64,000 bases of DNA. Source: Kaistia algarum. GTDB taxonomy: Bacteria; Pseudomonadota; Alphaproteobacteria; Rhizobiales; Kaistiaceae. The position numbers were made by a program, and so were the translations under genes. Shown here in pieces: positions 1 to 64,000 of the stretch (positions are counted from its first letter, which is position 1; each line of letters opens with the position of its first letter). The stretch is taken from NCBI RefSeq assembly GCF_026343945.1, contig NZ_JAPKNJ010000003.1:620001-684000 (forward strand). The letters are read 5' to 3'. The notes under the pieces are model-generated. The model was not told the origin of the DNA, ran no database searches, and saw nothing but the letters and a program-made list of their open reading frames with translations.

Positions 1-1011
1 GATGCCGTCCGCCTGGTGGTCGACCATAGCCGCCGAGGCGCGATCCGCGCCAATCATTCGGCAACCCATCTGCTGCACGCGGCGCTGCGCAAGGTGCTTG
101 GCGACCATGTGGCGCAGAAGGGTTCGCTCGTCGCGCCCGATCGCCTTCGGTTCGATTTCTCGCATCCGAAGCCGATCGACGCGAATGAACTCGCCGAGGT
201 CGAGGAGATCGCCAACGAGGTCGTGCTGCAGGACGCGCCGGTCGTAACGCGGCTGATGGACCGCGACGAGGCGATGCACTCCGGCGCCATGGCGTTGTTC
301 GGCGAGAAATATGGTGATGAGGTTCGTGTCGTCTCGATGGGGGAGCGCGGCGGCAAGGCCTATTCGGTCGAGCTGTGCGGCGGCACCCATGTCGGGCGCA
401 CCGGCGAGATCGGCCTGGTGACGCTGGTCGGCGAGGCTGCGGTCGCAGCGGGCGTTCGCCGTGTCGAGGCGCTGACGGGCAAGGCGGCGCGCGAGCATCT
501 CGAATTGCAGGACCGGCGGCTGAAGGCGGTCGCCGCGGCGCTGAAGGTTCGGCCCGATGAGGCGGCCGAGCGGGTCGCCGTGCTGGTCGAGGAGCGGCGG
601 AAGCTGGAGCGTGAACTCGCAGAAGCGAAGAAGAAGCTGGCGCTCGGCGGTGGCGGCGCGGCGGCCGGTGACGGCGTGCGCGAGATCGGTTCGCTGCGCT
701 ATCTCGGCCGCGTCGTCGAGGGCATCGCGCCGAAGGATTTGAAGAGCTTGGTCGACGAGGCCAAGAAGTCGGTCGGCTCGGGCATCGTCGCCTTTGTTGG
801 CGTATCGGAAGATGGCAAGGCGGCGCTGGTCGTCGGCGTCAGCGAGGATCTGACAGCGTCCCGCAGCGCGGTGGATCTGGTGCGCATCGGCGCCGAGGCG
901 CTGGGCGGCAAGGGTGGCGGCGGCCGTGCCGACATGGCGCAGGCGGGCGGCCCCGATGGTTCGAAGGCAGGCGCAGCACTGGAAGCGATCGAGGCGGCGC
1001 TGGCGAGCTAG
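1..1011 (+). CDS. alaS: Alanyl-tRNA synthetase, C-terminal part (5' end outside window)
   Basis: The reading frame is open from the first base, so the gene begins upstream; 336 codons are visible. The fragment starts in the editing domain: the zinc-binding HSATH motif is at fragment residues 19-23 and the second zinc pair, CGGTH, at 126-130. A coiled-coil stretch rich in Glu, Arg and Lys follows (about 175-210), then the C-Ala domain with its Gly-rich end. AlaRS charges tRNA-Ala and its editing domain clears Ser- or Gly-tRNA-Ala. The catalytic N-terminal half is not visible. The next gene starts 14 bases downstream on the same strand. Confidence 0.97.
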
Positions 1012-1025
1012 CGACCGACGGGGGG

Positions 1026-2789
1026 ATGGAACATCTAGCCGACGGCCGACAGCTCCTGGTGTTCCTGGTCGCGGCCGGGATCGTTGTTCCGCTTTTTCAG
1101 TATTTCAAGCTCGGCATCGTGCTCGGCTTCCTGATCGCCGGCATCATCGTCGGTCCGGGCGGCTTCGGGCATCTCGTGCCGCTCGAGCCGCTCTTCGCCT
1201 ATGCGACCATCCAGGATGTAAGCCGGCTTCAAGCCTTTGGCGATCTCGGCATCCTCTTCCTGCTGTTCACCATTGGCCTGGAGCTCTCCTTCGCCCGCCT
1301 CGGCTCGATCGGGCGGCTGATGATCGGCGCCGGCGGGCTGCAGGTGGTGCTGTCGACGGCGGCGCTCTATGGCCTCGCGGCGCGGTCGGGCTTTGAGTTC
1401 GACGATTCGCTCGTCTTCGGCATGGCATTCGCTCTCTCTTCGACGGCGATCGTCACGCAGTCGCTGGTCGAGCGACGCCGGCTCGGCAGCCCGGTCGGGC
1501 GCACGGCGCTCGGCATCCTGATCCTGCAGGATCTGATGGTGGTGCCGATCGTGATCGTAGTCGGCATTCTCGGCCAGCAAGGCGCCAGCGTCGGACTCTC
1601 GCTGGTCAAGGGTCTCGCGATCGCCGCGATCGTCATCGTCGCGGTCATCGGGCTCGGCCGCTTCATCATTCGCCCGCTGATGGGTCTGGCCGGTGCGACC
1701 GGCAACCGGACGTTGCTGCTCGCCATCACACTGCTGATCATCGTCGTGGCCGGCGCGATCACCGCCTCGGCCGGGCTTTCGGCAGCTCTCGGTGCGTTCC
1801 TCGCCGGGCTGCTGCTGAGCGAGACGGAATATCGCCACCAGCTCGATGTCGACATTGAGCCGTTCAAGGATCTGCTGCTCGGCCTGTTCTTCATGACGGT
1901 CGGCATGACGATCGACGTCGTCGCGGTCGCCGGCGATCTGCCGCTGATCCTCGGCGCTCTCGCCGTCCTTTCTGTGGTCAAGCTCCTGGGCGGCTATCTC
2001 GCCTGCCGCATTACGCGAATCCCGCGCGGTGCGTCGATCGAGACGTCTTTCCTTCTGGCTGGAGCCGGCGAGTTCGCCTTCGTCATGTTCACCCTCGCGG
2101 CGCGCGATCATGTGATCGAGCCGGATATCGCCCGTCTCGCGACGACGATCGCGGCGATCTCGATGGTGGTGACGCCGCTCTTCGGCCTGATCGGCGTGCG
2201 CCTTGCCAAACGCTTCGACGCGAAGAGCAGCGAGGTCCGGCATGGCGTCCATGGCGAGCAGGATTATGCCGACCATGTGATCATCGGCGGCTTCGGCCGC
2301 TTCGGCGCGGCGGTGGCAGCGCTGCTGGACGCCGAGGACATTCCCTATGTCGCGCTCGATCTCGATTCCAGCCATGTCGAGCGGGCGAAAGCCGACGGCC
2401 AGCCGGTTTTCTATGGGGACGCGACCCATCCGGAAATCCTGCGCAAGCTCGGCGCCAATCGCGCCCGCGCTTTCGTCGTGACGGCCGATGACCCCAAGGT
2501 CGCGGAGCGCATGGTCGAGCTTATGCACGCGCAATGGCCGGGCGTGCCGATCCATGCGCGAGCGCGCAGCATCGCGCATGCTACGAAGCTGTTCGAACTG
2601 GGCGCCAGCGACGTCGTACCCGAAGCGCTGGAGGGCAGTCTGCAACTCGCCGGCCGACTGCTTTCCGATGTGGGCCTTCCCGACGAAGCGGTCGACCAGC
2701 GCCTCGCCGTAGCGAGGGAGGCGGTGCGGGCAAGGCTCAAGCTCGCCGGGGCGCCAGCCGATGAAGCGAAGCCGGCGCTGGACGCGTAG
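1026..2789 (+). CDS. Monovalent cation:proton antiporter, CPA2/Kef type with TrkA-N domain
   Basis: A 587-residue protein with an N-terminal membrane half (about residues 8-390, roughly twelve hydrophobic segments) of the Na+/H+ exchanger fold. A cytosolic Rossmann TrkA-N domain begins near residue 415, with the nucleotide-binding stretch HVIIGGFGRFG. This is the layout of KefB/KefC/YbaL potassium-efflux or cation/proton antiporters gated by a nucleotide or glutathione ligand. It starts with ATG 14 bases after alaS and may be co-transcribed with it. No KefF/KefG ancillary flavoprotein gene is nearby, so glutathione gating cannot be inferred. Ion specificity is not readable from sequence. Confidence 0.9.
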   Translation: MEHLADGRQLLVFLVAAGIVVPLFQYFKLGIVLGFLIAGIIVGPGGFGHLVPLEPLFAYATIQDVSRLQAFGDLGILFLLFTIGLELSFARLGSIGRLMIGAGGLQVVLSTAALYGLAARSGFEFDDSLVFGMAFALSSTAIVTQSLVERRRLGSPVGRTALGILILQDLMVVPIVIVVGILGQQGASVGLSLVKGLAIAAIVIVAVIGLGRFIIRPLMGLAGATGNRTLLLAITLLIIVVAGAITASAGLSAALGAFLAGLLLSETEYRHQLDVDIEPFKDLLLGLFFMTVGMTIDVVAVAGDLPLILGALAVLSVVKLLGGYLACRITRIPRGASIETSFLLAGAGEFAFVMFTLAARDHVIEPDIARLATTIAAISMVVTPLFGLIGVRLAKRFDAKSSEVRHGVHGEQDYADHVIIGGFGRFGAAVAALLDAEDIPYVALDLDSSHVERAKADGQPVFYGDATHPEILRKLGANRARAFVVTADDPKVAERMVELMHAQWPGVPIHARARSIAHATKLFELGASDVVPEALEGSLQLAGRLLSDVGLPDEAVDQRLAVAREAVRARLKLAGAPADEAKPALDA

Positions 2790-2808
2790 CGCCGCCGGCG
2801 GGCGAGAA

Positions 2809-3537
2809 TCAATCGATCAAAAACCCGCCATCGACCGGCAGCGTCACGCCGTTGACCATTGAGGCGCCGTTGCCGAGCAGATAGGCGATGGCGGTGGCCA
2901 CCTCGACCGGCTCGACGAAGCGGCCGAGCGGGATGCGCTTCAGCATTGGTTCCGATTTCGCCGGGTCGCTCCAGGCCTTCACCGCCATCGGCGTCAGCGT
3001 CACGACGGGGTTGACCGCGTTGACGCGAATGCCCTGGCGGCCGAGTTCATTGGCCATGACGCGCGTGATCGCGTCGAGCGCGCCCTTGGTGGCGCAATAG
3101 GATGCGTGGTCGGCGAAGCCGATCGTGGAGGAAACGGAGGAGACGTTGACGATCGAACCATGGACGCCGCGGGCGATCAGGCTTTTCGCCGTCTCCTGCG
3201 CGACGATCATGGCGGCGCGGACGTTGACGGCCATCAGATGGTCGAAGCTCTCGACCTTCGTGTCGAGAAACGACTCCAGCGTCGTGGTGCCGGCGCAGTT
3301 GATCAGATAGTCGGCCGGTTGCGCCTCGATCGCGGCGCGCCGGGTCGCTTCGGCGTCGGCAAGATCGACGGTGATCGTCTCGCAGCCGGTTTCGTCGGCA
3401 AGCGTCGCGAGATCGTCGGCGCTGCGTGAGAGCGCGATGACCCTCGCGCCGAGCCCGGCGAAATAGAGCACGCAGGCCCGGCCGATGCCTTTGCCGGCAC
3501 CCGTGATCAGGATGCGCTTGCCGTGAAATTCAGACAT
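2809..3537 (-). CDS. SDR oxidoreductase, L-xylulose (dicarbonyl) reductase-like
   Basis: A 242-residue classical short-chain dehydrogenase. The coenzyme motif TGAGKGIG is at residues 12-19, the NAG-type motif appears as NCAG at 80-83, and the catalytic Ser134, Tyr147 and Lys151 are present. The C-terminal half, including the NPVVTLTPM region and a LPVDGGFLID end, resembles dicarbonyl/L-xylulose reductases, which reduce sugar or alpha-dicarbonyl substrates with NADPH. I chose the ATG at 3537, not the one 12 bases upstream, because GGAGGA sits just before it. It is convergent with the antiporter gene. The exact substrate is unproven. Confidence 0.85.
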   Translation of the reverse strand: MSEFHGKRILITGAGKGIGRACVLYFAGLGARVIALSRSADDLATLADETGCETITVDLADAEATRRAAIEAQPADYLINCAGTTTLESFLDTKVESFDHLMAVNVRAAMIVAQETAKSLIARGVHGSIVNVSSVSSTIGFADHASYCATKGALDAITRVMANELGRQGIRVNAVNPVVTLTPMAVKAWSDPAKSEPMLKRIPLGRFVEPVEVATAIAYLLGNGASMVNGVTLPVDGGFLID

Positions 3538-3587
3538 GATTCCTCCCATCGTCGCAGGGGAGGCTAGCCATTTCCGCGTCGACGGGA

Positions 3588-3613
3588 AAGGCGGCGGCGT
3601 GAGCCGCCGCCTT
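3588..3613 (-). terminator. Hairpin between the AKR and SDR genes
   Basis: An 11-bp perfect stem (3588-3598 with 3603-3613) with a GTGA loop lies 6 bases after the stop of the minus-strand aldo/keto reductase. On the minus strand it is followed by a short T/C run, so it probably ends that transcript before the SDR gene. Confidence 0.6.
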
Positions 3614-3619
3614 CGCTCG

Positions 3620-4642
3620 TCAGCCAGCCTTGCGGCCCTCGCTCTGCCGCTCCAGCATCCAGCCGGGATATTCCGCCGGCAGGGCGCTTGCTGTGTCGAG
3701 CTTCTCGATCTCGTCCCCCGAAAGGGTCACGCCGACCGCGGCCAGGTTGTCGTCAAGCTGCTCGACTGTCTTGGCGCCGACGATCACCGTCGTCACGAAG
3801 GGCTTCTGCAGCAGATAGGCGAGGGCAATCTGCGCCACCGAGATGCCCTTCGCGCCGGCGATCTCGCGCATGACATCGACGACGTCGAAGGCGCGTTCCT
3901 TGTTGACCGGCGGAAAGTCGAACGAGGCGCGCCGGCCGCCGTCAGCCGATTTGCCGTCACGGTCATATTTGCCGGAGAGCAATCCGCCGGCGAGCGGGCT
4001 CCAGACCATCAGCCCGACCTTCTGGTCGAGCAGGAGCGGGGCGATCTCGCGCTCCAGATCGCGGCCGGCGATGGTGTAATAGGCCTGCAACGAGGCGAAG
4101 CGCGCCCAGCCGTGCGAATCGGCGATGCCGAGCGCCTTCATGATCTGCCAGGCAGCCCAGTTCGAAACGCCGACATAGCGCACATGACCCTGGCGCACGA
4201 GGTCGTCCAGCGCGCGTACCGTCTCCTCGACCGGCGTCAGCGGGTCGAAGCCGTGGATCTGGTACAGATCGATATAGTCGGTGCCGAGCCGCTTCAGGCT
4301 GGCCTTGACCGCGTCCATGATATGGCCGCGCGAAGCGCCGCGATCGTTCGGGCCCGGACCGACACTGCCGAGCGCCTTGGTGGCGAGCACGATGTCGGAG
4401 CGCTTGCGGCCGGAATTGACCATGGCCTTGCCGGTGATCTCCTCGGAAAGACCCTCCGAATAGACGTCGGCCGTGTCGATGAAATTGACGCCGGCCTCAA
4501 GGGCGCGGGCGACGATCTGGTCGGCGACCGACTGGTCGAGTTCGCCGATCGCCGTCCAGAAGCCGCGACCGCCAAAGGTCATGGTGCCGAGCGTGATTTC
4601 CGAGACGAGCAGGCCGGTGCCGCCGAGTTTGTTGTAGCGCAT
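3620..4642 (-). CDS. Aldo/keto reductase
   Basis: A 340-residue (alpha/beta)8 NAD(P)H-dependent reductase. The catalytic tetrad is visible: Asp56 and Tyr61 in the FIDTADVYSEG segment, Lys89 in LATKA, and His130 in YIDLYQIH. The start MRYNKLGGTGLLVSEI and the IPG-like phosphate-binding end (VIVGAKTVEQLDDN) fit the aryl-alcohol dehydrogenase-like AKR group. It lies on the same strand as two SDR genes, next to an AraC-type regulator, which suggests a role in carbonyl or aldehyde reduction. Substrate unknown. Confidence 0.9.
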   Translation of the reverse strand: MRYNKLGGTGLLVSEITLGTMTFGGRGFWTAIGELDQSVADQIVARALEAGVNFIDTADVYSEGLSEEITGKAMVNSGRKRSDIVLATKALGSVGPGPNDRGASRGHIMDAVKASLKRLGTDYIDLYQIHGFDPLTPVEETVRALDDLVRQGHVRYVGVSNWAAWQIMKALGIADSHGWARFASLQAYYTIAGRDLEREIAPLLLDQKVGLMVWSPLAGGLLSGKYDRDGKSADGGRRASFDFPPVNKERAFDVVDVMREIAGAKGISVAQIALAYLLQKPFVTTVIVGAKTVEQLDDNLAAVGVTLSGDEIEKLDTASALPAEYPGWMLERQSEGRKAG

Positions 4643-4701
4643 GGGATGATCCCTTCTTTGCTGTGAAATATTGTGGGAGCGAATGGCTTGGGAAGCGGCC
4701 G

Positions 4702-5559
4702 CTAGGCGATGCGGGCGACGGAGGCGTAGTCCCCGTCGGTCGAGATCGACAAGTCGCGATACTCCTGCAACTCCGTCCGCAACCTTTCGATCTTTTCCGC
4801 AACCATCTGGACGGCGTCGGAGCCGGCGGAGAAGCGGATGGGAGGCTTCGACAGCTTCACGAGATCGACGATGACCTTGCCGAGCTTGGCCGGATCGCCG
4901 GCCTGCTGACCGTTCCGGCCCTCGAAGCGGGCGCGAATCTGCGAGGAGATTCCGGCATAATCGTCGATCGAATTCCTTGCGAAACGGATCGAGCGCTGGT
5001 CGAGGAAATCGGTCCGGAACGAGCCGGGTCCGACGATCGTGACGGCGATCCCGAAGGCTTCGACCTCCTGCGCCAAAGCCTCCGAGAAGCCCTCGACGGC
5101 GAATTTGCTGGCGCTGTAGAGCGAGCCGCTGGGGGCGGTGCGGATGCCGCCGACAGAGGTGATGTTCAGGATATGGCCTGAACGCTGCCGCCGCATGGCG
5201 GGGAGCACGGCACGGGTGACGTCGAAGACGCCGAAGACGTTGGTGGCAAACTGGCGCTCGGCGTCCTCCGGGTCGGTCTCCTCGAACAGGCCGAGCTGAC
5301 CATAGCCGGCATTGTTGACGAGGACGTCGATGCGGCCGAAATGCGCCAGGGCCGCGTCGACGGCGGCGGCAATTTGCGCGCCGTCGGTCACATCGAGTGG
5401 CAGGGCCAGCAGAGCGTCGCCCGCATCGGCGAATGCCGAGCGAACCTTCTCCGCGCTCCGTCCCGTTGCGACGACGCTGTCGCCGGCGCCAAGCGCGGCC
5501 TTGACGATTTCCGCGCCGATGCCGCGCGTCGCGCCGGTGACGAACCAGATCCTGCTCAT
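4702..5559 (-). CDS. SDR family oxidoreductase
   Basis: A 285-residue short-chain dehydrogenase with TGATRGIG at residues 8-15, NNAG at 82-85, and the catalytic Ser135, Tyr148 and Lys152 (YSASK). The longer C-terminus, with the segment GPGSFRTDFL and a late helical tail, is typical of the oxidoreductases often annotated as retinol-dehydrogenase-like. It is divergent from the AraC-type regulator at 5712, with about 150 bases between the starts. That arrangement usually means the regulator controls this gene. The substrate cannot be named. Confidence 0.88.
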   Translation of the reverse strand: MSRIWFVTGATRGIGAEIVKAALGAGDSVVATGRSAEKVRSAFADAGDALLALPLDVTDGAQIAAAVDAALAHFGRIDVLVNNAGYGQLGLFEETDPEDAERQFATNVFGVFDVTRAVLPAMRRQRSGHILNITSVGGIRTAPSGSLYSASKFAVEGFSEALAQEVEAFGIAVTIVGPGSFRTDFLDQRSIRFARNSIDDYAGISSQIRARFEGRNGQQAGDPAKLGKVIVDLVKLSKPPIRFSAGSDAVQMVAEKIERLRTELQEYRDLSISTDGDYASVARIA

Positions 5560-5711
5560 GGGTAACTCCTTGGGTCAGCGTTCGGAAGATGGCGCTTGCG
5601 CCGCCATGGCGTTAGCCGGATGCTGGCGCCTTCTTGCACGATCCTCGCAGAATGCCGATCTTGAGCATGGCGGGGATTGCGCGGGGTGCCGCCTCGCGCG
5701 AAAGGAAGCGC

Positions 5712-6623
5712 ATGCCTCAACTGGATGAACTGCGCGAGATTGTCTTGCGCAACGCCGTGCCCGGCCGCACATCGACGGCGGTTCCCCGCCTCCATTTGCT
5801 TCGTTCCGACGGAACCACGCTTCCGGCTCCCGCCTTTTACGAGCCTGTCTTCGTCATGGCCGTGCAGGGCGCCAAGCGGCTGCTGGTCGGCGGGCAGGCG
5901 CTTGTCTACGATCCCACGCGGTTTCTTCTCGTCGCCGTGGACCTGCCGGTAACGGCCTGCATCGTCGACGCCACGCCCGATGCTCCCTATCTCTGCGTTT
6001 CGCTGCGCCTCGATCGTCTTGCCATTGTCGACATCCTGGCGAGCCTGCCCCCGGCTGCCGATAGACCGATGCAGGATGTCAGTCTGGTCTTGGGCGAGAT
6101 CGGGCCAGAATTGCTTGATCCTGTCTTGCGCCTCGCGCGCCTCATCGAATGCCCGCAAGACGCGGCGATCCTCGGTCCTCTGGTCGAGCGCGAGATTCTA
6201 TACCGGCTGCTCATCGGCCCGGCCGGCGGTGTCCTCCGCCAGATGGTGGCGCAGAGCAGCCGCCTCGCGCGGGTCGACCGCGCGATCGACTGGATCAAGC
6301 GCCATTTTCACGAGCCGATGCGTATCGATGCGCTGGCTGAAATCGCCGGCATGAGCCCGGCGTCGCTGCATCGCCACTTCAAGGCCGTGACGGCGATGAG
6401 TCCGCTCCAGTACCAGAAGCAGATGCGCTTGCAGGAAGCACGACGGCGGCTCGTTTCCGAATCGGACGGCGCCGGGACAATCGGATTTTCGGTCGGCTAT
6501 GAGAGCCAGTCGCAATTCAGCCGCGAATATGCGCGCCTGTTCGGAGCGCCGCCAGCTCGTGACGCCGAGCGGCTGCGCGCCTTCGCCGGCGGCGATCCGG
6601 GGCGTATCCTGTCACAGGCCTGA
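5712..6623 (+). CDS. AraC-family transcriptional regulator with AraC_N domain
   Basis: A 303-residue regulator. Residues about 15-180 form the N-terminal ligand-sensing domain of the AraC_N type (segment LPAPAFYEPVFVMAVQG). The C-terminus has two helix-turn-helix units, including IDALAEIAGMSPASLHRHFK and IGFSVGYESQSQFSREYARL. I chose ATG 5712 because AAAGGA precedes it at good spacing; an in-frame ATG at 5634 would add 26 residues of unlikely sequence. It is divergent from an SDR gene, so it probably activates the SDR/AKR cluster in response to an aldehyde or alcohol. The effector is inferred only from this context. Confidence 0.88.
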   Translation: MPQLDELREIVLRNAVPGRTSTAVPRLHLLRSDGTTLPAPAFYEPVFVMAVQGAKRLLVGGQALVYDPTRFLLVAVDLPVTACIVDATPDAPYLCVSLRLDRLAIVDILASLPPAADRPMQDVSLVLGEIGPELLDPVLRLARLIECPQDAAILGPLVEREILYRLLIGPAGGVLRQMVAQSSRLARVDRAIDWIKRHFHEPMRIDALAEIAGMSPASLHRHFKAVTAMSPLQYQKQMRLQEARRRLVSESDGAGTIGFSVGYESQSQFSREYARLFGAPPARDAERLRAFAGGDPGRILSQA

Positions 6624-6636
6624 GCCTTCGTTCATC

Positions 6637-7050
6637 ATGGAAATCAAAATGCGCCTCTCCCGCCCCGCTCTTCTCGCTGCTGCGCTCATCCTGACATCCG
6701 CCGCCGGTGCCGCCGCCACGGAGGGACCAGCGGGTCATTGGCGCGCCCTGACGATCTGGGGCAAGTCCGTCGCAGAAAAACCGGCAAGCGAGCTCGACCT
6801 GTCGGAAAAGGGAAACGTGACCGGAACGGGCGGCTGCAACCGCATGTTCGGCAAGGCAAAGATTTCCGGCTCCAAGATCCATTTCGGGCCGCTCGGCAGT
6901 TCGATGATGATGTGCGAGCCGGCTGTCGTGAAGCAGGAACAAAAGTTCCACGCTGCGCTCCACGACGTCCGAAGCTGGCGGATCGAGGGGAAGAAGCTGG
7001 TCCTCGAGAGCAAGACCCGCAAGCCGATCCTGGTGCTCGAACCCAAATAG
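6637..7050 (+). CDS. META domain-containing exported protein (HslJ-like)
   Basis: A 137-residue protein with a signal peptide (MRLSRPALLAAALILTSAAG, cleavage near the Ala-rich stretch). One META domain follows, with the hallmark GCNRMFG and a later MMMCEP segment carrying the second conserved Cys. META proteins such as HslJ are periplasmic or outer-membrane linked and associated with stress or heat resistance; the biochemical role is unclear. It begins 13 bases after the AraC gene on the same strand, so co-transcription is possible. ATG 6649 is an alternative start four codons in. Confidence 0.82.
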   Translation: MEIKMRLSRPALLAAALILTSAAGAAATEGPAGHWRALTIWGKSVAEKPASELDLSEKGNVTGTGGCNRMFGKAKISGSKIHFGPLGSSMMMCEPAVVKQEQKFHAALHDVRSWRIEGKKLVLESKTRKPILVLEPK

Positions 7051-7131
7051 GCGCGCCGGCCGGAAGTCTGGCCCCTTCCAGCGAAGCGGGAACCCGGCCG
7101 CGTGAAGGAAAACAGCTCATCCGGAGGAAGG

Positions 7132-7165
7132 AGCCATTCGGCGATTTCTCGGCCGCCGAATGGCT
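7132..7165. terminator. Inverted repeat between META gene and icd
   Basis: A 12-bp perfect stem (7132-7143 with 7154-7165) and 10-nt loop lies between the ends of two convergent genes, 9 bases past the icd stop. It has no strong T-run but sits where a shared terminator is expected. Confidence 0.55.
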
Positions 7166-7174
7166 TGATAGGCC

Positions 7175-8389
7175 TCAGGCCGACATCGCCTTGTTCAGGT
7201 TCTCGCTGACCTTGTCGAGGAAGCCAGTCGTCGAGAGCCATTTCTGGTCCGGGCCGACGAGCAGGGCGAGATCCTTGGTCATGTCGCCAGCCTCGACGGT
7301 GTCGACACAGACCTTTTCCAGCGTCAGCGCGAATTTCGCCAGCTCGGCATTGTCGTCGAGCTTGGCGCGATGGGCGAGGCCGCGGGTCCAGGCGAAGATC
7401 GAGGCGATCGAATTGGTCGACGTCTCCTTACCCTTCTGGTGCTCGCGATAGTGGCGCGTCACCGTGCCATGGGCGGCCTCGGCCTCGACGGTCTTGCCGT
7501 CGGGGGTCAGCAGCACCGAGGTCATCAGGCCGAGCGAGCCGAAGCCCTGCGCAACCGTGTCGGACTGGACGTCGCCATCATAGTTCTTGCATGCCCAGAC
7601 ATAGCCGCCGGACCATTTCAGCGCCGAGGCGACCATGTCGTCGATCAGGCGATGCTCATAGGTGATGCCGGCGGCCTTGAAGGCGGTCGCGAACTCCGCG
7701 TCGAACACTTCCTGGAACAGATCCTTGAAGCGGCCGTCATAGGCCTTGAGGATCGTGTTTTTGGTCGAGAGATAGACCGGGTACTTCCGCATCAGGCCGT
7801 AATTCAGCGAGGCGCGGGCAAATTCGCGGATCGATTCGTCGAGGTTGTACATCGCCATGGCGACGCCGGCGCCCGGGAACTTAAAGACTTCCTTCTCGAT
7901 GATCGTGCCGTCCTCGCCCTCGAACTTGATCGTCATCCGGCCCTTGCCGGGAACGAGGAAGTCGGTCGCCTTGTACTGGTCGCCGAAGGCATGGCGGCCG
8001 ACGATGATCGGCTGGGTCCAGCCGGGTACGAGGCGCGGCACATTCTGGCAGATGATAGGCTCGCGGAAGATGACGCCGCCGAGGATGTTGCGGATCGTGC
8101 CGTTCGGCGACTTCCACATCTCCTTCAGGCCGAATTCCTTCACGCGCGCTTCGTCCGGCGTGATGGTCGCGCATTTGACGCCGACGCCGACGCGCTTGAT
8201 AGCCTCGGCGGCCTCGATCGTGACCTTGTCGTTGGTCGCATCGCGATGTTCGACGCCGAGGTCGTAATATTCGAGGTTCAGATCGAGGTAGGGATGGATC
8301 AGCTTGTCTTTGATCGCCTGCCAGATGATCCGAGTCATCTCGTCGCCGTCGAGTTCGACGACCGGATTGGCTACCTTAATCTTCGCCAT
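7175..8389 (-). CDS. icd: Isocitrate dehydrogenase, NADP-dependent
   Basis: A 404-residue TCA-cycle enzyme that oxidatively decarboxylates isocitrate to 2-oxoglutarate. The start [18 protein letters not shown] and the substrate-binding segment [16 protein letters not shown] are characteristic of the eukaryote-like (type II) homodimeric NADP-IDH found in alphaproteobacteria. The metal/substrate region with [20 protein letters not shown] is intact. I used the internal ATG at 8389, which matches the family N-terminus; the frame stays open 50 codons further upstream. The gene is near alaS, a common rhizobial neighbourhood, but several genes intervene here. Confidence 0.96.
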
Positions 8390-8613
8390 GGAAACAGAGC
8401 CTCGTTGGGGTTGATCGGACCCGGCAGGCGGTGAAGACCGCGAAGGCGGGTGCGAGTGCAATGCGGAATTTGCTATAGCATCGAGGGGAGGGGGCGCAAA
8501 GGCGCGTGACGACGTTCGGCGCCGCATGACGAAGGTCAAGGCGCCCGGCGGCGATCGCGGCTATGTCGGCCTCGGTCTTTCCGCCAGACCTTCAAACAGC
8601 CTCCGAGGTACCG

Positions 8614-9732
8614 ATGGCCCGACTTTTTCGATCGTCCGCGATCGTGCTTCTCACCCTGGTGGGTCTTGCCGGCAGCGCCATCGCGCAGCCGGAGGACGCC
8701 GCCCACCGGCTCGGCGACAATCTCTATACCGGCGGCATGGATGTCGGCGTCAGCGGGCAGGGGCTGAAGAGCGTCTTTGCCGCCGGCGAGAGCGTATCGC
8801 TCAAGGCCGCCATTGCCGGCACCGCGCATATGGTCGGGCGCGACGTTCGCTTCGAAGCGCCGATCGGCGGTAGCCTCTACGGGGCCGGCTTTTCCGTTGC
8901 GATCGACGCGCCGGTCACCGGCAGCGCGATTGCGGCAGGCTATGATGTCGAAATCACCGCCAAGGGATCGCTCGGCGGCGACGCGCTTCTGGCGGGCCGC
9001 TATGTCCGCCTCGATGGACCGGTCGCCGGCCACGCGCTTCTGACGGGCGACGTTGTCGAGATCGGCGCCCCGATTGGCGGCTCGGCCGAGATCCGCGCGC
9101 GGGAAATCCGCTTCAAGCCGGGCGCCCGCATCGACGGAACGCTGAGCTATTGGAGCGACAAGACCCTGGCCATTCCGGCGGAAATCGTCTCAGCAGACCG
9201 GGTCACGGCCCATCTCCTCGATCTCCCGGTTGACCATTTCGCCCGCGATCTGGTTGGCGGGCTGGTCGTCATGCTGCTGGTGCTGCTCGTCGCTGGGGCG
9301 CTGTTCATCCTGGCGCTGATGCCGCTGCTTTCCGGGGCCCGCACAGCGCTGGTGAAACGGCCGTGGTGGACCTTCCTGGCCGGCATCGTCGCGCTGTCGG
9401 TGCTGTTCGGATCGATTTTCGTCCTGGCGATTTCGTTGATCGGGATACCGCTCATCCCGGTCGTGCTGCTGCTGACGCCGTTCCTGCTCGCCGCGGGATA
9501 CCTCACCAGCGCCTATGCGCTGGGCGGCGCTCTGGTCGATCGGTTCCGGGTGCGTTCGTCGGAGAATCGCTGGGCCGCGCTCGCCGCGCTGGTGGTTGGC
9601 CTGATCGCGCTCGGCCTCCTGCACTCCATCCCGATTTTCGGATGGGTCGTCGGCGTGGCCGCGACACTGCTGGGGCTCGGGGCGCTGGCGCGCCGTCTCT
9701 TCGCCGGGCCGGCTTCAGCCATGGCGGCGTAG
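8614..9732 (+). CDS. Signal-peptide protein with polymer-forming (bactofilin-like) repeats and C-terminal membrane segments
   Basis: A 372-residue protein. Residues 1-26 are a signal peptide (SAIVLLTLVGLAGSAIA). Residues about 35-195 form short beta-helix-like repeats with recurring A/G-rich turns (VFAAGESVSLKAAIAG, APIGGSLYGAG), as in bactofilin/polymer-forming families. From about 215 there are four to five hydrophobic segments with an LIGIPLIPVVLLLTPFLLA-type core. The start at 8614 is preferred over an upstream ATG because it opens the signal peptide. It is divergent from icd. Function unknown; envelope scaffolding is an inference from the fold. Confidence 0.75.
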   Translation: MARLFRSSAIVLLTLVGLAGSAIAQPEDAAHRLGDNLYTGGMDVGVSGQGLKSVFAAGESVSLKAAIAGTAHMVGRDVRFEAPIGGSLYGAGFSVAIDAPVTGSAIAAGYDVEITAKGSLGGDALLAGRYVRLDGPVAGHALLTGDVVEIGAPIGGSAEIRAREIRFKPGARIDGTLSYWSDKTLAIPAEIVSADRVTAHLLDLPVDHFARDLVGGLVVMLLVLLVAGALFILALMPLLSGARTALVKRPWWTFLAGIVALSVLFGSIFVLAISLIGIPLIPVVLLLTPFLLAAGYLTSAYALGGALVDRFRVRSSENRWAALAALVVGLIALGLLHSIPIFGWVVGVAATLLGLGALARRLFAGPASAMAA

Positions 9733-9740
9733 CGCGCATA

Positions 9741-9807
9741 CTGCGACAGGGCTTTCCGCCCGGTCGCAGCCGTGCTTGGCATACTCCGGCGCCGCAGTGG
9801 GCGCCGG
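9741..9807. terminator. Two inverted repeats between convergent genes
   Basis: One hairpin spans 9741-9769 (stem CTGCGAC plus GGGC, one mismatch) and a second spans 9786-9807 (8-bp perfect CCGGCGCC stem). Both lie between the ends of the polymer-forming gene and the hdeD-like gene. Neither has a clear T-tract, so the terminator reading rests on position. Confidence 0.45.
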
Positions 9808-9836
9808 GATTGGCCTGTTCCAGGCTTCTCTCGCCC

Positions 9837-10391
9837 TCAGGCGATCCGCTTCGCCGCGAGGCCTAGCGCGATATAGCTCCAGCCGGTGAAGAGCAGCGAG
9901 ATGCCGGCGAGCGTGCCGGGAACCCAGAGGCCCGAGAACGGGTACTGCGAGAGGATCATCACGCCGACCAGCAGCGCGACGATGCCGGCGGCGAGGATCC
10001 AGCCCCAGCCATCATGCGGCCGGAGGCGGAAGCCCAGCACGATCTGGAAGACGCCCTTGGCGATGAAGACGGCCGCGATGACCAGGGTCAGCGCGATGCT
10101 ACCGGTCGCGGGCGACATATAGATCGCTATGCCGCCGATGAGCATGATGATGCCAATCAGGAGTTGCCAGATGAAGCCGGTCCAGCTCTGCACGCTGAAG
10201 GCCTGCCAGATCTGGAAGATGCCCGCCACGACGAGAACCGCCGCCAGGAAGATGCCGACCGCGATCGACGAGACCAGCGGCATGGCGATGGCGAAAAAGC
10301 CACCGATGAGGAAGACGATGCCGAGGAGCATGAACCAGCCCCATTTCTCCTGCACCGTCTGCGAAATGCTCTTATAGACCGTCGTTGCCAT
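9837..10391 (-). CDS. HdeD family acid-resistance membrane protein
   Basis: A 184-residue protein with about six transmembrane helices in three pairs (for example WFMLLGIVFLIGGFFAIAMP and FIWQLLIGIIMLIGGIAIYM), the pattern of the HdeD/DUF308 family. In E. coli HdeD contributes to acid resistance at high cell density; the mechanism is unknown. ATG 10391 is preceded by GAGGGTTGGG. It is divergent from the TrmJ-like gene, with about 155 bases between starts. Confidence 0.85.
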   Translation of the reverse strand: MATTVYKSISQTVQEKWGWFMLLGIVFLIGGFFAIAMPLVSSIAVGIFLAAVLVVAGIFQIWQAFSVQSWTGFIWQLLIGIIMLIGGIAIYMSPATGSIALTLVIAAVFIAKGVFQIVLGFRLRPHDGWGWILAAGIVALLVGVMILSQYPFSGLWVPGTLAGISLLFTGWSYIALGLAAKRIA

Positions 10392-10548
10392 GACCCAACC
10401 CTCCGACTCGACTTCGCAATTGTCGCGCAATGGAGGCGGGGAGACAATTGAATGTTGCATACAGCCGGAAGCCCGTATGGGCGCGGCTGGCATGCCAGGC
10501 ACGGATGCGGTAGGACCGGACCAGCATGTCTTCCAACATTCTTGCCCG

Positions 10549-11364
10549 ATGAACGATATTTCACTCTCTCTTCTCGCCGATGGGCCTGCCGTTATTTTGG
10601 TCGAGCCGCAGCTCGGCGAGAACATCGGCACGGCCGCGCGGGCGATGGCGAATTTCGGCCTGATGGACCTCCGGATCGTCAAGCCGCGCGATGGCTGGCC
10701 GAGCGACAGCGCCCGCCGGGCCGCGAGCCGGGCCGATCATGTGTTCGACCGCATCCGCCTCTTTCAAAGCGTCGAAGAGGCCGTCGCCGATCTCGGCTAT
10801 CTGGTGGCGACGACGGCGCGCCCCCGCGATCTGGCGAAACCCGTGCGCGGGCCGGCCTCGGCGGCGCCGATCATGCGCGGCCACATCGCGGCCGGCATTC
10901 GGCCCGGTATACTGTTCGGCCGCGAGCGCATCGGGCTTACCAATGAAGAGATATCGCTCGCCGATGAGATCGTGACACTGCCGATCGATCCGCGCTTCGC
11001 CTCGCTCAATGTGGCGCAGGCCGTGCTGATCCTCGCCTATGAATGGCGCCGCAGCGGTCTGGAGAGCGAGGAGGAGGGGCTGCGCTTCACCACGCGTCTC
11101 GATTCCCGTCCGGCCAGCAAGGAAGAGATGCTCGGCCTCTACGAGCATCTGGAGCGGGCGCTCGACGCCGTCACCTTCTTTCGCCCGCCGGAAAAGAAGC
11201 CGTCCGTCGTCGCGACGCTTCGCGCCATGTTGCAGCGGGCGAGCTTCACCGAGCAGGATGTGCGCACGCTGCGCGGCGTTGTCGCGGCGCTGGAGAACAG
11301 ACCCACCCGGCCGCGCCAACGCGCTGATGGCTCGCTTACCACCAGCCGGGAGAGCGAGGATTGA
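10549..11364 (+). CDS. RNA 2'-O-methyltransferase, TrmJ-like (SPOUT fold)
   Basis: A 271-residue TrmH/SpoU-class methyltransferase. The three SPOUT motifs are visible: NIGTAARAM near residue 25, FGRERIGLTNEE near 120, and LNVAQAV near 155. A C-terminal helical extension (about 175-271) matches TrmJ, which methylates the ribose of position 32 in some tRNAs using S-adenosylmethionine. The exact target base is inferred. ATG 10549 is used because MNDISLSLLADGPAVILVEP fits the family N-terminus. Its TGA overlaps the TTG start of murI, suggesting translational coupling. Confidence 0.86.
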   Translation: MNDISLSLLADGPAVILVEPQLGENIGTAARAMANFGLMDLRIVKPRDGWPSDSARRAASRADHVFDRIRLFQSVEEAVADLGYLVATTARPRDLAKPVRGPASAAPIMRGHIAAGIRPGILFGRERIGLTNEEISLADEIVTLPIDPRFASLNVAQAVLILAYEWRRSGLESEEEGLRFTTRLDSRPASKEEMLGLYEHLERALDAVTFFRPPEKKPSVVATLRAMLQRASFTEQDVRTLRGVVAALENRPTRPRQRADGSLTTSRESED

Positions 11365-12146
11365 GCCTCCGCCTCCTCGTCTTCGATTCGGGCGTGGGCG
11401 GCCTTTCGGTGCTGAAGGAGATTCGCCGCCGCGTGCCGGCCGCCGAAATCGCCTATGTCGCGGACGATGCGGCCTTTCCCTATGGCGACTGGGAAGGCGA
11501 ACCGCTCAAGGATCACATCGTCGCGCTGATGGGCCGCCTGATCGAGCGGCACCGGCCTGACGCCGTCGTGATCGCCTGCAATACCGCTTCGACGCTGGTG
11601 CTGCCGCCGCTGCGGGCCACGCATGCCATTCCCTTCGTCGGTACGGTCCCGGCGATCAAGCCGGCGGCGGAGACGACGAAGAGCGGTGTCATCGGCGTGC
11701 TGGCGACGCCGGGGACGATGAGGCGCGACTATACGCGCGAGCTTATCCGCCAGTTCGCGCAGAGCTGTCACGTCCGCCTTGTCGGCTCGTCGGAACTGGC
11801 GCCGCTGGCCGAGGCGGCCATGCGCGGCGAGATCATTGAGGACGAAGCGATCCGTATCGAGATCGAGCCGGCCTTCATCGAGGTCCAGGGACGGCGCACC
11901 GACAAGGTCGTGCTCGCCTGCACGCATTATCCCTTCCTGCTTGAGCGCTTTCAGGCGCTCGCTCCCTGGCCGGTCGATTGGATCGACCCGGCGGAGGCGA
12001 TCGCCCGCCGAGTCGTCTCCCTGCTCGGCCTCACCGAGGCGCCGGAAGAGCCGCGTGGCGCCGGATCGGCTTACCTGACTTCGGGTAAGTCTTGGCCGGC
12101 GGCGCTGCTACCGCTGCTGGCTGGATTCGGGCTGAAGGCGGGATAA
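11361..12146 (+). CDS. murI: Glutamate racemase
   Basis: A 261-residue cofactor-independent racemase that makes D-glutamate for peptidoglycan. The two catalytic Cys motifs are present: IACNTASTLV near residue 72 and LACTHYPFLL near 185. The N-terminal VFDSGVGGLSVL is the substrate-binding signature. It starts with TTG overlapping the stop of the TrmJ-like gene, with a GCGAGG stretch just upstream; no better ATG exists. It ends three bases before the convergent LLM enzyme gene. Confidence 0.95.
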   Translation: MSLRLLVFDSGVGGLSVLKEIRRRVPAAEIAYVADDAAFPYGDWEGEPLKDHIVALMGRLIERHRPDAVVIACNTASTLVLPPLRATHAIPFVGTVPAIKPAAETTKSGVIGVLATPGTMRRDYTRELIRQFAQSCHVRLVGSSELAPLAEAAMRGEIIEDEAIRIEIEPAFIEVQGRRTDKVVLACTHYPFLLERFQALAPWPVDWIDPAEAIARRVVSLLGLTEAPEEPRGAGSAYLTSGKSWPAALLPLLAGFGLKAG

Positions 12147-12149
12147 GGA

Positions 12150-13157
12150 TCAGGCGCCACCGGACTTTGCCGCCGCGATGATATCGAACGATCGCATCCT
12201 GTCGGCGGGCTCGTAGAAGTCCGAGGTGATGATCAATTCGTCGGCACCAGTCTGCTCGACAAAGGCTTCAAGGCGTTGCCTGACCGTTTCCGGGCCGCCG
12301 ATGATGGCAACACCGAGATGCGAGCGCACATAGGCTTCTTCGCGCTCGTCCCAAAGGCCGTCCATGCTTTCGACCGGCGGCACCAGCACGGTGGGACGAC
12401 CGCGGACGAGGTTGATCAGGCGTTGATAGGTCGAGGTGGCGAGGTAGTGCGCCTGCTCGTCGCTGTCGGCGGCGATGACCGGCAGGCCCACCATCAGATG
12501 CGCCTTCTCCAGATATTCCGACGGCTTGAAGAAATGCCGATAGACGTCGATCGCCTCCATCAGCCGCTGCGGCGCGAAATGGCTGGCAAAGGCGAAGGGC
12601 AGGCCGAGCATGCCGGCCAGTTGCGCCGAGAAGGTCGAGGAGCCCAGCAGCCAGACGGGCACGTTCGAACCTGAACCGGGGACGGCGCGCACCCGCTGCA
12701 ATTCGCCCGGCGCGGCGAGGAGCGCGAGCAATTCCTGCACATTGCGAGGGAAGGCGTTTTCGTCATCGGCGAGATCGCGGCGCAGTGCCCGCGTCGTCAG
12801 CGGATCGGTGCCGGGCGCGCGGCCGAGGCCCAGATCGATGCGGCCGGGATAGAGCGCCTCCAGCGTGCCAAACTGCTCGGCAATGACGATCGGGGCGTGG
12901 TTCGGCAGCATGACGCCGCCGGAGCCGACACGGATCGTCGAGGTCTGGCCGGCGATATGCCCGATCAGCACCGAGGTTGCCGATGAGGCGATGCCCGGCA
13001 TGTTGTGATGCTCGGCCAGCCAGAAGCGCTTGAAACCGAGGCCCTCGACATGGCGGGCGAGCGCAACGGCCTGCGCGAAGGCCTCCGTGGCCGTTCCTCC
13101 CTGGCGGATCGGGGCGAGATCGAGGACGGAGAGAGGCGTATCGGCGAGCTGCGGCAT
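12150..13157 (-). CDS. LLM class flavin-dependent oxidoreductase (luciferase-like)
   Basis: A 335-residue bacterial-luciferase-like monooxygenase. It begins [20 protein letters not shown], characteristic of the MsnO8/YhbW subgroup, and has the [15 protein letters not shown] active-site segment. FMNH2 or F420-type flavin use is expected from the family, with FMN more likely here. The frame extends 63 bases further upstream to a TTG, but the family start is at 13157. Function unassigned; YhbW-type proteins are often single genes, as here. Confidence 0.85.
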
Positions 13158-13234
13158 GGGAGGTTCCCGATTGGCTGTCGCCCCTATCTGGGGTTTCCGA
13201 TCGCGCTTGGCGAGGGGCAAACCGTAAGACGAGC

Positions 13235-14467
13235 TTATCGATTTTTGAAGAGCGCCGTGCGCCGCTTCAGCAGGAAGCGCCGGACGGCCGGATCGCTGGC
13301 AAGGCCGATCGCGCGATCGAAGGCTTCCGCTGCGCTGTCAGCGTCGTCGGCGCGGGCGAGGAGATCGGCGCGTGCGGCCCAATAGGGCTGATATTCGGCG
13401 AGACGAGGCTCGGCCGCGATGCCGTCAAGCGCAGCGAGGCCGGCTAGCGGTCCCTCAATCTCGGCGAGCGCCAGGGCGCGGTTGATGACGATCACGGGCG
13501 AGGGCACCAGCGCCACAAGCGCATCATAGAGACGGAGCAAGTCCGACCAGTTGTCGACGCCGTCGCGGTGGCGCACGGCGTGAGCCGATTGCAGCGCGGC
13601 CTCGATCTGATAGCGGCCGATCCTGCGGAGCGATGCGGCGCGTCGCAGCAGCGTCTCGGCCTCGCTGATCCTTGCGGCGTCCCAGAGCGCCGGCGACTGT
13701 TCGGACAGCGGAACATAGTCGCCGCTATTGCTCCGCCGGGCCGGGCGGCGCGCGTCGGTATGGAGAAGGAGGGCGAGGAGACCGATCGCCTCGGCTTCGT
13801 CCGGCAGCAACTCCGCAACGATCCGCGCCAGGAATATCGCTTCCCCGGTCAGGTCCCGGCCGTCGGCCTCCATATTGCCCCAACCCTCGGAATAGGCGGC
13901 ATAGATCGCTGCGAGCACCGCATCCAGCCGCTCGGGCATCGCTTCGCGGTCGGGGATGGCGAAGGGGATGCCGGCCTCGCGGATCTTCGCCTTGGCGCGC
14001 ACGAGCCGCTTGGCCATCGCGGCCGGCGAGGCAAGGAATGCGGAGGCGATCTGCTTCGCGTCGAGGCCGAGCACGACCTGCAGCATCAGGGGCGTGCGGA
14101 TGTCGGGATCGAGCGCGGGATGGGCGGCGGTGAAGAGGAGGGCGAGGCGCTGGTCCGGGATGGCCGCCCGGCCGGTTTCGTCGATCTCGTCCGCGAGGAT
14201 GCGGAAGGCCTCGGCGAAGGCATCGCCGGTGCGCCGACGCCTCGCCTGGTCCGTCATCTTCCGCCGCGCCGTGGTCATCAGCCAAGCCTCCGGATTGTCG
14301 GGCGGACCTTTCTGCGGCCAGTCTACGAGCGCGGCGGCAAAGGCCTCGGCGAGGGCGTCTTCGGCGGCAGCCACGTCACGCGAGCGCGCCGAGAGGATGG
14401 CGACGAGCTTGCCATAGCTCGCCCGTGCCACACCCTCGGCAAGCAGGCGCGACGCTTCCGCGCTCAC
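13235..14467 (-). CDS. RNA polymerase sigma factor, ECF42-like with C-terminal DUF6596/TPR extension
   Basis: A 410-residue sigma factor. Region sigma2 is at about 10-85 ([32 protein letters not shown]) and sigma4 at about 110-170 ([19 protein letters not shown]). A long helical C-terminal extension of about 230 residues follows, as in the ECF42 group. There is no anti-sigma gene nearby; in this group the extension is thought to be regulatory. It starts with GTG, overlapping the stop of the RibD/DHFR-like gene by four bases, so the genes are co-translated. The adjacent DGPF gene is the usual ECF42 partner. Confidence 0.88.
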
Positions 14468-15027
14468 TGGCGCGCCGGCTCGTAGCGAAGAAGCACGCAG
14501 CCGTTGTGGAACCGGCGCACCTCCAGGGGCTCGACGCCGAAGCGCCGCGTCTGCCCCTCGAACATGGATCGTCCCCCGCCCAGAACCAGCGGGAAGACGA
14601 CGATCTGATATTCGTCGACGAGGTCCGCTTCTGCCAGTTGCGCCACGATGCTGCCGCTGCCCAGAACGGCGAGGTCGCTGTCCCGACCTTTCAATCGCTC
14701 TATCTCGCCAATGAGGTCGCTGCGGACGAGCCGCGTATTGTGCCAGTCGGCGCTTCCGAGCGTCCGGGAGAAGACGATTTTCGGCAGGGCGTTCATCCGC
14801 TCTGCGACAACGGGATTGGCGCTGGCGGCCCAGTTGGTGGGCCAGAAACTCGCCATCATCTCATAGGTGACGCGGCCGAAGACCAGCGTGCTGCCGCCTG
14901 CGGCATTGCCCTCGACGAAAGCATCGAACTCCTCGTCGCGTCGGCCCTTGGCCCAGCTCATATCGCCGTGCCGGTCGACGAAATATCCGTCGACCGACAC
15001 CTGCTCGAAGACACTGAGACGCGCCAT
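14464..15027 (-). CDS. Dihydrofolate reductase / RibD C-terminal-like family protein
   Basis: A 187-residue protein of the RibD_C/DHFR-like fold (start MARLSVFEQVSVDGYFVDRH, core segments LVFGRVTYEMM and LGSGSIVAQL, late VFPLVLGGGRSMF). Such proteins are NAD(P)H-dependent reductases of unknown substrate, often found beside ECF sigma and DGPF genes; they are not the essential FolA. The ATG is preceded by GAGGAGA. It overlaps the sigma factor gene by four bases and follows the DGPF gene, making a three-gene operon. Confidence 0.85.
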   Translation of the reverse strand: MARLSVFEQVSVDGYFVDRHGDMSWAKGRRDEEFDAFVEGNAAGGSTLVFGRVTYEMMASFWPTNWAASANPVVAERMNALPKIVFSRTLGSADWHNTRLVRSDLIGEIERLKGRDSDLAVLGSGSIVAQLAEADLVDEYQIVVFPLVLGGGRSMFEGQTRRFGVEPLEVRRFHNGCVLLRYEPARQ

Positions 15028-15051
15028 CGACGGTCTCCTCTGATTGCGGCT

Positions 15052-15405
15052 TCAGCCCGACATCGGCCAGATGGGCCGGACTTCGACGACGCCGTGGCTG
15101 ACGGTCGGACAGCGCGCCGTCCAGGCAAGAGCCGCGTCGAGATCGGGCGCCTCGATCAGGAAATATCCCCCGAGCTGCTCCTTGGTGTCGGCATAGGGGC
15201 CATCGAGAACGAGTGGCTTACCATCCTGCAGGCGGACGGTCGTCGCCAGATGGGTCGGCTGGAGGCGGCCGGTGCCGACAAGCGCTCCAGATTTCGTGAG
15301 CGCTTCGATATAGGCGCCGTAGGCGGCAATGCCCTCCGCCTGCTGCTCCGGCGTCATGGTCGGCCAGGCGGTCTCGTCCAGATAGAGCAGGAGCATGTAC
15401 TGCAT
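15052..15405 (-). CDS. YCII-related / DGPF domain protein
   Basis: A 117-residue protein beginning MQYMLLLYLDETAWPTMTPE, with the DGPF motif as DGPYADTKEQLGGYFLIEA. The family has a dimeric alpha/beta-barrel (YciI-like) fold and no proven enzymatic role. ATG 15405 is preceded by GAGGAAG; the frame is open further upstream but lacks family similarity. It is the first gene of the operon with the RibD/DHFR-like and ECF42-like sigma genes, so it is a likely target of that sigma factor. Confidence 0.87.
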   Translation of the reverse strand: MQYMLLLYLDETAWPTMTPEQQAEGIAAYGAYIEALTKSGALVGTGRLQPTHLATTVRLQDGKPLVLDGPYADTKEQLGGYFLIEAPDLDAALAWTARCPTVSHGVVEVRPIWPMSG

Positions 15406-15529
15406 GGTCTGTCTTCCTCGTGCGAAAGGTCGGAGCCCTATGCCCCGCCAACCCAATGACGCGCGAGCTTCGCCCCGATGGACAAAGCCGGCGAAAAAAT
15501 CTTGGACCATGTGACCTATCCCGCTTTCA

Positions 15530-15558
15530 TTGACATGGCGAAGCATCCCGCCTAATAG
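15530..15558 (+). promoter_or_regulatory. Candidate sigma-70 promoter for rpsD
   Basis: A perfect TTGACA at 15530-15535 is followed, after 17 bases, by TAATAG at 15553-15558. It lies about 150 bases upstream of rpsD in the 300-base gene-free stretch 15406-15705, which separates the divergent DGPF gene from rpsD. The -10 match is only partial, so the call is moderate. No other structure stood out in this stretch. Confidence 0.45.
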
Positions 15559-15705
15559 AGCGCCCGTGGCAAGCGGGTCCTTCGGGGCCCGTGTGTCATT
15601 TCACGCACCCGCGGATGAGGCTTCGGTCTGGTCCTGTCGGTTCGCCTCCGAGGGCGGGCAGAGGAGGGCGCGTGTCCCTGAAACTCTATCCTCAAGGGAT
15701 ATGCG

Positions 15706-16323
15706 ATGTCGAAGCGTGCTTCGTCCAAACATAAGATTGACCGCCGTCTTGGCGAAAACCTCTGGGGCCGTCCGAAGTCCCCGGTCAACAAGCGCGAATA
15801 CGGCCCGGGCCAGCATGGCCAGCGCCGCAAGGGCAAGGTGTCCGATTACGGCACCCAGCTCCGCGCCAAGCAGAAGCTCAAGGGCTATTACGGCAATATC
15901 TCCGAGAAGCAGTTCCGGAAGATCTATGCCGAGGCGACGCGCCGGAAGGGCGATTCGTCCGAGAGCCTGGTCGGCCTGCTTGAGTGCCGTCTCGACGCGG
16001 TCGTGTACCGCGCCAAGTTCGTGCCGACCGTCTTCGCCTCGCGCCAGTTCGTGTCGCATGGCCACGTCAAGGTCAACGGCCGCCGCGTCACCATCCCGAG
16101 CTACTCGGTGAAGGTCGGCGACCTGATCGAGGTCAAGGAGAGCTCGAAGCAGCTCGCCATGGTTCTCGAGGCGACCCAGCTCGCCGAGCGCGACGTGCCG
16201 GATTATATCGAGGTCGACCATCACAAGATGACCGCGACGTTCTCCCGCGTACCCGGCCTTGCCGACGTGCCCTATCCGGTCCAGATGGAACCGAACCTGG
16301 TCGTCGAGTTCTATTCGCGCTGA
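15706..16323 (+). CDS. rpsD: 30S ribosomal protein S4
   Basis: A 205-residue primary 16S rRNA-binding protein. The N-terminal segment [16 protein letters not shown] is the alphaproteobacterial form without the zinc-binding cysteines. The S4 RNA-binding domain is at about 95-155 ([21 protein letters not shown]). ATG 15706 is preceded by AAGGGAT. As usual in this group it stands outside the ribosomal-protein alpha operon, with its own promoter region and a strong terminator. Whether it autoregulates here is not readable. Confidence 0.98.
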
Positions 16324-16346
16324 TTTCTGTCAGTCGCCAAAATGCG

Positions 16347-16378
16347 AAAGGCCGCCTCCGGGCGGCCTTTTCTGTTTC
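16347..16378 (+). terminator. Rho-independent terminator of rpsD
   Basis: A 10-bp perfect stem (AAAGGCCGCC at 16347-16356 with 16361-16370) and a TCCG loop, followed by a T-rich tail (TTTTCTGTTT), 23 bases past the rpsD stop. Confidence 0.9.
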
Positions 16379-16446
16379 GGGTGGCCACAACTTTGCGTCG
16401 GTGCTTCGCTCCGTCTATGAAGTCGCCCGGGGAGGGGCCTTCACCG

Positions 16447-17334
16447 ATGAACAGAGCTGATCGTTCACAGCACGGCGCGCCCTTGGGCTTTGCCGCGATC
16501 CTCGTCACCATCGTGACCTGGGCTTCCGCCTTCGCGGCCATCCGCGTCGGGCTGCGCCATCTGACGCCGGTCGAGCTTGCGGCGGCGCGCTATCTGATGG
16601 CGGCGGTCCCGGCCGGGCTCTATCTGCTGATCATGCGGCCGCCTCTGCCGGCGTGGCGCGATCTGCTGCGGCTCGCCATCATCGGCCCCCTGTTCATCGC
16701 CGCCTATTCCGTGCTGCTCAATACCGGCGAGATGACGGTTGCTGCCGGGCCCGCTTCCTTCATCATCCAGATGAACCCGGTGATCGTGGCGCTGATCGCT
16801 CTGCCCATGCTCGGCGAGCGCTTCGGACTTTGGGGCTGGGTCGGCACGGCGATCTCGTTCGTAGGCGTCGCCTTCATCGCGTTTGGCAGCGGCGAGACCT
16901 TCGGCTTCGATCCCGGCGTGCTGCTGATCCTCGCCGCCGCGCTCTGCACCTCGGTATCGACGATCATCCAAAAGCCGATGCTCGGCCGCATGCCCGCGCT
17001 TGTCGTGACCGCCTGGATCCTCTTCATCGGCGCGCTACCGCTATTGCCGGCGGTCCCGGATACGATCGAAGCGCTCGGCCGCGCCCCGACCGATGTCGTG
17101 GTGGCGATCCTCTATCTCGCCCTGTTCCCCACCGTCATCGGCTATTGGACCTGGGCGATCGCGCTCAAGCAGTTCCCCGCCGCCCGTGCCTCCAACTTCC
17201 TTTATCTGATCGCGCCGACAGCGACCGTGATCGGCATCGTCTGGCTGGGCGAGGTACCGACGCCGGCCGCCCTTATCGGCGGCGCGATGGCGATCGGCGG
17301 CGTCGTCCTCGTCAACGCGATGCGGCGGCGCTGA
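16447..17334 (+). CDS. EamA/DMT-superfamily transporter
   Basis: A 295-residue membrane protein with ten predicted helices in two EamA repeats; each repeat begins with a conserved segment (VTWASAFAAIRVGLRHLTPV in the first). Members such as RhaT, YdcZ or EamA export small metabolites or amino acids; the substrate is unknown here. ATG 16447 is chosen over upstream codons that would overlap the rpsD terminator. The stop lies inside a hairpin shared with the convergent alcohol dehydrogenase gene. Confidence 0.88.
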   Translation: MNRADRSQHGAPLGFAAILVTIVTWASAFAAIRVGLRHLTPVELAAARYLMAAVPAGLYLLIMRPPLPAWRDLLRLAIIGPLFIAAYSVLLNTGEMTVAAGPASFIIQMNPVIVALIALPMLGERFGLWGWVGTAISFVGVAFIAFGSGETFGFDPGVLLILAAALCTSVSTIIQKPMLGRMPALVVTAWILFIGALPLLPAVPDTIEALGRAPTDVVVAILYLALFPTVIGYWTWAIALKQFPAARASNFLYLIAPTATVIGIVWLGEVPTPAALIGGAMAIGGVVLVNAMRRR

Positions 17335-17343
17335 CGCCGCCGC
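17322..17343. terminator. GC-rich hairpin between convergent genes
   Basis: A 9-bp perfect GCGGCGGCG stem (17322-17330 with 17335-17343) encloses the stop codon of the EamA gene and lies 8 bases before the end of the convergent alcohol dehydrogenase gene. Confidence 0.5.
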
Positions 17344-17350
17344 GTCGGGC

Positions 17351-18403
17351 TCACGCCGCTGCCAGCGTGGCCATGTCGATAACGAAGCGATATTTCACGT
17401 CGCTCTTCAGCATCCGGTCATAGGCCTCGTTGACCTTGTCGATCGGAATCATCTCGATATCGGCGGTGATGCCATGCTTGCCGCAGAAATCGAGCATCTC
17501 CTGTGTCTCGGCAATGCCGCCGATCAGCGAGCCGGCGAAGCGGCGTCGGCCCATGATCAGGTTCGAGACCTGGACACTCAGCGGGCTCGGCGGGGCGCCG
17601 ACCTGGACCAGCGTTCCGTCGCGCTTCAGCAGGGCCAGATAGGCATTGATGTCATGGTCGGCAGAGACGGCGTCGAGAATGAAGTCGAGCTTGCCGGCCC
17701 AGGGCTTCATCGCCTCGGGACCGCGCGTCACGACGACCTCGTCCGCACCGAGACGCATCGCATCGCCGCGCTTGCTCTCGGAGGTCGTGAACATCACGAC
17801 CTTGGCGCCGAGCGCATGCGCGATCTTGACGCCCATATGGCCGAGGCCGCCGAGCCCGACGATGCCGACTGTCTGCCCCGGGCCAACCTTCCAATGGCGC
17901 ATCGGCGAATAGGTCGTGATGCCGGCGCAGAGCAGAGGCGCAACGGCCGCGAGGTCGAGATTCTCTGGCAGACGCAGCACGAAAGCTTCGTCGACGACGA
18001 TCGCCTTGGAATAACCGCCATAAGTCACGCCGCCGGTGTGCTTGTCTGGGGCGTTATAGGTGCCCGTATTGCCGACGAGGCAATATTGCTCCAGCCCCTC
18101 GACGCAGCTTGAACAGGTCCGGCAGGAATCGACCATGCAGCCGACGCCGGCAAGATCGCCGACCTTGAAGGCCTTGACCTCGGCACCGACGCGGCGAACA
18201 CGGCCAACGATCTCGTGTCCGGGAATATTGGGATAGACCGTTCCCGGCCATTCGCCGCGGGCGGTATGGAGATCGGAATGGCACACGCCGCAATAGAGGA
18301 TCTCGATCTCGACATCAGTCGGGCCGGGATCGCGTCGCTGGAACGAATGGGGGGCAAGCGGCGCGTCGGACGACTGCGCGGCATAGCCGGTGCAGATGAA
18401 CAT
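17351..18403 (-). CDS. Zinc-dependent NAD(P) alcohol dehydrogenase, YahK/cinnamyl-type
   Basis: A 350-residue MDR dehydrogenase. The catalytic zinc ligands lie in YCGVCHSDLH and GHEIVG. The structural zinc site is the four-Cys lobe CMVDSCRTCSSCVEGLEQYC. The nucleotide-binding GLGGLGHMGVKIA is present. The profile matches broad-range aldehyde reductases such as E. coli YahK, usually NADPH-linked. ATG 18403 is preferred because GGAG precedes it; ATG 18415 is an alternative. The role is probably aldehyde detoxification. Confidence 0.92.
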   Translation of the reverse strand: MFICTGYAAQSSDAPLAPHSFQRRDPGPTDVEIEILYCGVCHSDLHTARGEWPGTVYPNIPGHEIVGRVRRVGAEVKAFKVGDLAGVGCMVDSCRTCSSCVEGLEQYCLVGNTGTYNAPDKHTGGVTYGGYSKAIVVDEAFVLRLPENLDLAAVAPLLCAGITTYSPMRHWKVGPGQTVGIVGLGGLGHMGVKIAHALGAKVVMFTTSESKRGDAMRLGADEVVVTRGPEAMKPWAGKLDFILDAVSADHDINAYLALLKRDGTLVQVGAPPSPLSVQVSNLIMGRRRFAGSLIGGIAETQEMLDFCGKHGITADIEMIPIDKVNEAYDRMLKSDVKYRFVIDMATLAAA

Positions 18404-18624
18404 CGAAGGCTCCATGGCGACGGGCAATGGCGAGAGGCGCCGACAAAGGTCGACCCATAGGGTCAGAATAGAAGCTTGGACGGGAAGGACAAGGCCGGCG
18501 TCGGCTGGAGCGCCGGCCGCGGTTGCGTCGCTGATCGGTTCGGGGCAAAAAAAGCGTCACTTCGAGCGGACCGGCCGCAGTCTACGACAATCGCAGTATC
18601 AAAGACGGACGGCGTGATCGCATC

Positions 18625-18885
18625 ATGGTCGATGAGGTAAAAGAACAGCCGGACTTCGACCTCGAGGATGTGATGAAAGATCTGATCGCATTTCGCTCGA
18701 ACGTCAGCTTCCACCTCACCACTGAGAAACCATTGCCAACGAAGTTTGAAGCGCCGCTATGGCAGGCGTATCACCTTGTTGCCGATGTTATCGAAGAGCT
18801 GACGGCGATGTACAAATACGAGGAGCGTGGGCTGACGTACTTCAAACCTACTGTTTCGGGCGAGGAGCCTGAACCGGGTCGCTAA
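18625..18885 (+). CDS. Small acidic protein of unknown function
   Basis: An 86-residue acidic protein, not recognised. It contains no membrane segment or signal peptide; it looks helical with aromatic residues in the middle (LWQAYHLVADVIEELTAMYK). Codon use is less GC-rich than in neighbours. It stands alone between the divergent alcohol dehydrogenase gene and ttcA, and no clear ribosome-binding site precedes the ATG. It could be a recent acquisition or a lineage-specific regulator-like protein. It is called because the frame is clean and the protein is plausible. Confidence 0.5.
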   Translation: MVDEVKEQPDFDLEDVMKDLIAFRSNVSFHLTTEKPLPTKFEAPLWQAYHLVADVIEELTAMYKYEERGLTYFKPTVSGEEPEPGR

Positions 18886-19013
18886 CGGACTTCTAGCGAA
18901 GGCGATCGTCGCACAATTGATCCGAATTTCGCCTTCGCCTCGGCTGCTCGGACCGCCATTGCGCTGGGCGGCGCTTTTCGGCAAAGAGAACGCCGAAGCT
19001 GGAGCCGCCATCC

Positions 19014-19865
19014 ATGTCCGAAACGCTCGATCCCGCCGATGATCTGGACGCGGGCGGTGCCCACCCGCTCTTTCGCCGTTCGCCGTCCTCGGTAGAGTTC
19101 GGCAAACTGCGCAAGCGCCTCGTTCGGCAGACGCGGCAGGCGCTGGACGATTTCGCCATGGTGCGGCCGGGGGATCGCTGGCTGGTCTGCCTTTCCGGCG
19201 GCAAAGATTCCTATGCGCTCCTTGCCGTGCTCCTGGATCTGAAATGGCGCGGGCTGCTACCGGTCGATCTGCTGGCCTGCAATCTCGACCAGGCGCAGCC
19301 GGGCTTTCCCGCCGACGTGCTGCCTGATTTCCTGGAGGGCATCGGCATGCCCTACCGGATCGAGCGGCAGGACACCTATTCGGTCGTCATGTCCAAGGTG
19401 CCGACGGGCAAGACGTATTGCGCGCTGTGCTCGCGGCTTCGCCGTGGCCATCTCTATCGCGTCGCCCGCGAGGAGGGCTGCCAGGCGGTGGTGCTCGGCC
19501 ATCACCGCGAGGACATCCTCGAAACTTTCTTCCTGAACCTCTTCCATGGCGGCAAGCTCGCCACGATGCCGCCCAAACTGGTCAATGAGGAGGGCGACCT
19601 CTTCGTCCTGCGCCCGCTCGCCTATGCGGCGGAAGACGACATCGCCCGCTTCTCGGCGGCGATGGAATTCCCGATCATCCCCTGCGATCTCTGCGGCTCG
19701 CAGGAAGGGCTGCAACGCAACCAGATCAAGGCGATGCTGGCGGATTGGGAGAAGAAGTCGCCGGGCCGCAAGGAAACCATGCTGCGCGCGCTCGGGAGCG
19801 GCAATCCCTCGCATCTGCTCGATCGGACGATGTTCGATTTCGCGGGACTGAACCTGCGGACTTAG
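19014..19865 (+). CDS. ttcA: tRNA 2-thiocytidine(32) synthetase
   Basis: A 283-residue PP-loop ATPase that thiolates cytidine 32 in certain tRNAs. The PP-loop SGGKDS is at 61-66, the CxxC pair is Cys136/Cys139 (YCALC), and another CxxC is at 224-227 (PCDLC). These provide the ligands for the [4Fe-4S] cluster known in E. coli TtcA. Length and motif spacing fit the family. Convergent with the BA14K gene. Confidence 0.95.
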
Positions 19866-19967
19866 GTCACGCGACTGGTCTCATACCGGTTCTGAAAGAA
19901 GCTGCTACGCGCTCTCACAGTCGGTCGCGGTTCAGACGAAGGGCGAGGAAACGCCCCCGCTAGAAGC

Positions 19968-19999
19968 AAAAAAAAGGCGCGACCTCACGGTCGCGCCTT
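19968..19999 (-). terminator. Terminator of the BA14K gene, shared with ttcA
   Basis: An 11-bp perfect stem (19974-19984 with 19989-19999) and a 4-nt loop. On the minus strand it is followed by eight consecutive T. It therefore suits the minus-strand gene ending at 20023 and may also stop ttcA transcripts. Confidence 0.88.
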
Positions 20000-20022
20000 C
20001 TCTTATTCCGCTTCAGCAGCCT

Positions 20023-20508
20023 TTACGGCATCACGCAGCGATATTTGCGGCCGTCATAGCCGGTGAAGGTGCCGGTCGCCGGATTGAAGCTGCGGTAGCG
20101 CTGCGAGCAATAGGCGATGTAGTCATTGCCGCCATATTGCGGGGCGGCATAGCGCGGCTGGTTAATCGCGCTACCGATCATCGCTCCGGCTGCGAGGCCG
20201 ATCACGCCTGCGGCGAGGGCAGCACCCGGGTCGTTGTAGTAGCTGCCGCGGTAATAGCCCGGACCGTTCCAGCCGCGGTAGCGCGGCGGATAATATCCGG
20301 GACCGCGCCAACCAGGCCCGCGATTGTTCCAGCCGCGCTGGGGACCGCCTTGCCAGTTCCGGCCTTGCCAGTTCTGCGCCACGTCATAAGAGCCATCCGC
20401 TCGCACACCCTCTGCGGCGCTGGCGCCCGTTGGCAGTGCAATTGCGGAAGATGCCAGCATTGCGGCAGAAATGGTTCCGACGATCGTCGTTTTCATCGCT
20501 GGGTTCAT
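20023..20508 (-). CDS. BA14K-family exported protein
   Basis: A 161-residue protein with an N-terminal signal peptide (TTIVGTISAAMLASSAIA). A Trp/Gly/Arg/Tyr-rich low-complexity middle (NWQGRNWQGG, GWRGPGYYPP) is followed by a short hydrophobic glycine-zipper stretch (GVIGLAAGAMIGSAI). It ends with the BA14K signature around YCSQRYRSFNPATGTF and a final YRC. The founding Brucella protein is a cell-envelope antigen with lectin-like activity. ATG 20508 is preceded by GAGGAGA. Envelope location is inferred from the signal peptide and family. Confidence 0.88.
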   Translation of the reverse strand: MNPAMKTTIVGTISAAMLASSAIALPTGASAAEGVRADGSYDVAQNWQGRNWQGGPQRGWNNRGPGWRGPGYYPPRYRGWNGPGYYRGSYYNDPGAALAAGVIGLAAGAMIGSAINQPRYAAPQYGGNDYIAYCSQRYRSFNPATGTFTGYDGRKYRCVMP

Positions 20509-20641
20509 ATCGTTTCTCCTCTTTCCGCGAGGCTGCGTCTCGGACCGACGTATATCGATCGAACAACGGCCTTCGCGACATTGTCGCCCGTGGGTACAAA
20601 ACGATGGAGATCCGGATAGGTTCCCAGATTAGCTCTTCCAT

Positions 20642-20678
20642 ACAAAAAGACGACGCATGATTGAACATACGTCGTCTT
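20642..20678 (-). terminator. Rho-independent terminator of the bolA-grxD unit
   Basis: A 9-bp stem (20647-20655 with 20670-20678) and a 14-nt loop. On the minus strand it is followed directly by a run of T, 28 bases past the grxD stop. Confidence 0.88.
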
Positions 20679-20705
20679 GAAACGCTGCCGAATGAGTTGC
20701 TGAAT

Positions 20706-21041
20706 TCAGGCGGTCTGGGCTACCGCGACGCCCTTTTCGGCGAAGAAGGCCTGGATTTCGCCAGCCTGGAACATCTCGCGGACAATGTCGCAGCCGCCGA
20801 TGAACTCACCCTTCACATAGAGCTGGGGAATGGTCGGCCAGTTGGAATAGGTCTTGATGCCCTGGCGGATTTCCGCGTCAGCGAGCACGTTGATGCCCTT
20901 ATAGTCGACGCCGAGAAAATCGAGGATCTGGACGACCTGGCCCGAGAAGCCGCACTGCGGGAACGCTGGCGTTCCCTTCATGAACAGGACGACGTCGTTC
21001 GTCTTCACTTCATTGTCGATGAAGGTTTCAATTTCGCTCAT
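20706..21041 (-). CDS. grxD: Monothiol glutaredoxin, Grx4/GrxD type
   Basis: A 111-residue single-domain monothiol glutaredoxin with the CGFS active site at residues 30-33, the GTPAFPQ approach, and the glutathione-binding [19 protein letters not shown] segment. CGFS glutaredoxins carry a glutathione-ligated [2Fe-2S] cluster, often with a BolA partner. bolA lies directly upstream on the same strand, which supports an iron-sulfur trafficking or sensing role. It is the last gene before a terminator. Confidence 0.96.
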
Positions 21042-21163
21042 TGCACTTGCCTTTCGTCGTCCGGTTCAAGGCCGGGAACGGAATATGGAATCTAGGTAGG
21101 GGATCGTTTCCATCCTGTCGAGATCGGTGAACCGCGATCTGGGCGACAAGACGGCAAATTCCT

Positions 21164-21397
21164 TCACTCCGGCGCGCTCGTCTGCAGGGCAAGCGCGTGC
21201 AGGGCGCCGCCCATGTTCCCCTTGAGCGCGGCATAGACCATCTGGTGCTGCTGGACGCGGTTCTTGCCGCGAAACTGTTCCGAGACGACTTCGGCGGCAT
21301 AATGGTCGCCATCGCCGGCGAGGTCGCGGATCACGACCCTGGCATCGGGCAGGGCCGATTTGATCAGGCTTTCGATATCGTGCGCTTGCATCGCCAT
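21164..21397 (-). CDS. BolA/IbaG family protein
   Basis: A 77-residue protein of the BolA fold, with the conserved stretch QHQMVYAALKGNMGG near the C-terminal helix and the cluster-binding His in that segment. It lies between purL and grxD on the minus strand. BolA proteins form [2Fe-2S]-bridged heterodimers with CGFS glutaredoxins, and the adjacency to grxD fits that. It resembles the short IbaG-type more than the longer BolA proper. Confidence 0.92.
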   Translation of the reverse strand: MAMQAHDIESLIKSALPDARVVIRDLAGDGDHYAAEVVSEQFRGKNRVQQHQMVYAALKGNMGGALHALALQTSAPE

Positions 21398-21442
21398 CGC
21401 TTGTCCCCCTCGGCCGCTTGCCGCGTTCGGTAACCGGACGAA

Positions 21443-23656
<2,214 letters not shown>

Positions 23657-23797
23657 GGGATACCTCGGCCTTGGCGATGCTGCATGCGATAGTGCGCGGG
23701 CGCCGCTCTGTAAATGGTCCGGTGTAACTCTTCGCAGGTTGCCTCACCCCGCAACGGCGGATTAGCTCACTTGTCTCCATGTCGAAGGGATCCAGCC

Positions 23798-24190
23798 TTG
23801 CAGTTCAATCACGTCGCCAATCGCGTCGCGGCCCAGCATTTCGATACGATCGTCGAGCTGTTCCGCGACCATCTCGGCTTTGTCGAACTGCGCCGCAATG
23901 AGCGCGCGATCTGGATGCGTCAGCCTGGCGCCAATATCGACCTGCAATTCTCCCGCGTCGCCGCCTCGCGTGAGGACCCGGAGCGGGAACGCTCGCAGGT
24001 CTCGTTCCTGAGCGTGACGCCGCGGCAAGACCTTGAAAAGCTGGCAGAATGGCTGTTCGCCAAGGGGTTGATCGCCACGGTCGGGGCTTATTCCGACCGG
24101 GAATTCTACCTCGACGCGCCGGAGGCTCTGGTCGATTTCGTCATCGAGGCGATGCGGCCGGAACTCGCCGACTATCCGGTCAAGGTCTGA
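23798..24190 (+). CDS. VOC-superfamily (glyoxalase-like) protein
   Basis: A 130-residue protein with the paired beta-alpha-beta pattern of the vicinal-oxygen-chelate fold. The N-terminal strand is QFNHVANRVAAQHFDTIVEL and the C-terminal half holds FYLDAPEALVDFVIEAM. It probably starts at TTG 23798, preceded by AAGGGAT; the frame is open upstream but loses family character. It lies between purL and purQ on the opposite strand. Neither a metal triad nor a substrate can be assigned with confidence. Confidence 0.68.
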   Translation: MQFNHVANRVAAQHFDTIVELFRDHLGFVELRRNERAIWMRQPGANIDLQFSRVAASREDPERERSQVSFLSVTPRQDLEKLAEWLFAKGLIATVGAYSDREFYLDAPEALVDFVIEAMRPELADYPVKV

Positions 24191-24193
24191 CCG

Positions 24194-24850
24194 TCAGGCC
24201 GCCAGCAGGCTCTCGAACAGCGGTCGGCCGTCGAGGCCGCCATTCAGCGGCTCGATCAGGTTTTCCGGGTGCGGCATCATGCCGAGAACGTTGCGTTTTT
24301 CGGACAGGATGCCGGCGATGTCGTCGATCGAGCCGTTCGGATTGCCGACATAGCGGAAGGCGATGCGGTCCTCGGCCTTGAGGCGCGCCAGCGTCTCGTC
24401 ATCGGCGCGGTAGTTGCCATCGCCATGCGCCACGGGGGACCGGATAACGGCGCCCTTCTCGTAGCGGGCCGTGAAGGCCGAATCGGTCGTCTCGACCCGA
24501 AGCTTCACTTCCTTGCAGATGAATTTGAGCCCGGCATTGCGCATCAGCACGCCCGGCAGCAGCCCCGCCTCGCAGAGAATCTGGAAGCCGTTGCAGACGC
24601 CCAGGACGGCGACGCCGCGGTCCGCCTCGCGGCGGATCGCCTCCATGATGGGCTCGCGCGCGGCGATCGCGCCGGAGCGCAGATAGTCGCCATAGGAGAA
24701 GCCGCCGGGGACGACGATGAGATCAACCTTCGGCAGGTCGTGCTCGCCATGCCAGACGACGGCCGGACGATGACCGCTGATCTTCTCGATCGCGGCGATC
24801 ATGTCGCGTTCGCGATTGGAGCCTGGAAAGACGACGACGGCTGATTTCAT
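24194..24850 (-). CDS. purQ: Phosphoribosylformylglycinamidine synthase subunit PurQ
   Basis: A 218-residue class-I glutamine amidotransferase that supplies ammonia to PurL. The nucleophilic Cys is in the elbow [11 protein letters not shown] and the His/Glu pair in the late MMPHPEN segment. The N-terminal [12 protein letters not shown] is typical of PurQ. It is co-directional with purS and a small coiled-coil gene, with about 20-base gaps. It is convergent with the VOC gene, with a 3-base gap. Confidence 0.97.
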
Positions 24851-24869
24851 GGTGGCTTCGATTCGCTGT

Positions 24870-25097
24870 TCAGACGGTTTCGTTCAGTTCGAGACGCCGC
24901 TCGATCCGCTCAAGGCGGGAATCATGTCGGGCGAGAATTCCATAGATATTGTGAACGTCTTGCTGCAGCGAGATCATGTGGCCGCGAAACGCTTGCATCT
25001 CAGCCTTGAGTTCGTCGGTCTTCTGATCGATGCGCGCAATATCGCCGGGGATCGACTTCAGGATTTCGTAAAGCAACTCGCTCGAAATCTCGGCCAT
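24870..25097 (-). CDS. Small coiled-coil protein inside the pur operon
   Basis: A 75-residue protein with no assigned function, located between purS and purQ with gaps of about 20 bases each side and the same orientation. It is almost entirely helical with heptad-like spacing of hydrophobic residues ([20 protein letters not shown], then [14 protein letters not shown]), so an elongated coiled coil is likely. No signal peptide or membrane segment. Its position suggests co-expression with the FGAM synthetase subunits, but a purine role is only an inference. Confidence 0.7.
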
Positions 25098-25118
25098 TCG
25101 CGGATCCTCGCGCGCTGG

Positions 25119-25361
25119 CTATCCGACAATATCGACACGATAGTTCTCGATCACCGTATTGGCCAGAAGCTTCGCGGCCATGGCTTCAAGTTCGGCCTTG
25201 GCCTTGGCGGCGTCGCTGCCTTCGACTTCGATGTCGAACACCTTGCCCTGGCGGACGCTGGCGATGCCGGCAAAGCCGAGCGAGCCCAGCGCGCCCTCGA
25301 TCGCCTTGCCCTGCGGATCAAGGACGCCGTTCTTCAAGGTGACGGTAACGCGGGCTTTCAT
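25119..25361 (-). CDS. purS: Phosphoribosylformylglycinamidine synthase subunit PurS
   Basis: An 80-residue PurS, the small subunit that bridges PurL and PurQ. It has the family start MKARVTVTLKNGVLDPQGKA and the GFAGIASVRQGKVFDIEVEG core. The frame is open 36 codons upstream, but the MKARV start matches known PurS. It is the first gene of the purS-(coiled coil)-purQ unit. Confidence 0.95.
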   Translation of the reverse strand: MKARVTVTLKNGVLDPQGKAIEGALGSLGFAGIASVRQGKVFDIEVEGSDAAKAKAELEAMAAKLLANTVIENYRVDIVG

Positions 25362-25495
25362 GGCTTCGATCTTTCGGTTCGAACGACGGCTCGTAGATAG
25401 CTCGTCCTCATAAGCGCCAAGCGAAGCAAAGGGAAGTCTCGAGGCGATACGAGACCGGGCACCCTTCATGCGCCCGATCCCCTAGACACCGCCTG

Positions 25496-26008
25496 TCAAC
25501 CTGGGCGCCGGAAATCGCCACTCTTGAAGGCTTTAACGAGGTTGGCTCGCGCAAGTTTCTCTGACTCGGCTCCCGATGTCAGGATGTAGAGGTTTGAGCC
25601 CTGGTAGATCAGCATGATGGCGGCGGATACGCCCCGGATATTGCCGTAGAGATGAACAGCCGTATAGTCCTTAGTGGCAGTCTTCTTGATCTCGCTGAAT
25701 TTCATTCCGCCATCTTGTCCGTCGAAGCCATAATAGAGGGCGCCGTTGATCAGCGCACGGACATTGGCATAAGGCTTGTTGAGCTGCTCTTCACTATCGG
25801 AGAGCGTCTTGATCTTGCCGAGTTCGACGACGGCGTCGCCGCCGCAGGCGGCGGTTTCGCAGATGAAGCGAACCCCACCGAATGTCTTTTGGGCTTTCCA
25901 TCCTTCGCCGGTCAGCGAGATCGTTGGATCAGCCTTGGCCTCGACGGCAAAGCCTGCCGCGAGAGTTGCCACCAAAAATAGGAGTGAGATAGATCGAAAC
26001 AGCGTCAT
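25496..26008 (-). CDS. Secreted protein of unknown function
   Basis: A 170-residue protein with a clear signal peptide (LFRSISLLFLVATLAAGFAV, probable cleavage after the following Ala-rich stretch). The mature part has two Cys close together (FICETAACGG), possibly a disulfide, and several beta-like segments (AAIMLIYQGSNLYILTSGAE). Not recognised. It lies between purC and purS on the same strand, but the purC terminator separates it from purC. Codon use is less GC-rich than the pur genes. A periplasmic location is likely. Confidence 0.72.
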   Translation of the reverse strand: MTLFRSISLLFLVATLAAGFAVEAKADPTISLTGEGWKAQKTFGGVRFICETAACGGDAVVELGKIKTLSDSEEQLNKPYANVRALINGALYYGFDGQDGGMKFSEIKKTATKDYTAVHLYGNIRGVSAAIMLIYQGSNLYILTSGAESEKLARANLVKAFKSGDFRRPG

Positions 26009-26083
26009 GAGCCCCCGCAGCCGCTGGTTGAAACGGGTGGCAAGCTAATGGCGGGGCGGGCGGATGTCGAGGCAGAAATGAAG

Positions 26084-26109
26084 AGGGCGGCGATGGTGAT
26101 CGCCGCCCT
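26084..26109 (-). terminator. Terminator of purC
   Basis: An 11-bp perfect stem (26084-26094 with 26099-26109) and a 4-nt loop. On the minus strand a T/C-rich tail follows, about 25 bases past the purC stop. Confidence 0.75.
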
Positions 26110-26133
26110 GAGGATTGTATCGCTTGAGGCCGG

Positions 26134-26898
26134 TTACTGTACCAGAACCGGGCCGCCGCCCTGCGGGCGCTCGGGCTCGATCAGGATACCGAGACGGCGT
26201 GCGACTTCCTGATAGGCTTCGACGAGGCCGCCCATGTCGCGGCGGAAACGGTCCTTGTCGAGCTTGTTCTGTGTCTGGACGTCCCAGAGCCTGCAGCTGT
26301 CGGGCGAAATCTCGTCGGCGACGACGATGCGCATCATGTCGCCTTCCCAGAGCCGGCCGCACTCGATCTTGAAATCGACGAGCTGGATGCCGGCGCCGAG
26401 GAAGAGGCCGGACAGAAAATCATTGACGCGAATGGCAAGCGCCATGATGTCGTCGATTTCCTGCGGCGTCGCCCAGCCAAAGGCGGTGATGTGCTCTTCA
26501 GAGACCATCGGGTCGTCGAGCGCATCGGCCTTGTAATAGAACTCGATGATCGAGCGCGGCAGAACCGTGCCCTCCTCGAGGCCCAGGCGCTTCGCCAGCG
26601 AACCGGCGGCGACGTTGCGCACGACGATTTCGAGCGGGATGATCTCGACTTCGCGGATCAACTGCTCGCGCATGTTGAGCCGGCGGATGAAGTGAGTCGG
26701 GATGCCCATCTTGTTCAAATGGGTAAAGATGTGCTCGGAAATGCGGTTGTTCAGCACTCCCTTGCCGTCCACGACCTCATGCTTCTTTTTGTTGAAGGCG
26801 GTCGCGTCGTCCTTGAAGAATTGAATCAGCGTTCCGGGCTCAGGTCCTTCGAAAAGGATCTTGCCCTTGCCCTCATAGATGCGCCGACGGCGGTTCAT
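26134..26898 (-). CDS. purC: Phosphoribosylaminoimidazole-succinocarboxamide synthase (SAICAR synthetase)
   Basis: A 254-residue enzyme that joins aspartate to CAIR, purine step 8. The start [20 protein letters not shown] matches rhizobial PurC and sets the start at 26898 although the frame is open further. The conserved segment [14 protein letters not shown] and the late [12 protein letters not shown] are present. It has its own terminator. It is divergent from the zeta-subunit gene, with about 280 bases between the starts; that stretch holds both promoters and nothing else I recognise. Confidence 0.96.
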
Positions 26899-27181
26899 GG
26901 GCACATACCGTGGTTTGAGGAAATCCATATGGCCGGGGTTCCAATATAACGGGATTCGCCGCGGCGAAGCTATAACGAGCGGCCGCCATCGGCCGTTCGC
27001 GCGGCGTGAACCTACTCGATCGCTCACCAATTCACAATGTGCGATACTGCGGCGTTTTCCTGCGCCTGACGGTGAGCTGCGCCGGTTTCTGGAAGGCGCA
27101 TCCGGCGTTGATTTGGGGTACCTCGCGCGATATGCAAGGGCCCGGCAGCCGCTCGGCACGCAAACATCGGAGAGATCGCCC

Positions 27182-27505
27182 ATGACGACGTTCGACCAGC
27201 GCAAGGACGCCTTCGAGAATCGATTCGCCCATGACGAGGAACTGAAGTTCCGGGCCATGGCGCGGCGCAACAAGCAGCTCGGCATTTGGGCAGCGGGACT
27301 TCTTGGCAAGAGTGGCGACGCCGCCGAGGCCTATGCGAGCGAGGTCGTTGCCTCCGATTTCGAGGAAGCCGGCGAGGAAGACGTCTTCCGCAAGCTCCGC
27401 CAGGATTTCGATGCGGCCGGCGTCGCGCAGTCCGACCATCAGATCCGCCGCACCATGGACGAGTTCCTCACTGCGGCGATCGAGCAGATCCGCACGGAAG
27501 GCTGA
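27182..27505 (+). CDS. DUF1476 protein, F1FO-ATPase inhibitor zeta subunit
   Basis: A 107-residue helical protein beginning [20 protein letters not shown], the signature of the alphaproteobacterial zeta subunit. This subunit binds F1-ATPase and acts as a one-way brake on ATP hydrolysis, as known from Paracoccus. The N-terminal inhibitory segment and four-helix core ([19 protein letters not shown]) are intact. ATG 27182 is preceded by GGAGAG. It stands apart from the atp genes; the aldolase gene follows 22 bases later. Confidence 0.9.
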
Positions 27506-27527
27506 TCCCGCCATCCGGTCATTGATC

Positions 27528-28301
27528 ATGACAGCCCCAACGCTCGCCGAACTTCTGCGTGCCGGAACATGCCAGTTTTCGGCCTGGATCGGCATGCCCG
27601 AGCCACTCGTCGCCGAGGCATCGGCGCGGGCCGGCTTCGACTGCGTGACCCTCGACATGCAGCACGGGCTGCATGACCCCGCGAGCGTGATGCGCGCGAT
27701 CGGTGCGGTAGCCCTTGCCGGGAAGCCGTCCCTGGTCCGCATTCCGGTCGGCGATTTCGCCATGGCGAGCCGGGCGCTCGACATGGGGGCGAGGGCCGTC
27801 ATCGCGCCGATGATCAATTCGGCGTCGGACGCGAAGGCGTTCGCGACGGCCATGAAATATCCGCCGATCGGCGAGCGCAGCTGGGGTGCGGGCAGGGCGA
27901 TGCAGATCGTCGGAGTGGACGATCCAGCTGCATACCTGCAGACGGCGAACCATGCGACCCTGGCCTTCGCGATGATCGAGACGCGCGAAGCTGTCGCCGC
28001 CTTGGGTGAGATTCTTGCGGTGCCGGGGATCGACGGCATCTTTGTAGGGCCGTCAGATCTGTCGATCGCCCTGTCGAATGGCGCCTCCGTCGATCCGCTG
28101 CGCGAGGACAATGCCAGGGCCATCGGCGAGATTCTGACGTTCGTGAAGGCGGCCGGTAAGCTCGCCGCGACCTATGCGATCACCGGCTCCCAGGCGCGGG
28201 GCTACCGCGATCTCGGCTTCGATCTGGTGGCGATCGGCATTGACGGCGGCTATCTGCGTCTCGGCGCCTCCCTGCTTCTCGCCGAAGCAAACGGACAGTA
28301 A
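27528..28301 (+). CDS. HpcH/HpaI-family class II aldolase
   Basis: A 257-residue metal-dependent pyruvate aldolase. Characteristic segments are FDCVTLDMQHGLHDP, the arginine-containing SLVRIPVGD, the metal-binding Glu in FAMIETREAV, and the Asp in IFVGPSDLSIAL. The family cleaves 2-keto-3-deoxy sugar acids or 4-hydroxy-2-ketoacids such as HpaI or GarL substrates. Exact substrate unknown. It lies 22 bases after the zeta gene, so co-transcription is possible though functionally unrelated. Confidence 0.88.
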   Translation: MTAPTLAELLRAGTCQFSAWIGMPEPLVAEASARAGFDCVTLDMQHGLHDPASVMRAIGAVALAGKPSLVRIPVGDFAMASRALDMGARAVIAPMINSASDAKAFATAMKYPPIGERSWGAGRAMQIVGVDDPAAYLQTANHATLAFAMIETREAVAALGEILAVPGIDGIFVGPSDLSIALSNGASVDPLREDNARAIGEILTFVKAAGKLAATYAITGSQARGYRDLGFDLVAIGIDGGYLRLGASLLLAEANGQ

Positions 28302-28312
28302 CTCATCCTCTT

Positions 28313-28340
28313 TTGCATGAAGTCGTGAGCAACGCTATGT
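28313..28340 (+). promoter_or_regulatory. Possible promoter of aqpZ
   Basis: TTGCAT at 28313-28318 and CTATGT at 28335-28340 are spaced by 16 bases, about 40 bases upstream of the aquaporin start. This resembles rhizobial sigma-70 promoters (TTGAC and CTATAT), but the match is imperfect. Confidence 0.3.
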
Positions 28341-28379
28341 TTTCTCCAGCAGCGAGTCGTGCTGCTCGGGGAGGACACC

Positions 28380-29078
28380 ATGCAAAAAGCACTTGCCGAA
28401 TTCATCGGTACATTCACGCTCGTATTCTTCGGCTGCGGTGCGGCTGTGATTGCCGGTCCGGTGATTGCCGCCGCCAACACTGTCGGCGTTCTCGGCATCG
28501 CCTTCTCCTTTGGCCTGGCGATCGTCGCGATGGCCTATGCGATCGGGCCGATTTCGGGCTGTCACGTCAATCCGGCGGTCAGCCTCGGCGCGCTCATCGC
28601 GGGCCGGATGACGGTGGGAGACTTTGTCACCTATGTGATCGCGCAGGTGCTTGGCGCCATCGTCGGCGCTGCCGTGCTGTATCTCATCATGTCCGGCAAG
28701 GCCTCGGGTTGGTCCGGCGGCATGGGGACCAACGGCTGGGGAGCGGGCTATCTCGGCGAATACAACACGGTATCGGCGTTCGTGTTCGAACTGGTCGCGA
28801 CCTTCATTTTCCTCGTGGTCATCCTCGGCGTCACGCACAAGCTGGTGCCGCACCACTTCGCTGGCCTCGCCATCGGCCTGACGCTGACCATGATCCACAT
28901 TGTTGGCATCAACGTCACGGGCGTGTCCGTCAATCCGGCGCGCAGCATCGGGCCTGCGATCTTTGCGGGCGGCGCGGCCATATCGCAGCTCTGGCTGTTC
29001 ATCGTGGCGCCGCTTCTGGGCGCAGCGATTGCCGGCTTCGTCTATCGCGCCGGCATCCTCTATGGCGGCGAGACCTGA
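28380..29078 (+). CDS. aqpZ: Aquaporin Z
   Basis: A 232-residue major intrinsic protein with six transmembrane helices and both pore NPA motifs (CHVNPAVSLG near residue 64, VSVNPARSIG near 185). Length and the Arg following the second NPA match water-selective AqpZ rather than the longer glycerol facilitators. ATG 28380 is preceded by GGGGAGG. It is a single gene with its own terminator. Confidence 0.95.
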   Translation: MQKALAEFIGTFTLVFFGCGAAVIAGPVIAAANTVGVLGIAFSFGLAIVAMAYAIGPISGCHVNPAVSLGALIAGRMTVGDFVTYVIAQVLGAIVGAAVLYLIMSGKASGWSGGMGTNGWGAGYLGEYNTVSAFVFELVATFIFLVVILGVTHKLVPHHFAGLAIGLTLTMIHIVGINVTGVSVNPARSIGPAIFAGGAAISQLWLFIVAPLLGAAIAGFVYRAGILYGGET

Positions 29079-29104
29079 TCGCATCGTTCGCGATGCCAGA
29101 CATG

Positions 29105-29130
29105 ACGAGCCCGCCGAAAGGCGGGCTCGT
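29105..29130. terminator. Bidirectional terminator between aqpZ and gpx
   Basis: An 11-bp perfect stem (29105-29115 with 29120-29130) with a GAAA tetraloop, between the ends of the convergent aquaporin and glutathione peroxidase genes. Confidence 0.85.
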
Positions 29131-29142
29131 TGCGTTTGAAAG

Positions 29143-29619
29143 CTAGGTCTTGGCGAGTTCCGCCTCGATCGCGGCAACGACCGCCGGATCCTCGGGCACC
29201 GTCTTCGGTGCGAAGCGGGCGGCTACCTTGCCGTCGCGGCCAATCAGGAACTTCTCGAAGTTCCAGCTGATGTCTTCGTCACCGGCGAGCGCGTCGTAGA
29301 GCGGATGGCGGTCCTCGCCCTTGACCGAGATCTTGGCGAACATCGGGAAATCGACGCCATAGGTCGAGCGGCAGAAATCCTGGATTTCCTCGTTCGTGCC
29401 CGGCTCCTGCCCGGCGAAATTATTGGCCGGGAAGCCGATAACGGTGAGGCCGTCGTTCTTGTACTTGGCGTAGAGCGCCTCGAGCCCGTCATATTGCGGC
29501 GTCAGCCCGCATTTCGAGGCGACATTGACGACGAGCAGAACCCGCCCGGCATAATCGCCGAGCGAGACTTTCGAGCCGTCGATGCGATCGACGGGGATGT
29601 CATAGAGAGGGGAGGGCAT
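29143..29619 (-). CDS. Glutathione peroxidase (BtuE/Gpx type, Cys form)
   Basis: A 158-residue thiol peroxidase. The peroxidatic Cys37 is in VNVASKCGLT. The partner residues are the Gln of FPANNFAGQEPG and the Trp-Asn pair of WNFEKF, completing the Gpx tetrad. A further Cys (FCRSTYGV) could serve as the resolving Cys of the thioredoxin-dependent subgroup. It reduces hydrogen or lipid peroxides. It begins 54 bases after the purB stop on the same strand. Confidence 0.94.
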   Translation of the reverse strand: MPSPLYDIPVDRIDGSKVSLGDYAGRVLLVVNVASKCGLTPQYDGLEALYAKYKNDGLTVIGFPANNFAGQEPGTNEEIQDFCRSTYGVDFPMFAKISVKGEDRHPLYDALAGDEDISWNFEKFLIGRDGKVAARFAPKTVPEDPAVVAAIEAELAKT

Positions 29620-29673
29620 GCGGGGCTCCGGTTGCTGTAAGCACTCCTGAACATAAGGCCGCAGCGTTGAAGC

Positions 29674-30990
<1,317 letters not shown>

Positions 30991-31055
30991 GAGCTTTCCT
31001 CATTGCTGCGGCGCCAATGAAGCGGAGCGCCGCGGACGTTACAATTGCGGCGGGG

Positions 31056-31808
31056 CTAGCCGGGAAGCTGGGCGGTCACGGCAAGGTACCGCCCGTCCGG
31101 TCCCTCGAAGCCCTTGGTCAGAACCATGACGATCACGGCCAAGCTCGCCGGCTGGCCGAACGGCTGACGGATGACGACGTCGTGGATGCGATAGTCGAGC
31201 GGAACGCCGCGACTCTCGGGAAGCGACTTGTCCTCATGCAGGACGCGGCTCCCTTCCGGCGTGTCGAGGATCAGGCGATAGCCGAAAGTCTTGGCGTCGC
31301 CAGCCCAACTGACGGTGGCGGGAAGCGCGATCCGCTCCAGCCGCAGCTTCCAATCCGGATTATCGAGTTGAAGCACCGGCCGACGCTTGAAGATGATTTC
31401 GTAAGGTTCGCGCCCGCTCTCGGTGATCGGGTTGGAAGCAAGGAGATCGCCACGCTCGTCGATATTGGCGATCAGCGGCGCTGCTTGCTCCGAGGCTGAA
31501 CGACAGGCCGTGGCGACGCGCGCGGTCTCGTCGTCGATCCGCTTCCGGACCGGCGAGCCGGGGACCCATGCATCCTTCGCCGTGTCGATCACGAAGATGT
31601 TGCAATAGGGGAAGCCGGATCCGTCCTGGACGCCGAATTCCTCGAAGGCGAAGCGCGAGCCGTCCGCGGAGAAGCCGAGAATATCGCGTCCGGCGAAATC
31701 GCCGGCCAGCACCGCGCTGCCCGAGGCCACAAGGAGGCAACTCACCAGCAACGCGGTCCATGACGCACGCCTGTGGAAGTGGCTGTCAGGCGAATTGGGT
31801 GCCACCAC
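31056..31808 (-). CDS. DUF2259 family exported protein
   Basis: A protein of about 250 residues with a hydrophobic signal-like segment ([20 protein letters not shown]) followed by [20 protein letters not shown], the recognisable DUF2259 opening; a beta-rich body follows. Function unknown. The start is uncertain: no ATG opens the signal peptide. GTG 31808 has a GAGG at proper spacing and would overlap the end of rpe by 23 bases. It is typically found beside rpe and purB in rhizobia, as here. Confidence 0.75.
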
Positions 31809-32454
31809 GGATCGCCTCGATGTTCCTCGCATAGGCCTCAGGCCCTCCCTTGAACACGGCCGAACCTGCCACCAGCACATCGGCGCCGGCCCGGACGACG
31901 GCTTCGGCCGTATCCGGCGTGATCCCGCCATCGACCTCGATGTGGATCGGCCGGCCTTCGATCAGGAGGCGTACCTGGCGGATCTTCTCGATCGACGCGG
32001 GAATGAAGGCCTGACCGCCAAAGCCGGGATTGACGCTCATCACCAAGACGAGATCGATATCGTCCAGCACATAGGAAAGAGCTTCGACGGGCGTCGCTGG
32101 ATTGATCGCCACACCCGCCTTCTTGCCGAGACCGCGGATCGCCTGCAGCGAACGGTGGAGGTGCGGCCCGGCCTCGGCGTGGACCGTCATCCCGTCGGCG
32201 CCCGCTTCGGCGAAAGCCTCCAGGTAAGCATCGGTCGGGGCAATCATCAGATGGACGTCGAAGAACTTGTCGCTGAGCGGACGCAAGGCCGCGATCACCG
32301 GTGGACCGAAGGTGATGTTCGGCACAAAATGGCCATCCATGATGTCCAGATGGATCCAATCGGCGCCGGCCGATTCGACGGCCCGCATTTCCTCGCCTAG
32401 CCGCGAAAAATCGGAGGCTAGGATCGATGGGGCGATCAGGGGGCTCGGGGCCAT
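31786..32454 (-). CDS. rpe: Ribulose-phosphate 3-epimerase
   Basis: A 222-residue TIM-barrel epimerase of the pentose phosphate pathway, interconverting ribulose-5-phosphate and xylulose-5-phosphate. Metal ligands and the catalytic Asp pair are visible in [12 protein letters not shown] and HIEVDGGI; the phosphate-binding SVNPGFGGQ is intact. ATG 32454 has a GGAG about 12 bases upstream and matches the family start APSILASDF. The DUF2259 gene overlaps its end. Confidence 0.96.
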
Positions 32455-32629
32455 GGCCGACGGTCTCCGGCTGCTCGGGACGATTGTTCCGGGCCGTATC
32501 ATGCCGGCGCTCGAACGGCAATTGCAGTCGTCGGGGCGCGGGGGCAAACTTGCGTTCCGCGACGCTGCGGCGCCCCATGGATGGTTAAGGGTGCTGCATC
32601 GTCGTGGCTGTCGTCAACATGAGTAGTCC

Positions 32630-33880
32630 ATGGAAAAGTTCGATACGATCGTGCTCGGCGCCGGTATCGTCGGTGTCTCGGCAGCGATCCATCTCCTGAA
32701 GCGCAATCGCTCCGTCCTGCTGGTGGACAAGGCGCCGGCCGGGGAAGGAACCTCCTACGGCAATGCCGGCGTGATCGAGCGCGAGGGCTTTTACCCGATC
32801 GTTTTCCCGCGGCAGGTTGGTGAACTCGTCGGTATTGCCCGCAACAACCAGACGCGGCTCCACTATAATCCCCGTTTCCTGCCGAAGGTTGCGTCCTGGC
32901 TGTTGCAGCTTCGGGCGGCGTCTTCGGAGGCCGGAATTGCGGCTTATGCCGAGGCGATGAACCCGATCCTGTCCCATGCCGCGGCCGAGCATGGAGCGCT
33001 TGCCGGGAAGGGCCGGGCCGTCGAGTTTTATCGCGGCACGGGTTGGCTCCGCGGCTACCGCACCGCGCAGAGCTTTGATGCCGGAACCAAACGGCAGCTG
33101 GCGCTCGCCGATCATTTCGGCGTTCGCTATCAGGTGCTCGGCGCCCACGAAATCTCCGATCTCGAACCGGATCTCGCCCCGGTCTTCGAGCGCGCGATCC
33201 TGTGGCCCGACTCGGTCTCTGTCTCGAGTCCAGGCGGCGTCACCAAGGCATTCGCCCGTCTGTTCGAGCTGATGGGCGGAACATTCGCGCAAGGGGATGG
33301 GCGATCGCTGCGCCGGGAAGGCGATCTTTGGACGGTCGATTATTCGGGCCTGTCGGCGCAGGCGCCAGATGTGGTCGTGGCTATGGGACCGTGGTCGATG
33401 GACCTGCTGCGCCCGCTCGGATACCGCTTTCCCTTCGCGGTGAAGCGCGGCTACCATCTTCACTTCAAGCCCCGTGGCGACGCCGCGCTAGACCGTCCCG
33501 TCGTCGACGTGGACCATGGCTATGTCCTGACGCCGATGCGTCAGGGTTATCGGATTACCTCCGGTATCGAGTTCGATGATCGCGATGCGCCGCCGACGCC
33601 GGTGCAGATCGACCGCATCCTGCCGCAGGCGCGCGCGATCTTCCCGCTTGGCGAGCCGATCGAGCGCGAGCCCTGGATGGGCGCGCGGCCCTGTTTTCCA
33701 GATTCGATGCCGATCGTGGGTCCGGCGCCCCGCCATCCCGGCCTGTGGCTCGATTTTGGCCACGGACATTTGGGATTCACCCTCGGACCGGCCACGGGCC
33801 GGCTCCTGGCGGAGCTGATCACGCGGGAGATGCCCTTCGTCGATCCGGATCCGTTCCGGGCGACGCGGTTCCGCGGCTGA
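32630..33880 (+). CDS. FAD-dependent oxidoreductase, D-amino-acid dehydrogenase (DadA)-like
   Basis: A 416-residue flavoprotein of the DAO superfamily. The dinucleotide fold GAGIVGVSAAIHL is at residues 10-22 and the conserved C-terminal FAD segment is FGHGHLGFTLGPATGR. The arrangement, with PVVDVDHGYVLTPM and GARPCFPDSMPIVG, resembles DadA-type D-amino-acid dehydrogenases that feed electrons to quinone. It is divergent from rpe and adjacent to a convergent amino-acid binding protein gene, consistent with amino-acid catabolism. Substrate inferred from family only. Confidence 0.87.
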   Translation: MEKFDTIVLGAGIVGVSAAIHLLKRNRSVLLVDKAPAGEGTSYGNAGVIEREGFYPIVFPRQVGELVGIARNNQTRLHYNPRFLPKVASWLLQLRAASSEAGIAAYAEAMNPILSHAAAEHGALAGKGRAVEFYRGTGWLRGYRTAQSFDAGTKRQLALADHFGVRYQVLGAHEISDLEPDLAPVFERAILWPDSVSVSSPGGVTKAFARLFELMGGTFAQGDGRSLRREGDLWTVDYSGLSAQAPDVVVAMGPWSMDLLRPLGYRFPFAVKRGYHLHFKPRGDAALDRPVVDVDHGYVLTPMRQGYRITSGIEFDDRDAPPTPVQIDRILPQARAIFPLGEPIEREPWMGARPCFPDSMPIVGPAPRHPGLWLDFGHGHLGFTLGPATGRLLAELITREMPFVDPDPFRATRFRG

Positions 33881-34969
33881 TCACTCAACCTGAACTACGT
33901 TGCCGTCCTGCCAGCGGAAGATGGAAAAGGCCGGGATCTGCGCGCTGCCATAGTCGCTGAAGGCGACATTGCCGAGGACTGTTTGGAAGGTGTCCTTCTG
34001 GATATGCGCCGCGATGGCGGCGTTGTCCGAAGCACTAGCCCGTGCCGAAGCCCAGATCTCGACACCGGCATAGGCCGGCAGGACGAAGCCGACCGGCTCG
34101 ATGCCGGACGCGCGGAAGTCGGCGATTGCCTTGGCGGCGCCGGGGACTCGGCGCCAGTCGGTAAAGAACGTGAACAGCGTTCCGTCTGCCCGGTCGCCGG
34201 CCAGATCGGTGAACTGCGTCGTGGCGATCGAATCGGGGCCCATGACCACCATCGCCGACTTGGCTGCCCGCAGCGACTTCAAGATGGCGGCGATATCGGC
34301 CTGATAGCCGCCGACGAAAACCACATCGATCGCGTCGTCGATCAGCCGGCCGGCCAGGTCGTCATAGTCCTTCGCGCCGCCGTCAAAATTATCCCGGCGC
34401 GCCTCGCGGATGCCGGCGTCGCTGAGCGACTTGCGGACGCCCTCGGCGATCGGCTGCGCATAGGGCGATCCATCGTCCAGGATTGCGATCCTGGCCTTGG
34501 CGTAGCGTCGCGCCAGGAAACTGCCGGCGACTAGCCCTTGAGCCCGATCGGCGGCGGCGAGGCGGAAGATCGACGGTCCTGCCCGCCGGTCGGTGAAGGA
34601 ATCGGCCGAGACAGCCGGCGAGATCAGGACGATGCCGCTCTGCGCATAGACCGAGGCAGCGGCCTGCGCGGCTTCGTAGCAGACATGACCGATGACCAGC
34701 ACGTCACCGCGTCCCGCCGCGCGGTTCGCCGCCGCTGCCGCGTTCTCGGCCTTGCAGGCGTCGTCTTCGACATCGAGCACGACCGTCTCGCCGCCGATGC
34801 CGCCCTTCGCATTCAGATCGGCAACCGCCTTCTGGACGCCGTCGCGGACCTGCTTACCCAGTGTCTGGAACTGGCCGGTCAGCGGCGCGATCACCGCGAT
34901 GCGGATATCCGCCGAGGCCGGAGCGGCGAGGGGGATCGTGATAAGGGGAAGAACGAGGCGTCGGAGCAT
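33881..34969 (-). CDS. Branched-chain amino-acid-type ABC transporter substrate-binding protein (second copy)
   Basis: A 362-residue periplasmic binding protein of the Leu/Ile/Val type. A signal peptide (LRRLVLPLITIPLAAPASA) leads to IRIAVIAPLTGQFQTLGKQV. It differs considerably from the neighbouring binding protein. It sits just past that gene's terminator, so it may be transcribed separately or at a lower level. Likely an accessory receptor for the livHMGF permease; ligand unknown. Its stop abuts the convergent DadA-like gene. Confidence 0.88.
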   Translation of the reverse strand: MLRRLVLPLITIPLAAPASADIRIAVIAPLTGQFQTLGKQVRDGVQKAVADLNAKGGIGGETVVLDVEDDACKAENAAAAANRAAGRGDVLVIGHVCYEAAQAAASVYAQSGIVLISPAVSADSFTDRRAGPSIFRLAAADRAQGLVAGSFLARRYAKARIAILDDGSPYAQPIAEGVRKSLSDAGIREARRDNFDGGAKDYDDLAGRLIDDAIDVVFVGGYQADIAAILKSLRAAKSAMVVMGPDSIATTQFTDLAGDRADGTLFTFFTDWRRVPGAAKAIADFRASGIEPVGFVLPAYAGVEIWASARASASDNAAIAAHIQKDTFQTVLGNVAFSDYGSAQIPAFSIFRWQDGNVVQVE

Positions 34970-35023
34970 TGGGGAATCCGCATTCGCTGGAAGCGCGGAT
35001 CCGATCATGCCCGCCGCGCGGAC

Positions 35024-35060
35024 AAAAGAAAACGCCCGCCCCCCTGTTGGGAGCGGGCGT
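35024..35060 (-). terminator. Terminator of the main liv binding-protein gene
   Basis: An 8-bp GC-rich stem (35032-35039 with 35053-35060). On the minus strand a T-rich tract follows (TTTTCTTTT), 18 bases past the stop of the binding-protein gene. Confidence 0.85.
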
Positions 35061-35077
35061 CGCTGTGATCCTTGGGA

Positions 35078-36196
35078 TCAGAGCTGCTTGTAGTCGAGCT
35101 TGCCGTCGGCGCCCTTGATCCAGGAATAGACGACATAGTCGGCCGTCGTGCGGTCGCCCTTGGCGTCGAAGGAGAGCTCGCCGATGACGGTCTTCCACGG
35201 GCCGCCGGACTTCACGACTTCGGCGACCTTCTGCGGGTCGGCGGTGCCGGCCTTGGCGATCGCCTGGGCGATGACCTGCACGCCGGCATAGGAGTAGAGC
35301 GTGTAGGCTTCCGGCTCGAAGCCGTTGGCACGGAACTTCGCGACGACTTCGGCCGCATCCGGGTTCAGGCGCGGATCCGGGCCGAAGGTCATCAGAGTGC
35401 CTTCGGCGGCCGGGCCGGCGATGGCGGCGAATTCACGGTCGGTGATGCCGTCGCCGGAGAAGAGGACCGCCTTCAGGCCCTGCTCGGCGGCCTGGCGAAC
35501 GATGAGGCCGGCTTCCTGATGCAGGCCGCCATAATAGATGACCTCGACGCCGGCCGACTTCATCTTGGAGATCAGCGACGAGAAGTCCTTGTCGCCGACA
35601 TTGATGCCTTCGTAGATCACCTCGGTGACGCCGCCGGCATTGGCCGTCTTCTTGGTCTCGTCGGCAAGGCCCTGACCATACGGGGTCTTGTCGTGGATGA
35701 TGGCGAGCTTCTTGTCCTTCAGATGCTCGATGATGTACTGGCCGGCGACGCCGCCCTGCTGGTCATCACGGCCGCAGGTGCGGAAGGTGTTCCAGAGGCC
35801 GCGCTCCGTGAACTTGGGGTTCGTCGAAGCGGGAGAAATCTGGAAGATGCCGTTCTCGGCATAGACTTCCGAAGACGGGATCGACACACCGGAATTGAAG
35901 TGGCCGAGCACGTAGGTCACGCCGTCACCAACGAACTTGTTGGCGACCGAGACGCCCTGCTTGGGGTCGGAGACGTCATCGCCGAGCTCGACGACGAACT
36001 TGGAGCCATTGACGCCACCGGCGGCATTGATGTCCGCGGCAGCCTGCTCGGCGCCCTTCTGAAGCTGCGCGCCAAAGGCGGCGTTCGGACCGGTAAGCGG
36101 GCCGGCAATACCAAGCTTGATGTCATCTGCATGGGCTGCGCCTGCAAATGCCAGTCCCGCTGCAAGCACGAGACCGGTCATCAGGGATTTCTTCAT
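35078..36196 (-). CDS. Branched-chain amino-acid ABC transporter substrate-binding protein
   Basis: A 372-residue LivJ/LivK-type periplasmic receptor. The signal peptide is MKKSLMTGLVLAAGLAFAGA, then DDIKLGIAGPLTGPNAAFGA. The hinge and ligand segments (GVTYVLGHFNSGVSIPSSEV, FRTCGRDDQQGG) are intact. ATG is preceded by GGGAG. It lies downstream of livHMGF and the DUF6867 gene with about 150 bases of gap, so it may have its own promoter, and it ends at a strong terminator. Confidence 0.94.
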   Translation of the reverse strand: MKKSLMTGLVLAAGLAFAGAAHADDIKLGIAGPLTGPNAAFGAQLQKGAEQAAADINAAGGVNGSKFVVELGDDVSDPKQGVSVANKFVGDGVTYVLGHFNSGVSIPSSEVYAENGIFQISPASTNPKFTERGLWNTFRTCGRDDQQGGVAGQYIIEHLKDKKLAIIHDKTPYGQGLADETKKTANAGGVTEVIYEGINVGDKDFSSLISKMKSAGVEVIYYGGLHQEAGLIVRQAAEQGLKAVLFSGDGITDREFAAIAGPAAEGTLMTFGPDPRLNPDAAEVVAKFRANGFEPEAYTLYSYAGVQVIAQAIAKAGTADPQKVAEVVKSGGPWKTVIGELSFDAKGDRTTADYVVYSWIKGADGKLDYKQL

Positions 36197-36347
36197 AGAT
36201 AGTCTCCCGTTATCGCTGGAAGTACGGCCTTATCGGCCTGTCGGCGGATGGTAGGCACGCCTTATCGAACATCTTGCCGATTTTATCGTGTCTGTCATCC
36301 GGATTCACGATTGTGACTGTAACGATCCTGTTGTCTTGCCGTTAAGC

Positions 36348-36683
36348 TTACTTTGCACGCCAGGAAAGAACTCCCGACTTGTCGTAGAGCCAATAATATT
36401 GCGAGACCATCTGGTTGGCCAAGGTGTAACGATAGGCTGCCGAACCGACCACCAGGAGAACGACGAGGTCGACGAGCCAATAGTGCAGGGAGAGCAGCGT
36501 GCCCCCGAAAAGCGCGAAATCGATGAAGCGGACACCGAAGGAGAGGATCGCCACATAGGCGATGACCGGAGCGAAAGGTCGCCAGGTGAGCGCACAGGCG
36601 CGCCCCGCCATCCACGCTCCGGCGGCCGCAAGCATTTTGAAGACCAGGAGACCGATCGAGAAATTCTCAAACAGGATATTCAT
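36348..36683 (-). CDS. DUF6867 small membrane protein of the liv cluster
   Basis: A 111-residue protein with three to four hydrophobic segments (FENFSIGLLVFKMLAAAGAW, VIAYVAILSFGVRFIDFALF, LVDLVVLLVVGSAAYRYTL) and the end YYWLYDKSGVLSWRAK. It recurs between livF and the binding-protein gene in rhizobial liv operons and is known only as DUF6867. A role as a transporter accessory is an inference from location. ATG 36683 is preceded by GGGAGGG. Confidence 0.75.
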   Translation of the reverse strand: MNILFENFSIGLLVFKMLAAAGAWMAGRACALTWRPFAPVIAYVAILSFGVRFIDFALFGGTLLSLHYWLVDLVVLLVVGSAAYRYTLANQMVSQYYWLYDKSGVLSWRAK

Positions 36684-36738
36684 CGTCGTCCCTCCCAATA
36701 TTCCATGCCCGCGCGAGAGGATTTGCCTGTCCGGGGCA

Positions 36739-37476
36739 TCAATGTGCGCCGCCTTCGAGATAGGCAGCCCGGATCTCCGGTTTCTCCAGCAGTTCCTTGC
36801 CAAGGCCCGACATCGTCACCGAGCCGTTGACCAGAACATAGCCGCGATGGGCGAGCTTGAGCGCGTGATAGGCGTTCTGCTCGACCAGGAACACGGTCAG
36901 CCCCTCCGTCCGATTCAGATCCTTGATGACGTCGAAGATCTGCTTGACGATCAGCGGAGCGAGGCCGAGCGAGGGCTCGTCCAGCATCAGGAGTTTCGGG
37001 CGTGCCATCAGCGCGCGGGCGATGGCGAGCATCTGCTGCTCGCCGCCCGAAAGCGTGCCGCCGCGCTGGCCGACGCGTTCTTTCAGGCGCGGGAACAGCG
37101 TGAACATGCGTTCCACGTCCGTATCGAAATGCGCCAGGTTGTCGATCGCGGCGCCCATCTGCAGATTTTCAAGCACGGTCATGCGCGGGAAGATGCGCCG
37201 GCCCTCCGGCGATTGCGCAATACGCAGGCGCGCGATCTCATGCGTCGGCATGTTCGTGATGTCGCGGCCTTCGAAAAGGATCTGCCCCTCTCGGGCTCGT
37301 GGATTGCCACAGATCGTCATCATCAGCGTCGACTTACCGGCGCCATTGGCACCGATCAGCGTCACGATCTCACCCTGGTTGACTTCGATGTCCACGCCCT
37401 TCAGCGCGATGATCTTGCCATAGAATGTCTTGGCGCCGCGAACCTGCAGCAGCGGCGTTCCGGTCGGGGCGCTCAT
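36739..37476 (-). CDS. livF: Branched-chain amino-acid ABC transporter ATPase LivF
   Basis: A 245-residue ABC ATPase with Walker A GANGAGKST, signature LSGGEQQ and Walker B LLMLDEPSLGLAP. The short LivF-type C-terminus distinguishes it from LivG. It overlaps livG by four bases (ATGA), indicating translational coupling. It powers import with LivG, LivH and LivM. Confidence 0.95.
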   Translation of the reverse strand: MSAPTGTPLLQVRGAKTFYGKIIALKGVDIEVNQGEIVTLIGANGAGKSTLMMTICGNPRAREGQILFEGRDITNMPTHEIARLRIAQSPEGRRIFPRMTVLENLQMGAAIDNLAHFDTDVERMFTLFPRLKERVGQRGGTLSGGEQQMLAIARALMARPKLLMLDEPSLGLAPLIVKQIFDVIKDLNRTEGLTVFLVEQNAYHALKLAHRGYVLVNGSVTMSGLGKELLEKPEIRAAYLEGGAH

Positions 37477-38375
37477 CCGGCGGACTCCTCGGCGATTTCC
37501 TGCAATTCCTCCTCGACCTTTTCGACCTCGGAATCGTCGACTCCGAGATAGGCCGCGATGACGCGGGGATCGTTGCGCACCTCGGACGGCGTCCCATCGG
37601 AGATCTTGGTGCCATATTCGAGCACCACAACGTGGTCGGAGATTTCCATCACCACAGACATGTCGTGCTCGATGAGCAGGATCGACGTCTTCTCGGTTTC
37701 GCGAATTCCGAGCAGCAATGTGTTGAGTTCGGCGGATTCACGCGGATTGAGGCCCGCCGCCGGCTCGTCGAGGCAGAGCAATTCAGGGCCCGTGCACATG
37801 GCGCGCGCGATCTCGAGCCGCCGCTGGGCACCATAGGGCAGTTCGCCCGCCGAATCGTCGGCACGGGCTGTCAGTCCGGTACGGTCGAGCCAATATTTGG
37901 CGCGCTCCACAGCGGCCTTCTCGGCCCGCTTGTAGCCGGGAAGGCCGAGCACGCCGAGAAGGGTCATGCCCGAGGCGATCATCAGTTTGTTGTGCTGGGC
38001 GACGAGCAGGTTTTCCAGCAGCGTCATGCCCGAGAACAGCCGGATGTTCTGGAACGTTCGCGCGACCTTCGCCTTGGCCGAAATACGGAAATCCGCCATC
38101 CGTTCCAGCAGGAAGCTGTCGCCGCTGGCGTGCTTCAGCAAGAGCATGCCCTGCGTCGGCTTGTAGAAGCCGGTGATGCAGTTGAAGACGGTCGTCTTGC
38201 CGGCGCCGTTCGGTCCGATCAGCGCCGTGATGTCCCCGCGGCCGACCGAGAATGACAGGTCATTGACCGCCACGAGGCCGCCGAATCGCATCGATACATG
38301 CTCGACGGTGAGCACTGGATCGGCGGCCCAAGGCGCCGAGGAGGGTTCGGGAGAAGTGGAGAGGGCAGTGGCCAT
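37473..38375 (-). CDS. livG: Branched-chain amino-acid ABC transporter ATPase LivG
   Basis: A 300-residue ABC ATPase. Walker A is GPNGAGKTT, the signature is LPYGAQRRLEIARAM, and Walker B is LLCLDEPAAGLNP; the insert characteristic of LivG precedes the signature. An acidic C-terminal extension of about 25 residues follows VIAAYLG. Its start shares a base with the livM stop (TGATG), and its end overlaps livF. Confidence 0.95.
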   Translation of the reverse strand: MATALSTSPEPSSAPWAADPVLTVEHVSMRFGGLVAVNDLSFSVGRGDITALIGPNGAGKTTVFNCITGFYKPTQGMLLLKHASGDSFLLERMADFRISAKAKVARTFQNIRLFSGMTLLENLLVAQHNKLMIASGMTLLGVLGLPGYKRAEKAAVERAKYWLDRTGLTARADDSAGELPYGAQRRLEIARAMCTGPELLCLDEPAAGLNPRESAELNTLLLGIRETEKTSILLIEHDMSVVMEISDHVVVLEYGTKISDGTPSEVRNDPRVIAAYLGVDDSEVEKVEEELQEIAEESAG

Positions 38376-39760
38376 CAGCCGTGGCCCTCCTTCACCATCG
38401 AACTCGATATCGATTTTCGCTCGGTGAGGAAGATCGTCGGCTCACGCGCACCGACGAAGCCGCGTGGCTTCCAGATCATGATCAGCACCATGGCCAGACC
38501 GAAGAACAGCATGCGGAACTGGTCGGGATCGAAATTGTCGCCGAAGACGGCCTTCAGGAAATCGAGCTCGCGCAACAATTCCGTGCCGCCGATCATGGCG
38601 ACCGCCGCGAGGGCGACGCCAATCATCGATCCCATGCCACCGAGGACGACGATCGCAACGATGACCGCCGACTCCATGAAGACGAAGGATTCAGGGCTGA
38701 CGAACCCCTGGCGCGCGGCGAAGAACGAGCCGGCAAATCCGCCGAACATGGCGCCGAGCGCGAAGGCGGTGAGCTTCGTATTGGTGGTGTTGATGCCGAG
38801 CGAGCGGCAGGCGATCTCGTCCTCGCGAAGAGCTTCCCAGGCCCGGCCGACGGGCAGCTTGCGCAGTCGCAGCGTGACGAAGGCGGTGAGCAGTGCGAGC
38901 AGCAGGATCAGATAATAGAGGAATATCTTGTAGTAGGCCGACGACATCGGCAGGTCGAACATCTTGGCGAAGCCGTCGGGCGAGGCGTCGAAGCGAATGC
39001 CGAACAAGGTGATCTTCGGAATCGAGCTGATGCCCGAGGAACCGTTGGTGAGTTCCCGGAAGTTGATCAGGACGAGGCGAATGATCTCGCCGAAGGCCAG
39101 CGTGACGATGGCCAGATAGTCGCCCCTCAGGCGCAACACCGGGAAGCCCAGCATGATGCCCCAGAGCGCGGCGAGGATGCCGGCCATCGGCAGCAGGATC
39201 CAGAACGACAGGCCGAAATGGGTCGAGAGCAGGGCGTAGGAATAAGCGCCGACCGCGTAGAAGGCGACATAGCCAAGGTCGAGCAAACCCGCGAGGCCGA
39301 CAACGATATTGAGGCCCCAGCCGAGCATCACATAGATGAGGATCTGGATGCCGAAATTGTCGACCCATTTCAGCGAGCCCTGAAAGCCGAGAAGGCTCAC
39401 GATGATCGCCGGATAAAGGAAGAGGAAGACGAGCGAGACGCTCGGAAACCATTTCGCGAAACTGGCTTTCCGCGCGGTCTGTCCGGCGGTTGGGGCCGGC
39501 TTGTCCCGCAGCTTGCGCGTGGCAAGCGTCGGCCAGATCACCGTGGTAAGCAGGAAGCGGCCAACGACCACGATCCCGACGATGATGGCGACGAGCCCCC
39601 ACCGGGTGTTGAGGACCAACTCGTTTCGCATGTTCTGCTCGGTCTTCAGGCCAACGAGCGGCCCGAAAATACCGAGGGCGATCACGCCCGACAGAATAGC
39701 GTCCTTGACGGCGGCGGCAGGGTTCATGCCAGCCGACGCGTTTCCTTTCTGAACGGCCAT
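38375..39760 (-). CDS. livM: Branched-chain amino-acid ABC transporter permease LivM
   Basis: A 461-residue permease, longer than the basic 300-350-residue LivM because of an N-terminal extension with two extra hydrophobic segments (residues about 20-100). The core has the usual [20 protein letters not shown] and the cytoplasmic EAA-like loop with [22 protein letters not shown] 39760 has AAGG seven bases upstream; a GTG six bases earlier overlaps the livH stop. It pairs with LivH. Confidence 0.93.
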
Positions 39761-39762
39761 CG

Positions 39763-40680
39763 TCACACCTTCTCGACTTCGGGTCGCCCGAGCAGGCCTT
39801 GCGGCATGAAGATGAGCACGATCGCCAGAATGGAGAACGAGGCGACGTCCTTGTAATCCATCGAGAAATAGCCGGACCAGAACGTCTCGATCAGCCCGAT
39901 CAGCAGGCCGCCGAGCACCGCGCCGGGGAGCGACCCGATGCCGCCGAGAACCGCGGCCGTGAAGGCCTTCACGCCAGGCGTGAAGCCGTCGGAGAAGTTG
40001 ACGACGCCATAATAGGTGAGGAACAGCGTGCCGGCGACCGCGGCCAGCGCCGCGCCCATCACGAAGGTCAGCGAGATCGTGCGGTCGACGTTGATGCCGA
40101 GCAGGGCGGCCATCTTGCGATCCTGCTCGCAGGCGCGCTGTGCGCGGCCGAGCGATGTCTTCTGGACGAGATACCAGAAGGCGGCCAGCAGCACCGCGGT
40201 CACGACCCAGATCAGGATCTGCTTGTAGGAGATCGTCGCGGCAAAGCCGTTGCGATCCATCAGGGTGATCGTGCCGGACAGCACCGGTGGCATCGGCTTG
40301 TTGCGCGGCCCCTGCGCGATCTGGATGAAGTTGGAGAGCACGATCGACATGCCGATCGCGGAGATCAGTGGCGCCAGGCGGAACGAGCCGCGCAGCGGTC
40401 GATAGGCGACACGCTCAATGGCCCAGCTCAACAGGCTCGTCAGAACCATCGCGATCACCAGCACGATGATCAGGCTGAGAATGATCGACGAAATGCCCAG
40501 GACGGTGGTCAACAGCAGGAAAAATATCATTGCGATGAAGGCCGACACCATGAAAACGTCGCCGTGAGCGAAGTTCACCATTCCGATGATGCCGAATACC
40601 ATCGTGTAGCCAATGGCGATCAAGCCGTAAATCGACCCGAGCGTAATGCCATTGACCAATTGCTGTAGGAATACTTCCAT
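39763..40680 (-). CDS. livH: Branched-chain amino-acid ABC transporter permease LivH
   Basis: A 305-residue permease with about eight helices, the typical N-terminus [20 protein letters not shown] and the conserved [18 protein letters not shown]. The cytoplasmic loop carries [18 protein letters not shown]. It is the first gene of the livHMGF operon. The 287 bases upstream to the MFS gene hold its promoter region; I see no clear operator there. Confidence 0.94.
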
Positions 40681-40967
40681 ATGCAGAGGTCCCCGGTGCA
40701 GCCATCTTATTTCTTTTCGGAGGTCCGTGCGTGAGCCAGCCTCTCGTTGTTCCTTTGGCTTAGCAATTCGGCAGGCACAAAACAACAGCAGTTGGTCGTA
40801 CGAATCGGTTCAACGGGCTTTCAAGCAAACATCATAGGATTAGCGTCGACGGCCGGGTTCTCCCTGCAGAATGCCGTGTTGGAGCGGACCAAGCGAGAAG
40901 AGTCGCTTCGGAGATCGAGTCCGGAACGGCTCATAAAGTGCTGGAAATGATAGGATATATGCCGGCC

Positions 40968-42284
40968 TCAGGCCGCGGCTTTCGTCTCGTTGGCGCGCGG
41001 ATCAAGGGCGATGGCTTCCGGGGTCGCGCTCCGCAGTGGCGGGATCGACTGGAACGCGTCGCGTGGTACTTCGCGGGTTGGCGGCCGGCGCGTCAATCGG
41101 AAAGCCGTGTAGCCGATCAGCACGACATGCACGATCCCGCAGAAGGTGAAGAGGCCTTGCGGACTGAGCCATTCCATGGCGAAAGCGCCGATGATGGGCC
41201 CGATCATCGTGCCAATGCCGGAGAGCAGTAGCAGGCCGCTGGCGATCTTCACGAAATCGTCCGGCGCGGCGTAGTCATTGGCATGGGCCACGGCCAGGCC
41301 ATACATCGGATAGACCATCCCGCCGAACAGCGTCACGAGGCCGATCACGACCCAGGAATTGGTGGGCGCGAGCAGGGAGATGGCGACGCTGACGACGATG
41401 GCGGCGGCGGCGACCCCGATCAGGACGTAGCGGCGGTCGAAGCGGTCCGACAGGCGGCCGAGCGGTACCTGCGTGATCGCGCCGCCGAGAACCGCGCCGC
41501 TCATGACCAGGGCGATCGCCTGCGTCGGCAGTCCGATCTTCTGGGCATAGACCGCCCCCAGCGTTCCGAAAGCGCCGTTCACCATGCCCACCAGGAAGCA
41601 GGCGACGCCGGCGACCGGCGAGTTGGCGAAGATCACCCGAAGATCCAGCTTGGTTGCCTTGAGCGGGCGCGGGGTCTGTGCGGTCGAGAGTGCCGAGGGC
41701 AGGATGGCGAGCGAATAGAAGATCGCGCCGAGGACGAAGAAGAAATAGCCTTCGGTCGGCGCGGTCGCGATCAGGAGCTGGCCGGCGGTCGAGGCACCGA
41801 AATTCACCATCTGGTAGATCGAAAAGATCGTGCCGCGGTTCTCGCGTGTCGCGCGCTCGTTGAGCCAGCTCTCGACGATCATGGCTGCGCCGGCGAAGCA
41901 GAAGCCCGAAAAGGCTCTGAGCCCGATCCAGGCCCAGGGCGATACGAACAGTAAATTCAGGAGGATCGCGACGCTGGCGATCGACGCCATGACGCCGTAA
42001 GCGCGCACATGCCCGACGCGGCGGACGATCTTCGGCACGATCAGGCAGCCAAGGACAAAACCGACCGCCCATCCCGTGCCGATCAGGCCGAGTTCGGTGG
42101 TGGTAAATCCCTCGATCGATCCACGTATCGGCAGCAATAATCCGTGAATACCGCCGGCGACGAGAAGCAGGGCCGATCCCAGAAGGAGAGCGGCAATGGG
42201 AAATAGCTGTAGAGCCATGATGTGTGGAGCGCCGGAGGGCGAGACGTTGAAATTGCCGCTTCCGTTCTTCTCCGTTTGCGCCAT
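40968..42284 (-). CDS. MFS transporter
   Basis: A 438-residue major-facilitator protein with twelve hydrophobic segments. The motif between helices 2 and 3 is degenerate (GCLIVPKIVRRVGHVRAYG), and the second half begins after about residue 215 with a short central loop. It resembles the YcaD-type subgroup of unknown substrate. A hydrophilic N-terminal stretch of about 20 residues precedes helix 1. It is a single gene between the uracil-DNA glycosylase and liv genes. Confidence 0.87.
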   Translation of the reverse strand: MAQTEKNGSGNFNVSPSGAPHIMALQLFPIAALLLGSALLLVAGGIHGLLLPIRGSIEGFTTTELGLIGTGWAVGFVLGCLIVPKIVRRVGHVRAYGVMASIASVAILLNLLFVSPWAWIGLRAFSGFCFAGAAMIVESWLNERATRENRGTIFSIYQMVNFGASTAGQLLIATAPTEGYFFFVLGAIFYSLAILPSALSTAQTPRPLKATKLDLRVIFANSPVAGVACFLVGMVNGAFGTLGAVYAQKIGLPTQAIALVMSGAVLGGAITQVPLGRLSDRFDRRYVLIGVAAAAIVVSVAISLLAPTNSWVVIGLVTLFGGMVYPMYGLAVAHANDYAAPDDFVKIASGLLLLSGIGTMIGPIIGAFAMEWLSPQGLFTFCGIVHVVLIGYTAFRLTRRPPTREVPRDAFQSIPPLRSATPEAIALDPRANETKAAA

Positions 42285-42353
42285 GTCGAAAAGATGGCAC
42301 TGCGAGAAAAATTGTACTGAATCGAGGCGTTTGCCACGATTTTCGGCAGTGCT

Positions 42354-43169
42354 TTAGCCGCCTTGGCCGTCGAGGGCGGCGCGAAGGGAGAGGAGATCGC
42401 GCCAGACGAGACGCTTCTGCAGCGGCTGGCGCAGCAAATAGGCCGGATGCAGCGTGGCCATGGCACGAATCGACCGCTTGCCAGTGTCATAGCTGTGCCA
42501 TTGGCCGCGGAGGCGCAGAATGCCTTCCGTGGTGGCGAGCAGTTCCTTCGCCGCCGCTCCGCCGAGGCAGATGAGAAAATCGGGATCGGCGAGTTCGATC
42601 TGGCGCTCGATGAAGGGCCGGCAGATCGCCGTTTCCTGTGGGGTCGGCGTGCGGTTGCCGGGCGGGCGCCAGGGCACCACATTGGCGATGTAGACATCGT
42701 CGCGTGACAGTCCGATCGCAGCCAGCATGCGGTCCAGCAACTGGCCGGAACGGCCGACGAAGGGAACGCCCTGCAGATCCTCCTCGCGGCCCGGCGCCTC
42801 GCCGACCAGCATGACGCGGCCGGCAGGGTTGCCGTCGGAAAAGACGAGCGATTTGGCGGTCAACTTCAACGCGCAGCCTTCGAAGCCGGTTAGCGCCTCG
42901 CGCAGCGCTTCCAATGTCGGGGCTGCGTGCGCCAGCGCACGGGCGGCGCGATGGCCCAGTTCGGGATCGGGTGGCGCTTCGGCCGCCTGAAGCGTGACCG
43001 GGCGGGTAAGCTCGGCCGGTGCTGCCGCGGGTGGCTGCGCCATCGGGCGAGGTGGCGCCAGCCGGTCGGTCGGCTCTTCCTCCACGGCCACGTCGACGCC
43101 ATTGGCGACGTACCATTCGAGAAGCGCTGCGATCGCGTCGCGCGGCATGGGGGAAGTATCGGGGGACAT
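42354..43169 (-). CDS. Uracil-DNA glycosylase, family-4-like, two Fe-S cysteines missing
   Basis: A 271-residue DNA-repair glycosylase. Motif A GEAPG is at 123-127 and motif B HPAYLL at 241-246, as in family 4. Of the four cysteines that bind the [4Fe-4S] cluster in classical family 4, only two remain: the CxxC pair is F96-E97-G98-C99, and the CRPP site is W167-R-P-P, leaving Cys99 and Cys183. An N-terminal Pro/Ala-rich extension of about 90 residues precedes the domain. Iron-sulfur binding is therefore doubtful. ATG 43169 leaves 60 bases to the divergent sorbosone-dehydrogenase-like gene. Confidence 0.9.
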
Positions 43170-43228
43170 CGGCGTTGTTGTCACTCGGGCCACACGCCCT
43201 ATCTCGATCCTAACGCCCTGCCGAACGA

Positions 43229-44572
43229 ATGACAAAACAGGAACAGCCCGTGAAATCCCGATTGTCCCCGTTCCTGGCGCTCCTGGCCCTTATCCCTTTG
43301 CCCGCTGCCGCCGATGTCCTAACCGGAACCGCCGCTTTTGGAGATTGGGGCGCCGATCGGCCCGGCGTCGAACGGTGGATCCGTCCACAGGATCTTCCCT
43401 TGCCGATGGCGACGCAGTCGGTCGCCGTGACCGCGAACGTCGTCAAGCGTCCCACGGGCGGGAAGCCGCGCGTCCCGCCGGGTTTCGACGTGACGCTGGC
43501 CGCCGAAGGGCTTGCTGGTCCGCGCACGCTCCGGACGGCACCGAACGGCGATATCTTCGTCGCCGAGACACGTGGCGGGAAGGTCAGCGTGCTGGTCTTC
43601 GGGGCTGATGGCAAAGCGACGCACGAGGCTTTCGCGAGCGGCCTGAACCGGCCCTATGGCCTCGCCTTCTACCCGCCCGGCCCCAATCCCAACTATCTCT
43701 ACGTCGCCGAGACCAACCGCGTCATCCGTTTCCCCTACCGCGCAGGGGACCGGGTTGCGTCCGGGGAACCCGAAGTCATCGTTTCCGGCCTGCCCACCGG
43801 AGGCCATTCGACGCGCGATATCGCCTTCTCGCCGGACGGCAAGCAACTCTTCATCGCCGTCGGATCCTTGTCCAATGCCGGCGACGGAGTCTCGGGCGAG
43901 CCGCCCGGAGGCATTGCCGCGTTCGAGCGGAAATTTGGCGTGGGCGCAGCCTGGGGCAAGGAAACCGGGCGGGCTAGCGTGCTGACGGCCGATCCCGACG
44001 GCAAGAATCTACGCCATTTCGCCAATGGCATCCGCAATTGCTCGGGCGTTTCCATCCAGCCGGCGACCGGCGCGCTCTGGTGCGCGACCAATGAGCGGGA
44101 TGGCCTCGGCGACAATCTGCCGCCCGATTTCGTCACTCGCGTTGAGGATGGGGCCTTCTACGGCTGGCCGTGGTTCTATACCGGAGCCAATGTCGACCCA
44201 CGCCATAAAGGCGAGCGAGGCGATCTCGCCGGCAAGGCGACCACACCCGATGTGCTGATCCAGCCGCACTCCGCGCCGCTCGGCCTCGCCTTCTACGAGG
44301 GCGATTCCTTTCCGGCCGAATATCGTGGCGACGCCTTCCTCGCCTTGCATGGGTCGTGGAACCGCAGCGGACCCACCGGCTACAAGGTCGTGCGCGTCCG
44401 CTTCGAGGATGGCAAGCCGACCGGCGCCTACGAGGATTTCATGACCGGCTTCGTCCTGTCGCAAAAGGCGGTGTGGGGCCGGCCCGTCGGCGTCACAGTC
44501 GGCAAGGACGGAGCGCTCTATGTTTCGGAGGATGCCGGGGGCTCAATCTGGCGGGTCCAGCCGCTGCCTTGA
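43229..44572 (+). CDS. Sorbosone dehydrogenase / PQQ-dependent sugar dehydrogenase-like protein
   Basis: A 447-residue exported beta-propeller protein. A signal peptide ([17 protein letters not shown]) is followed by propeller blades with typical segments [32 protein letters not shown] and [17 protein letters not shown]. The family includes L-sorbosone dehydrogenase and soluble glucose dehydrogenase-like enzymes, usually PQQ-linked and periplasmic. Many members are of unproven substrate. No PQQ synthesis genes are in view. Confidence 0.85.
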
Positions 44573-44731
44573 GCCGCTATGCTCTCGATCGCGGGTCTCG
44601 GACGCTGACGAGTGGCGGATAACGCCGAAACGTGCCGCCCAGTGATAGTTTTGTGACAGGAACGGGCTGCGATCGTTGCATGCTGCGTAGGGCTCTTCTA
44701 AAGAGGCGACATCCGAACGAGCGAGCCATTG

Positions 44732-46393
44732 ATGACCGAGCATCCGGATCTTCCCCAACGCGAGGCGATGGAGTTCGACGTCGTGATCGTCGGCGCCGGG
44801 CCCTCGGGTCTGGCCGCCGCCATCCGGCTGAAGCAGCTCGATCCCGATATTTCCGTGGTCGTCGTCGAGAAGGGCTCCGAGGTCGGGGCGCATATCCTGT
44901 CGGGGGCGGTGATCGACCCCGCGGGTCTGGACGCGCTGCTGCCGGAATGGCGCCGCGAGGACGATGTCCCGGTGAAGACGCCCGTCACCGAAGACCGCTT
45001 CCTGTGGCTGGGGCCTGCGGGCGGCGTTCGGCTGCCGAATTTCGTCATGCCGCCGCTGATGTCGAACCATGGAAATTTTGTCGTCTCGCTGGCCAATCTC
45101 TGCCGCTGGCTCGCCAGCAAGGCCGAGGCGGTGGGCGTCGATATCTATCCGGGCTTCGCGGCAGCGGAGCTGCTGCGCGACGATACCGGGGCGGTCGTCG
45201 GCGTCGCGACCGGCGATATGGGCGTTGGCCGCGACGCGGAGCCGGGGCCGAACTTCCAGCGCGGCATGGAGCTTCGCGGCAAGTACACGCTACTCGGTGA
45301 AGGCGCGCGCGGTTCGCTGGCCAAGGAGGCGATCGCCGCCTTTGGCCTTGCCGAGGGGCGGGAACCGCAGAAGTTCGGCATTGGGCTCAAGGAGCTATGG
45401 CAGGTCGACCCGTCTCGCCACCGGCCGGGCCTTGTCCAGCATTCCTTTGGCTGGCCGCTGGGCAATGGAACGGGCGGCGGCTCGTTTCTCTATCATTTCG
45501 AGGACAACCAGGTCGCCGTCGGCTTCGTGGTGCACCTGAACTACCAGAACCCCTATCTCTCACCCTTTGAGGAATTCCAGCGCTTCAAAGCCCATCCGTT
45601 GATCGCGCCGGTGTTCGAGGGTGGGCGGCGCATCGCCTATGGCGCGCGGGCAATCACCGAGGGCGGCTGGCAGTCGGTTCCGAAGCTGACCTTTCCCGGC
45701 GGCGCGCTGATCGGCTGCTCGGCCGGCTTCGTCAATCTTCCCCGCATTAAGGGCAGCCACAACGCGATTTTCTCCGGCAAGATGGCGGCAGAGCATGTCG
45801 CTACCGCGTTGGCCGAGGGCCGGTCGGGCGACGAGATTTCGGGTTTCGAGGAAGGCTGGCGTGGTTCGGCCATCGGCCGCGATCTCAAGCGGGTTCGCAA
45901 CGTAAAGCCGCTCTGGTCTCGCTTCGGCACGGCGCTGGGCGTCGCGCTCGGCGGCGTCGACATGTGGGCGAACACGTTCGGCCTTTCGCTGTTCGGTACG
46001 CTGAAGCACGGAAAGTCCGACGCGGCGGCTACCAAGCCCGCCGCGCAGTTCCGCCCGATCGATTATCCGAAGCCGGATGGCGTGCTGACCTTCGATCGTC
46101 TCTCCTCGGTGTTCCTGTCGAACACGAACCATGAGGAAGACCAGCCGGTGCATCTGAAGGTCGTCGATCCGGCCTTGCAGAAATCATCCGAGCACGACGT
46201 CTATGCCGGCCTGTCGCAACGCTACTGCCCGGCTGGCGTTTATGAGTGGATCGAGGAGCCGTCAGGACCGCGCTACCAGATCAACGCGCAGAACTGCGTC
46301 CACTGCAAGACCTGCGACATCAAGGACCCGAACCAGAACATCGTCTGGACGACGCCGGAAGGGGCAGGCGGACCGAATTATCCGAACATGTGA
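44732..46393 (+). CDS. Electron transfer flavoprotein-ubiquinone oxidoreductase
   Basis: A 553-residue membrane-associated FAD/[4Fe-4S] enzyme that passes electrons from ETF to ubiquinone, linking acyl-CoA and amino-acid dehydrogenation to respiration. The FAD fold GAGPSGLAAAIRL is near residue 19. The C-terminal cluster domain has YCPAGVYEW and NCVHCKTCDIKDPNQNI, giving the four Cys. ATG 44732 is used; a TTG sits immediately before it. The etfAB genes are not in this window. Confidence 0.97.
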   Translation: MTEHPDLPQREAMEFDVVIVGAGPSGLAAAIRLKQLDPDISVVVVEKGSEVGAHILSGAVIDPAGLDALLPEWRREDDVPVKTPVTEDRFLWLGPAGGVRLPNFVMPPLMSNHGNFVVSLANLCRWLASKAEAVGVDIYPGFAAAELLRDDTGAVVGVATGDMGVGRDAEPGPNFQRGMELRGKYTLLGEGARGSLAKEAIAAFGLAEGREPQKFGIGLKELWQVDPSRHRPGLVQHSFGWPLGNGTGGGSFLYHFEDNQVAVGFVVHLNYQNPYLSPFEEFQRFKAHPLIAPVFEGGRRIAYGARAITEGGWQSVPKLTFPGGALIGCSAGFVNLPRIKGSHNAIFSGKMAAEHVATALAEGRSGDEISGFEEGWRGSAIGRDLKRVRNVKPLWSRFGTALGVALGGVDMWANTFGLSLFGTLKHGKSDAAATKPAAQFRPIDYPKPDGVLTFDRLSSVFLSNTNHEEDQPVHLKVVDPALQKSSEHDVYAGLSQRYCPAGVYEWIEEPSGPRYQINAQNCVHCKTCDIKDPNQNIVWTTPEGAGGPNYPNM

Positions 46394-46447
46394 GGGCGCC
46401 GCGCGCCACCGCGATGATTCCGAAGGTCGGAACCTCGAATCGGCTCG

Positions 46448-47233
46448 CTATGTGAGCAGAAACTCCAGCACAGTCCGATTAAACGCTTCCGGTTGCTCGA
46501 CATTGGTGAGGTGCGCGGCCTTGCGGATCACCTCTAGCCGGGCGCCATCGATCGTAGCGACCCATTCGCGGGTCTTGTTCGGCTGCACCCCGGGGTCCGA
46601 ATCGCCGCAGAGTACGAGGGTCGGCACCGGGATCAGTTCCAGATCGTCGCGAAGGTCCATCTCCGCTAGTGCCTCGCAGCAGGCGGCATAGCCGGCATTC
46701 GACGTTCCGAGGATCATCGCGCGGATGCGTGCGACCGTCTCCGGGTTGCGGGCGCGGAAATCGTCGGTGAGCCAGCGCCCGACGACAGCGTCGACCAGCG
46801 CCTCGACGCCTTCATTGCGTGCCGTATTGGCGCGTCCTTCCCAGACATCGCGAGGCGCGAGGTGGGGGGCAGAGGAAGAAATGACAATCTTTTCAACGTG
46901 TTCGGGCGAATTGGCCCCGAGCCACGCCGCTGTCATGCCGCCCTTCGACATGCCGACGATATGGGCGCTCTCGATGTCGAACGCCTCCAGCACGGCGCGG
47001 GCGTCGCGGCCGAGCCGGTCGATCGTGTAGGGCATATCCGGGATGTCGGACTGGCCATGGCCGCGATCATCGAAGCGAATAATCCGGAAATGTTCAGAAA
47101 AGGCCGGGGTCTGGCCGTCCCACATGGCGTGGTCGCTACCCAGCGCATTCAGGAAGAGAAGGGGTGGCTTTCCGTTGTCCGGCGCGGCCTCCACATAGAG
47201 ACCAATCCCGTCGTCCATCGTGATCCGTGGCAT
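46448..47233 (-). CDS. Alpha/beta hydrolase, 3-oxoadipate enol-lactonase (PcaD)-like
   Basis: A 261-residue alpha/beta hydrolase. The nucleophile elbow is VGMSKGG with Ser in GxSxG, the oxyanion region is FLNALGSDHAMWDGQ, and the late Asp and His are in VLCGDSDPGV and KAAHLTNVEQP. These segments match PcaD, which opens 3-oxoadipate enol-lactone in the protocatechuate branch. No other pca gene is nearby, so the pathway assignment is tentative. ATG 47233 follows a GAGGACGGGG stretch. Divergent from the MoxR-like gene. Confidence 0.8.
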   Translation of the reverse strand: MPRITMDDGIGLYVEAAPDNGKPPLLFLNALGSDHAMWDGQTPAFSEHFRIIRFDDRGHGQSDIPDMPYTIDRLGRDARAVLEAFDIESAHIVGMSKGGMTAAWLGANSPEHVEKIVISSSAPHLAPRDVWEGRANTARNEGVEALVDAVVGRWLTDDFRARNPETVARIRAMILGTSNAGYAACCEALAEMDLRDDLELIPVPTLVLCGDSDPGVQPNKTREWVATIDGARLEVIRKAAHLTNVEQPEAFNRTVLEFLLT

Positions 47234-47387
47234 ATGCCCGTTCCCCGTCCTCTTTCCGGCTTTCGCTTCCACTCGTGGATCCAGACCAATCCCACCGAGT
47301 TTCCCCCATGTCACCATGGGCGGCGGCCGCGTCAAGCGGTATAAGCGACGATAGCGGCGTGATGGAGCCGTCGTATCTGTCGGGAGC

Positions 47388-48320
47388 ATGGAAACAGGGA
47401 TGTCGGAAGCGGCCATGCCGGACTCGATCGACGCAGTGATCCGCCTTCTGGCCGAGGGTGGCTATCTGGCTGACCGCTCGCTGGCGACAGTCGTGTTCCT
47501 GTCCCTTCGTTTGGGCCGACCTCTGTTTCTCGAAGGTGAGGCGGGCGTTGGCAAGACCGAGATCGCCAAGGTCCTGGCCACGCAGCTCGGGCGAAGACTC
47601 GTGCGTCTTCAATGCTATGAGGGGCTCGACGTCGCCTCCGCTGTCTATGAGTGGAACTACGCGGCGCAGATGGTGGAAATCCGGGCCGCCGAGGCTGGCG
47701 GACTGGCGGACCGGGACCGGCTGGTCGCCGATGTCTTTTCGGAGCGCTTCTTGATCGAGCGCCCCTTGCTGGCCGCCTTGCGGGACGATGCAGCTGGGCC
47801 GCCCGTGCTGTTGATCGACGAACTCGACAGGGCCGACGAGGCGTTCGAGGCCTATCTCCTTGAAATCCTTGCCGATCATCAGGTAACGATCCCCGAGCTT
47901 GGTACCATCAAGGCGTCTCGCCCGCCGATCGTCGTCGTCACGACCAATCGAACGCGCGAAATCCATGACGCGCTGAAGCGGCGCTGCCTCTATCATTGGG
48001 TCGATTATCCCGACGAGGCGCGCGAACTGGCGATTCTTCGCGCCAAGGTGCCCGGCGCCGGCGAGCGGCTGTCGCGCGAGATCGTCGCCTTTGTGCAGGC
48101 GCTGCGGCGGCTGGACCTGTTCAAGAAGCCGGGCGTTGCCGAGGCGATCGACTGGGCGGCGGCGCTGGTGGAGCTCGACCAGATCGCGCTGGAGCCGCGC
48201 ATGATCGGCGATACGCTGGGCGTTCTCCTTAAATATCAAGATGATATCGCAAGGCTCGATGCGAGCCGTGTGACCGCCTTGCTGCGCGAGACGCAAGCGA
48301 GCCTGGAGGCGGCGGCGTGA
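47388..48320 (+). CDS. MoxR-type AAA+ ATPase, CoxD-like
   Basis: A 310-residue AAA+ ATPase. Walker A GEAGVGKT is at 50-57, Walker B is VLLIDELDRAD, and sensor 1 is VVTTNRTREI, followed by the arginine finger ALKRRCLYHWVDYP. This is the CoxD subgroup of MoxR ATPases that, with CoxE, matures the active site of carbon monoxide dehydrogenase and related molybdenum hydroxylases. It is the first gene of a five-gene operon. Several in-frame ATGs (47388, 47400, 47415) are possible starts; the first is given. Its stop overlaps the coxE-like GTG. Confidence 0.88.
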   Translation: METGMSEAAMPDSIDAVIRLLAEGGYLADRSLATVVFLSLRLGRPLFLEGEAGVGKTEIAKVLATQLGRRLVRLQCYEGLDVASAVYEWNYAAQMVEIRAAEAGGLADRDRLVADVFSERFLIERPLLAALRDDAAGPPVLLIDELDRADEAFEAYLLEILADHQVTIPELGTIKASRPPIVVVTTNRTREIHDALKRRCLYHWVDYPDEARELAILRAKVPGAGERLSREIVAFVQALRRLDLFKKPGVAEAIDWAAALVELDQIALEPRMIGDTLGVLLKYQDDIARLDASRVTALLRETQASLEAAA

Positions 48321-49516
48321 GCCCGGATGATTCCGGCGCGTTTCTGGCGGACAACATCGTCCGCTTCGGCCGCATGCTGCGCCGGGCAGGATTGCCGGTT
48401 GGGCCGGATCGGATCGCCGAAGCGGTCCGCGCGACGGAACTGGTCGGGATCGCCTCGCGGCAAGACTTCAGGGCCGCCCTGGGAGCGACGCTTCTGTCGG
48501 GCCATGATCAGGAGGCCGTGTTCGATGTTGCCTTCGGCCTCTTCTGGCGCAGCGGTCATCTGGAGGCGCCCGTTCTCGCCCAGAAGCCGCCATCGTCGAA
48601 ATCCGGCCCGCTAGCTGAGCCGCCTCTGCCCGGATCGGCGCGCGCTGTATCGGCCCTCTTCGATTTCGCTGACACCGAATCGCCGGAGGAACCGACCGAG
48701 CGACAGCTTCGCCTTGCCGTTTCCTCCGCCGAGGCCCTTCGCCGGCGCGACTTTGCCCAGATGAGCGCCGATGAGGTCCGGGAGGTCGAGCGGGTCGTTG
48801 CCAGCATGCGGCTTCCCGACGACGAGCGACCGACGCGGCGGCGGGTAGCGGCGCGGCGCGGCGAGATTGATCCGCGCCGAACCTTTCGCCTCGCCCTGCG
48901 GAGCGGCGGCGAACTTATCTTGCCGGCTTACCGAAAGCGGGCGGAACGGCCGCCGCCGGTGGTCGCGCTGCTCGATATATCGGGGTCGATGAGCGCCTAT
49001 AGCCGGATCGTGCTGCATTTCCTGCATGCGCTATCAAGGCATCGTCGGGTCGAGACCTTCCTGTTTGGAACCAGGCTTACCAATGTCAGCCGCCCGCTGC
49101 GGCAGCGCGATGCGGATGCGGCGCTGGCCGCCTGCTCGGCTTCGGTCGCCGACTGGTCCGGCGGAACGCGGATCGGCGCGGCGCTGGCCGAGTTCAACCG
49201 GCTGTGGTCTCGGCGCGTGCTGGGGCAGGGCGCGATCGTGCTGCTCGTCACCGACGGCCTGGAGCGGGAGGACGTCGAGGCCCTCGCCGCGGAGGCCGAC
49301 AAGCTGCAACGTTCCTGCCGGCGCCTCGTCTGGCTGAACCCGCTGTTGCGCTATGACGGCTTCCAGGCGAAGGCGCGGGGCATTCGGGCCCTGCTGCCCT
49401 ATGTCGACGAACTGCGCTCGATCCATTCGCTCGGTTCCGTCGAGGGGCTGGTGCGCGCCCTATCCAACGATAAGTCCGGCGAAGCCGATCCGCGACGTTA
49501 TCTGGCTGCCGCCTGA
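48317..49516 (+). CDS. VWA domain protein, CoxE-like
   Basis: A 399-residue von Willebrand factor A protein of the CoxE/DUF58-type group. The MIDAS motif DISGS appears in VALLDISGSMSAYS near residue 220, and the later metal residue is in VLLVTDGLERED. The N-terminal helical half (about 1-150) is typical of CoxE. It is the partner of the MoxR ATPase upstream and starts by GTG overlap. In Oligotropha CoxE is needed for full activation of the Cu-Mo centre; by analogy it acts in Mo-enzyme maturation. Confidence 0.87.
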   Translation: MSPDDSGAFLADNIVRFGRMLRRAGLPVGPDRIAEAVRATELVGIASRQDFRAALGATLLSGHDQEAVFDVAFGLFWRSGHLEAPVLAQKPPSSKSGPLAEPPLPGSARAVSALFDFADTESPEEPTERQLRLAVSSAEALRRRDFAQMSADEVREVERVVASMRLPDDERPTRRRVAARRGEIDPRRTFRLALRSGGELILPAYRKRAERPPPVVALLDISGSMSAYSRIVLHFLHALSRHRRVETFLFGTRLTNVSRPLRQRDADAALAACSASVADWSGGTRIGAALAEFNRLWSRRVLGQGAIVLLVTDGLEREDVEALAAEADKLQRSCRRLVWLNPLLRYDGFQAKARGIRALLPYVDELRSIHSLGSVEGLVRALSNDKSGEADPRRYLAAA

Positions 49517-49528
49517 GGAGATGATTCT

Positions 49529-49861
49529 ATGACCCTGCTTGGAACTGACGATCGCGACCCGCTGTCGATCGCCGAAGCTTGGCTTGCCGAAGGCAGGGCG
49601 GTGGCGCTGGCGACCGTCGTCGAGACCTGGGGCTCGGCGCCGCGTCCGGTCGGCAGCCATCTGGTCGTCGATGGCGAGGGCCGGTTCGAGGGCTCGGTCT
49701 CGGGCGGCTGTGTCGAGGGCGCCGTGGTCGGCGAGGCTGCCGAGGTGCTCGCGGAAGGAAAGCCGCGCCTGCTGGAATTCGGTGTGGCCGATGAGACGGC
49801 CTGGCGGGTCGGCCTTTCCTGCGGTGGCCGCATCCGGATCTATGTCGAGAGGGTGGGCTGA
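49529..49861 (+). CDS. XdhC/CoxI N-terminal domain protein
   Basis: A 110-residue stand-alone XdhC_CoxI domain. The family motifs ATVVETWGSAPRPVGSHLVV and GSVSGGCVEGAV, with the Cys of SGGCVE, are intact; a second Cys is in LSCGGRI. Normally this domain is fused to a Rossmann domain in one XdhC chain; here that part is the next gene. XdhC binds molybdenum cofactor, helps sulfuration and hands it to the apo-enzyme. ATG preceded by GAGGAGATG. Confidence 0.88.
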   Translation: MTLLGTDDRDPLSIAEAWLAEGRAVALATVVETWGSAPRPVGSHLVVDGEGRFEGSVSGGCVEGAVVGEAAEVLAEGKPRLLEFGVADETAWRVGLSCGGRIRIYVERVG

Positions 49862-49863
49862 TC

Positions 49864-50556
49864 GTGGACCGATCGACGCTGGAGAGGCTGAATGCGGTGC
49901 GCCGCGACCGCAAGGCGGCTATCCTCGTGACGGATCTGGCGAGCGGGGCGGAACGGCTTGTTGCCGAGGAATCGGCAATGAGCGATCCGCTGGCGCTCGA
50001 GCTCTCCGCGCGGTTTCGCTCCGGGCGTTCCGGTCTCCTGGCCGAGCCCGGCCAGGGCGAGGTGTTTCTCACCGTCCACCTGCCGCCGCCGCGCCTCGTC
50101 ATGATCGGCGCGGTCCATATTTCGCAGGCTCTTGCGCCGATGGCGCGGATCGCCGGCTTCGACATCACCATCATCGATCCGCGCACCGCCTTTGCGACCG
50201 AGGAGCGCTTTCCGGATGCGAGGCCGCTGGCCGAGTGGCCGCAAGACGCGCTGGAGACCGCGCCGCTCGACGGCTTCACGGCGCTCGCCGCGCTAACGCA
50301 TGATCCGAAGATCGACGACATGCCGCTAGCTGCGGCGCTGGCCGCCGGCTGCTTCTATGTCGGGGCGCTTGGCAGCCGCAAGACACATGCAAAGCGTGTC
50401 GACCGGTTGCGGGGGATGGGGGTATCGGAAGAAGACGTCGCGCGTATACGCGCTCCGATCGGGCTCGCGATCGGAGCGCAATCGCCGGCCGAGATCGCCG
50501 TCTCGATCCTTGCAGAGACGATATCGGCCCTGCGCCAGCGCGGGACGGCGGCGTGA
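49864..50556 (+). CDS. XdhC C-terminal Rossmann-domain protein
   Basis: A 230-residue protein forming the second half of the XdhC family. The Rossmann entry LVMIGAVHISQALAPMARIA and the segments ALTHDPKIDDM and GALGSRKTHAKR are family landmarks. It begins at GTG 49864, two bases after the stop of the N-domain gene, with a GAGAGGGTGGG stretch before it. The two would act as a split XdhC. Its TGA overlaps the GTG start of the next gene. Confidence 0.88.
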   Translation: MDRSTLERLNAVRRDRKAAILVTDLASGAERLVAEESAMSDPLALELSARFRSGRSGLLAEPGQGEVFLTVHLPPPRLVMIGAVHISQALAPMARIAGFDITIIDPRTAFATEERFPDARPLAEWPQDALETAPLDGFTALAALTHDPKIDDMPLAAALAAGCFYVGALGSRKTHAKRVDRLRGMGVSEEDVARIRAPIGLAIGAQSPAEIAVSILAETISALRQRGTAA

Positions 50557-52160
50557 GATTCGGCCCGGTCGATCTCGACGCTTCCGAGGGCGCGTTTCTC
50601 GCCCATTCGGTCGACGCAGGGTCGACAAGGCTGCGCAAGGGAACCCGGCTTGGAATAGCCGAGATTGTGAGGCTTCGCGAGGCCGGCGTCCGATCCGTCG
50701 TCGTGGCCCATCTCGATCCGGGCGACGTTGCGGAAGACGAGGCCGCCGGCCGACTTGCCGGGGCAATGCAAGGCGCTCTCCTTAAGGCAGCAGCGCCTTT
50801 CACCGGCCGCGCCAATCTCCATGCCGATGCCGCCGGCCTCCTCGTCGTCGACCGGCTCGCTGTCGACCGGCTGAACCGCATCGATCCGGCCATCACCCTG
50901 GCCACCTTGCCGGAACTTCAGCCCGTCGAAGCTGGGCAACTCGTGGCCACTGTGAAGATCATTCCTTTCGCCGTCTCGGCCGACAGTCTGGCGGCAGCGG
51001 AGCGCGCTGTCGGCGGCGGCACGGTGCTCTCTCTCGCGCCGTTCCGCCCCCGAAGGATCGGCTTGGTCGCGACGACGCTGCCATCGCTGAAGACATCGGT
51101 GCTTGAGAAGACCAGGCTGCGGCTCGAAGCGCGGCTTTCCGCGGTTGGATCGGTTCTGATCGGCGAGCGTCGCGTCCCGCATGAGGCGGCGGCGGTCGGC
51201 GAGGCGTTGCTGGGCTTGGCCGGCGAGGGAGCGGACCTCCTGGTCGTCTTCGGCGCCTCGGCGATGGTTGATGCCGGCGATGTGGTGCCCGCCGGGATCG
51301 AGGCAGCCGGTGGGCGGATCGTCCGGCTTGGCATGCCGGTCGATCCGGGCAATCTGCTGGTTCTGGCCGATCTGGGCGGAGTCCCGGTGGTCGGCGCACC
51401 AGGCTGCGCCAGGAGCCCGAAGGAGAACGGCTTCGACTGGGTGCTGCGCCGCCTGCTGGCTGGCCTTGAAGTCACCGCGGACGATATTGCCGGGCTCGGC
51501 GTCGGCGGCCTGCTGTCGGAGATCGGCACGCGGCCGCAGCCGCGCGAGCGGCCAGCCGAAGCGGGCGGTGTTGCGGCGCTCATCCTGGCGGCCGGGGAGG
51601 GGCGGCGTATGGGCGGGCCGACCAAGCAGTTGGCAGAACTAGGCGGCCGAAGCCTCGTTCGCCGTGTCGCGGAGGCCGCCCTGGCAAGCCGCGCCGCCCC
51701 GGTGGTTGTCGTGACGGGACATGAGCGGGACGCCGTGGAAGCCGAACTGGCCGGCCTTGATGTGATGCTCGCCTTCAATGCCGACTATCGCGGCGGGCTG
51801 TCGACATCCCTGCGCCGAGGTGTCGAAGCGCTTCCTCCCCGTGCATCCGGCGTGCTGGTTCTTCTGGCGGACATGCCCTTCGTCACCCATGCGATGATTG
51901 ACCGGTTGATCGACAATTTTGGGGCCGACCATCCGCACTCGATCGTCGTGCCGACCCATGGCGGCAAGCGCGGCAATCCGGTGCTATGGCCGCATCGTCA
52001 TTTCGCTGCGCTTCGGGCAATCGAGGGGGATACCGGCGCGCGGCACCTTATTGCGGACAAAGCCGACGAGATTGTCGAGGTCGAGATCGGCGAGGCCGCG
52101 GCGCTCGATCTCGACACACCCGCGGCTCTGGCCAACGTCGGCGGGACGATCGGCCGCTGA
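50553..52160 (+). CDS. Molybdopterin-binding / molybdenum cofactor cytidylyltransferase fusion (MoeA-like + MocA)
   Basis: A 535-residue two-domain protein. Residues 1 to about 335 resemble the MoCF/MoeA-type molybdopterin-binding region (LRKGTRLGIAEIVRLREAGV, LVVFGASAMVDAGD). From about 345 a MobA/MocA nucleotidyltransferase follows with LILAAGEGRRMGGPTKQ, LADMPFVTHAMI and the GNPVLWP segment. MocA makes the cytosine dinucleotide form of molybdenum cofactor used by xanthine oxidase-family enzymes. Fused forms are annotated in databases as molybdopterin-binding/glycosyltransferase family 2. It is the last gene of the cox-accessory operon. Confidence 0.9.
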   Translation: MRFGPVDLDASEGAFLAHSVDAGSTRLRKGTRLGIAEIVRLREAGVRSVVVAHLDPGDVAEDEAAGRLAGAMQGALLKAAAPFTGRANLHADAAGLLVVDRLAVDRLNRIDPAITLATLPELQPVEAGQLVATVKIIPFAVSADSLAAAERAVGGGTVLSLAPFRPRRIGLVATTLPSLKTSVLEKTRLRLEARLSAVGSVLIGERRVPHEAAAVGEALLGLAGEGADLLVVFGASAMVDAGDVVPAGIEAAGGRIVRLGMPVDPGNLLVLADLGGVPVVGAPGCARSPKENGFDWVLRRLLAGLEVTADDIAGLGVGGLLSEIGTRPQPRERPAEAGGVAALILAAGEGRRMGGPTKQLAELGGRSLVRRVAEAALASRAAPVVVVTGHERDAVEAELAGLDVMLAFNADYRGGLSTSLRRGVEALPPRASGVLVLLADMPFVTHAMIDRLIDNFGADHPHSIVVPTHGGKRGNPVLWPHRHFAALRAIEGDTGARHLIADKADEIVEVEIGEAAALDLDTPAALANVGGTIGR

Positions 52161-52223
52161 CAGATAGCGGGCATCGTCGCGGCGCATCACGGATGCTGCG
52201 TTGCAGCATTGACGGGCGCCCCG

Positions 52224-53429
52224 ATGCAGGGATTATGGGCTGGATATTTCACCGTCCCCTTTCCCGTTTTGATTGTCCCAATGAGCGGCGCAGCCTTCGC
52301 CCTGGTCGTCAACATGTTGCTGGCCGTTCTGGTCGCGGCGACATTTCTCGTGCTCGCGCGAACGGCGGCCTCTCCCGGCGTCCGATGGTTCGGGTTGAGC
52401 TATGCCATCGGGGCGGGGACACCGCTCAGCGAATTGCTGGTGCGCCTGTCGCCGGTTCCCGAGCCCTTCATATTCCTGAGCTTTGCCACTTTCTCGCTTG
52501 CCTTCCACGTCATGGCAGCAGGGCTCTCGCGCTACTATCACGTCCCGTTGGCCCGATGGTTCCTGCCGGCCTCCTTCGCGGCATCGCTGGGCGTGAGGCT
52601 GCTGATGTGGCGGGCGCCGCGCGGCGTCTTCGTCTATGAATTTGCCTATCAACTCGCATTTACGTTCGCGCTGATGATCTGCACCACGATCCTCCTGATC
52701 GGTGCGCCGCGCCGGTGGCTCGACCGGTTGCTGACTTTCACTTTCGCACTGACGGCGATGCATTTCCTGGTGAAACCGTTCCTCTCCGTAATAGTTGGCG
52801 CGGGCCCGACGGCGCGGGACTACATCGACAGCCGATATGCGCTGATTTCACAGTCCGTCACGGCGGTCGCCCTGATCGCTACGGCGCTGTCGCTGGTTCT
52901 CGTCGTTGTCAGGAACATTCTGGAGGCAGCCGGCCGCCAGGCGGATATCGATGAATTGTCGGGTCTTGCTAACCGACGCGCCTTTGACCGGGATGCGAGC
53001 GCCGTGCTCGCTCGCCTTGGCCAGGGCGAACCACCCTGTGCTGCGCTGATGTTCGATCTTGATCATTTCAAGTCGATCAACGACAGCCACGGCCATGCGG
53101 CTGGCGACGACGTGATCCAGGCCTTTGCGAAAGTCCTGCGCGAGATCATGCCGCGGGATGCGATCATCGGGCGCATGGGCGGCGAGGAATTCGCGGTGCT
53201 GCTCCAGGGTTCGGACGACTTAGTGGCCAAAACGATGGTGCAGCGGGTCCGCTCGCACTTTGGCGCCATGTCGTTTACCGGCTCTGACGGCCCGTTCCGG
53301 GCGAGCGCCAGCTGCGGGCTCGCGGTCCCCGAGCCAGGCGAAACGCTGCACAGCCTGATGATACGCTGCGACCGCGCCCTCTACCGCGCCAAGGCCGAAG
53401 GCCGCGACCGCCTCGTTGTGGCGAGGTAA
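52224..53429 (+). CDS. GGDEF-domain diguanylate cyclase with N-terminal membrane sensor
   Basis: A 401-residue protein. The N-terminal half has about six membrane segments (for example FALVVNMLLAVLVAATFLVL and LISQSVTAVALIATALSLVL). Residues from about 245 form a GGDEF domain with FDLDHFKSINDSHGHAAGDD and an intact MGGEEF active site, so cyclic-di-GMP synthesis is expected. The inhibitory RxxD site is not present at the expected spacing (PRDA there). ATG 52224 is used; a TTG lies 15 bases upstream. Confidence 0.88.
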   Translation: MQGLWAGYFTVPFPVLIVPMSGAAFALVVNMLLAVLVAATFLVLARTAASPGVRWFGLSYAIGAGTPLSELLVRLSPVPEPFIFLSFATFSLAFHVMAAGLSRYYHVPLARWFLPASFAASLGVRLLMWRAPRGVFVYEFAYQLAFTFALMICTTILLIGAPRRWLDRLLTFTFALTAMHFLVKPFLSVIVGAGPTARDYIDSRYALISQSVTAVALIATALSLVLVVVRNILEAAGRQADIDELSGLANRRAFDRDASAVLARLGQGEPPCAALMFDLDHFKSINDSHGHAAGDDVIQAFAKVLREIMPRDAIIGRMGGEEFAVLLQGSDDLVAKTMVQRVRSHFGAMSFTGSDGPFRASASCGLAVPEPGETLHSLMIRCDRALYRAKAEGRDRLVVAR

Positions 53430-53596
53430 GCCGGATTGTCCGTGATTGCCGCTTTTGGCAGCACTCAGCCGGCTTTGCTGCTAATCCTTTGATACAACGA
53501 GACAATCGCTGAAATCGCACTTGAAATCAATGCTGCGCTGCGGGACGATTTCATGCGTCCCGAGGGGACGGACCCGATCGCAATGCCGAGGTGCTC

Positions 53597-53863
53597 ATGG
53601 CTTCATCCCTGCTGCGTCAGCTTTCCGGATACGGTCTTACCACTGCCGAGATCCTCTACCGCCTGCCGGATCATCCCAGCATGCTGCAGAGCTTCGTCTG
53701 GCAGGAATATGATCTCGCGCCGCAATTTCCGGAGCTCAACCGCTTCCTCGCCTTCTGGAAGCGCGAGATCGAGGGTCCGCTCCATTCGGTGAAGATCGCC
53801 CATCAAAGGCTCATCGGCGCCGCCGAGGTGCGGATGGCGCAGGCGGAGTTCGCGCTGAACTGA
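53597..53863 (+). CDS. Usg family protein
   Basis: An 88-residue protein matching the short alphaproteobacterial Usg family (start MASSLLRQLSGYGLTTAEIL, core RLPDHPSMLQSFVWQEYDLA, IEGPLHSVKIAHQRLI). Historically linked by name to tryptophan-operon neighbours; its function is unknown. ATG 53597 is preceded by CCGAGGTG. Convergent with the Anbu gene, with a 9-base gap. Confidence 0.85.
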   Translation: MASSLLRQLSGYGLTTAEILYRLPDHPSMLQSFVWQEYDLAPQFPELNRFLAFWKREIEGPLHSVKIAHQRLIGAAEVRMAQAEFALN

Positions 53864-53872
53864 GAAGCGTCC

Positions 53873-54616
53873 TCAATCCCGGCCGTAGGGCGGGGGAGGG
53901 ATGGCCTGGTGGGCGGCGCGCAGTGCCGCCGACCAACGCTCGCGCAAATCGAGGAAATATTCATCGTTGCGGTCGATCCGGTGCGAGATCTCGACCGCGA
54001 TCGCATCCCGCCGAATGGTGGCGACGTCCACGGGCATGCCGACACCGAGATTGGAGCGGATTGTCGAATCCATCGAGACGAGGCCGAGCTTCATTGCCTC
54101 CTGCAAGCCGGTCTCGCTGGTGACGGCGCGATCGAGAATCGGCTTGCCATATTTGTGCTCGCCGATCTGAAGATAGGGCGTGTCGGCGGTCGCCTCGATG
54201 AAATTGCCGGCCGAATAGACCATGAACAGCCGCAGACGGCCGCCCTTGACCTGTCCGCCCAGCAGCATGGTGACATCGAAGCTCGCCGCCTGCTGCTCCA
54301 TGGATTTTCCGTGGATGCGATAGACCTCGCGGATCGCGCGGCCCACGAATTGCGCCACCTTGAACATGGTCGGGATCGTGAAGATCGTCTCGATCTCGCC
54401 GGTATCGGGATCGCGGATCCCTTCCGTCAGCACATTCAGCACCGACTGGCTCACCGCGAGATTGCCGGCGGTTGCGATAGCGATGACGCGCTCACCTTCC
54501 GTCTGGAAGAGGTGGAGCTTGCGGAAGGTCGCGATGTTGTCGAGGCCGGCGTTGGTACGCGTGTCGGCGATCATCACGAGACCCTCGCGCACGAGAATCC
54601 CAACGCAATAGGTCAT
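53873..54616 (-). CDS. Anbu-type proteasome homologue (Ntn-hydrolase fold)
   Basis: A 247-residue protein of the ancestral beta-subunit (Anbu) family. The start MTYCVGILVREGLVMIADTR places Thr2 right after the initiator Met, so removal of Met would expose an N-terminal Thr, as in proteasome beta subunits. The core segments LFMVYSAGNFIEA and VTSETGLQEAMKLGLVSMDS are typical. Anbu forms a helical or ring-like assembly with debated proteolytic activity. It is the last gene of an operon with transglutaminase-like, alpha-E and ATP-grasp genes. ATG 54616 is preceded by GGGGAAGG. Confidence 0.92.
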   Translation of the reverse strand: MTYCVGILVREGLVMIADTRTNAGLDNIATFRKLHLFQTEGERVIAIATAGNLAVSQSVLNVLTEGIRDPDTGEIETIFTIPTMFKVAQFVGRAIREVYRIHGKSMEQQAASFDVTMLLGGQVKGGRLRLFMVYSAGNFIEATADTPYLQIGEHKYGKPILDRAVTSETGLQEAMKLGLVSMDSTIRSNLGVGMPVDVATIRRDAIAVEISHRIDRNDEYFLDLRERWSAALRAAHQAIPPPPYGRD

Positions 54617-54695
54617 GTGGGTACCTTCCCCTGGGCCGACGGCGGATTGTCGGGACAAAGGGTACGAGTCGCAAGGCTAAAGGAGACGCAGTCCC

Positions 54696-55511
54696 CTACC
54701 TCTTTGCCGCACGGGCTTCCGTGACACGGATCGAGACCTTCGGCGGCGCCATTCCGTCGCCATAGGCGGCGCCGCGCACTGGCGCGGCCGCGACGCGGTC
54801 CAGCCCGATGGCGAGGCGGACATAGCGATCGGTCGGGCAGAGATTCATCGAGGCGTCGAAGCCGAGCCAGCCGACGCCCTCGACGAAGGCTTCGGCCCAG
54901 CCATGCTCGGCGACCGCCGGCTCCGCCTCTTCCGGCCAATGAAGATAGCCGCTGGCATAGCGGGCAGGGACGCCGAGATGGCGCGCCGCGGCGATGAAGA
55001 CATGGGCGATGGCGCGCGCGTCGCCCTTGCCCTCGGCGAAGGTTGCGATGGCGCTGTCGTCCTCGGTGTGGCCGACCTCGATCGCGCCGTTCACCGCCTC
55101 CATCAGCGAATGCATGCGCGACAGCGGATCGGCGGACGCGCGTTGGCCAAGCTGGGTCGCGAAATCGCGAATGGCCGGGCCGGACAGAGTCGAACTCGTG
55201 TCTCGCAGGAAGACGGAGATGGGGAAGCGTTCGGACTGGCCGCGAACCATGCCGGCCATGTCATGGGTCTCTACCTCGCCGAGCGCGGTGATGACCAGGC
55301 CGTCGAGTTTGCCCTCGGTGGTGAAGGATTGCAGCACATTGCCGAACGGATCGGTCGTCGTCGACAGGCGGCAGTCGTGATCGACCTCGATGCGCCAGTT
55401 GATGACGAACTGGCCGTCATGGCCGCGCGGGGTCAGGCGCAATGTCTGGATCGCGCCGCTTGCCGGCGGATCGTAGACATAGGTCGTTTCGTGAACGATA
55501 CGGAGGCGCAT
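54696..55511 (-). CDS. Transglutaminase-like protein lacking the catalytic cysteine
   Basis: A 271-residue protein with an N-terminal beta-rich domain (MRLRIVHETTYVYDPPASGA) and a transglutaminase-like core. Histidine and Asp of the triad are present (His203 in EHGWAEAF, Asp219 in WLGFDAS). The usual GVCxDxAH motif reads GDARAIAH at 163-170, so Ala165 sits where the nucleophilic Cys belongs. The DNA in this region is clean, with no frameshift. The protein is probably a non-catalytic binding or scaffolding member of the Anbu/ATP-grasp operon. It ends 79 bases before the anbu start. Confidence 0.88.
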   Translation of the reverse strand: MRLRIVHETTYVYDPPASGAIQTLRLTPRGHDGQFVINWRIEVDHDCRLSTTTDPFGNVLQSFTTEGKLDGLVITALGEVETHDMAGMVRGQSERFPISVFLRDTSSTLSGPAIRDFATQLGQRASADPLSRMHSLMEAVNGAIEVGHTEDDSAIATFAEGKGDARAIAHVFIAAARHLGVPARYASGYLHWPEEAEPAVAEHGWAEAFVEGVGWLGFDASMNLCPTDRYVRLAIGLDRVAAAPVRGAAYGDGMAPPKVSIRVTEARAAKR

Positions 55512-55523
55512 GAAACCGGTCCG

Positions 55524-56465
55524 TCAGGCGAGATACTGGTCGGTGATGGCCTGTCCGAGACGCCCGTTCTCGGCAATGAACTCCGTCAGGAATTCGTGCA
55601 GTCCCCCCTGGAAGACATCGTCGATGGTCGAGTTCTGCAGCCGATTGCGCGTCGAGCGGGCGACGCGCTGCGCCGGGCCCTGCCTGCCATAGGCAAGCGA
55701 AAGCTCGTCGAGATAAGCGCAGATATTGGCGTAACAGGCGGCGAGCGAGCGGGGCAATTGCTCGTTCAGCACGAGCAGGTCCGCCACCAGCCAGGGCTTC
55801 AGGCTCTCGCGATACACCCAATGATAGGCGGTATTGGCCGAGACCGAGCGCAGGATCGACGACCACTGGAAGAAGTCGAGCCCGCCGCCGACGCTCTCAT
55901 GCTCGGGCAGCAGGAGGTGATATTTGACGTCGAGGATGCGCGCCGTGTTGTCGGCCCGCTCGGTGAAGGCGCCGAGGCCGGAGAAGAAATAGACGTCGTT
56001 GCGCAACATCGTGCGGTTGGCGGAGCCGTCGAAGCGCAGCGAGGCCTCCTTCACATAGGTGAGGAAGTCGTTAAGCTGCAGGCGGTTGTGCGTGACGCCG
56101 TCGAAGCGCTTCAGTCCGAGCCAGGCCCCGTTGATCGCGTCCCACATTTCCGTGGTGAGCGCGGTGCGCACCGTGCGCGCGTTGACGCGGGCCCGCTCGA
56201 GGCACGAACGGATCGATGACGGGTTCTTCGGCGAGAAGGCGAGAAACTCGACCACGTTCTCCGCCGTCGCCGGCTTGCCGAGCGAGGTGAAGAGGCCGAG
56301 CGAGCCGGTCGCTGCGACGGCGGATTCCCACTCGTTCGAGCCACCGGCATAGGAGATCGGCATGGCGGCGAGGCGGTTGGCCGCGTCGACGATGCGGGCG
56401 GTATTCTCGGCGCGCTCGACATAGCGCGCGAGCCAGAACAAATTGTCGGCGGTACGGCTCAGCAC
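55524..56465 (-). CDS. Alpha-E domain protein
   Basis: A 313-residue all-helical protein starting MLSRTADNLFWLARYVERAE, the alpha-E (DUF403) signature with its conserved Tyr, Glu and Arg. This domain is regularly fused to, or encoded next to, circularly permuted ATP-grasp ligases and is thought to take part in making or modifying a peptide tag. No catalytic activity is proven. Located 18 bases after the ATP-grasp gene and 12 before the transglutaminase-like gene, in the same operon. Confidence 0.9.
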   Translation of the reverse strand: MLSRTADNLFWLARYVERAENTARIVDAANRLAAMPISYAGGSNEWESAVAATGSLGLFTSLGKPATAENVVEFLAFSPKNPSSIRSCLERARVNARTVRTALTTEMWDAINGAWLGLKRFDGVTHNRLQLNDFLTYVKEASLRFDGSANRTMLRNDVYFFSGLGAFTERADNTARILDVKYHLLLPEHESVGGGLDFFQWSSILRSVSANTAYHWVYRESLKPWLVADLLVLNEQLPRSLAACYANICAYLDELSLAYGRQGPAQRVARSTRNRLQNSTIDDVFQGGLHEFLTEFIAENGRLGQAITDQYLA

Positions 56466-56483
56466 GGCGATGAACTCCGGAAA

Positions 56484-57902
56484 TTACGCATCGAGCACCC
56501 ATGTATCCTTGGTGCCGCCGCCCTGGCTCGAATTCACCACCAGCGACCCTTCCTTGAGCGCGACGCGGGTAAGCCCTCCCGGCACGATCCGCACCTTGTC
56601 GCCACCTGTCAGAACGAAGGGGCGCAGATCAACATGGCGCGGCGCGATGCCGGATTCGACGAATGTAGGCGAGGTCGAGAGCGCCAGCGTCGGCTGGGCG
56701 ATGAAATCGTCCGGATCGGCCTTCAGCTTGGCGGCGAATTCGGCGATCGATTTCTTGTCGGCTGCCGGGCCGATCAGCATGCCATAGCCGCCGGAACCGG
56801 CCACTTCCTTCACCACCATCTCGGGGAGATGATCGAGAACATATTTCAGCGCGTCGGGTTCGCGGCAGCGCCAGGTCGGCACGTTCTTCAGGATCGGCTC
56901 CTCGCCGAGATAGAACCGCACGATCTCAGGCATGTAGGAATAGACGGCCTTGTCATCGGCCACGCCCGTTCCGACGGCATTGGAGAGCGTGATGTTGCCG
57001 GCACGATAGGCGCTCATCAATCCGGGAACGCCGAGGGCCGAATCGGGTCGGAAAGTCAGCGGATCGAGGAAGTCGTCGTCGAGGCGGCGATAGAGGACAT
57101 CGACGCGCTTCGGCCCCTCGGTCGTGCGCATGTAGACGACATTGTCGCGCACCTGCAGGTCGCGTCCCTCGACCAACTCGATGCCGAGCTTGTCGGCCAG
57201 GAACGAGTGCTCGTAGAAGGCGCTGTTGTAGGGCCCGGGGGTGAGCAAAGCGACTGTCGGATCGGCGGGGGCCGAGCGCGGCGCCACGGATTTCAGCGTC
57301 GCGAGCAGAGCATCGGGATAATTCTCGACCGGCTCGATGCGCTGTTCGGCGAAGAGGTCGGGGAACAGCCGCATCATGACTTCGCGGTTCTCCAGCATGT
57401 AGGAGACGCCGGAAGGCGTGCGGGCGTTGTCCTCCAGAACGTAGAACGTATCTGGGTCGATGCGGACGATGTCGATGCCGGCGATCATGACATAGATGTC
57501 GTGGGCGAGCTTCAGCCCTGCCATCTCGGGGCGATAATAGGGATTCCGATAGATCAGGTCCTCCGGCACGATACCGGCGCGCAGGATCTCGCCCTTCGAA
57601 TAGATATCGGCGAGGAAGGCGTTCAGCGCCTTAGTCCGCTGCTCTAGCCCACGAGCGAGGATCGTCCATTCGGGTTTGGTCAGGATGCGCGGAATGATAT
57701 CGAACGGGATCAGCCGCTCCTCGCCCGCCTCGTCGCCATAGACGTTGAAGGTGATACCAACCCTGCGAAACAGGAGCTCGGCCTCGGCGCGCCGCGTGGC
57801 GAGAAGATCGGGCGGCGTCGAATCGAGCCAACGTTTCAGCACCTCGTAACCCGGCCGGCAGCCATCGCTGCTTGCACCCATCTCATCGAAGGCAACGACC
57901 AT
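56484..57902 (-). CDS. Circularly permuted ATP-grasp protein
   Basis: A 472-residue circularly permuted ATP-grasp family enzyme (DUF404/DUF407-type). Landmarks include GYEVLKRWLDSTPPDLLATR, NPYYRPEMAGLKLAHD, VLEDNARTPSGVSYMLENRE with the metal-binding EDN, and VVKEVAGSGGYGMLIGP. It is predicted to form an amide bond using ATP, possibly building a peptide from amino acids. Start at ATG 57902; the frame is open 35 codons further upstream without family similarity. It is the first gene of the operon with alpha-E, transglutaminase-like and Anbu. Confidence 0.9.
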   Translation of the reverse strand: MVVAFDEMGASSDGCRPGYEVLKRWLDSTPPDLLATRRAEAELLFRRVGITFNVYGDEAGEERLIPFDIIPRILTKPEWTILARGLEQRTKALNAFLADIYSKGEILRAGIVPEDLIYRNPYYRPEMAGLKLAHDIYVMIAGIDIVRIDPDTFYVLEDNARTPSGVSYMLENREVMMRLFPDLFAEQRIEPVENYPDALLATLKSVAPRSAPADPTVALLTPGPYNSAFYEHSFLADKLGIELVEGRDLQVRDNVVYMRTTEGPKRVDVLYRRLDDDFLDPLTFRPDSALGVPGLMSAYRAGNITLSNAVGTGVADDKAVYSYMPEIVRFYLGEEPILKNVPTWRCREPDALKYVLDHLPEMVVKEVAGSGGYGMLIGPAADKKSIAEFAAKLKADPDDFIAQPTLALSTSPTFVESGIAPRHVDLRPFVLTGGDKVRIVPGGLTRVALKEGSLVVNSSQGGGTKDTWVLDA

Positions 57903-58840
57903 CAGCGCGCGATCTCCGTCTCGTCTCCAGGCCTTCCCGGCAAGCCGCATGCCAACGGCGCTATCGGTAGGCTTTTCGTCAACCGCGAAGCAGCCAACGG
58001 GATCCATTGCATATGAGCCGGGCAGAATTGGCTAGAGGCAATCGAAGAAATCACACGGCACGGAGTGACGCGGCGCGAAAGGCGGCAATTGCTTAAGGAT
58101 TGGGCGGATGGCATGCCGCTTCCGGCCAAGGCTTCGACGGCGATCGATAGGATGTGGATGCAGTAACCTGCGGACGGAGCAACCGGTCTTCACATTGAGA
58201 TCGGAAGCTACGACCGGGATTGCCAATCCTGACTGAATGAGCCTTCGTGCCGGAAGGCGCCCGCTTCTACGAGGCTTGAACAAGCGATCCGGTTTGCGAT
58301 GGCGCCGACGGTCGTCCGCGACACACACAGATTTCAAAATGCGTCAGTGTAGCCGTCGGATGCTCACACCGTTCGCTCGACCGGCGGCGTAGCGGACCCG
58401 TGCGGTCGAAGAACTCGAGAGAGCGCAACGTAGATTGCGTCCTGTCGTCCAACGTGGCTCTCATCGCCATCGACGTACCATAGCCGGTCGATGGGCAAAG
58501 AGAAGAACGTATCGATTCAGTATTAACTAGTAGTTTATCAGAAAAAATTCGTATCGGAATAAATAATAATAGTAATATTTTAATATTAATCGTATGACGT
58601 AGAAAACTATAACCTAGGGAGTGTGAAATATTTCGTTAACAGCCGCTATTTCACCCTAGCCAAGACGGCGCGTGCCCTCGTCCATCCGGTTCAAGTAGTC
58701 CAGTCTCCGGCTTCGGCAGCGCGCGTCGAGAGCCTCGAATTTCCGCTTGGCGGGGCTGGCGTTGCCCCTTGCAGATATGCGAATCTGCGCTGCCGGACCC
58801 TATATTGGGTCAGGGGAAATCAAGGCAGGGAACACAATCG
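57903..58840. other. Gene-free region with an AT-rich island
   Basis: About 940 bases between the divergent ATP-grasp and oxygenase genes with no convincing coding sequence; small frames here lack family similarity or ribosome-binding sites. The left part has ordinary GC content. From about 58500 to 58620 the sequence turns strongly AT-rich, with repeated short AT runs (AATAAATAATAATAG), unlike the rest of the window. It must contain the promoters of both flanking genes. The AT island could be a nucleoid-protein or silencer target, or foreign DNA. Confidence 0.6.
58623..58654. repeat. Inverted repeat next to the AT-rich island
   Basis: GTGAAATA at 58623-58630 is repeated inverted as TATTTCAC at 58647-58654, with a 16-base spacer. 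The arms are 8 bases and exact. It lies about 190 bases upstream of the oxygenase start and could be a regulator-binding site or a weak hairpin. Confidence 0.4.
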
Positions 58841-59716
58841 ATGACTTCGGTGAATGAGGTGGTCGCCGGCGAAAGCGGCGTGATTTCCGTCGATTACCGT
58901 GACCCTAACGCGCCGGCGCTGTTTGCGCAGTCGCTGCGTCAGTCGGGCTTTGGCGTGGTCCGCAACCACCCCATTCCGCAAGATCTGGTCGAGGAAATCT
59001 ACGCCGAGTGGCTCGCCTTCTTCGACAGCGACGACAAGTTCAAATATCTCGTCGGCGAGAAGCATGACGGCTATTTCCCGCCGCATCAGGCGGAGACCGC
59101 GAAGACCGGCAAGAAGCGCGACCTCAAGGAGTATTTCCACATCTATGCCTGGGGGCGCTACCCGGACGAGGTCTCCGACGCGGCGCGCCGCTATTCCGAT
59201 CTCGCCGGTGCGCTGGCTTCCGAATTGCTGGGGTGGGTCCAGGACAACACGCCGGACGAGGTCAAGGCGCGCTTTTCGGTGCCGCTGCCGGAGATGGTTC
59301 GCGGCAGCTCCGGCTCGCTATTCCGCATCCTGCGATATCCGCCGCTGACGGGCGAGGAGGACGCGGACGCGGTTCGGGCCCATGCGCACGAGGACATCAA
59401 TCTCTTGACCATCCTACCCTCTGCGAACGAGCGTGGGCTGCAATTGGTGAACGCCAACGGCGAATGGGTCGACGTGCCGTTCGATTTCGGAACGCTGGTG
59501 ATCAACACCGGCGACATGCTTCAGGAAGCGTCCGGTGGCTATTACCGCTCGACGACTCACCGGGTCGTCAATCCGACGGGCGACGCTGCGAAGCGCTCGC
59601 GCATCTCGATCCCGATGTTCCAGCAGCCGCGACCCGACGTCGTTCTTTCTGAACGCCATACGGCGGGCAGCTATCTGGCCGAAAGGCTGGCGGAATTGTC
59701 GCGGAACAACAAGTAG
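58841..59716 (+). CDS. 2-oxoglutarate/Fe(II)-dependent oxygenase, isopenicillin N synthase-like
   Basis: A 291-residue protein of the IPNS/2OG oxygenase family. The facial triad is visible: the HxD pair in AHAHEDINLL and the distal His in TTHRVVNP, followed by RSRISIPMF with the 2-oxoglutarate-binding RxS. The N-terminal GFGVVRNHPIPQDLVEEIYA is the usual non-catalytic helix region. Substrate unknown. ATG 58841 is preceded by GGCAGGGA; a longer upstream reading lacks family similarity. Confidence 0.86.
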   Translation: MTSVNEVVAGESGVISVDYRDPNAPALFAQSLRQSGFGVVRNHPIPQDLVEEIYAEWLAFFDSDDKFKYLVGEKHDGYFPPHQAETAKTGKKRDLKEYFHIYAWGRYPDEVSDAARRYSDLAGALASELLGWVQDNTPDEVKARFSVPLPEMVRGSSGSLFRILRYPPLTGEEDADAVRAHAHEDINLLTILPSANERGLQLVNANGEWVDVPFDFGTLVINTGDMLQEASGGYYRSTTHRVVNPTGDAAKRSRISIPMFQQPRPDVVLSERHTAGSYLAERLAELSRNNK

Positions 59717-59744
59717 CCACCAGATCCAGCAACGCTTCCTGCGC

Positions 59745-60674
59745 CTAAGACCTGCGCGCCACAAGTCCCTTCATGATGCCGACGTGAACCAGATCTTCGG
59801 CGGGAACGAGCAGCAGCTCGTCCGGTCCATATTCGTCGGCCTCTTCCAACAGCTCTTCGGAGAGGCCCTTGGCCAGCAGGAAGTCGCGATAGCGCAGCCT
59901 CGCCTGCTCGGCCGCATAGATACTGGTCTCGGACTGGTCATCCGTCAGCGCGTAGATCGCATGGAGGCCGAGGTTCAGCCCTTCCTCGGCATAGGCTTCG
60001 GGGGAGGCGACCGCGAGGATGATGCAGGCGCTCGCACATGTCTCCCGGACGATCACGGTAAGGCCACGTTGGCGAATGATATCCGCGACGGCAAGCGCCT
60101 CGTCGACCAGGCCGCCATCGCTGGTGATCTCGATGGCGCGAAGAGGCCCCGACGCCTTCTCGACCTCAAGGATCGCGTCGGTGAGACCTGGGGTGATGTT
60201 GCCGCGGATGGCGAGGACGCCGGTAGCGGCTTCATACCGCAGTTCGAAAGGGTCCATGGCCGCAATGGCGCTAGCCTCGTCCAAGGCCAACGGCAGCCGA
60301 CGGACACTTGCCCCTGCCCCGATTCCCTCGGAAATGAGCAACAGGACCGCGACGGCAAGCAGCGCGCCCGCCCCTGCGGGACGACCCATCCGCCGGAATA
60401 GCCGCGCGATCGTCAGCGTCGCAAAGATGGCAACAGCCAGCAACAGGGCGCGGCCCGCGACAAACGCGATCGGGCCTGCATGTGCGGCGTCGTACTCGAC
60501 GTAGATCGCATCGAGCGACAAGCTCAGGAAGTTGAGCGACAAGTCGGCCAGAGCCGTGATCACGACAACGACGAAGAGGGCGAGCATTGCTATCGTCGAC
60601 CGCACGCCGGTCGGTCGGATCGGCGTCTCCGGCGCTTCCGCGCTCGTCCGGTGGTCTGCATGCTCCTCGATCAT
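59745..60674 (-). CDS. Membrane protein with ClpP-like periplasmic domain (COG3904-like)
   Basis: A 309-residue protein. Three hydrophobic segments lie at about 25-120 (TIAMLALFVVVVITALADLS, ALLLAVAIFATLTIARLF, GALLAVAVLLLISEGIGA). A soluble domain of the ClpP/crotonase fold follows: EITSDGGLVDEALAVADIIR, then RETCASACIILAVAS, where the Ser of CASAC takes the position of a ClpP-type nucleophile. This is typical of COG3904-type proteins of unknown function. ATG 60674 is preceded by CGGAG and overlaps the stop of the GYF-RDD gene (ATGA). Confidence 0.75.
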   Translation of the reverse strand: MIEEHADHRTSAEAPETPIRPTGVRSTIAMLALFVVVVITALADLSLNFLSLSLDAIYVEYDAAHAGPIAFVAGRALLLAVAIFATLTIARLFRRMGRPAGAGALLAVAVLLLISEGIGAGASVRRLPLALDEASAIAAMDPFELRYEAATGVLAIRGNITPGLTDAILEVEKASGPLRAIEITSDGGLVDEALAVADIIRQRGLTVIVRETCASACIILAVASPEAYAEEGLNLGLHAIYALTDDQSETSIYAAEQARLRYRDFLLAKGLSEELLEEADEYGPDELLLVPAEDLVHVGIMKGLVARRS

Positions 60675-61459
60675 CGGTGGCTCCGGAACCACGCCAGAGC
60701 GGCGACGTAGATGGCAATTGCCAGACAGATCGCGCAGACAAACATCGCATCTTGCAGAGCCCCGCTCGGCCGGGCGAGGACGACGATGCCGTATTCGTCC
60801 CAGCGCATGGTGCCGCGCTTCTTCACTCGCCGGAGCGCCAGTACGCCGCAGATTATGAACAGCAGCGGGATCGCAAGGCAGAGGCCGCGGAGATAGACAT
60901 CAAGTTCTCGTTCGAGGGCTCGGATCGGGCCAATCGGCCGCAGATCCTCATCGCAGATCCGGATGCCGCAGAGCCATTTGCCGAGCGAGAAACCGCTCCA
61001 TCCGATGATCAAGGCGCCGATCGGCACCGCGATCAAGGCCTGGGCCATTGCACCAAGAATCCACCCGCCTCTGCTATTCAAAAGGCCGACCAGCCTTTCG
61101 GCGGTGACTGGCAGGAACGAAAAGAGACCGTAGGACAGAAGGAAGATGCCGATATAACCGTGGATCTGCAAATCGATGTATCGGGCCACGAACCTTCGGG
61201 ACGCAGAGCGATTGCCGCTGGTCCAGCCGCGATGCACCCGAATATTTGCCGGCGGTGAGACCTCTAATGCGGCGGGGGGCGGATTGGAGGCCAGTTCCCC
61301 GATCACGTCACGAAGACGCCGACGTTCAGGCTCGCCGTCGCGCCAGACCATCGTATCGGCATCGATTGAAAAGGTGAGCGCCATACGGCGCAGTTGCGGA
61401 AAATTCATCGGTCCGGCGACCGAGCCGCGATTGTCGAAGTACCAGTCGCCGTCTGTCAT
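60671..61459 (-). CDS. GYF_2 and RDD domain membrane protein
   Basis: A 262-residue protein. Residues 1 to about 55 form a GYF_2-like domain (WYFDNRGSVAGPMNFPQLRR) that may bind proline-rich peptides. An RDD-type membrane domain follows with the Arg-Asp pair in RRFVARYIDLQI and the GFSLGKWLCGIRI segment, with four to five helices. RDD proteins include ion antiporters, but most are uncharacterised. The stop overlaps the start of the ClpP-fold gene, so the two are co-translated. Confidence 0.8.
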   Translation of the reverse strand: MTDGDWYFDNRGSVAGPMNFPQLRRMALTFSIDADTMVWRDGEPERRRLRDVIGELASNPPPAALEVSPPANIRVHRGWTSGNRSASRRFVARYIDLQIHGYIGIFLLSYGLFSFLPVTAERLVGLLNSRGGWILGAMAQALIAVPIGALIIGWSGFSLGKWLCGIRICDEDLRPIGPIRALERELDVYLRGLCLAIPLLFIICGVLALRRVKKRGTMRWDEYGIVVLARPSGALQDAMFVCAICLAIAIYVAALAWFRSHR

Positions 61460-61547
61460 GAATCATGCCCCCCGCCTGCAATCTTGGCGGGAATTCGCGC
61501 CTCGCGAAAGACCGAGCAGTGCTTTTCCGGCGGGCACGGCCGATTCT

Positions 61548-61775
61548 TCAGATCAGCTTCAATCCCTTGAAGCTGGCATGGCCGTTGCGGCCGACGATGA
61601 TGTGGTCGTGGACGGCGATGCCGAGCGGGGTTGCGATGTCGACGATGGTCTTGGTCATCTGGATGTCGGCGCGCGAGGGGGTCGGGTCGCCTGAGGGATG
61701 GTTATGGACGAGTACGATGGCGGTCGAGGACAGTTCGAGCGCGCGCTTCACCACTTCGCGCGGATAGACGGGGGT
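61548..61775 (-). pseudogene. radC: radC remnant, 5'-truncated (C-terminal JAMM part only)
   Basis: About 75 codons matching the end of RadC, beginning around [17 protein letters not shown]. The JAMM metal-binding motif [11 protein letters not shown] is intact, and the gene keeps its native-looking end [11 protein letters not shown] and stop. The N-terminal two thirds, including the helix-hairpin-helix part, are missing. Upstream the sequence runs directly into gtrA, and no start codon with a ribosome-binding site serves this piece. Full-length RadC is about 220-250 residues, so this is a deletion or rearrangement product. Confidence 0.85.
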
Positions 61776-62299
61776 GCGGCCGGCCTCGTCTCTTGCTGGC
61801 GGAACGAGAAGAACTTGTGACCCAGGAAGCTCGGCACCGTGCAGGCGCCGAGACCTGCAAGGTGGGCGATGACGCCCGAATAGGCCTGGATGTCCAGCGC
61901 CGGGAGGACGATGCGATAGAACCAGGAACTCATGCCCGTGGCGATCGCCAACGACATCAGATTTACCAGCGTGAACCGCGCCAGTTCGTCCCATACTGAT
62001 CGTTGGGTTTCAGGGAAGATGAGCAGACGGTTGAGCGCGAAGGAAAATATCATTCCGACAATATGCGCGACCACCACCGAAGCCTCGAAGGGCAGGATTT
62101 GGTTCGCGGCGTAGCGCGCCAACAGCGACAGGCCAGCAGAGGCGATGCCTATGCTGACGAAACCTGCGAACTGACCGGTAGGCAAATTCGACGCCACGAT
62201 TGTGCGCGACTCCTGAATAAAGAGCCGCGTACGGCTTTCGAACCATGACCAGTAGTCCGGGCGAGCCTTGACAGGCGTGCGTCGCCCTTTTGGGGCCAT
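61748..62299 (-). CDS. GtrA family membrane protein with altered C-terminus
   Basis: A 183-residue GtrA-like protein with four transmembrane segments ([80 protein letters not shown]). GtrA-type proteins help move lipid-linked sugars across the membrane for cell-surface glycosylation. The family normally ends near GHKFFSFR; here about 15 extra residues are read from truncated radC DNA in another frame. ATG 62299 chosen. It is divergent from the membrane glycosyltransferase, which fits a shared glycan role. Confidence 0.82.
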
Positions 62300-62507
62300 G
62301 AAACGGAGGCCCCTGCAGAGCAACGTTCACTCGAAATGAGTATCGATTTTCCTGCGTGCAATCAGATCGAACATCAGCTGGGAGTGGTCAAGTCCCTATT
62401 TTGGCGTGTGACTTGAATATATCGGTTGCAATCTCGTCGACGGTCGGCATAGGCAGGTCAATGCCAACATGACTAGGCTCGAATGCTCGGGTCGAAAGGG
62501 AGCCTGA

Positions 62508-64000
62508 TTGTTTCAAGCACTGATGGAAGTGTCGCCCCTGCTCCTCGGCTATGCATATGCCGGGCTGGCGGTTGTCCTCATCGCCATCGCGTGCCTTGTC
62601 CAGCGCGATGAATGGCGCCGCCTGCTGCAGATCTGCTTCCTTTCGATCAGTTTCCTGGCGCTCTTCGTCAGTCGCCTGCCGATGCTGTTCTATGATCGTG
62701 CCATCAATCCCGATGAAGCGCTGATGGGCGCGAACGCGATGCGGGCTCGTTGGGGCTGGATCAGCTGGGACATCGTCGATCCACTGACGGCGGGTCCGAT
62801 CGACTCGATGGTCCTCGTCTGGCCGAGGCTCTTCGGTCTCGACATCACCTTCTTCAACATTCGGCTGACGGCGATCGTCCTGCTGGCAATCTCCATGAGC
62901 CTTCTCGCAAGTGCCCTGAGGCGTCTCTTCGATGCCCGCGTGGCCATGGTAGCAACTCTTCCGGCCTATCTATTCCTGATCTTTACCAATTTCTTCGATT
63001 TCGTTCACTATTCGAGCGAGATCATGCCGATCTTCCTGATCTCGCTCGGCATATTCGGTTTGGCCATCTACGCGGAGACCCGGCGCACGTGGTTTCTGCT
63101 CTTGGCTGCCTTCGCGGCGGGATGCGTTCCCTTCGCGAAGCTGCAAGGAACTCCGATCGCCGCCCTCGTCGGCGCCCTCGCGCTGCTTTGCGCATGTCGG
63201 CCGGCTCACCCAGCCACATTGTCGCTTCGCTTGAAGCGTGCGGCGGCCGTCATCGCGGCCGCTTGCGTGCCAGCTGCGGCTTTCCTGCTGCCTCTCACCC
63301 TTTCCGGGGGAGGCGACGATTTTGTGAAGAGCTATTTCGTCCAGCAGAAGTTGCGAATTGTCGGGCAGCAATGGAGCGACAAGATCTGGCATCTGCTGTC
63401 CTGGACGAGCTTTGGGCAGCTCGCATTCACCTATCTGGCGATGCTGTGCATCGGCATGGTGGTGATGATCGCCCTGTTCGCCTGGCGCCGCTCGCGACCA
63501 GGTCGTCTGGCACTGCGCTTTGCATCCGTTGCCGTCGTCATGGCCGCGGTTTCCTATGCCGCTGCCGTCACCCCAGGCCGGGACTTCTCGCATTATCTGC
63601 TGTTCGGGTTGCCGGCACTGGTCATGATCGGCGCGGCTGCCTCGCTCCTGGCGACAAATGGGGGGACGACGGGGCGCTGGGGCACGGCCGCGGCATCGCT
63701 TTGTCTCGTCGGGGTTGCCCTCTACCTGTTGCTGCCAAGGCTGGCACAGGAACGCGCCTACGGTCAGCCATGGTCAACGGGTTGGAATGAAGGCATTTAT
63801 CTGAAGGGTAAGCCGTTCAAGGCACTGCACACGCTGCAATGGCTGCGTCCCGAACCCGGAGACCGCATGGTCTGCTGGGGCTGGCAGGCGGAGTGCTACG
63901 TCGATGCCGCGATGGCGCCGGCGACGAGGGAAGCAACGAACGAGAATCAGCTGTACTGGACGGAGCTGCGTAGTTATTTCCGCTCCCGGTTCATCGGGGA
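62508..64000 (+). CDS. Membrane glycosyltransferase, GT39/ArnT-like (3' end outside window)
   Basis: An open frame of 497 codons to the window end. It has about ten to eleven hydrophobic segments, and the first periplasmic loop carries NPDEALMGANAMR, with the Asp-Glu typical of polyprenyl-phosphate sugar transferases of the GT-C class. TTG 62508 has AAAGGGAG five bases upstream; ATG 62523 is an alternative without such a site. It is divergent from gtrA and probably glycosylates a lipid or envelope glycan using a polyprenyl-phosphate sugar donor. Substrate unknown. Confidence 0.82.
   Translation, partial: MFQALMEVSPLLLGYAYAGLAVVLIAIACLVQRDEWRRLLQICFLSISFLALFVSRLPMLFYDRAINPDEALMGANAMRARWGWISWDIVDPLTAGPIDSMVLVWPRLFGLDITFFNIRLTAIVLLAISMSLLASALRRLFDARVAMVATLPAYLFLIFTNFFDFVHYSSEIMPIFLISLGIFGLAIYAETRRTWFLLLAAFAAGCVPFAKLQGTPIAALVGALALLCACRPAHPATLSLRLKRAAAVIAAACVPAAAFLLPLTLSGGGDDFVKSYFVQQKLRIVGQQWSDKIWHLLSWTSFGQLAFTYLAMLCIGMVVMIALFAWRRSRPGRLALRFASVAVVMAAVSYAAAVTPGRDFSHYLLFGLPALVMIGAAASLLATNGGTTGRWGTAAASLCLVGVALYLLLPRLAQERAYGQPWSTGWNEGIYLKGKPFKALHTLQWLRPEPGDRMVCWGWQAECYVDAAMAPATREATNENQLYWTELRSYFRSRFIG

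Follow-up and report, generated by a model that had tools for sequence, protein, structure and literature searches.

The Anbu operon of Kaistia algarum joins genes for a circularly permuted ATP-grasp protein, an Alpha-E protein and the proteasome homologue Anbu, likely a working core, to a gene for a transglutaminase-like (TG) protein that has Ala in place of the nucleophilic Cys and is predicted to be a pseudo-enzyme. We give about an even chance (probability roughly 0.5) to the reading in which this core operates beside an inactive TG, is switched on through sigma-54, probably in nitrogen shortage, and likely obtains the TG step from another locus in the genome, of the DUF2126 type. Anbu is a bacterial proteasome relative that was named in 2008, and the sections of the literature surveyed establish neither a substrate nor a partner for it. 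The operon type is already known; what we add to the original prediction for this DNA is the loss of the TG Cys, the sigma-54 site and the link to DUF2126.

The window, which is the whole stretch of 64,000 nucleotides analysed (contig NZ_JAPKNJ010000003.1, positions 620,001 to 684,000), contains the four genes in the following order, with intergenic gaps of 18, 12 and 79 bases:

57902-56484, minus strand: ATP-grasp gene, circularly permuted, 472 aa, predicted amide ligase (PF14403, 554 bits; PF04174, 514 bits)
56465-55524, minus strand: Alpha-E gene, 313 aa, GTG start (PF04168, 320 bits)
55511-54696, minus strand: TG-like gene, 271 aa, without catalytic Cys (PF08379, 74 bits; PF01841, 60 bits)
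54616-53873, minus strand: Anbu gene, 247 aa, opening with Met-Thr and retaining Asp18 and Lys33 (PF00227, 29 bits)

The gene identities, order and spacing given in the original prediction agree with these Pfam matches and gaps, and the Thr that it placed directly after the Met of Anbu is present in the translation. Domain scores lay above the family cut-offs for CP_ATPgrasp (554 bits against 32), Alpha-E (320 bits against 20.8) and Transglut_core (60 bits against 23). A solved relative, 3n6x, matched the ATP-grasp protein with E 2e-201, and the structure model of Alpha-E was all-helical (mean pLDDT 89). Among the in-frame ATGs available to the ATP-grasp gene, which include two further upstream at 58007 and 57950, only that at 57902 is conserved across a 14-row upstream alignment. 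Because of the tight spacing and the single conserved promoter-like site before the first gene, the four genes are likely co-transcribed.

In the sections consulted of PMC5666114 and PMC6376114, both of which cite the earlier comparative work of Iyer et al. 2009, the published Anbu operons share with that of Kaistia the four genes, their order and the Thr, Asp and Lys of Anbu; the Kaistia operon differs from them in having a TG without its nucleophile. Kaistia Anbu matched the solved Anbu chains 5loy, 5nyj, 5nyf, 5nyw and 5lox (E 4e-81 to 1e-65) and has Thr2, Asp18 and Lys33, the candidate residues being named Thr1, Asp17 and Lys32(33) in PMC6376114. Across 141 loci, Asp and Lys were kept in all and Thr in 140, and the three residues persisted whether the TG of the operon was active, dead or absent.

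The state of the Kaistia TG can be read from three codons:

55017..55019, minus strand: TG codon 165, Ala at the nucleophile position in alignments
54903..54905, minus strand: TG codon 203, His of the triad, kept
54855..54857, minus strand: TG codon 219, Asp of the triad, kept

Thus, of the Cys-His-Asp triad, the catalytic Cys is missing, with Ala165 in its column. The fold itself is predicted with high confidence (mean pLDDT 94; Foldseek match to 3isr, E 2e-19). The original prediction referred to a proposed role for such operons in making and degrading or cross-linking a peptide tag; the cross-linking part does not suit the Kaistia operon, because the nucleophilic Cys of its TG is replaced by Ala. 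It is very improbable that the protein is still an enzyme acting through another nucleophile or another chemistry, with the classical four-enzyme cross-linking scheme left standing. In favour of such an enzyme, His203, Asp219 and the transglutaminase fold are retained, but position 165 holds Ala, Pro or Gly in 13 members of the genus, and the remaining cysteines, 47 and 226, also occur in the mixed-alignment consensus as judged by eye, so that neither is a new substitute for the lost Cys. Among the matches listed, the Cys was missing from all 27 of the database proteins nearest to the Kaistia TG. Public records mislabel such Cys-less proteins as "putative cysteine proteases".

The Cys was absent from the TG in 13 of 14 genomes of the genus, and in these 13 proteins D164, R166 and A167 are invariant, so that a conserved GD-x-RA loop is found where GVCQD stood. 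The fourteenth genome (G021) has a divergent operon with a Cys-bearing TG and an Anbu that shares only 50% identity with that of the window; the assembly has 720 contigs and 6% contamination, and this operon may lie on a foreign contig. In relatives, TGs located between Alpha-E and Anbu (n = 153) had the Cys in 128 cases and lacked it in 25, and further operons had no TG at all; a wider count of 157 (131 with the Cys, 26 without) includes a few TG-like genes located elsewhere. Same-contig duplicates (L058, L063, L064, L087, and L074 for L056) were dropped from these counts and from the sigma-54 count given below. Seven family loci, L031-L037, stand outside the 153; all have the Cys, they include that of G021, and L031 repeats L057 and L032 repeats L119. 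On the operon tree, which was midpoint-rooted and implies two reversals, a dead or absent TG occupied 18 maximal clades (18-20 over 30 bootstrap trees). A basal TG-less group (L248, L256, L258 and L277) may represent the ancestral state or another architecture.

Within the family, 27 of 28 genomes carry Anbu. At the class level, where 80 of the 99 places outside the window were fetched, all four genes stood in order in 42, ATP-grasp, Alpha-E and Anbu stood in order without a TG between them in 11, Anbu was found alone in 18, and nine had other arrangements; earlier labels, which gave 43 four-gene and 11 three-gene loci, ignored strand. Among 60 phylum/order loci, Anbu was alone in 17, and in six the TG was missing with the other three genes in order. 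The recurrent association on which the original prediction relied is upheld by the conserved order in the class, against the independent occurrence that it had named as a refutation, although there are also solitary Anbu genes and operons without TG.

These counts bear on a plainer reading, in which Anbu is a simple protease used in nitrogen shortage, the ligase genes serve otherwise, and there is neither a tag nor a common pathway. The solitary Anbu loci speak for it, as do the inhibitor binding and the authors' view of Anbu as acting in protein degradation in the sections consulted of PMC5666114. We regard this reading as unlikely, in that the order with ATP-grasp and Alpha-E is conserved even where the TG is gone, and Anbu from Yersinia, Hyphomicrobium and Pseudomonas showed no peptidase activity on proteasome substrates in the part of PMC6376114 consulted. 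That part also reports no stable complex between Yersinia Anbu and its operon partners, a result that, like the lack of peptidase activity, counts against the preferred reading.

A second alternative regards the TG gene as a relic in decay, functionless since the loss of its Cys, with the other three proteins working without a TG step. The TG-less class operons are as expected of a relic, and the dead TG of L108 has as its tree neighbour L131, which has none. The dN/dS of the dead TGs is also 2-3 times that of the partner genes and above that of two Cys-bearing genera, an excess that partial decay would also give. But the value itself is 0.26-0.27 in the 13 Cys-less members of the genus, the frame is open at full length in all 13, the replaced loop is itself conserved, His and Asp are retained, and the fold is confidently predicted. 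We therefore hold the relic to be possible but rather doubtful. In the preferred reading, the dead TG would be retained as a substrate-binding or assembly subunit, because it is under purifying selection and has acquired the new GD-x-RA loop.

Upstream of the operon we observed two elements:

57939..57954, minus strand: sigma-54-type -24/-12 site TGGCATGCGGCTTGCC, consensus match and putative promoter, 36 bases before the ATP-grasp ATG
58028..58041, minus strand: imperfect dyad TTGCCTCTAGCCAA, candidate activator site within a conserved block

The -24 and -12 elements carry properly spaced GG and GC cores and are conserved in the genus, and such a site occurred in 78 of 156 upstream regions of relatives' operons against 5 of 3,916 background segments. 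These data predict sigma-54-dependent expression of the operon, a mode of control already published for Anbu. Five other members of the genus have the dyad in a perfect form, TTGGCACTAGCCAA; outside the genus 49 of 156 upstream regions have it where 24.6 would be expected, a weak excess with no common spacing. NtrC is the first candidate for the activator, because it has been linked to related operons in other proteobacteria. In the sections consulted, related gene sets of Pseudomonas putida (PP_2685-2688, PMC7801951) and Burkholderia cenocepacia (I35_5080-83, PMC5491218) are induced in nitrogen limitation, the latter in dependence on sigma-54 and NtrC. The Burkholderia cluster encodes a large TG-domain protein, probably of the DUF2126 type, and the sections of PMC5491218 consulted mention no proteasome homologue; nor is the TG Cys covered in those of either paper.

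A DUF2126-type locus (L008) is present elsewhere in the K. algarum genome and consists of a TG fused to DUF2126, an ATP-grasp fused to Alpha-E, and a separate TG. It shares the circularly permuted ATP-grasp, Alpha-E and TG families with the Anbu operon, but differs from it in having the putative amidoligase DUF2126 and in keeping the TG Cys. No Anbu gene lies in the 17 kb covered at this locus, and a scan of 900 bases about its start showed no sigma-54 site, even with three mismatches allowed. The Cys was kept in the DUF2126-fused TG of 20/20 such loci and in all 17 of the separate TGs found there, and in 5 of the 60 genomes at phylum/order level DUF2126 was a same-strand neighbour of Anbu, less than 1 kb away.

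Among 141 loci with the ordered trio of ATP-grasp, Alpha-E and Anbu for which DUF2126 had also been scored (loci that were solitary, truncated or unscored were left out, including L121, which has a Cys-less TG and DUF2126), DUF2126 occurred in the genomes of 37 of 43 operons with a dead or missing TG, compared with 35 of 98 with an active one. With one count per homogeneous clade, TG loss and DUF2126 remained associated at p = 0.019 (0.040 in the worst bootstrap tree). A fresh alphaproteobacterial sample gave DUF2126 in the genomes of 8/8 TG-less operons against 1/17 with active TG; it comprised 41 new Anbu-bearing genomes, of which 30 were used (the 11 left out were mostly at ~34-38% identity), five of the 30 were set aside because no Alpha-E lay within 1.5 kb, and for six or more of the 30 the genus was already represented among the earlier genomes. 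The phylum/order loci and a set of named loci (the latter largely Bradyrhizobium and Microvirga) did not support the link (5/8 TG-dead or TG-less against 27/56 active, p = 0.71). Six TG-dead or TG-less operons among the 141 are in genomes without a DUF2126 match, and DUF2126 is not sufficient for TG loss, because 35 operons retain an active TG beside it. Inactive TGs, TG-less operons and a link between TG state and DUF2126 go unmentioned in the sections of PMC5666114 and PMC6376114 consulted.

In the preferred reading, the ATP-grasp protein would form an amide bond on some peptide or protein, and Anbu would hydrolyse such a bond, either in that product or in its target; sigma-54 polymerase would turn the operon on, and the DUF2126-type locus would likely supply the missing TG step. 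More tentatively, and with less than even confidence, we suggest that the Anbu and DUF2126 operons each encode half of a single amide-ligation pathway for nitrogen starvation and share an interchangeable TG. The DUF2126 half would free the Anbu-side TG, which some lineages would delete and others, such as Kaistia, would convert to a peptide-binding subunit without catalytic activity and with a conserved GD-x-RA loop. The Rlo system of Pseudomonas, as described in the sections of PMC12239564 consulted, likewise combines a protease and an ATP-grasp protein with an inactive TG in one operon. In contrast to the Kaistia operon, its TG is membrane-bound and periplasmic and its protease a secreted aspartic protease; the operons are not homologous and the likeness is one of analogy only.

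In about 18-20 clades the TG nucleophile or gene has been lost while the other three genes of the operon remain, which identifies the parts to assay together and indicates that transglutaminase chemistry is dispensable on the Anbu operon. The DUF2126 link, if true, names a concrete genetic interaction, and the promoter site points to a growth condition. Sigma-54 control together with a second locus for the missing step would narrow the function of the long-unexplained Anbu system.

The original prediction placed an ATP-grasp, an Alpha-E, a transglutaminase-like (TG) and an Anbu gene side by side on one strand of the window, and this arrangement is borne out by the coordinates, the Pfam assignments and intergenic distances of 18, 12 and 79 bases, read from ATP-grasp through to Anbu. 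The host is Kaistia (Hyphomicrobiales, Kaistiaceae).

Genes of the Anbu operon in the window
57902-56484, minus strand: ATP-grasp (Pfam CP_ATPgrasp_2/1; match to solved 3n6x)
56465-55524, minus strand: Alpha-E (Pfam Alpha-E)
55511-54696, minus strand: TG (Pfam Bact_transglu_N and Transglut_core)
54616-53873, minus strand: Anbu (Pfam Proteasome; matches to five solved Anbu sequences)

That this association was known from the literature is also right as a general point, and not new: passages of PMC6376114 and PMC5666114 describe the four-gene Anbu operon and the peptide-tag proposal, and state that no function is confirmed. We consider the earlier observation on this operon confirmed and its interpretation partly supported. 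All of 141 operons retain the Asp and Lys of Anbu; 140 retain its Thr, which is Ser in the remaining one. In ATP-grasp, 121 columns are near-invariant, and each charged or polar one among those listed is retained by 39-43 of the 43 operons in which TG is dead (without its catalytic Cys) or absent.

Several other arrangements were seen. Divergent Anbu-like genes (~30-37% identical; loci L208-L216), around which the fetched DNA gave no match to ATP-grasp, Alpha-E or TG, are possibly another Anbu subtype. ATP-grasp lies head to head with Anbu, on the opposite strand, in four loci (L207, L217, L250, L253), and Alpha-E does likewise in three of the four. Judged by eye, an inserted gene at L051:4457-5003 may encode a RidA-type protein, and an antisense gene in the TG-Anbu interval of two Bradyrhizobium loci (L095, L091) a peptide-binding transport protein.

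From its sequence, the TG of the window is predicted to be a pseudo-enzyme. Of the five Transglut_core matches in the window's genome, the operon TG is the only one without the Cys motif, which reads GVCQD, GSCRD, GTCRD and GVCRD in the other four. The change, from GVCQD to GD-x-RA, is centred on the TG loop, with a few adjacent columns also differing, and among 13 members of the genus D164, R166 and A167 are invariant and position 165 holds Ala, Pro or Gly. One genus member (G021) is an exception, with a divergent operon and a Cys-bearing TG in a fragmented assembly. The AlphaFold model has a confident TG fold (mean pLDDT 94) in which residue 165 begins a core helix, and its top Foldseek hit (E 2e-19) is the putative cysteine protease 3isr. 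Database matches numbered 1,443; among the best 120 of them, the nearest 27 all lack the Cys, which is present in 86 of the 93 thereafter. The closest named proteins among the matches listed come from Kaistia dalseonensis and K. granuli, and one record is labelled Mesorhizobium. Several public records call members of the Cys-less cluster (P0001-P0027) "transglutaminase-like putative cysteine protease".

The fetched loci hold 153 TGs flanked by Alpha-E and Anbu, of which 128 carry Cys in this column and 25 do not. A slightly wider set gave 131 with Cys and 26 without; 100% of the latter retain Asp219, and 92% of them His203. The dead TG is under constraint that is weaker than that on its partner genes: among the 13 genus members TG had a dN/dS of 0.26-0.27, compared with 0.09 in ATP-grasp, 0.14 in Alpha-E and 0.15-0.16 in Anbu. 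For TGs that bear the Cys, the values were 0.16 in Bradyrhizobium and 0.13 in Microvirga; six distant active family relatives (TG 0.43, other genes 0.23-0.33) make a comparison that is little informative.

TG can also be missing altogether, with ATP-grasp, Alpha-E and Anbu in order and no TG between, as in 11/80 class and 6/60 phylum/order operons. A tree of the 141 operons has 18 maximal clades in which TG is dead or absent (18-20 in 30 bootstrap trees, 9-11 of them containing a dead TG). In the phylum/order set 32 TGs were scored and 31 had the Cys, the exception belonging to the window's order, so that within our sample Cys loss is limited to Alphaproteobacteria, apart from a Cys-less TG in an operon of this type from a MAG labelled Marinimicrobia (L108), whose Anbu is 64% identical to that of the window.

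A second, DUF2126-type locus lies elsewhere in the genome.

Genes of the DUF2126-type locus of the window's genome (L008)
TG-DUF2126 fusion, 1110 aa
ATP-grasp-Alpha-E fusion, 836 aa
Separate TG, 293 aa

We fetched 20 such loci, 18 of them from genomes whose operon TG is dead or absent, and found the Cys in the DUF2126-fused TG of all 20 and in all 17 separate TGs found. DUF2126 matches fall in at least 2 pieces in six genomes (G657, G679, G359, G405, G409, G551), so that the second locus may be split or broken in some cases. Five of 60 phylum/order genomes (G385, G365, G405, G409, G359) have a DUF2126 match no more than 1 kb from Anbu, on the same strand. A 2OG-Fe(II) dioxygenase gene adjoins both the Anbu operon (window 58811-59716, plus strand) and the DUF2126 locus (L008:4184-5155, plus strand), the two proteins being 28.5% identical; of the loci fetched, L040-L043 have the gene on the Anbu side and L218, L281 and L282 the one on the DUF2126 side, most loci being too short to tell.

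The sequence TGGCATGCGGCTTGCC at 57954-57939, 36 bases upstream of the ATP-grasp ATG, is a candidate -24/-12 promoter site for sigma-54. TGGCAYRN4TTGC occurs twice in the window, versus 0.05 expected; the other exact match is at 61574-61588 (plus strand). A looser three-mismatch pattern was not enriched over the whole window (99 observed versus 92.7 expected). Both elements are kept in a 14-row upstream alignment. Allowing up to 2 mismatches with the GG and GC cores fixed, we observed the site upstream of 64/82 family and named loci, some of them duplicates (reverse strand 2, shuffles 1.4), 17/52 class loci (2 and 1.4) and 17/35 phylum/order loci (0 and 0.7). With duplicates removed, it was present in 91/156 upstream regions versus 73/3,916 segments of real downstream DNA at up to 2 mismatches, and in 78/156 versus 5/3,916 at up to 1. 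Sigma-54 control of Anbu operons is an idea already in the literature, to which the window contributes a located, conserved site. We take COG3484 to be Anbu. A passage of PMC12316311 counts the proteasome-type protease COG3484 among the members of the sigma-54 regulon in alpha-, beta- and gammaproteobacteria, and according to one of PMC7801951 the P. putida operon PP_2685-2688 is induced under nitrogen limitation and likely NtrC-controlled. A Burkholderia cluster dependent on sigma-54 and NtrC, described in part of PMC5491218, comprises DUF404/407, DUF403, TG and a large TG-domain protein, because of which it is probably of the DUF2126 type; if so, Anbu and DUF2126 loci would both respond to nitrogen shortage, in different species. 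The same domains are tied to urea-metabolism domains in marine metagenomes, according to a passage of PMC3597751.

In the first genome set, TG was dead or absent in 32 genomes with DUF2126 and 3 without it, and active (Cys-bearing) in 8 and 34, respectively. The next two sets did not support the link (5 and 3 versus 27 and 29; p = 0.71), and in one of them the TG-active, DUF2126-positive loci were mainly from Bradyrhizobium and Afipia. Over all 141 the counts were 37 and 6 versus 35 and 63 (p = 2e-8, uncorrected for kinship). On the tree, DUF2126-positive branches carry 12/16 inferred TG losses, with 34-40% expected (p = 0.001-0.004), and one count per homogeneous clade gave p = 0.019 (bootstrap median 0.011, worst 0.040). 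Since the first set had prompted the DUF2126 idea, we took a fresh alphaproteobacterial sample of 30 genomes, 25 of them scorable: TG was absent in 8 with DUF2126 and 0 without, and active in 1 and 16 (p = 8e-6, uncorrected for kinship). Within one genus (g218), G301 has an active TG and no DUF2126 match, and G762 has DUF2126 and no TG; two families (f33, f110) show the same contrast. We read these results as an association of DUF2126 with TG loss in Alphaproteobacteria, with joint horizontal transfer and genome size as possible confounders.

ATP-grasp proteins form amide bonds via acyl phosphates, and that of the Yersinia Anbu operon released phosphate from ATP (passages of PMC6376114). The simplest assembly would set a ligase, ATP-grasp with Alpha-E, against a hydrolase, Anbu, and TG may be an accessory that another locus can supply. 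Our reading is that DUF2126 allows loss of the operon TG without forcing it.
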